Shown: positions 1 through 22,344 of the stretch, piece by piece | How the letters are laid out: every line of letters begins with the position of its first letter | Numbering within the stretch: the first letter of the stretch is position 1 | IMG/VR virus record: IMGVR_UViG_3300021959_000441 | Location: 1-22,344 of that record | Reading direction: 5' to 3' (one strand) | Source of the DNA: a virus | DNA length: 22,344 bases | The notes under the pieces: generated by a model | What the model saw: the letters and a program-made list of their open reading frames with translations, nothing else | Databases searched by the model: none | Told to the model about the DNA's origin: nothing | Made by a program: the position numbers and the translations under genes

Positions 1-77
1 TATTAAATAAATTAGGAGAAACATGGGATATAAAGAAACTGGCTTTTTAAAGTGGACTTGTTCTTCTTCTTATAATG

Positions 78-87
78 TTAACGTAAA
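78..87 (+). promoter_or_regulatory. TTAACGTAAA motif upstream of the first gene, possible promoter element
   Basis: The 10-mer TTAACGTAAA sits 11 bases before the ATG at 99. It recurs exactly at 8830-8839, just upstream of the candidate structured RNA. The related string TATTAGCTTAAA lies at about 416-427, before the gene at 440. A shared phage promoter element is possible, but the region is AT-rich and there are only two exact copies. Confidence 0.2.
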
Positions 88-98
88 TTATATGTATA

Positions 99-383
99 AT
101 GACAGAAAGAAAGAAAATACCTGTTTACTCAGGAGTGCTGAATTACTTTCCTGATGCAATCAGAGAAATAGCTAAATGTAGTTATGCAGGAAACCATCAG
201 CATAATCCAGATAAGCCTTTACATTGGGATAGAAGTAAATCTGGAGATGAATTAGATGCACTTGCTAGACACTTACTTGAAGCTGGAACAATAGACTCAG
301 ATGGTATAAGACATTCAGCTAAAGTTGCTTGGAGAGCATTAGCCAACTTACAAAAGGAGATTGAGAAGGAACATAAAGTTTAA
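99..383 (+). CDS. dATP/dGTP diphosphohydrolase-like protein (DUF5664/MazZ N-terminal family)
   Basis: The 94-residue protein is one compact domain. It has a conserved opening (RKKIPVYSGVLNYFPDA, residues 4-20), a central AGNHQHNPDKPLHW (30-43) and a C-terminal DSDGIRHSAKVAWRAL (66-81). This matches the phage family named after cyanophage S-2L MazZ, which hydrolyses dATP and dGTP to monophosphates. That enzyme supports a diaminopurine genome when PurZ is also present. No purZ-like gene is visible here, and the family is also found in phages with normal DNA, so a general role in purine dNTP pool control is the safer reading. The start lies 16 bases downstream of a repeated TTAACGTAAA motif. Family membership is recognised by eye; enzyme activity is inferred. 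Confidence 0.8.
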   Translation: MTERKKIPVYSGVLNYFPDAIREIAKCSYAGNHQHNPDKPLHWDRSKSGDELDALARHLLEAGTIDSDGIRHSAKVAWRALANLQKEIEKEHKV

Positions 384-439
384 CGGATTTTTAACAACAT
401 TTAATTAACAAAAGTGTATATTAGCTTAAAATTAAAATT

Positions 440-1204
440 ATGATAAAAACATTTGACAATAAAGAATGGAATTATGTGGACCTTATAGAAAGAATGTATG
501 ATGATGAGTTTTACTATGGTTACTTGGGTTCTAACGCATTATCTTCATCTTCAGCTAAGAAACTACTACAAAGTCCTAAAGCATATCTTAAATCGCTTAA
601 TGTGAATCAGGACGCTCAACCATTAAGAGATGGTAGGCTTGTGCATTTATCTGTACTTGAACCTCAAAAGGTAAAAGACCTAACGATAATCGATGGCTCT
701 AAAGCCACTAAAGCATTTAAACAAGCCGTATTAGATTTAGGTTCAGCTAATGTATATACTAGAAGTGAATTTAATAATGCTAATAGAATAGCTGATGCAG
801 TTCTTAAATGTAAAGAGGTAACAAATTTACTACAAGGAGCTGAGTTTGAAGTACCTCAAGCTTCTATGATAGATGGCTTACCTTTCAGAGGTAAAGCAGA
901 TGTATTAAATGGTAATGTTATCATAGACCTAAAAACAACAGGAGATATTTCTAAATTTAGGTGGAGTGCAAAACATTTTTCTTATGACCTACAAGCCGCC
1001 TTATATACAAAGATGTTTGATGCAGATGCTTTTATATTTGTTGTCGTAGATAAAGATACAAAAGACATAATGATATGTGATTGTTCAGATGAATTTATGA
1101 GAACTGGATTGCAGAAATTAGATAGAGCAATAGAACAGTACAAGTATTTCTTTCAAGATGAAATACCTAATCTGGATAATTATGTAACACATGAAACATT
1201 ATAA
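440..1204 (+). CDS. PD-(D/E)XK exonuclease-like protein (DUF3799 / RecE-type)
   Basis: This 254-residue protein has the layout of the phage RecE/Cas4-like nuclease family. It carries an N-terminal LSSSSAKKLLQSPKAYL helix (34-50), HLSVLEP (69-75), E135 or E137, D154 in FRGKAD, the D163-x-K165 pair in IIDLKTT, and the QxxxY motif Q185-Y189. The metal ligands D154 and D163 with K165 form the expected catalytic core. Such enzymes resect duplex DNA ends for phage recombination. No single-strand annealing partner is visible in this window. A 56-base gap separates it from the gene before, and it overlaps the next gene by 14 bases. The fold call is firm; the exact substrate is not known. Confidence 0.85.
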   Translation: MIKTFDNKEWNYVDLIERMYDDEFYYGYLGSNALSSSSAKKLLQSPKAYLKSLNVNQDAQPLRDGRLVHLSVLEPQKVKDLTIIDGSKATKAFKQAVLDLGSANVYTRSEFNNANRIADAVLKCKEVTNLLQGAEFEVPQASMIDGLPFRGKADVLNGNVIIDLKTTGDISKFRWSAKHFSYDLQAALYTKMFDADAFIFVVVDKDTKDIMICDCSDEFMRTGLQKLDRAIEQYKYFFQDEIPNLDNYVTHETL

Positions 1205-1454
1205 GGGAAAGAATATTAAAGAAGAATACTTTAACCTTGCGATGTATGATTTGGAAGAAGGTATGTCTATAGATGATTTAAGAAACTTACTAAAAGAATA
1301 TGCCAATCAAGAATTATACTGGGAATGTGCAGGAATACAAAAAGCAATAGACCATATGAGTTTTATGCTTTTAACATTAATGAGTGATAAATTAAATAAA
1401 CAAGAAATAAAATTAAATTATGCCAATACCAAAGAAGAGACCACAAGAGAATGA
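1191..1454 (+). CDS. Small conserved phage protein of unknown function
   Basis: This 87-residue protein starts 14 bases inside the end of the nuclease gene and itself overlaps the next small gene, so translation is probably coupled. The conserved-looking core is MYDLEEGMSIDDLRNLLKE (18-36) followed by YWECAGIQKAID (43-54), predicted to be helical. I recognise the pattern from small proteins next to recombination nucleases in Bacteroidota phages but know of no function. There are no membrane segments or zinc motifs. Confidence 0.7.
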   Translation: MKHYKGKNIKEEYFNLAMYDLEEGMSIDDLRNLLKEYANQELYWECAGIQKAIDHMSFMLLTLMSDKLNKQEIKLNYANTKEETTRE

Positions 1455-1557
1455 AGATGCTTTTGTAAGCAGATGTATGACAGATGCAACTATGAAGCAA
1501 GAGTACCCACTAAGAGAACAGCGATTAGCTGTATGTATTAATCAATTAAGAAAATAA
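1420..1557 (+). CDS. 45-residue conserved phage mini-protein (RCM...QRxAVC type)
   Basis: This short gene begins inside the end of the gene before (a 35-base overlap) and stops two bases before the next start. The peptide opens MPIPKKRPQENEDAFVSRCM and closes EYPLREQRLAVCINQLRK. This is a widespread tiny phage protein with the pattern SRCM-x4-M-x3-(Y/F)P-x3-QR-x-AVC. It is sometimes free-standing and sometimes fused to head-gene products. The paired cysteines C19 and C39 could bind metal or form a disulfide. Its function is unknown. The match to the family pattern is the main reason to accept so short an ORF. Confidence 0.75.
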   Translation: MPIPKKRPQENEDAFVSRCMTDATMKQEYPLREQRLAVCINQLRK

Positions 1558-1559
1558 TA

Positions 1560-2084
1560 ATGGATTTAAATAGTACACTACAAACGAAACAGATTAGAAA
1601 TTATATGGAAACTTGTTTAGGAATAAATTTAAGTTTCAGAACTAGAAAAAGAAGTAATGTATATGCAAGAGCAGTATACTTTAAATTATGTAAAGAATAC
1701 ACTAGACTCAGTTTAACTGATATAGGAGCTAGTGTTAATGTTGACCACGCTACAGTGATTCATGGTATTAATAATGTGTTTCCTTTAGTCATGCAATACG
1801 ATGGTCACTTACAAGACCTTTATGAAGATTACAAATATTCTAACAATCACGATGCTGAAAGTATATTTGAAAACTATTCTAGATTATTAAAAGAAAATAT
1901 TGAATTGAGAGGAAAGGTTGATGATATGAGTAATGATGGTTTATCAAACACCCCTTCATTCAAAAGACTTGTTGATTTGTATAATGATATACCTAAAGAA
2001 AAGAAACATGATGTTTGTGATAAGTTAGAAACTATTGTTAAGGTTACTAAGGCATTTCATGAGAGAGATACTGTACAATCTTAA
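1560..2084 (+). CDS. DnaA domain IV-like DNA-binding protein
   Basis: The first 80 of 174 residues resemble the C-terminal helix-turn-helix domain of the replication initiator DnaA (Bac_DnaA_C). The domain runs from QIRNYMETCLGINLSFRTRKR (11-31), through ARAVYFKLCKEYTRLSLTDIG (36-56), to the signature VDHATVIHG (61-69), which contacts the DnaA box in DnaA itself. The AAA+ ATPase part is absent. The remainder includes a likely coiled coil (about 104-123) that could dimerise the protein. It may recognise DnaA-box-like sites and act in replication or as a regulator. It stands upstream of the terminase genes and overlaps the next gene by 26 bases. Confidence 0.8.
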   Translation: MDLNSTLQTKQIRNYMETCLGINLSFRTRKRSNVYARAVYFKLCKEYTRLSLTDIGASVNVDHATVIHGINNVFPLVMQYDGHLQDLYEDYKYSNNHDAESIFENYSRLLKENIELRGKVDDMSNDGLSNTPSFKRLVDLYNDIPKEKKHDVCDKLETIVKVTKAFHERDTVQS

Positions 2085-2298
2085 GGCTCAGAGCTGGTGT
2101 ATAGAAAGAGGATATAGAATATATATTATACCTTTAAACAATAAGGGAACTAAATGTAAAATTGGAATAGAACTTGGAGAGAAGAAAGCAGTAACAAAAG
2201 AGATTTATTCTAAGAAAGAAGTTAGTATAGAAATATGGAAACTATTTACAAAATTATATAACAGATGGGAAGAGCAAAACAAAACTCAGCATACATAA
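2059..2298 (+). CDS. Small phage protein of unknown function upstream of terminase
   Basis: I prefer the ATG at 2059 (79 residues, MREILYNLK) over the one 24 bases earlier, because it reduces the overlap with the DnaA-like gene and gives a cleaner N-terminus. The body alternates basic and hydrophobic residues (CIERGYRIYIIPL, then KCKIGIELGEKK), suggesting a small alpha/beta fold that may bind nucleic acid. A C-terminal helix includes IEIWKLFTKLYNRW. It overlaps the small terminase gene by 34 bases. I do not recognise a characterised family. Confidence 0.6.
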   Translation: MREILYNLKAQSWCIERGYRIYIIPLNNKGTKCKIGIELGEKKAVTKEIYSKKEVSIEIWKLFTKLYNRWEEQNKTQHT

Positions 2299-2690
2299 AA
2301 CCTAATGATGGCAGAAAGAATAATGGTAGAAAGAAGGGGGATAAGTATGGGTCAAAGAAACAGTTGATTAAATCAGCTTCACAATTAACACCAGCTAAGA
2401 AAGAGAGAATATCTGTCTATGCTTTAAATGCAATGAAAGATGTTTTTGGTAGTGAAGAAGAAGCTTGGAAAGCACTAGCAGAACAAGCAAAGGATTCTTT
2501 TGCACACATGAATTTGTTATGGCAATATAGATATGGTAAGCCTCAGGATGGTAATGAAGACAATTCTAAGAAGAAGTTAAATGTACCTGTAATTAATTTC
2601 TATGCCTCACATAATCAAGTAGAGAAGTTAGAAGATACAATAGATATAGAATCAGAAGAAGTAGATATGGATGAATTAAATGATGAATAA
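2265..2690 (+). CDS. Terminase small subunit-like protein
   Basis: This 141-residue protein lies directly upstream of, and overlaps by 11 bases, the large terminase gene. The N-terminus is strongly basic (GRKNNGRKKGDKYGSKK, about 16-32), as expected for DNA binding. A helical core (about 43-92) contains EEAWKALAEQAKDSFAHMNLLWQYRYGKP, a pattern common to small terminases of Bacteroidota phages. The tail is acidic. The role would be recognition of the packaging site and loading of the motor subunit. The assignment rests on position plus this pattern; no close homologue was checked. Confidence 0.7.
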   Translation: MGRAKQNSAYIKPNDGRKNNGRKKGDKYGSKKQLIKSASQLTPAKKERISVYALNAMKDVFGSEEEAWKALAEQAKDSFAHMNLLWQYRYGKPQDGNEDNSKKKLNVPVINFYASHNQVEKLEDTIDIESEEVDMDELNDE

Positions 2691-3897
2691 TCTAAAGTTA
2701 AACGATAAATATAGTCCTCTGTTTACAGAAAAGAGTAGATACTTTGTATGTACTGGAGGTAGAGGTTCTGGTAAATCATTTGGTGTAGCTGTATTCTTAT
2801 TGTCATTAACCTATGAACAAGGACATAAAGTTTTGTTTACTAGGTACACTATGATATCAGCACAAACGTCGATTATCCCCGAGTTTATAGAAAAAATAGA
2901 CTTAATGGGAGTCAATGAACACTTTAGGATTACTAAAGATGAAATTATAAACATAACGACAGGAAGCTCAATAATCTTCAAAGGCATCAGAACATCAAGT
3001 GGTAACCAAACAGCCGCCCTGAAGTCTCTAAATGGCGTTACAACGTTTGTTATTGATGAGGCAGAAGAGCTAACAGATGAATCTACATTTGACAAGATTG
3101 ATTTCTCTGTAAGGTCACAAACTAAACAGAATAGATGTATATTGATATTAAATCCTACGACTAAAGAACATTGGATATATCAAAGATTCTTTCAAAGTAC
3201 AGCAGTAAACTCAGGATGGAATGGTTCTTCTAATAAAACTACATACATACATACAAGTTATAAAGACAATAAAGATAATTTGTCTGATTCGTTTCTTGAG
3301 CAGATATTTGAAATGAAACTAAAGAGACCAGACAAATATGAACATCAGATACTCGGAGGTTGGCTTTCTGCGGCAGAGGGTGCTATCTTTAAGAACTGGA
3401 GAGTAGGAGATTACATACAAACAGAAGTCACCTGCTATTGTCAAGACTTCGGATTTTCAGTTGATTTGACAACGCTTTGTAAAATTTCAGTAGATAAAGC
3501 TTTAGGTAAATTATATGTAAAAGAAATCTATGGAAAGGCAGGATTATCCACGACTGAAATAGCGATGAAGAACAAAATGGAGTGTGGAGCTGACTTAATT
3601 ATATGTGACTCAAGTGAACCTAGACTTATCAAAGAAATAAAACAAAAGGGAGACTTAAACATAAGACCTACAATAAAAAAGAAAGGTAGTATACTTTCTG
3701 GTATTGCATTGATGCAAGACTACGAGATTGTAGTAGATAGAAAGTCTCATGGTATTGTAAGAGAACTAAACAATTATGTATGGCAAGAAAAGAACACTAA
3801 ACCTAACATTGGTTACGAACATTACATTGATGCTATAAGATATGGACTTACATTCTTGATACAAGGTCAGAACTCAGGAAAGTATGTTATCAGGTAA
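2680..3897 (+). CDS. terL: Terminase large subunit
   Basis: This is the DNA packaging motor: an N-terminal ATPase and a C-terminal RNase H-like nuclease, 405 residues, the normal length for the PBSX/Terminase_3 type. Visible motifs are Walker A GGRGSGKS (26-33), Walker B VIDEAEE (124-130) with E127 as likely catalytic glutamate, the coupling motif LILNPT (155-160), and nuclease aspartates D256 (CQDFGFS), D310 (IICDSSEP) and D384 (HYIDAIRYGL). All key residues are present, so it should be active. It partners with the small subunit just upstream and docks on the portal, whose gene is about 17.6 kb further on. The stop codon abuts a repeat array. Confidence 0.95.
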   Translation: MMNNLKLNDKYSPLFTEKSRYFVCTGGRGSGKSFGVAVFLLSLTYEQGHKVLFTRYTMISAQTSIIPEFIEKIDLMGVNEHFRITKDEIINITTGSSIIFKGIRTSSGNQTAALKSLNGVTTFVIDEAEELTDESTFDKIDFSVRSQTKQNRCILILNPTTKEHWIYQRFFQSTAVNSGWNGSSNKTTYIHTSYKDNKDNLSDSFLEQIFEMKLKRPDKYEHQILGGWLSAAEGAIFKNWRVGDYIQTEVTCYCQDFGFSVDLTTLCKISVDKALGKLYVKEIYGKAGLSTTEIAMKNKMECGADLIICDSSEPRLIKEIKQKGDLNIRPTIKKKGSILSGIALMQDYEIVVDRKSHGIVRELNNYVWQEKNTKPNIGYEHYIDAIRYGLTFLIQGQNSGKYVIR

Positions 3898-3992
3898 TCG
3901 TTAAACATAGTAGGTTTTGTAATCATTAAACATAGTAGGTTTTCTGTCATCATTAAACATAGTAGGTTTTGTAATCATTAAACATAGTAGGT
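3895..3992 (+). repeat. Four tandem copies of TTAAACATAGTAGGT after terminase
   Basis: Exact 15-base copies stand at 3901-3915, 3926-3940, 3953-3967 and 3978-3992, with start-to-start distances of 25, 27 and 25 bases. Each is preceded by a variant of TAATCA; the first of these is the terminase stop codon itself plus TCG. The spacers are similar to one another (TTTTGTAATCA-like), so the true unit is about 25 bases. Two further clusters of the same core occur at 7038-7106 and 21048-21077. All are on the + strand. Confidence 0.95.
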
Positions 3993-4158
3993 ATTTTGAT
4001 TCAATAAATTTCCTTTGCTTTTCTTTTGTCAAATATCTTTTGCTAATAATCCATTAGCCAAACCAAAAATATTTTGCTAGTCTCAATTATTTTTTGTATA
4101 CACGCACACGCAATAATAAGGACAAATTAATTTGTTAAAGTTTTGTTAATACTTTTTA
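3993..4158. other. Non-coding AT-rich spacer between repeat array and promoter
   Basis: No ORF of useful length is seen on either strand. The stretch is pyrimidine-rich at first and contains a weak inverted repeat, GCTAAT...ATTAGC, at about 4041-4057. It is followed by an A/C alternation (CACGCACACGC, about 4102-4112). It probably holds the end of the upstream transcript and the upstream part of the accessory promoter, but I see no strong terminator. Confidence 0.5.
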
Positions 4159-4184
4159 TTGTTAATTAAATGTTTATATATTTG
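4159..4184 (+). promoter_or_regulatory. Candidate Bacteroidota-type promoter for the accessory genes
   Basis: The string TATATTTG at 4177-4184 matches the Bacteroidota -7 consensus TAnnTTTG. A TTG at 4159-4161 lies 15 bases upstream, shorter than the usual 17-23. The ATG of the next gene follows 22 bases after the -7 element, giving a short A-rich leader. The flanking TTGTTAATTAAAT string also occurs at the promoter near 7410. Confidence 0.5.
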
Positions 4185-4206
4185 GGTAAACAATAAATAA
4201 AACACT

Positions 4207-4710
4207 ATGACTGAAACATTAAACAAAACAAGATTTTTAATAGACTTTGGAGGATTTTATCATTCTGTTCATTCTGATATTTTAGATATTCAAATTGATT
4301 ATTTTGAAATAGATGAAGATAATGTAAACTATAAAGAGACTTGCAATAGTTATTGTAATGAGTTTATTGATTCATTAAATGATATGTTAGAATTGAATTT
4401 AAAGTTTATTAAAATAGATTCACCTAAATTTTACAATTTCAGCACTGATAAAATAGAAGCTGAAATTAATGAAAATGACTTTAATAAATTAAAAGATACT
4501 TATTTAAATAGTAATGAATTTATAGATTATGTAAATGAAAATAGTAAATCTTATTCAGGATTTATAAGTTTTTATAATGGATTTAATGAAGTTATAAAAG
4601 AAGATGAAGTACTATTGCAATATATGTTCAATTACATATTAAAAGAATATGCTGATGAAATTGACAATTATATATCCGAAATGGATTTTGAAATAATAGA
4701 AAATAATTAA
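4207..4710 (+). CDS. Strongly acidic accessory protein of unknown function
   Basis: This is the first and largest gene of the accessory block, 167 residues. I count 36 Asp/Glu against 12 Lys/Arg, a net charge near -24. It opens RFLIDFGGFYHSVHSDILD (9-27) and is rich in aromatic and Asn residues, with predicted mixed helix and strand. There is no signal peptide, membrane segment or zinc motif. Size and charge resemble DNA-mimic anti-restriction proteins such as ArdA or Ocr, but I do not see the ArdA signature, so this is only a suggestion. A good promoter stands just upstream, so it is likely expressed early or independently. Confidence 0.7.
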   Translation: MTETLNKTRFLIDFGGFYHSVHSDILDIQIDYFEIDEDNVNYKETCNSYCNEFIDSLNDMLELNLKFIKIDSPKFYNFSTDKIEAEINENDFNKLKDTYLNSNEFIDYVNENSKSYSGFISFYNGFNEVIKEDEVLLQYMFNYILKEYADEIDNYISEMDFEIIENN

Positions 4711-4727
4711 TAACTAAATAAAACAAT

Positions 4728-4859
4728 ATGAAAAAAACACAATTTAAACACAATTTAAGCAAAGCCAAAAGGCTAAAACAAAATGAAAGGAACGTATTAA
4801 ATAACCTTTTTAAAGATTATTCACAAACACTAATTAATATAACCGATAAAAATAAATAA
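4728..4859 (+). CDS. 43-residue basic mini-protein, unknown
   Basis: This short gene begins 17 bases after the acidic protein and ends 2 bases before the next start. Its spacing and A-rich leader match its neighbours. The peptide (starting MKKTQFKHNLSKAKRLKQNE) is strongly basic in the first half and helical. It could bind nucleic acid or its acidic neighbour. I do not recognise it; support is frame continuity and operon spacing only. Confidence 0.5.
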   Translation: MKKTQFKHNLSKAKRLKQNERNVLNNLFKDYSQTLINITDKNK

Positions 4860-4861
4860 TT

Positions 4862-5032
4862 ATGAATTACATTGAAAACGAAACATTTGCACATTTTAGA
4901 ATGCAAGAAAAAGTTAAGGAAATTAGAAAAAGCATTAATATCTTAAAATCTTATGGCTATACGATAGTAGATTTAGAGGGTAAAATAATTGATGAAAAAA
5001 TAAAAGCTGAAGACATAAAAAAAACAAAATAA
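4862..5032 (+). CDS. 56-residue small protein, unknown
   Basis: The gene is preceded by the recurrent leader AATAATT and lies 2 bases from both neighbouring genes. The N-terminal half is a charged helix (FAHFRMQEKVKEIRKSINILK, about 9-29). It is followed by a short segment YGYTIVDLEGKIIDE that looks like a beta hairpin. No family is recognised. Confidence 0.55.
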   Translation: MNYIENETFAHFRMQEKVKEIRKSINILKSYGYTIVDLEGKIIDEKIKAEDIKKTK

Positions 5033-5034
5033 TC

Positions 5035-5298
5035 ATGACACAAAAGGAAAGAATTAAAGATTTAGAAAAGCAATTAGAAGTTGCGAGAAGACATACTTAT
5101 ATACATGATTCACATACTTTGTACTGCAATGATGGAGAATTGCATGTAGGTTACAATGATGACAAATGGCTAGTTTGGAGTACAGATGACCTTTTTAGAG
5201 ACTTAGCAACGATTATCCATCAAGTAGTAAAGGAAAATGACAAAATGCAAGAGATGTATTTAGATTTAATTAAAGACTCATTAAAAGAAATAAAATGA
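5035..5298 (+). CDS. 87-residue small protein with N-terminal coiled coil, unknown
   Basis: It opens with a short coiled coil (KERIKDLEKQLEVARR, 4-19). A central beta-like segment follows (SHTLYCNDGELHVGYNDDKWLVW, about 26-48), then a C-terminal amphipathic helix. It overlaps the following gene by 4 bases (ATGA), so the two are translationally coupled. The function is not recognised. Confidence 0.65.
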   Translation: MTQKERIKDLEKQLEVARRHTYIHDSHTLYCNDGELHVGYNDDKWLVWSTDDLFRDLATIIHQVVKENDKMQEMYLDLIKDSLKEIK

Positions 5299-5759
5299 AA
5301 ACAATAGAAATAAAAGCTTATGAGTTTAGCGAACTAAACGAAAAAGCAAAAGAAAAAGTATTACAAGAATATTGCAGTTTAAATGTTGATGATGGATATT
5401 GGTGGGACATTGTTTATGATGAATTTGATTATTTAGGGTTAAAAGTAAACTCTTTTGATATATACAGACAACAAATTGACATTGAGTTTAAAAACGATAT
5501 AAAAGACTTTTGTAATAATGTTGTTAATGATTGGCACTATACCGACATTGTAAACATTTGCGATGATTATTTAGTAAATGAAAATAATCCAAATAAAGAA
5601 AATGAAAGCTATTATAAAAGATTAATTGCCGATGAAGTCTTAACCGCTTTAACAAATGAATATGATTATTTAATATCTGAGGAAGCAGTAATTGAAACTA
5701 TTGAAGCTAATGAGTATTATTTTAATATAGATGGAATTAATATAAATAATATAATATGA
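5295..5759 (+). CDS. Conserved phage accessory protein (ELxEKAKEKxxxE family), unknown function
   Basis: This 154-residue protein opens with KAYEFSELNEKAKEKVLQEY (8-27), followed by WWDIVYDEFDYLGL (36-49). I know this layout from a broad family in phages and bacteria that is sometimes annotated as a toxin-antitoxin stability protein without experimental support. The family shares an N-terminal strand, the 'L-x-E-x-AK-x-KA' helix and an aromatic segment. The protein is acidic and soluble. It overlaps its neighbours by 4 bases on both sides. I would not assign a function. Confidence 0.7.
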   Translation: MKTIEIKAYEFSELNEKAKEKVLQEYCSLNVDDGYWWDIVYDEFDYLGLKVNSFDIYRQQIDIEFKNDIKDFCNNVVNDWHYTDIVNICDDYLVNENNPNKENESYYKRLIADEVLTALTNEYDYLISEEAVIETIEANEYYFNIDGININNII

Positions 5760-5890
5760 GAAAATGCAAAAAGTGTTCAAACTTAATTGAACAGAAAGCG
5801 AAGCAGTTATTTTGTTACTACTGCAAAGGATATAAAATGCCTTATGAAACTTATAAGTTTAATTCACTAATAAACCAAATAAACAAATAA
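5756..5890 (+). CDS. 44-residue two-CxxC mini-protein (zinc-ribbon-like)
   Basis: The start overlaps the previous stop as ATGA. The peptide has two CxxC knuckles, C4-x2-C7 and C20-x2-C23, separated by 12 residues. It is basic at the N-terminus (MRKCKKC) and has a C-terminal helical tail. Four well-placed cysteines in so short an ORF are unlikely by chance and suggest a single structural zinc. Such mini-ribbons bind DNA, RNA or RNA polymerase in phages, but no specific partner can be named. Confidence 0.65.
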   Translation: MRKCKKCSNLIEQKAKQLFCYYCKGYKMPYETYKFNSLINQINK

Positions 5891-5892
5891 TT

Positions 5893-6090
5893 ATGAAAGT
5901 AAACAAAGTATATAAAACAGTGAGACCAATGCGAAAGTTTGGAAGACTATTAAAAGATTTATTATTTCCTGATAAATCAACACATTTTTGGATAAGAGTA
6001 CCTGAAATTGCTCAAAGCAAAGAAGAAAAAGAAGAACAGATATTTAGAATAATAGAATTATTAAATAATAGAATAGATATAAAGATATGA
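5893..6090 (+). CDS. 65-residue small protein, unknown
   Basis: A basic first half (KVNKVYKTVRPMRKFGRLLKDLLF, 2-25) is followed by an acidic helical second half with KEEKEEQIFRIIELL (43-57). The leader is AATAATT and the stop overlaps the next start by 4 bases. No family is recognised; it may be a small DNA-binding or adaptor protein. Confidence 0.55.
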   Translation: MKVNKVYKTVRPMRKFGRLLKDLLFPDKSTHFWIRVPEIAQSKEEKEEQIFRIIELLNNRIDIKI

Positions 6091-6275
6091 GTAATTTAAA
6101 AGCACATTTACAACAGGACTTGCTTGAAGCACATGAGTGTTTTTACAATGTAAACAAAAATATAAACAAATATATTGTAGGCAGTCAATACAATAATGAA
6201 TTTAAAAGAGAATTAGAAAAACTAGATAATTTCTTTACTTATTGGAATTATCACTCTAAAAACTTAAATAAATAA
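6087..6275 (+). CDS. 62-residue helical protein, paralogue of the gene at 6455
   Basis: The C-terminal half, FKRELEKLDNFFTYWNYHSKNLNK, aligns with the product of 6455-6652 at the pattern (E/D)-(L/I)-E-x2-(D/E)-x-FF-x-YW-x2-H-(S/A)-KNL. The N-terminal half also matches loosely (LL-E, N-x-NI). It looks like an all-helical hairpin. The pair arose by duplication within this operon, with one unrelated gene now between. The function is unknown. Confidence 0.6.
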   Translation: MSNLKAHLQQDLLEAHECFYNVNKNINKYIVGSQYNNEFKRELEKLDNFFTYWNYHSKNLNK

Positions 6276-6277
6276 AT

Positions 6278-6448
6278 ATGACAAAAGAACACAAAGAAAA
6301 TTTAATAGACACTTATTATGATTGGTTTAACGATGAGTGCTCTTGCCCTTATGATGAATTAAGGTGGCTAATTGAGTCAGCATTAAATGGTAAAGAAAAA
6401 GAGAATATTATTGAAGCTCTAGAAACTACGTTTAAACATTATAATTAA
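6278..6448 (+). CDS. 56-residue acidic protein, unknown
   Basis: The gene fits the gap between the two paralogues with 2-base and 6-base spacings. The peptide is helical and acidic, with DTYYDWFNDECSCPYDELRWLIES (11-34) followed by an amphipathic helix. A C21-x-C23 pair is present but no second knuckle. Support is operon spacing and a protein-like composition. Confidence 0.55.
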   Translation: MTKEHKENLIDTYYDWFNDECSCPYDELRWLIESALNGKEKENIIEALETTFKHYN

Positions 6449-6454
6449 ATAATT

Positions 6455-6652
6455 ATGACACATAAAGAAGACATTGAAAGACTGAGAACCATGCAAAGAT
6501 TTTTAATTGATGATTTAAATAAATTAGAATATCATACAAATGAATTAATTGAAAATATTTATGCAAGTGGCAAACAAAAACAATTTAATAAAGACATTGA
6601 ACAAATAGAAATATTTTTTAATTATTGGAAACAACACGCAAAAAATTTATAA
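6455..6652 (+). CDS. 65-residue helical protein, paralogue of the gene at 6087
   Basis: It shares FF-x-YW-x2-H-x-KNL and the preceding acidic helix with the product of 6087-6275. The N-terminus (HKEDIERLRTMQRFLIDDLNKLEY, 3-26) is a long amphipathic helix. The leader is AATAATT. It may form homo- or hetero-oligomers with its paralogue; this is inference from shared helical repeats. Confidence 0.6.
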   Translation: MTHKEDIERLRTMQRFLIDDLNKLEYHTNELIENIYASGKQKQFNKDIEQIEIFFNYWKQHAKNL

Positions 6653-6654
6653 TT

Positions 6655-6724
6655 ATGAGAAAAATAACATAAAAAACACTAAAAATAACATAAAAAACAC
6701 TAAAAATGAGACAAATAACAAGAA
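6655..6724 (+). repeat. Tandem 21-base repeat and duplicated gene start
   Basis: Two perfect 21-base units occupy 6660-6680 and 6681-6701, each being AAAAATAACAT followed by AAAAAACACT. They lie between two near-copies of a gene start: ATGAGAAAAATAACA at 6655-6669 and ATGAGACAAATAACA at 6706-6720. The first copy encodes only MRKIT before a stop; the second opens the 111-residue gene. This looks like slippage or duplication that moved the real start downstream and left a five-codon decoy. Confidence 0.85.
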
Positions 6725-7041
6725 AAATTGTAGAAAAATTCAATAAAAATGAGAATTTTAAGCTAAATAATACAAGAATTGAACATCAAACAATATTTAC
6801 TAAACCTACGACAATAATGTATTTACATAACAACCTAATAGCTCAGAGACAAAACAATGAGTTAAGAATAACAAACTCAGGCTGGTTTTCTAATACTACA
6901 AAAGAAAGATTAAACGGCTTATTGGACTCAATAGGTTTTGACAAGATTTACCAAAAAAACTTTGAGTGGTTTTTGGCTGATAAAAAATGGAATGGTAAAC
7001 CCGTTAAATTATTAAAGGATAACAGGTGGGAATATATTTAA
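6706..7041 (+). CDS. Conserved phage protein of unknown function (NTTKERLN family)
   Basis: The 111-residue protein matches a broad phage family with two parts: a strand-rich segment around MYLHNNLIAQRQNNELRITNSGW (38-60), and then SNTTKERLNGLLDSIGFDKIYQKNFEWFL (62-90) with a following W-x-G. Members occur in phages of many hosts as a stand-alone accessory gene, with no established role. The start at 6706 was chosen because an upstream look-alike ATG at 6655 reaches a stop after five codons. Its own stop codon lies inside the first unit of the second repeat cluster. Confidence 0.7.
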   Translation: MRQITRKIVEKFNKNENFKLNNTRIEHQTIFTKPTTIMYLHNNLIAQRQNNELRITNSGWFSNTTKERLNGLLDSIGFDKIYQKNFEWFLADKKWNGKPVKLLKDNRWEYI

Positions 7042-7106
7042 ACATAGTACATCCTTAAACATAGTACATTTTACTCTTAAACATAGTACCCCCTTAAACA
7101 TAGTAC
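7038..7106 (+). repeat. Four copies of TTAAACATAGTAC overlapping a stop codon
   Basis: Exact copies lie at 7038-7050, 7055-7067, 7077-7089 and 7094-7106, with start-to-start distances of 17, 22 and 17. The TAA at 7039-7041 inside the first copy ends the 111-residue gene. Base 13 is C here, against G after terminase. The spacers are short and mostly pyrimidine-rich (ATCC, ATTTTACTC, CCCC), unlike the longer spacers of the first cluster. Confidence 0.95.
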
Positions 7107-7409
7107 CTAAAAATATTTCTTATTTATAATAATTCTAAATAATAATATTTAATTTATTTTAGGCATATATAATATATATTAAGTTTATACCATTAATTAC
7201 AAATAGCATTTTAATATATATATAATGACTATATAAAAATCCTATACAATAAAATTAATATATAATTTTAGCTATTTGCAAAGTTATATAAAAAATTCTT
7301 TAATATCCAAATAATGATAAATATTTTATTCTTTTATTTAGAACAAATATAAATAACATTTATTTTACAGAGATAGACATAAAAAATATTAAATTTCTTT
7401 GTTAATTAT
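7107..7409. other. Almost pure A/T spacer, possible unwinding region
   Basis: About 300 bases contain very few G or C and no ORF of note. An imperfect palindrome spans 7105-7163, with CCTAAAA(A)TA at its left end and TATTTTAGG at its right. Alternating TA runs follow (ATATATAATATAT, TAATATATATATAA). Next to the repeat array on its left, the layout resembles an iteron-plus-unwinding-element origin, but no initiator site is proven. The right end leads into a good promoter. Confidence 0.5.
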
Positions 7410-7439
7410 TTGTTAATTAAATTAATTTGCTTATCTTTG
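7410..7439 (+). promoter_or_regulatory. Bacteroidota-type promoter, TTG-N19-TATCTTTG
   Basis: A TTG at 7410-7412 is followed after 19 bases by TATCTTTG at 7432-7439, an exact match to the TAnnTTTG -7 element at ideal spacing. Transcription should start near 7446, about 24 bases before the ATG at 7470. This also argues that translation does not begin at the TTG at 7410, because that codon is the -33 element. Confidence 0.75.
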
Positions 7440-7469
7440 ATGTATATTAATAACATAAAAATAAATAAA

Positions 7470-7703
7470 ATGACACACACAAACACACAAACAAACAGAA
7501 ACACAAACAGAAACACAAATACAGTTTTATTTGTATTAACTAGCATTTTTTCTAGTAAATTATCAGACTTTAAATTTATGGACATTATTTTAAAAGTTTC
7601 TATAGCTTTTTTACTTTCTTTATCTATTATTGGAATAATTGGTTTAATAGTTAGTTTTATATTAAACCCTTCATTAATTGAAAATGCTAACTTTAATATT
7701 TAA
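7470..7703 (+). CDS. 77-residue small membrane protein, unknown
   Basis: The start at 7470 is chosen because the reading frame upstream is occupied by the promoter. The first 18 residues are low complexity, Thr/Asn-rich (THTNTQTNRNTNRNTNT), encoded by an ACA/AAC-rich tract. A hydrophobic stretch of about 28 residues follows (ILKVSIAFLLSLSIIGIIGLIVSFIL, about 40-65), one long or two short transmembrane segments, with a weaker hydrophobic patch before it. The size would fit a holin, a superinfection-exclusion peptide or a small anchor protein. Nothing here distinguishes these. Confidence 0.6.
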   Translation: MTHTNTQTNRNTNRNTNTVLFVLTSIFSSKLSDFKFMDIILKVSIAFLLSLSIIGIIGLIVSFILNPSLIENANFNI

Positions 7704-7711
7704 TACATAAC

Positions 7712-7852
7712 ATGAAAAAACTAATTGAAAAAATAATACTCAGTAACATCTTTGTTACTTTGTTTATTTACTCTTTAGCATTAATTACATTAACCTTTTT
7801 AATGTTAGGTGAGTCACTAATAGAAACTATAATTTTTAACCTTTTAAAATAA
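7712..7852 (+). CDS. 46-residue single-span membrane peptide, unknown
   Basis: It starts 8 bases after the previous membrane gene. A basic N-terminus (MKKLIEKIIL) precedes a hydrophobic segment NIFVTLFIYSLALITLTFLML (12-32), giving one transmembrane helix with the N-terminus probably in the cytoplasm. It ends with a short amphipathic tail. Together with its neighbour it forms a two-gene membrane set. No family is recognised. Confidence 0.55.
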   Translation: MKKLIEKIILSNIFVTLFIYSLALITLTFLMLGESLIETIIFNLLK

Positions 7853-7856
7853 TACT

Positions 7857-8147
7857 ATGAAAACTCAAATAATTTCAACTTTTTATAATTCCTATACTGA
7901 TGAGTCATGGCAAGAAATACATGATTTTTATTTAGATAATGAGCTTAATAAATACACGTTAAAAGAATATGCTGAGCATGTTAACGACTGGATTCATACA
8001 GATAACGACATTGTAAAAATGTCATTCTGTTTTGAATGCACACCTTTAGAATCAAAAAAATATACAATGACTAAAGATTTATTTACTAATAATGGGAAAG
8101 TATATTTTAAATATGATGAAATAAATAATGAATTAATAACACTATAA
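7857..8147 (+). CDS. 96-residue accessory protein, unknown
   Basis: A soluble acidic protein with an aromatic-rich N-terminus (IISTFYNSYTDESWQEIHDFYLDNEL, 5-30) and a strand-rich second half (KMSFCFECTPLESKKYTM, then KVYFKYDEINNELITL). It may be a small alpha/beta fold. It lies 4 bases after the membrane peptide gene and belongs to the same transcript. I do not recognise a family. Confidence 0.6.
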   Translation: MKTQIISTFYNSYTDESWQEIHDFYLDNELNKYTLKEYAEHVNDWIHTDNDIVKMSFCFECTPLESKKYTMTKDLFTNNGKVYFKYDEINNELITL

Positions 8148-8157
8148 AACAAACACT

Positions 8158-8553
8158 ATGAACACACACACAGAAACAGAAAACAAAACACAGACAAAAC
8201 AAGAAACTAAATTTGATGAGTTAACTACTTTAATAGATGATTACACTGGTATATATTTACCTGATTATTTAGATGAAGATGACATTGAAGATATAAATGA
8301 TTCAGATGATTTGTACAATGATTTAGATAATAATGAAGCTTTTAATATTGATATAATTTACTACAATAGAGCAATGGAATATTTATCTGAAAACGACTTT
8401 AGCTTATCAGAGTCAATACAAATCGCCGTTGATATGGGCTATTCATTAGAAGACATAAACTCTGAAACCCTTGCAAGTTTACACGCATCTCAAAAAGCTA
8501 GAGATGATTTCTGGGACATTACAGATGAAATAAATGAGATACTGAGCCGATAA
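8158..8553 (+). CDS. 131-residue acidic accessory protein, unknown
   Basis: The N-terminus repeats the Thr/Asn/Lys-rich low-complexity start seen at 7470 (NTHTETENKTQTKQETK). A very acidic segment follows (YLDEDDIEDINDSDDLYNDLD, about 38-58). The third part is helical: YYNRAMEYLSENDFSLSESIQIAVDMGYSLEDINSETLASLHASQ. That part looks like a conserved domain I have seen in flavobacterial phage and plasmid proteins without a name. It is the last gene before a strong terminator, ending the accessory transcript. Confidence 0.65.
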   Translation: MNTHTETENKTQTKQETKFDELTTLIDDYTGIYLPDYLDEDDIEDINDSDDLYNDLDNNEAFNIDIIYYNRAMEYLSENDFSLSESIQIAVDMGYSLEDINSETLASLHASQKARDDFWDITDEINEILSR

Positions 8554-8578
8554 CATTAAACCCTCTTAAACACGCCAT

Positions 8579-8604
8579 AAAACCCCTTTAATTAGGGGTT
8601 TTTT
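8579..8604 (+). terminator. Rho-independent terminator ending the accessory operon
   Basis: AAAACCCCT pairs with AGGGGTTTT around a TTAATT loop, followed by further Ts. The stem-loop core CCCTTTAATTAGGG recurs in the terminator at 21082-21106. The bases just upstream (8556-8580) contain two partial copies of the dispersed repeat, TTAAAC and CTCTTAAACA, so the whole 3' end resembles the one after the tail-tube gene. Confidence 0.9.
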
Positions 8605-8829
8605 TATGTCCTATACTTGCTCTTTTAAGTAATGGACTTTTTTTATAACTCATTTGTAATTAAATAGGCTATCTATCTGAGATATAACAAACAAAGATGA
8701 TTTTATCCCCTTTAAGACACTTTCTCCTTATCTCCTATATAAACATATCACTTAATTATTAAAGTCTCTTAGAAAGCTTTATATTAAGTCATAAACTTTA
8801 ACATAATATTAACAGAAATTATTTGTATA
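8605..8829. other. Non-coding stretch before the candidate RNA
   Basis: I see no ORF, tRNA or strong hairpin in these 225 bases. A weak AAGT...ACTT stem with a T run lies at about 8627-8645. The rest is ordinary AT-rich spacer, probably containing the late promoter near its right end, though no good TAnnTTTG element is visible there. Confidence 0.4.
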
Positions 8830-8839
8830 TTAACGTAAA
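8830..8839 (+). promoter_or_regulatory. Second exact TTAACGTAAA motif
   Basis: This is the same 10-mer as at 78-87, preceded by TTTGTATA. It stands about 12 bases before the first hairpin of the candidate structured RNA and upstream of the whole tail module, a reasonable place for a late promoter. The evidence is only the repeat and its position. Confidence 0.2.
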
Positions 8840-8845
8840 ATGAAT

Positions 8846-9335
8846 TATACTGGGCTAAGTAGCCCTCTTCTATGAATTCAAACCATTTTGAGTTAGGGGG
8901 TGGCCTTTTTCTTGCAACCAGCATTAGGGTAGGCACCCCAGAAAATTATAAGCAAACTGATTTTTATAAGAAAGTAGAAGTAGAGACTATGATGCATTGC
9001 AAGAGTACTTCTATATATAAACCCAATATAGTTCTCTTCTGTAGTATGCACCCCCTAAACATCTTTAAATAAACAGAAATATGCAGGTAAGGTTGAATAA
9101 TGTTTGGGTGCTGTACAAAAGATGATTAAAAGAATAACATTGCAATCACTTAGCTGACTTAATGTGCCTGAACCAACTGCCTTACGCTTGTGACAGAAGT
9201 TTAGGAACTTGTTTAGTAGATTTCCAACTACATTAAGATAACTACAATATAGTGTTTTTGTTCAACCTATACAAGTTATATGAGGTAGTTTATACTTAGT
9301 CTAAATAAGGCGTGGTACAGAATACTACTTTTTAA
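8846..9335 (+). ncRNA. Candidate large structured RNA (about 490 nt) at the head of the tail module
   Basis: This stretch has no convincing ORF, is G-richer than nearby spacers and contains many complementary segments. Hairpins: GGGCT/AGCCC (8852-8865) and AATTCAAA/TTTGAGTT with a 4-base loop (8875-8894). A 10-bp GC-rich pairing, TTAGGGGGTG (8893-8902) with CACCCCCTAA (9049-9058), encloses GGGT/ACCC (8927-8938) and TAGAAGTA/TACTTCTA (8975-9013). A second domain is nested: AGGTTGAA/TTCAACCT (9090-9097, 9261-9268) encloses CTTAATGTG/TACATTAAG (9158-9166, 9229-9237), which encloses AAGTT/AACTT (9197-9210). A last stem AGGTAGT/ACTACTT (9283-9289, 9324-9330) runs into Ts. Size and phage setting recall GOLLD and ROOL RNAs, but I recognise no signature of either. 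It could instead be a long 5' leader of the tail genes. Pairings were found by eye, not folded. Confidence 0.45.
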
Positions 9336-9358
9336 GTTATCATATTATATATGAATAT

Positions 9359-10072
9359 ATGGCAATAATAGAATTGGAATTAAGGGTACCTCAAAAGTTA
9401 GAAGCTATTAAACTTAGACAGTACCAAGAATATTTAAAAATACAAAAAGAGAATGAAGGTGTTGAAGACAATGGAAACTTTCTTAACTCTAAATGTATTC
9501 AAATATTTTGTGGATTAACATTAAAGGAATCTTATAATCTTCCTGTAAAGATGTTTGATGGTGTATTACAGCAAATAGGCAAATGCTTTGAAGAATCTAC
9601 TCCACTAATAAAAGAATTTAGCATGACTGGTTCTAATGGTGTAGAGGTTAGCTTTGGTATGATACCTGCTTTAGACGAAATGACATTTGGTGAGTATGTA
9701 GATTTAGAAAGCTTTATATCTGACTGGAGTAATATGCACAAAGCTATGGCTGTACTGTATAGACCTATCACGTTCAATAAGAATGGCAAATATCTAATTG
9801 AAGATTACGATGGCTCAGATAAGTACTGGGAGGTGATGAAAGATGCTCCTGTTAATGTTGCTTTAGGTGCCATGGTTTTTTTTTATCGTTTAGGGAAAAA
9901 ATTATCGAAATATACGATGGATTATTTACAGCATCAGCAAACTCTTCAGGATTCCAAGTCGGACAAGGATTTGGAAAAAAGTGGGGATGGTATCAGTCAA
10001 TTTACGCACTTGCTGGAGGAAAAGTATCAGGAGTTAATGAAGTTACAAAAATTCCATTACACCAGTGCTTAA
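9359..10072 (+). CDS. Tail assembly chaperone, short (G-like) form
   Basis: The 237-residue product has a globular N-terminal domain with SFGMIPALDEMTFGEYVDLESFI (98-120), a pattern common to a tail-region protein of Bacteroidota phages. Its C-terminal part (about 176-237) includes SGDGISQFTHLLEE, also typical of these proteins. Because a second conserved peptide is read in the -1 frame over the same DNA, I identify this as the unshifted form of a lambda gpG/gpGT-type chaperone pair. These proteins load tail tube subunits onto the tape measure. The start ATG at 9359 follows a long non-coding leader; an out-of-frame ATG at 9351 gives only five codons. Confidence 0.75.
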   Translation: MAIIELELRVPQKLEAIKLRQYQEYLKIQKENEGVEDNGNFLNSKCIQIFCGLTLKESYNLPVKMFDGVLQQIGKCFEESTPLIKEFSMTGSNGVEVSFGMIPALDEMTFGEYVDLESFISDWSNMHKAMAVLYRPITFNKNGKYLIEDYDGSDKYWEVMKDAPVNVALGAMVFFYRLGKKLSKYTMDYLQHQQTLQDSKSDKDLEKSGDGISQFTHLLEEKYQELMKLQKFHYTSA

Positions 10073-10149
10073 TATGGTTAGAGTTTGAGAAAGAGAAATC
10101 AGAACTAGAACAAAAGATGATTAAAAACGCTTATAATAAAAATAGATAA
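9359..10149 (+). CDS. Tail assembly chaperone, -1 frameshift (GT-like) form
   Basis: Reading frame 1 is followed through F175, then a -1 shift at the T run continues to the stop at 10147-10149, giving 263 residues. The shifted part reads FREKIIEIYDGLF, then GFGKKWGWYQSIYALAGG, VTKIPLHQCLIWLEFEKEK and ELEQKMIKNAYNKNR. That is a strongly conserved-looking domain in Bacteroidota phage tail modules. It has no start codon of its own near the open stretch beginning at 9856, which supports frameshifting. The stop overlaps the next ATG (TAATG). The long form would contact tube subunits, as gpT does in lambda. Confidence 0.75.
9877..9883 (+). promoter_or_regulatory. T TTT TTT slippery site for -1 frameshifting
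   Basis: Nine consecutive Ts (9876-9884) follow ATGG. In the zero frame the codons are GTT TTT TTT TAT, an ideal X-XXY-YYZ heptamer. Slippage by -1 enters the open frame that carries the conserved GKKWGWYQ domain. No clear downstream stimulatory hairpin was found by eye. A second possible slip (G AAA AAA, 9895-9901) is weaker. Confidence 0.7.
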
Positions 10150-10607
10150 TGACACAAGTTTATAATATACTAGACAAAATAAAAGACAAATTAAGAGATA
10201 ACCCTAGCGTATTCTCTGTAACTTTCGGAGACATAAGTGAAGTTGATTTAAATAAAACAACAATGTTTCCATTAAGCCACTTAACAATAACAAATGTTAC
10301 ATTTGAAAGAAGTGTAGTTAATTTTACTATAGCGTTATTATGTTTAGACATAGTAGATTATAATAAAGAAAAATATGATGGAGATTCTTTTTATGGAAAC
10401 AACAATATACAGGATGTATACAACACTCAGTTGCAAGTAGTAAACGACATTGTGCAGTCTGTAAGAAGAGGCAGCTTATTTGATAGCAAGATACAGCTTA
10501 TAGGAGAACCTTCTGCCACTCCCTTTAAAGATAGATATGAAAATGAATTAGCTGGATGGGGAGTAGAAATAAATGTAAGTATGATTAATGATATAAGCAT
10601 CTGCTAA
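10149..10607 (+). CDS. Probable tail terminator / tail completion protein
   Basis: The 152-residue protein contains SVTFGDISEVDLNKTTMFPLSHLTI (22-46), then a strand-rich core NFTIALLCLDIVDYNKE (58-74) and a C-terminal strand WGVEINVSM. This matches a small tail-module protein found after the chaperone in Bacteroidota phages. Its size and alpha/beta layout fit tail terminator proteins, which cap the tail tube at the head end. It starts at TAATG overlapping the long chaperone form and ends overlapping the next ATG. The functional label is inferred from context. Confidence 0.55.
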   Translation: MTQVYNILDKIKDKLRDNPSVFSVTFGDISEVDLNKTTMFPLSHLTITNVTFERSVVNFTIALLCLDIVDYNKEKYDGDSFYGNNNIQDVYNTQLQVVNDIVQSVRRGSLFDSKIQLIGEPSATPFKDRYENELAGWGVEINVSMINDISIC

Positions 10608-11086
10608 TGAGTTATGATAATTTAGAAGAAACTTTAAAGAAATATGCAAAAGCATATACTGTTAAATATAAAAGTCAATTAAGAAAAAATAAAAATTATG
10701 CTTCTGGTGATTTAGTAAATAGTATAAAACCAGACTTGTCACTAGAAAATCAGTTTTCAATATTGGCTTTAGACTATATGTATCAAGTCTCTGAGGGTAG
10801 AAAAGCGGGAAAGATGCCGCCATGGCCGCCAAAAAGCTTTAGGATTGCAGACTGGATTAAAAGAAAAAATATAATTATAAAGAAAAATGGAAAAGTAGTT
10901 TCTTCTAGTCCTAACAACATAAAAAGTTTAGCTTATGTTATTGCTAGGTCAATAGGAAGAAGAGGGTATAAAGGAAATAATATAATAGACTTTGTATACA
11001 ACTCTTTATCTAAACAAATGGGAGATGAAATATTTGAATCATATAAGCAAGATTTAGAAAAAATATTAAAAGAACAAGTAAAATAA
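10607..11086 (+). CDS. HK97 gp10-like neck / head-tail joining protein
   Basis: The 159-residue basic protein has the pattern of gp10-like connector proteins: N-terminal helix, GDLVNSI (34-40), YQVSEGRKAGKMPPWPP (59-75), IADWIKRKNI (80-89) and YVIARSIGRRGYKG (110-123). In related phages such proteins sit between portal complex and tail. It shares a base with the previous gene (TAATG) and lies 5 bases from the next. In most siphoviruses this gene is next to the head genes, whereas here it is inside the tail block. Confidence 0.65.
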   Translation: MSYDNLEETLKKYAKAYTVKYKSQLRKNKNYASGDLVNSIKPDLSLENQFSILALDYMYQVSEGRKAGKMPPWPPKSFRIADWIKRKNIIIKKNGKVVSSSPNNIKSLAYVIARSIGRRGYKGNNIIDFVYNSLSKQMGDEIFESYKQDLEKILKEQVK

Positions 11087-11091
11087 AATAA

Positions 11092-12273
11092 ATGTCAACA
11101 ATAATAAATTCAAGAAGTCCGTATTATTTTAAAGTATCTGATTCAAGTTTGAATTCAGCTACAGTTCAAATATATATATGGACTGGTCAATATTCGGATA
11201 GAGTCGCAGGAGACTTAAAATATACCTTATCCAAACAAGAAGTTGGAGATACTAATTATGTAGTATTTGAAGTTAGTGAGCTTGTAAGAGACTTTCTTGA
11301 AACAGAATATGGTAACTATTCTACAGACACTATTTGGACTGACATAGATACTACCATATATGACTCAGACGGGAACATAGTACAGGTTGGTGGGGAAGAC
11401 ACAGTAACAAGTGCATTTTTAGTTTTAGATGGTTATGGATATTTTGAGGAGGCAACTAATCCTAGAACAAGCACAGACCCAACAGCTTCTTCATATACAC
11501 CTCAAGTATTACAAAGTAATCTAAACGTATATTTTAATTCAGGAGAAGACATTAAGATACCCGTATTTGCAGAAGCACAATCTTATGTGACATTAACTTC
11601 TGCTGCTGGTGCTAATATAAATTGGGAAGATGCAGATGAATTTTGGGATGAATACGATGTGTTATGGGGTTCTGGTGCTACCCCTATACAGATAGTAGAT
11701 AGTGGGGATTCTGACCAAAAGATTCAATATATAATTATTACTGACACTGAAAACTTAGCAACAGGAGATAAAGTTACTTTTGTTAGTCCTGCTCCTCCAG
11801 CTACGCCAACCCAAACTACAGTAATAAACTTAATATCTGTCGCAGAAGCTAAATACACTCCATTAAACATAATATTTTATAATAAATTTGGAGCATTACA
11901 GAATATGTGGTTTTTCAAGAAATCTACAAACTCTATAAACGTTACCTCTGAGAATTACAAATCTAACATATTAGACCTAGATAATAATGGAGGCACACCT
12001 TCTTATGTTATAAATAAACATCAAGAGAAAATATTTATGGTAAATTCAAGAGAGTCTATAAGTGTAAGTACGGATTTTATAAGTGAAGAATACAATGAAG
12101 TAATAAGACAGTTATTAAATAGTGAACAGGTTTGGGTAGATGACGGAACAAATGTTTTACCTATAAACCTAAAAAGCAAATCATTTGAACTTAAGAAAGG
12201 TGTTAATGATAGATTTGTGAACTATACGATATCATTTGACTATGCGTTTGACAAAATAAACAACATACTTTAA
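11092..12273 (+). CDS. Tail structural protein (393 residues), probably tail tip or baseplate
   Basis: The N-terminus (SRSPYYFKVSDSSLNSATVQIYIWTG) is beta-rich, followed by FEVSELVRDFLE and, later, PLNIIFYNKFGALQNMWFFKKS (about 256-277). This overall pattern is common among proteins between the neck genes and the tape measure in Bacteroidota phages. The middle contains Ser/Thr-rich, acidic linker segments typical of exposed virion proteins. There is no enzymatic motif. A single-base overlap with the next gene suggests the two products are made in step. The exact place in the tail is inferred. Confidence 0.55.
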   Translation: MSTIINSRSPYYFKVSDSSLNSATVQIYIWTGQYSDRVAGDLKYTLSKQEVGDTNYVVFEVSELVRDFLETEYGNYSTDTIWTDIDTTIYDSDGNIVQVGGEDTVTSAFLVLDGYGYFEEATNPRTSTDPTASSYTPQVLQSNLNVYFNSGEDIKIPVFAEAQSYVTLTSAAGANINWEDADEFWDEYDVLWGSGATPIQIVDSGDSDQKIQYIIITDTENLATGDKVTFVSPAPPATPTQTTVINLISVAEAKYTPLNIIFYNKFGALQNMWFFKKSTNSINVTSENYKSNILDLDNNGGTPSYVINKHQEKIFMVNSRESISVSTDFISEEYNEVIRQLLNSEQVWVDDGTNVLPINLKSKSFELKKGVNDRFVNYTISFDYAFDKINNIL

Positions 12274-14492
12274 TGCAGAAAATAGTATTATATATAAAAA
12301 ATGACGATGGTGTTTTTAAAAGAGTCGATATGTTCAATGACGAAAGCGTTGTTCTTAAATCTCAAATACAAGACATAAAAGATGTTGGTAAAATATTTAC
12401 TGATTTCTCAAGACTTTTTACATTACCCTCTTCAAAAGAAAACAATAAGTTGTTTAAACATTATTATAATGAATCTATTGAGAATGGATTTGATGCCAGA
12501 AACAAAAAAGATGCAATCATAGAATTAGATTTTCTTCCATTTAAAAAAGGAAAGATATTATTAAATTCTGTAAAGATGAAAAACAATATGGTTCATTCTT
12601 ACAATATAACATTCTTTGGAAATACTGTTAACTTAAAAGATTTACTTGGAGAAGACGAATTAAGCACTCTTGGTCAATTAGACGACTACACACATAATTA
12701 TACAAGTACAAATGTTAAAACAGGATTACAAAGTGGATTGTCTTCTGGTAAAATAATATATCCTTTAATTTCTCATACCAAAAGATTTTATTATGATTCT
12801 GAAGAATCTACTCCAAACTATAACGGAAATTTATATTACAATACAAGTCAAAACAATGTTGGTTTAGAATTTAACGACTTAAAACCAGCTATCAAATGCA
12901 TGACTATTATTGAGGCTATAGAAACAAAATATAATATATCATTTACAAGAGACTTCTTTAATGAAACATCAGGAAGTCCTTTTGAAAATCTTTTTCTCTG
13001 GTTAAGCAGAAACAAAGGACCTGTAGGGGGTGACGAAAACCAAGAAGAAGTGTTAAGTCGTATATGTAGTCCTTGGGGGTATTCATCTGGAGATTTAGGG
13101 TTTAATATAACTGGAGATACTTGGACTGTATCAACTTCAGGAAATACAAGACGTTATGATGCAGAATTAACAATAACAACAACAGGAAGTAGTCAAAACA
13201 TTCCTTATAGTGTTAAAGCTGTGGACTATGTTAGTGGAGATACACTAGCTCAGCTGCCACTAGCTGCTGGAGCTTCTAGGACTATGAACCTGCAATTAAT
13301 TTCTACATCTGAATTAATTAATTATAAAATAAAATGGATTGTTGAATCTAATGAGACCTTGTCGTTTACTCCAAGTTTAGATATGACAGAATACATACTT
13401 AACCCTAATACACAAACTCCAGTTGGAACAAACACTGCTGTATTTAACATAAATGGAACAGGTTCTAGTATATCTACAACAGGAGAAATAATAATAACAG
13501 AAAACGTACCTAAAATAAAAACTATTGATTTTCTTACAGGGCTGTTTAAAATGTTTAATCTAACTGCTTACTATATTGAAGATTTTGGTGACCCTGATTA
13601 CGACAAAATATATGTAGATACTTTAGATAATTTTTATTCTGATGCAGTAAACAACCCTTCATCTGGGAAAATAAATATAACAAAATATATTGATGTATCT
13701 AATACAGATATATCTCCTTCTGTTCAATTTAAAGAATTAGAGTTTAAACACGCTGAACCTAGTACTTTATTAGCTATAAATCATCAAGAGACCTTTAATG
13801 AAATTTTTGGAGACGAATCTTATAAACCTCAAAATGTAAATAGAGGAGAAATATATAAAGTAGAAACTGGATTTGAACATATGAAGTTTGAAAGAATAAT
13901 TGATGAGAATAAATCAGGAACCAGTCCTTATTCAGCAGTCACATCTCCACAACCATATATAACAGATATATTATGGGGTTACTCAGCAGATGGTGATTTT
14001 GAATCTAAAACAGATTTAACTCCAGCTACAGGAGACTATTCTCCAGTACTAACTAAACCACTTGTATTTTATGGAATACAAGAAACAGGACTAAGTGCAG
14101 GAAAAGGGATAAAATGGATTTCAGACAGCACCCCATCAGAAATAACACAATACTATAGACCTTCTAATACAAATGAAGATGGAAGTGTGTCTACAGCTCC
14201 AGACCATACAATAAACTTTAGTGATGAAGTTGACGAATGGAACTTGACTAATTATAGTGATTCTGGACTTAGTAATTCACTGTTTAAGAAGTTTTATCAA
14301 ACATATATAACAGATGTGTTTAATCAATATAAAAGAATATATAAATTAAAAGCTAAATTTCCTGCTGACTTTTTAATAAATTATAGATTGAATGATATCC
14401 TTATCATACAAGACAGAGAATTCACAATAAACTCAATAAGCACAAATTTAAAAGATGGTAAAAGCGATTTAGAATTATTAATAAAATTATGA
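12273..14492 (+). CDS. Large tail / baseplate-type structural protein (739 residues)
   Basis: The first 130 residues are the recognisable part: VDMFNDESVVLKSQIQDIKDVGKIFTDFSRLFTLPSS (18-54), NKLFKHYYN (58-66), GFDARNKKDA and YNITFFGNTVNLKDLLGEDEL. I associate this block with large tail proteins of flavobacterial phages. The centre is rich in Ser, Thr and Gly with beta-sandwich character. The C-terminal part contains FLINYRLNDILIIQDREFTINSI, a probable final beta domain. It may be a hub or receptor-proximal protein. It overlaps the next small gene as ATGA. Confidence 0.55.
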   Translation: MQKIVLYIKNDDGVFKRVDMFNDESVVLKSQIQDIKDVGKIFTDFSRLFTLPSSKENNKLFKHYYNESIENGFDARNKKDAIIELDFLPFKKGKILLNSVKMKNNMVHSYNITFFGNTVNLKDLLGEDELSTLGQLDDYTHNYTSTNVKTGLQSGLSSGKIIYPLISHTKRFYYDSEESTPNYNGNLYYNTSQNNVGLEFNDLKPAIKCMTIIEAIETKYNISFTRDFFNETSGSPFENLFLWLSRNKGPVGGDENQEEVLSRICSPWGYSSGDLGFNITGDTWTVSTSGNTRRYDAELTITTTGSSQNIPYSVKAVDYVSGDTLAQLPLAAGASRTMNLQLISTSELINYKIKWIVESNETLSFTPSLDMTEYILNPNTQTPVGTNTAVFNINGTGSSISTTGEIIITENVPKIKTIDFLTGLFKMFNLTAYYIEDFGDPDYDKIYVDTLDNFYSDAVNNPSSGKINITKYIDVSNTDISPSVQFKELEFKHAEPSTLLAINHQETFNEIFGDESYKPQNVNRGEIYKVETGFEHMKFERIIDENKSGTSPYSAVTSPQPYITDILWGYSADGDFESKTDLTPATGDYSPVLTKPLVFYGIQETGLSAGKGIKWISDSTPSEITQYYRPSNTNEDGSVSTAPDHTINFSDEVDEWNLTNYSDSGLSNSLFKKFYQTYITDVFNQYKRIYKLKAKFPADFLINYRLNDILIIQDREFTINSISTNLKDGKSDLELLIKL

Positions 14493-14638
14493 TAAAGAAT
14501 ATAATAGACTTATTAAATACTTCTGACTGGTACATATACGATGAAGATATAGATATAGCAAAAGGAAAATATAAATCTCCATTAACTTGGAAAGAAATAA
14601 AAAAGAGTATAAAACGAAACACATACAACAATGGCTGA
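14489..14638 (+). CDS. 49-residue small tail-module protein, unknown
   Basis: The start overlaps the previous stop (ATGA) and the end overlaps the tape measure start by 8 bases, a layout typical of translational coupling. The peptide contains SDWYIYDEDIDIAKGKYKS and ends KSIKRNTYNNG. Compact overlaps on both sides support it as real. The function is unknown; its position suggests a small chaperone or virion component made alongside the tape measure. Confidence 0.6.
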   Translation: MIKNIIDLLNTSDWYIYDEDIDIAKGKYKSPLTWKEIKKSIKRNTYNNG

Positions 14639-16694
14639 TAATACTATAAAAATATTTACTATTAAGGTTGACACTCAGAGTGGTGAGGTTAAAATAAATG
14701 GAATAACTAAGAGTTTTAAGGAAGCTGAGATTGCTCTTAAAGACTTAAACCAACAGTCAGTTAAGACGACAAAAACTGGATTAAACCCATTAACAGGTGC
14801 AACAGGTTTAGCAGGTGCAGCAGTAACGGAACTTGGTAGAACAATTTCTGATGTTAACTACGGATTTCCTGCTGTAGCAAACAACATTTCTCAATTAGGT
14901 TCTTTACTTACTATACTTACAACTAAGGCTGGAGGAGCAAAAGGAGCGTTTGAATTAATGCTAAAACAACTAAGAGGTCCTCTAGGTATATTACTTGCTT
15001 TTCAAGTAGGTATAACTCTTATTGAAGCCATAAGTAAAGGTTTTATTAAGTTAGGGAAAGACACAGATACTTTAACTAAAGCTTTTAAAGATGCAGGTAA
15101 AGGTGTGGCAGATATTTCTGGTAATTTTGAGACATACATAAACACTCTTCAGGATTCAAACAAGTCTCAAGAAGAACAAGAAGAAGCTGTAAAAAGATTA
15201 AATAAAGAATTTCCTGACTTTGTTCAAAATCTTAAAGAGTCTGATTTATCTATGCAGGATATAAAAAACTCAACAAAAGAAGCAAATGAACAAATAGATT
15301 TACAAAGACTTGCTATTATAAACTTAGCTAAATCAAGAGCTGCTCAAAAACGTATCGAAGAGCTTTCGGCAGAAATAATAGACAAACAAGTTGAGCAACA
15401 AAAAGAAACAATAGCTCTAGGAGTAGAAGGGCTTGAGGTAGAAGAATTAAGAAGGCAATCAGCCAATATTTCTATTGATGAGTTTTCTGAAGTTGCAGAT
15501 TCTGAGAGAATAAACAGGCTTAATGCTTTAGCAGACCTTAAAGAAGAAAACAAAGTTTTTATAGAAAACAAAAGACAAGAAATAAAACTATTAAGTGACT
15601 ATATAGAATTTGAAGAAGAAGGAAGAGGAAAATCTACTAAATCTAAAAGAGCTTTTGTTGCAAGAGAATTATCTTTTAATGAAGAAATATTAAAATCTCA
15701 AGACAAAGTAAATAAAAAAATAACCAAAAGTCAATTTGTTAGATTAGAACAAGAAGAAGAATTACAAAAGAAATTAGCTAGAATAAAGTTTGATGAATAT
15801 AAAGAGAGAGAATTAGCAAGAGCAAATGCAATAAAAGACCCAAAAGACAGAAAAAAAGCAATAGAAAAAGCAAATGAAGCTATAGGAAGGTCACTAGCAT
15901 CTTTATCTCAATACGAAATACAATTAACAAAAGAAACACAAGATAAAAAAACTCAGATAATAGCAGATGCTATAGTTAAACAATTTGATTTAGCTACGCA
16001 ATTAAATGCAAAAGAAAGAGAAGCTGTGTTAGGGTTTGAAGCTTCTATGGCAACCAATGAGTTAGATAAAATAGAGGTCGAAAGAAAGTTAGAAGATGAG
16101 AAACTCAATAACAAACTTAATGCTCTTGATATAGAAAAACAAAAGAGAATAGAAAATGGAGAGTTTTATGGAGATATTTTGATAAAAGAAGAACAAGCCG
16201 TAAATGCTTCTGAAAGACAAAAGACTAAGTTTAAAGAGAAAGAAGAGAAAACAAAACTTGCGATAGCTAATCAAGTAAGTCAAGCTATTATTGGAATTGC
16301 TGGAGAAGGTTCTGCTGTAGGTAAAGCAGTTGCGGTTGCTATGGCTATAATGAATACTAAAGAAGCTATTACTGCTGCATTAGGAGCTAAACCTTATGGT
16401 CCTTGGAATATTGCACAAGCGGTTGCTACTGGAGTATTTGGTATGCAACAAGTAAGAGAAATAATGTCTACTAAGCTTCCAGAAGCAGCAGGAGGAAGTG
16501 GAGGTGGTGCAGGAGCTAGTATGTCTGTCTCTGCTCCAGACTTCAACGTAGTAGGTCAAGGCGCAGGTAGTCAAGTTGCACAAGCCGTTACGTCTGCCCA
16601 AGATAGACCTTTCAGAGCTTATGTTGTTAGTGGAGATGTTACATCTGCTCAAGAACTAGACAGAAAAACAGTTACAGAATCTGCAATAGGATAA
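14631..16694 (+). CDS. Tail tape measure protein
   Basis: At 687 residues this is the second-longest gene of the tail block, and it predicts a tail near 100 nm if each residue adds 0.15 nm. It has a Gly/Ala-rich N-terminal region, a hydrophobic segment GPLGILLAFQVGITLIEAI (116-134), and a long Lys/Glu/Gln-rich helical body (about 180-560). A second hydrophobic stretch follows (GKAVAVAMAIMNTKEAITAALG), then YGPWNIAQAVATGVFGMQQVREI and a Gly/Ser-rich tail ending QELDRKTVTESAIG. This is the standard tape measure layout in Bacteroidota siphoviruses. The hydrophobic parts may help genome entry across the membrane. Confidence 0.85.
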   Translation: MADNTIKIFTIKVDTQSGEVKINGITKSFKEAEIALKDLNQQSVKTTKTGLNPLTGATGLAGAAVTELGRTISDVNYGFPAVANNISQLGSLLTILTTKAGGAKGAFELMLKQLRGPLGILLAFQVGITLIEAISKGFIKLGKDTDTLTKAFKDAGKGVADISGNFETYINTLQDSNKSQEEQEEAVKRLNKEFPDFVQNLKESDLSMQDIKNSTKEANEQIDLQRLAIINLAKSRAAQKRIEELSAEIIDKQVEQQKETIALGVEGLEVEELRRQSANISIDEFSEVADSERINRLNALADLKEENKVFIENKRQEIKLLSDYIEFEEEGRGKSTKSKRAFVARELSFNEEILKSQDKVNKKITKSQFVRLEQEEELQKKLARIKFDEYKERELARANAIKDPKDRKKAIEKANEAIGRSLASLSQYEIQLTKETQDKKTQIIADAIVKQFDLATQLNAKEREAVLGFEASMATNELDKIEVERKLEDEKLNNKLNALDIEKQKRIENGEFYGDILIKEEQAVNASERQKTKFKEKEEKTKLAIANQVSQAIIGIAGEGSAVGKAVAVAMAIMNTKEAITAALGAKPYGPWNIAQAVATGVFGMQQVREIMSTKLPEAAGGSGGGAGASMSVSAPDFNVVGQGAGSQVAQAVTSAQDRPFRAYVVSGDVTSAQELDRKTVTESAIG

Positions 16695-16729
16695 ATAAAA
16701 CAAAACATAAATATAAAAGTTACCATATT

Positions 16730-18313
16730 ATGAAAACAATAGAACTATATATTGACGAAGAGAACGAGTTTAGTGGAATAGAAGCCATAAGCGTTGTCGA
16801 AAATCCAGCAATAGAAGAAGATTTTATTGCGCTTAAAAAACAACAAGTACAACTTGCTGAAGTAGACAAAGAGAAAAGAATCCTTATGGGAGCTGCTCTT
16901 ATACCTAATAAAAAGATATACAGAAACAATGGAGAGCAAGAATATAATATATTTTTTAGTGAGGAAACAGTAAGAAAAGCATCTGAATTATTCTTGTCAA
17001 GAGGTAAGCAAAACAATTCAACTTTAGAACATGACGTTAAACTCAATGGGTTGTCTGTTGTAGAATCTTGGATTGTAGAAGATAAAAAGAAAGATAAATC
17101 AAGAAAATATGGTTTTGATTTACCAGTAGGAACTTGGATGGTTTCTGTAAAAGTAAATAATGATGAGATATGGAATGACTTTGTAAAAGAAGGTAAAGTA
17201 AAGGGATTTTCTATAGAAGGATTTTTTGCTGATAAACTAGATGAAAGACCGAGAGAAAGTGTAGAAGAAGACTTTGATGAAATGGAAGCCCTGTCTAAGT
17301 TATACGAAATAGAAGAAGCATTCTTAGATTCACAAGAAGTAGAATTAGAATCCTATAATGACTATCCACAAGGCGCAGTAAACAATGCAAAAAGAGCTTT
17401 GAAGTATAAAAAAGAAAATGGTAGTTCTTGTGGAACTTCTGTGGGCTGGAGGAGAGCTTCACAGTTGGCCAATAAACAAAAAATTACAAGGTCCACGATT
17501 GCTAGGATGGCCTCATTTAAAAGGCATCAACAAAATAAAGATGTACCATATTCTGAAGGATGCGGAGGTATAATGTGGGATGCTTGGGGTGGTTCTGCTG
17601 GTGTTAACTGGGCAATATCTAAATTAAAGCAAATAGATAAGAAAAAGATGTCTGAAATAGATGAGTTAGAGTTAGAACTACAAGATGCTTTAGATTGTAA
17701 TAAACTAACTTTATCTGAAGATAGATTTAGTGATTATCCAGAAAAAGCACATCAAAATGCTTTAAGAGCTTTAAAATACAAAGTAGAAAATAAAATACAG
17801 TGTGGAACAAAAGCTGGTTGGCAATTTGCGCAGATGTTAGCCAAAAAAGAACCCATATCAAGATGTTTAATATCTCAAATGGCTTCTTATGTTAGATTTA
17901 GAAGAGACAAGAATGTTTCTTATGAAAAAGGCTGTGGGAAACTACTTTGGGATGCTTGGGGTGGAGATGCAGGTATTAATTGGGCTACTGACAAAATAAA
18001 AGAGATAGATAGAGATATAGAACCTATAACTTCTTTAGAGTTAGCTTCAATGAAGATTAACGAATACTATGCTATCATAGATGATAGACTAGCTTACTCT
18101 TCTAAAGAAAAAGCGTTAGAAATAGCAAATAATATAGGATGTGAAGGATTTCACGAGCATGATTATGAAGGTAAAACTTGGTATATGCCATGTGAATCAC
18201 ATTCAGTAGAAGCAGGAGCTACTACTAAGAGTCCTTGTTGGGATGGCTATGAACAAAAAGGTTATCAGATTATAGATGGTAAAAGAAGACCTAATTGTGT
18301 TAAAAAGAAATAA
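16730..18313 (+). CDS. XkdF-type prohead protease fused to two tandem C-terminal domains
   Basis: Residues 1-170 form an XkdF-like protease domain, with ENPAIEEDFIAL (24-35), STLEHD containing likely catalytic H101, and KGFSIEGFF containing likely nucleophile S161. It would cleave scaffold and capsid during head maturation. After an acidic linker come two copies of a roughly 95-residue domain (about 209-303 and 333-427). Each has YP-x5-NA-x-RALKYK, CGT-x2-GW, I-R-x3-MAS and GCG-x3-WDAWGG-x-AG-NWA. A Cys/His-rich end follows (CEGFHEHDYEGKTWYMPCESH, then SPCWDGYEQKG and PNCVKKK). The paired domain occurs singly or repeated in phage head proteins; its role is not known to me. Confidence 0.8.
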   Translation: MKTIELYIDEENEFSGIEAISVVENPAIEEDFIALKKQQVQLAEVDKEKRILMGAALIPNKKIYRNNGEQEYNIFFSEETVRKASELFLSRGKQNNSTLEHDVKLNGLSVVESWIVEDKKKDKSRKYGFDLPVGTWMVSVKVNNDEIWNDFVKEGKVKGFSIEGFFADKLDERPRESVEEDFDEMEALSKLYEIEEAFLDSQEVELESYNDYPQGAVNNAKRALKYKKENGSSCGTSVGWRRASQLANKQKITRSTIARMASFKRHQQNKDVPYSEGCGGIMWDAWGGSAGVNWAISKLKQIDKKKMSEIDELELELQDALDCNKLTLSEDRFSDYPEKAHQNALRALKYKVENKIQCGTKAGWQFAQMLAKKEPISRCLISQMASYVRFRRDKNVSYEKGCGKLLWDAWGGDAGINWATDKIKEIDRDIEPITSLELASMKINEYYAIIDDRLAYSSKEKALEIANNIGCEGFHEHDYEGKTWYMPCESHSVEAGATTKSPCWDGYEQKGYQIIDGKRRPNCVKKK

Positions 18314-18522
18314 TGAGAAGAAAGTATAAAAAAACACCAAGCAGAACAAGCCCTCGTTCTTCAAGAAGAGGTTGTTTGTGTAAAGACGGGACTTACTCAA
18401 GAAAATGTTGTGATGGTTCTTTACAGGCTCAAGGTATAGGCTCTTTAGTTGGAGAAGATTTATTGCTTACTGAATCAGGAGCTTATTTACAACAAGAAAA
18501 CGGTAATAATATAAAAGTATAA
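18313..18522 (+). CDS. 69-residue Cys-rich small head-region protein, unknown
   Basis: The start overlaps the previous stop (TAATG). The N-terminal 20 residues are Arg/Lys/Ser-rich. The conserved core is GCLCKDGTYSRKCCDGSLQAQGIG (20-43), with a CxC and a CC pair suggesting metal binding or disulfides. The rest is polar. I recognise the core as a common mini-protein of Bacteroidota phage head modules; no function is established. Confidence 0.7.
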   Translation: MRRKYKKTPSRTSPRSSRRGCLCKDGTYSRKCCDGSLQAQGIGSLVGEDLLLTESGAYLQQENGNNIKV

Positions 18523-18525
18523 AAA

Positions 18526-18972
18526 ATGGCAAAAAAAATATCACAATTAAATGCAATAACAACTATACAAGAAGATGATTTACTTGCTGTAGTAGAAGGA
18601 AGCGAAACTAAAAAAGCTGAAGTATATCAATTAGAGAATTATTTAATTCCTACTAATATTACTATGAGTGATGGTTCTACTGTTAACTTATCAGATTCAA
18701 CTTATCATAAATCTATGCTTATTAAATTAACTTGGTCTGGTGGAGCAGGTAATGCAACATTAAATTTACCTCCAGCAGCAGACAATACAAATAGATTAAT
18801 GAGGTTTATTTCTAATGGAGGATTCGCAGTTTCAACAAGAGTAAACTTAACTCCTACAGGTTCCGATACTTTAGACGGCTCTACAGATGCTTATGTCATA
18901 AACATAACTTATGAAGGTATACAAGTATGGTCGGATGGTGCTGAGTGGTTTGTAATACAAAAGAAAGCATAA
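18526..18972 (+). CDS. Head fibre or decoration-like virion protein
   Basis: The N-terminus KKISQLNAITTIQEDDLLAVVEGSETKKA (3-31) is a pattern I know from phage fibre and head-decoration proteins that trimerise. The remainder is beta-rich with Asn/Gly/Thr, ending YEGIQVWSDGAEWFVIQKKA, a frequent C-terminal motif of virion surface proteins. The position before scaffold and capsid suggests it decorates the head rather than the tail. The 148-residue size suits a single small domain. Confidence 0.6.
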   Translation: MAKKISQLNAITTIQEDDLLAVVEGSETKKAEVYQLENYLIPTNITMSDGSTVNLSDSTYHKSMLIKLTWSGGAGNATLNLPPAADNTNRLMRFISNGGFAVSTRVNLTPTGSDTLDGSTDAYVINITYEGIQVWSDGAEWFVIQKKA

Positions 18973-19035
18973 AAATACAACAGAAAGAAAGGCTTGAAGT
19001 TATCAAGTTATACTATTAATTTAAATCAATAATAT

Positions 19036-19494
19036 ATGAAAGCTACCGACATCGTAGACAAATTTAAGAAAATCTTACTATCTGAGACTGAAGAAAAAGT
19101 CGAAGAGATAGAAGTACAAGAAGATGTACAATTAGCTGAAGAAGTTATCGAAGAAGTAAAGGATGAAGTTTCTGATGAAATTCCTGTAGAGGAAATTGAA
19201 AAAGAAGATTTATACGCTACTAAAGAAGAACTTTCTAAAGCTATTGCTGAAGTAAAAGCAATGTACGACCAATTAATGGAATCAATGAGTGACGAAAAGT
19301 CTCCTGAAGTTCCTGAAGAATTGAGTTCTGAAGAAGTATCAGAAGAAAGTGAAGTAGAATTATCTTCACAGGAAGCAGAAGTAGAGCCTATTGCTCATTC
19401 TCCTGAATCCAACGTAGAAAAAAACAATGTTCATTTATATGGTCAAAATAGACCACAAACAATAATGGATAGAGTACTAAACAAAATATCATAA
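19036..19494 (+). CDS. Scaffold-like acidic head assembly protein
   Basis: This 152-residue protein is extremely rich in Glu, Val and Ser (EVQEDVQLAEEVIEEVKDEVSDE, about 25-47) and is expected to be helical or disordered. A short coiled coil spans about 60-90 (KEELSKAIAEVKAMYDQLMESM). It ends with a basic amphipathic segment, RPQTIMDRVLNKIS, a typical capsid-binding tail of scaffolding proteins in this phage group. It lies directly upstream of the capsid gene and downstream of the protease, as expected for a scaffold that is later removed. Confidence 0.65.
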   Translation: MKATDIVDKFKKILLSETEEKVEEIEVQEDVQLAEEVIEEVKDEVSDEIPVEEIEKEDLYATKEELSKAIAEVKAMYDQLMESMSDEKSPEVPEELSSEEVSEESEVELSSQEAEVEPIAHSPESNVEKNNVHLYGQNRPQTIMDRVLNKIS

Positions 19495-19520
19495 TAAAAC
19501 CAAAACTAAAATAATAAAAA

Positions 19521-20453
19521 ATGGCTACTACAACTTCAATTACAAGTACTTATGCTGGAGAATTTGCTGGAAAGTATATTTCTGCTGCATTATTATCTGG
19601 TTCTACTATAGAAAATGGTGGGATTTCAGTAAAACCTAATGTAAAATTTAAGGAAGTAATCAAGAAAGTCGCTACAAGCGGACTTATTGCTAATGCTTCT
19701 TGTGATTTTGCTGACACAGGTTCAGTAACATTAACAGAAAGAATCCTTCAACCAGAAGAGTTCCAAGTTAATATTGAACTATGTAAAAAAGACTTCCGTT
19801 CTGACTGGGAAGCTGTACAAATGGGATATTCTTCATTTGACAAATTACCTCCAAAATTCAGTGATTTCTTAATAAGCCACGTTGCTGCTAAAGTTGCTGA
19901 GAAAACTGAGCAAAATATCTGGCAAGGTGTTAACGCTAACGCTGGTGAATTTGATGGATTCTCTACTTTATTAGCTGCTGATTCTGATGTTATAGATGTA
20001 ACTGGTTCTGCAATTACTTCTGCTAACGTAATTTCTGAATTAGGTTCTATCGTAGATGCAATTCCTTCTTCTTTATACGGACAAGAAGATATGTATGTTT
20101 ACATTTCACAAAACATTGCTAGAGCTTATGTAAGAAGCTTAGGAGGATTTGGTGCTTCTGGATTAGGTGCTAATGGTGTAAATGCTCAAGGAACTCAATG
20201 GTGGAACAATGGTTCATTAAGCTTTGATGGTGTAAAACTATTTGTTGCTAATGGATTAGCTGATGACACTGCTGTTGCTGCTGAAAAATCTAACTTATAC
20301 TTTGGAACAGGTCTTTTATCTGACCATAACGAAGTTAAAGTTATCGATATGGGTGACTTAGATGGTTCTCAAAATGTAAGAGTAATCATGAGGTTTACAA
20401 GTGGAGTTCAATACGGAATCGGAGGAGATATCGTATACAGAGTAAACGCTTAA
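19521..20453 (+). CDS. Major capsid protein (HK97-fold)
   Basis: At 310 residues, its length and gene position (after protease and scaffold) fit an HK97-fold capsid protein. Recognisable parts are STYAGEFAGKYISAALLSGSTI (9-30), TERILQPEEFQVNIELCKKDF, QNIWQGVNANAGEFDGF and the C-terminal VRVIMRFTSGVQYGIGGDIVYRVNA. Codon use is more even, with more GCT, GGT and C-ending codons than in the accessory genes, suggesting very high expression. A strong terminator follows within 13 bases. No obvious Ig-like insertion is seen. Confidence 0.85.
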   Translation: MATTTSITSTYAGEFAGKYISAALLSGSTIENGGISVKPNVKFKEVIKKVATSGLIANASCDFADTGSVTLTERILQPEEFQVNIELCKKDFRSDWEAVQMGYSSFDKLPPKFSDFLISHVAAKVAEKTEQNIWQGVNANAGEFDGFSTLLAADSDVIDVTGSAITSANVISELGSIVDAIPSSLYGQEDMYVYISQNIARAYVRSLGGFGASGLGANGVNAQGTQWWNNGSLSFDGVKLFVANGLADDTAVAAEKSNLYFGTGLLSDHNEVKVIDMGDLDGSQNVRVIMRFTSGVQYGIGGDIVYRVNA

Positions 20454-20465
20454 TAATAATTAAAT

Positions 20466-20494
20466 AAAGGGTGGGTTTAACCACTCACCCTTTT
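20466..20494 (+). terminator. Terminator after the capsid gene
   Basis: AAAGGGTG (20466-20473) pairs perfectly with CACCCTTT (20486-20493), with a GGTTTAACCACT loop that can form a smaller inner stem, followed by Ts. The symmetric A/T flanks would let it work in both directions. It probably sets the ratio of capsid to downstream products. Confidence 0.9.
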
Positions 20495-20520
20495 AATACT
20501 AACTTTTAAAAACTAATAAT

Positions 20521-21051
20521 ATGTCTTGTAATTTATCACTATATAGAACAGAACCTTGTAAAGACAGTGTTGGTGGGTTAGATAAAGTTTACTTCGTCAA
20601 TTATGACAGTTCATTGTATTCAAACATTACGTTTGATACAACTAACACAGATGCTATAGAGTCAATTACTGGCTCTCCATCTGCATACGAATATGACATT
20701 AAGGGAACTTCTTCTTTCACTCAAAACATTCAAGCAAGTAGAGAAAATGGAACTACTGCTTTTGAACAAGTTCTTGAGCTTACTTTACACAAGTTAACTA
20801 TTGCTGACCATAAAGAATTAAAGTTACTATCTTTTAATAGACCTCACGTTATTATAAAAGACAATAATGGAAATTACTTTTTATCTGGCATAGAGCATGG
20901 TATGGATGTTTCTGGTGGTACTATCGTAACAGGTGGTGCTATGGGAGACTTAAGTGGATACACTTTAACTTTAACAGGAATGGAAAAAGCTCCAGCTAAC
21001 TTTATGGAGTCTGACCCTGCTACTGTTGGATTTACTGTTGTAAATTCTTAA
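20521..21051 (+). CDS. Probable major tail tube protein
   Basis: This 176-residue, beta-rich protein includes LELTLHKLTIADHKELKLLSFNRPHVIIKDNNGNYFLSG (about 85-123) and GDLSGYTLTLTGMEKAPANFM (142-162). The ending pattern, where a glycine-rich strand leads into 'GYTLTLTG-x-EK-P', is typical of tail tube folds and of an abundant virion protein beside the capsid gene in Bacteroidota phages. Strong local terminators on both sides suggest its own expression level. Alternatively it may be a head protein. The stop codon lies within the first unit of the third repeat cluster. Confidence 0.5.
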   Translation: MSCNLSLYRTEPCKDSVGGLDKVYFVNYDSSLYSNITFDTTNTDAIESITGSPSAYEYDIKGTSSFTQNIQASRENGTTAFEQVLELTLHKLTIADHKELKLLSFNRPHVIIKDNNGNYFLSGIEHGMDVSGGTIVTGGAMGDLSGYTLTLTGMEKAPANFMESDPATVGFTVVNS

Positions 21052-21077
21052 ACATAGTACACTCTTAAACATAGTAG
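21048..21077 (+). repeat. Two copies of TTAAACATAGTA overlapping a stop codon
   Basis: Copies at 21048-21059 and 21065-21076 are followed by C and G respectively, with a start-to-start distance of 17, the same spacing as in the 7038 cluster. TAA at 21049-21051 within the first copy ends the tail-tube gene. A terminator begins 5 bases after the second copy. This is the only cluster outside the accessory region. Confidence 0.95.
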
Positions 21078-21081
21078 ATAT

Positions 21082-21106
21082 AAAGCCCTTTAATTAGGGC
21101 TTTTTC
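21082..21106 (+). terminator. Terminator after the tail-tube gene, twin of the one at 8579
   Basis: AAAGCCCT (21082-21089) pairs with AGGGCTTT (21096-21103) around a TTAATT loop and runs into Ts. The loop and most of the stem are the same as in the terminator at 8579-8604, with G-C exchanges at the base. Both are preceded by full or partial TTAAACA repeats, suggesting a shared origin for these 3' ends. Confidence 0.9.
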
Positions 21107-21144
21107 TATATAAAACAAAATCAACACTTTTCAGTTATCTTATT

Positions 21145-21495
21145 ATGATAAGATTACTGCCTAACTCAAATACACAAACTATTAAAGTAATTACCAGAAA
21201 AGGATTAAGTGGCTCTCTTTCTTTAAAAATAACAGAAGATGGCACTAACATAAGTGAAACAATTACTGACTCGAATATGTCAACTAATGGTAATTTTTCT
21301 GACATACAATTCGCTTCTACAATATTAAAAGAAAACAGTTTATATTTTTTAGAATTTACTTTAGGTGGAGATTTATTTTATAGAGATAAAGCTTATGTAA
21401 CTTCTCAGACAAATGATGAAGTCATACACACATTAAATCAAAACAAGTACACTCAATATGGAGCAGGTACTGAAGACGAATACATAGTAATATAA
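21145..21495 (+). CDS. Small beta-rich structural protein, unknown
   Basis: The 116-residue protein alternates strands typical of a beta-sandwich: TQTIKVITRKGLSGSLSLKITEDGTNI, then SLYFLEFTLGGDLFYRDKAYVTSQT. It ends TQYGAGTEDEYIVI. I know this kind of protein as a neighbour of portal in Bacteroidota phages, possibly a head or neck decoration. It follows a terminator by about 40 bases, so it relies on read-through or an unseen promoter. The portal start is 2 bases after its stop. Confidence 0.55.
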   Translation: MIRLLPNSNTQTIKVITRKGLSGSLSLKITEDGTNISETITDSNMSTNGNFSDIQFASTILKENSLYFLEFTLGGDLFYRDKAYVTSQTNDEVIHTLNQNKYTQYGAGTEDEYIVI

Positions 21496-21496
21496 T

Positions 21497-22344
21497 ATGG
21501 AAAATAAAAATATTAGAGTAGTCAACTTATCTGGTTATGAAATACCAGAAATAAAAGAAGTCTACGGAAAAGACTGGGTTCAATACGGAGATAACAACGA
21601 TTACTTTGATGAACTTATAGATAAATACTTAGGAAGTCCTACAAATGCTAGATGTATAAATGGTATTGTAGATATGATTTATGGTAGAGGATTAGAGGCT
21701 ACAGACAGTGAAATAAAGCCTGAGATGTATGCCAAAATGAAAATGCTCTTAAAACAAAAGGATTTAAGGCGTGTTGTAAACGATTATAAGATGTTAGGTC
21801 AATCTGCTGTTCAAGTGGTCTATAACAAGCAGAAAACAGCCATTGTGAAGGTGTTACACTTTCCTATGGAGACTCTTAGAGCGGAAAAAGCTAAAAAAGG
21901 TCAAATAGAGGCTTATTACTACCATCCTAAGTGGTGTGATATAAAACCTAGCGATAAACCTAAAAGAATACCTTCTTTTGGTAATGGTTCTAAAAGAGAA
22001 GTTATAGAAATATATGTATTCAAGCCATATAGGTCAGGATTCTATTATTATTCTCCAGTAGATTATCAATCTTGTTTACAATATGCAGAATTAGAAGAAG
22101 AAGTAAGTAATTATCATATAAATAATATAAAGAATGGATTACAACCTTCTTTATTAATAAACTTTAACAATGGAGTACCTAATGAAGAAACTCAAGAACT
22201 TATTGAGCATAAAATATATGATAAGTTTAGTGGCTCTTCAAATGCAGGTAAATTCATACTTACTTTTAATGAGTCTACAGAAACTCAAGCAGATTTACAG
22301 CCTATTCACTTGCCAGATGCTCACGCACAGTATCAATTCTTGGC
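21497..22344 (+). CDS. Portal protein (5' part, runs off the window)
   Basis: The 282 complete codons visible encode the N-terminal part of a portal. Signs are YGKDWVQYGDNNDYFDELIDKYLGSPTNARCINGIVDMIYGRGL (about 23-66), VNDYKMLGQSAVQVVYNK, an early segment MENKNIRVVNLSGYEIPEI, and NNIKNGLQPSLLINFNNGVP. Portals form the dodecameric ring through which terminase packages DNA. The start ATG is 2 bases after the preceding stop. The gene is cut by the window end, so the stem and clip cannot be judged. Confidence 0.85.
   Translation, partial: MENKNIRVVNLSGYEIPEIKEVYGKDWVQYGDNNDYFDELIDKYLGSPTNARCINGIVDMIYGRGLEATDSEIKPEMYAKMKMLLKQKDLRRVVNDYKMLGQSAVQVVYNKQKTAIVKVLHFPMETLRAEKAKKGQIEAYYYHPKWCDIKPSDKPKRIPSFGNGSKREVIEIYVFKPYRSGFYYYSPVDYQSCLQYAELEEEVSNYHINNIKNGLQPSLLINFNNGVPNEETQELIEHKIYDKFSGSSNAGKFILTFNESTETQADLQPIHLPDAHAQYQFL

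Follow-up and report, generated by a model that had tools for sequence, protein, structure and literature searches.

The stretch of DNA analysed here, called the window throughout, is a 22,344-nt (22.3-kb) IMG/VR record of a tailed phage that is kin to Bacteroidota phages. An exonuclease gene (440–1204) and a terminase gene (2680–3897) are followed by small accessory genes, a spacer (8553–9359), a gene for a 237-aa protein (phrog_32199; 9359–10072, plus strand) and a structural module with an XkdF-like head-protease-like gene and a match to a virion structural protein. A sequence-only reading had proposed a giant structured RNA of about 490 nt in this spacer, between accessory and tail modules. 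The accessory genes do lie upstream, while the genes found downstream are the head-protease-like gene and the virion-structural-protein match, which do not demonstrate a tail module. The same reading had called the 237-aa protein a chaperone, a label that no tool supports; the only relatives of its gene in isolate phages, at ~27% identity, occur in Nonlabens phages P12024L/S.

The upstream accessory operon ends in an intrinsic terminator (8579–8602, plus strand) with a 9-bp stem plus T run, which is kept in relatives with altered letters. The best Rfam match in the spacer at a permissive threshold, the rimP leader, covers only this terminator and was rejected. The -7 consensus of Bacteroidota-type promoters is TAnnTTTG, and a probable element of this type lies at 8818–8825 (plus strand), at the same position in relatives, reading TATATTTG in most of them versus ATTATTTG in the window. 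Together, terminator and -7-like element suggest a transcript start near 8831, expected within 8831–8836, and a probable 5′ leader (8831–9044, plus strand) that would consist of a conserved part (8831–8892) and a variable hairpin region (8893–9044).

As had been proposed, the spacer holds no credible gene: stops occur in nearly all frames and no frame is conserved. The complementary segments singled out earlier are also present, for example TTAGGGGGTG (8893–8902) and CACCCCCTAA (9049–9058), which had been considered uncommon by chance; by our estimate, a 490-nt sequence of this composition should hold ~0.2–0.3 perfect 10-bp matches. The folding energy of the 490 nt, −113 kcal/mol, was not notably better than that of dinucleotide shuffles (−107.0 ± 6.1, z −0.98), 16 of 100 of which folded as well, and the opposite strand of the spacer folded equally well (z −1.27). 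Of the 10-bp helix, the 5′ arm falls into the least conserved stretch (30–79% identity, with large gaps) and the arm at 9049–9058 overlaps the covarying helix A described below, so that the two pairings compete. In L117 the partner strand now reads GCGGCCC, the G-run arm is unchanged and A′ has changed to match. Neither the helix formed by AGGTTGAA (9090–9097/9261–9268) nor that formed by CTTAATGTG (9158–9166/9229–9237) shows compensating changes across relatives, and the same is true of a hairpin at 9197–9210, where the 5′ AAGTT is near-constant and the 3′ side variable. Since compensating changes support not one of these four helices and the energy is unremarkable, the evidence first put forward does not carry the proposal. 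A new structured RNA is nevertheless present, with helices other than those first drawn, as established by strong covariation in related phages, the stronger test than folding energy.

The family was built from contigs sharing the spacer, which were found via relatives of the 237-aa gene, and 40 further viral contigs came from scans with the constant motifs, a structure filter and a covariance model. Besides the window, 40 IMG/VR contigs and three Flavobacteriaceae-type genomes carry the core. In the window it occupies 9048–9176 (plus strand, as are all features below) and combines single-stranded motifs that stay constant with three helices arranged as A-B-C-A′-B′-C′, every helix crossing both others. 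Helix A pairs GCACCC (9048–9053) with GGGTGC (9106–9111), helix B pairs CATCTTT (9060–9066) with AAAGATG (9118–9124) and helix C pairs AATGTT (9099–9104) with AACATT (9136–9141). The conserved motif 1 (9081–9098) is unpaired and reads ATGCAGGTAAGGTTGAAT, with TGCWGGTNAGNNTGAAT/TGTAT in the family; motif 2 (9142–9161) reads GCAATCACTTAGCTGACTTA and motif 3 (9168–9176) CTGAACCAA. The full constant order is A5, B5, motif 1, C5, A3, B3, C3, motif 2, motif 3, and the constant unpaired motifs across the family are TGCWGGTNAGNNTGAAT, GCARTYNYTNARCWGNCTTA and CTGAWCCAA. Because strand C5 directly abuts strand A3, with 0–1 nt between them, helices A and C are probably stacked as an H-type pseudoknot, both loops of which would be zipped together by helix B. 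Compensating changes in the crossing helices are visible by eye, with GCACCC/GGGTGC in the window, and CATCTTT/AAAGATG compared with GAACCTT/AAGGTTC in L020. The core is 86–97% identical, versus 30–79% in the spacer just upstream (8893–9044), and core plus the 3′ part from hairpin P to helix J (86–100%) equal or exceed the conservation of the neighbouring gene. With stops in nearly all frames, conservation of the core above that of the spacer argues for an RNA and not a protein.

Among 18 representatives, 336 of 342 pairs are formed despite lettering that differs by lineage. Each strand pairs with its own partner in 107/108 (A), 124/126 (B) and 105/108 (C) positions, and there are 10, 9 and 12 distinct 5′ strands, respectively. 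When the 3′ strands were permuted between sequences, the observed totals were reached in 0 of 20,000 permutations for every helix. The covariation score, calculated on a plain, structure-unaware MAFFT alignment in which part of helix B is misplaced, was 0.533, compared with 0.193 ± 0.020 for shuffled data and ≤0.194 with the partners slid; in this alignment each of the six pairs of helix C shows changes in both partners. A rough tree from 36 motif columns, built without the helix columns, gave about 79 two-sided pair-keeping changes, 1 one-sided change and 7 changes breaking or restoring pairs. Controls matter here because helices A and B were picked by a complementarity search, in which G-U was penalised. 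No search is needed for helix C, as C5 always directly follows TGAAT/TGTAT and C3 always ends before GCA; in its register, 75 pattern-matching stretches without the RNA paired over 0–3 bp, versus 4–8 in the members. The core qualifies as a structured RNA family, its helices being maintained by compensating changes to a degree not reached in the shuffled or slid controls. One G-U pair was found among the 342 pairs of the core helices in the 18 members, a count to which the G-U penalty in the selection of A and B may contribute. The near-absence of G-U pairs and of one-sided changes is unusual for an RNA family.

A blind test used a covariance model that contained only helix C and covered 397 genomes from the same family as G001, in which the Flavobacterium locus L165 lies. 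It returned one match, G318 C3:287823-287973, with an E value of 5e-9 that is approximate owing to the short model calibration. The helices of G318 (A, TACGCC/GGCGTA; B, TTTATGTTT/AAACATAAA; C, AACTGT/ACAGTT) were all missing from the training set, and their pairing was equalled by 0 of 1,000 shuffles. As A and B were absent from the model yet are perfect in G318, this match is an independent confirmation. G789 and G783, of the same genus as G318, were found next. A pattern scan of genome contigs gave no true member, and the RNA was not found in 395 phylum-wide genomes; two further genome matches, G811 and G879, were rejected because the motifs are absent from both and G811 reads as a coding gene. 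A distant DNA search of INPHARED phages gave no core match and only two 30-base edge matches, and the RNA was not found in Immutovirus, Nonlabens P12024L/S or one Riemerella phage. Chance complementarity in an AT-rich spacer, without a functional fold, would agree with a folding energy equal to that of shuffles; for helices A, B and C it is excluded by the swap, covariation, control, blind-test and tree results, and we give it hardly any credence. Nested folding is blind to crossed helices, and folding-energy screens therefore miss such RNAs.

Three further elements follow the core in the window's lineage, namely a variable hairpin, another pseudoknot and finally a closing helix. Hairpin P (9177–9196) lies directly 3′ of CTGAWCCAA, and its arms change together, from CTG/CAG in the window to CCATA/TATGG, CTATG/CATAG, TAGG/CCTA, CAGG/CCTG and TAAGC/GCTTA elsewhere. 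AAGTTT comes next, and then helices F (GGAA/TTCC, 9204–9207/9222–9225) and G (GTAG/CTAC, 9216–9219/9228–9231), which cross each other in a second H-type pseudoknot (9204–9231) and read GAAG/CTTC with ACAG/CTGT in L111 and GAGG/CCTC with ACAG/CTGT in L020. Swap tests reached the observed pairing in 0/20,000 (P), 0/20,000 (F) and 6/20,000 (G) cases; since these strands were assigned by hand, the support is weaker than for A–C. Helix J, which follows, pairs GATAACT (9237–9243) with AGTTATC (9335–9341), the latter being the probable 3′ edge of the RNA, and a variable 3′ loop (9266–9334) lies between its arms. It is near-invariant in the window's lineage and is replaced at the matching place in L090 and L095 by GACAATAG(A)/TCTATTGTC, i.e. 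GACAATAGA/TCTATTGTC. The conserved part thus amounts to only about 300 nt (9045–9341), well short of a giant RNA.

Several other features were noticed in this 3′ region. In L090 and L095, another hairpin that covaries (AGTGACAT/ATGTCACT versus GATTGGAGT/ACTCCAATC) lies between the J arms, and hairpins downstream of the core (L090 1385–1605, L095 8620–8830) resemble terminators that would serve the opposite (gene) strand. In L111, a putative HNH-type endonuclease gene (11249–11734) sits on the opposite strand inside the variable 3′ loop between the J arms; NCBIfam gave no match for it, and the HNH label is our own reading.

The carriers are unrelated Bacteroidota phages and small elements inserted in bacterial tRNA genes, and the surroundings of the RNA vary accordingly. 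In L090 and L095, which are related to Flavobacterium phage immuto, it lies between genes of the other strand, whereas in L121, L123 and L159 it follows lysis genes and precedes an unrelated NinG gene. In L159 and L123, a small basic ORF ending in ...KSSKNYKKLYRGQGR was seen just upstream of the RNA and stops no more than ~10 nt from helix A. For L090, L095 and the genomic copies, the transcribed strand is predicted from the consensus orientation and the A-rich loops, and the RNA so read is oriented opposite to the genes on both sides in these two phages and in three bacterial genomes, including loci L291 and L296.

These contexts bear on a cis-acting 5′ leader that would regulate how the 237-aa gene and the structural module are translated. 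Position and strand of the RNA beside this gene are constant within the window's lineage, with the 3′ strand of J (9335–9341) ~20 nt upstream of the start codon; with the same-strand gene just downstream and no terminator in between, a cis role is possible there. As a general account the leader is improbable, since on the predicted strand no gene directly follows the RNA in L090, L095, L291 or L296, NinG takes that place in L121/L123/L159, and phages whose version of the 237-aa gene is more distant have the gene but lack the RNA. A position upstream of a controlled gene in all members, as expected of a riboswitch or cis-leader, was not found. The varied contexts and the distant genes without RNA show that the RNA is not tied to the 237-aa gene, and its opposite orientation in two phages and three genomes makes a stand-alone RNA acting in trans more probable than an mRNA leader.

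We therefore consider it an even call that the family represents a stand-alone noncoding RNA of ~300–500 nt acting in trans as a pseudoknot scaffold that shows constant motifs to one shared partner. Such an RNA would be made during infection as an independent transcript, its pseudoknots would build a rigid scaffold presenting motifs 1–3, and these motifs might bind one shared partner (the ribosome, or a protein of host or phage), an interaction that would benefit the carrier, whether a phage or a small integrated element.

The main rival to this scaffold is a ribozyme, in which the crossed core with its constant loops would form a catalytic site that cuts or trims the transcript and thereby releases the RNA or the end of an mRNA. 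Ribozymes typically combine crossed pseudoknots and variable helices with fixed loops, the genomic context varies freely, and the putative HNH gene occupies a peripheral loop in L111, the kind of site where group I introns carry homing genes. Against catalysis, Rfam 15 contains no ribozyme or intron family that matches, and in the window there is no upstream exon, the RNA being preceded by a terminator and a probable promoter; we regard a ribozyme as rather unlikely.

The genomic copies introduce a further aspect. In G318 and G789 the RNA lies beside a tyrosine integrase and between direct tRNA repeats, which in G318 (L291) are tRNA-Ala repeats of 43 nt spaced 3.9 kb apart and in G789 (L296) tRNA-Asn repeats of 98 nt spaced 7.6 kb apart. 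The elements (L291 8441–12382, L296 2923–10655) have the integrase at one end and the RNA on the other strand, and no capsid gene was recognised in either when their ORFs were read or scanned, part of them by profile. With an integrase, att repeats at a tRNA gene and no recognised capsid genes, the genomic copies belong to elements that are possibly phage satellites. Both elements encode a conserved protein of 107/114 aa that matches no known family; reading it as a small terminase found no support and no terminase match. The L296 element also carries a row of lipoprotein-like genes, and a second, diverged copy of the integrase 3′ end is present in each (L291 9538–9602 and 11069–11133; L296 4033–4118 and 5046–5131), a pattern that tandem insertion of two elements, followed by decay of one, might leave.

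The presence of the RNA in both phages and tRNA-inserted elements without recognised capsid genes, together with a terminase gene 5 kb upstream of it in the window, would suit a role in DNA packaging or its parasitism, as a pRNA-like or recognition element common to both. We think this improbable, as the RNA lies near lysis and recombination genes in L121/L159, the small protein beside it in the integrated elements lacks a terminase match, and the phi29 pRNA serves a different type of motor. More doubtful still is a minor rival in which the pairing is selected in the DNA, as a single-stranded fold at an origin, nick or recombination site. The single G-U pair and the integrases and att repeats adjoining the genomic copies agree with it; the conserved promoter-like element and terminator that flank the RNA in the window's lineage and the A-rich unpaired stretches on the predicted strand speak for a transcript instead, and none of the nearby genes was recognised as a replication initiator.

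That phages of different types and small integrated elements alike carry the RNA suggests a function from which both profit, and the constant motifs, with a small panel of test RNAs, put direct tests of this function within reach. A more far-reaching and doubtful proposal is a triple-crossed catalytic or hijacking RNA class of Bacteroidota phages and tRNA-inserted satellites, the helices of which would be re-lettered per lineage, through two-sided changes and with hardly any G-U pairs, against cross-pairing between competing elements.

Rfam 15 gave no match at gathering score and no meaningful weak match in the core, and no match in the window or in L007, L008, L010, L018, L020, L090, L121, L290 and L293. 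The covariance models of GOLLD and ROOL were not matched, in agreement with the sequence-only reading, and neither were the Rfam models of self-splicing introns and self-cleaving ribozymes. The open-access literature searched yielded no paper on this RNA, which is not proof of absence. We regard this as a previously uncatalogued family of structured phage RNA; covariation this clear without a catalogue entry is uncommon among large structured RNAs, and the three-way crossed topology is rare.

Some features are shared with known systems. A putative HNH gene can occupy the 3′ loop (L111), as in group I introns and HEARO (the IscB omega RNA), whereas there is no Rfam match, exons or IscB here and none of the other members examined has the HNH gene. 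Like the phi29 pRNA, this is a phage-encoded structural RNA with paired loops, but of another size, fold and phage type and without an Rfam match. For PICMIs, a structured RNA is to our knowledge not a defining feature. They are described as small integrase-bearing satellites without capsid genes in Vibrionaceae (PMC10803314), and the genomic-copy elements resemble such minimal satellites in being small, integrase-bearing and without recognised capsid genes, but occur in a different bacterial phylum. The topology of three mutually crossing helices is identical to the ABCABC ‘pseudotrefoil’, a topological class and not a family, which a 2012 survey found in 51 RNAs versus 1,688 with a simple ABAB knot (PMC3390330). 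ROOL and GOLLD are pseudoknotted noncoding RNAs of phages and prophages, with varied context and function unknown (PMC12286853). The RNA described here is likewise pseudoknotted, noncoding and found in phages in varied contexts, but differs in its much shorter conserved part, its other fold and a location that is not consistently beside tRNA islands.
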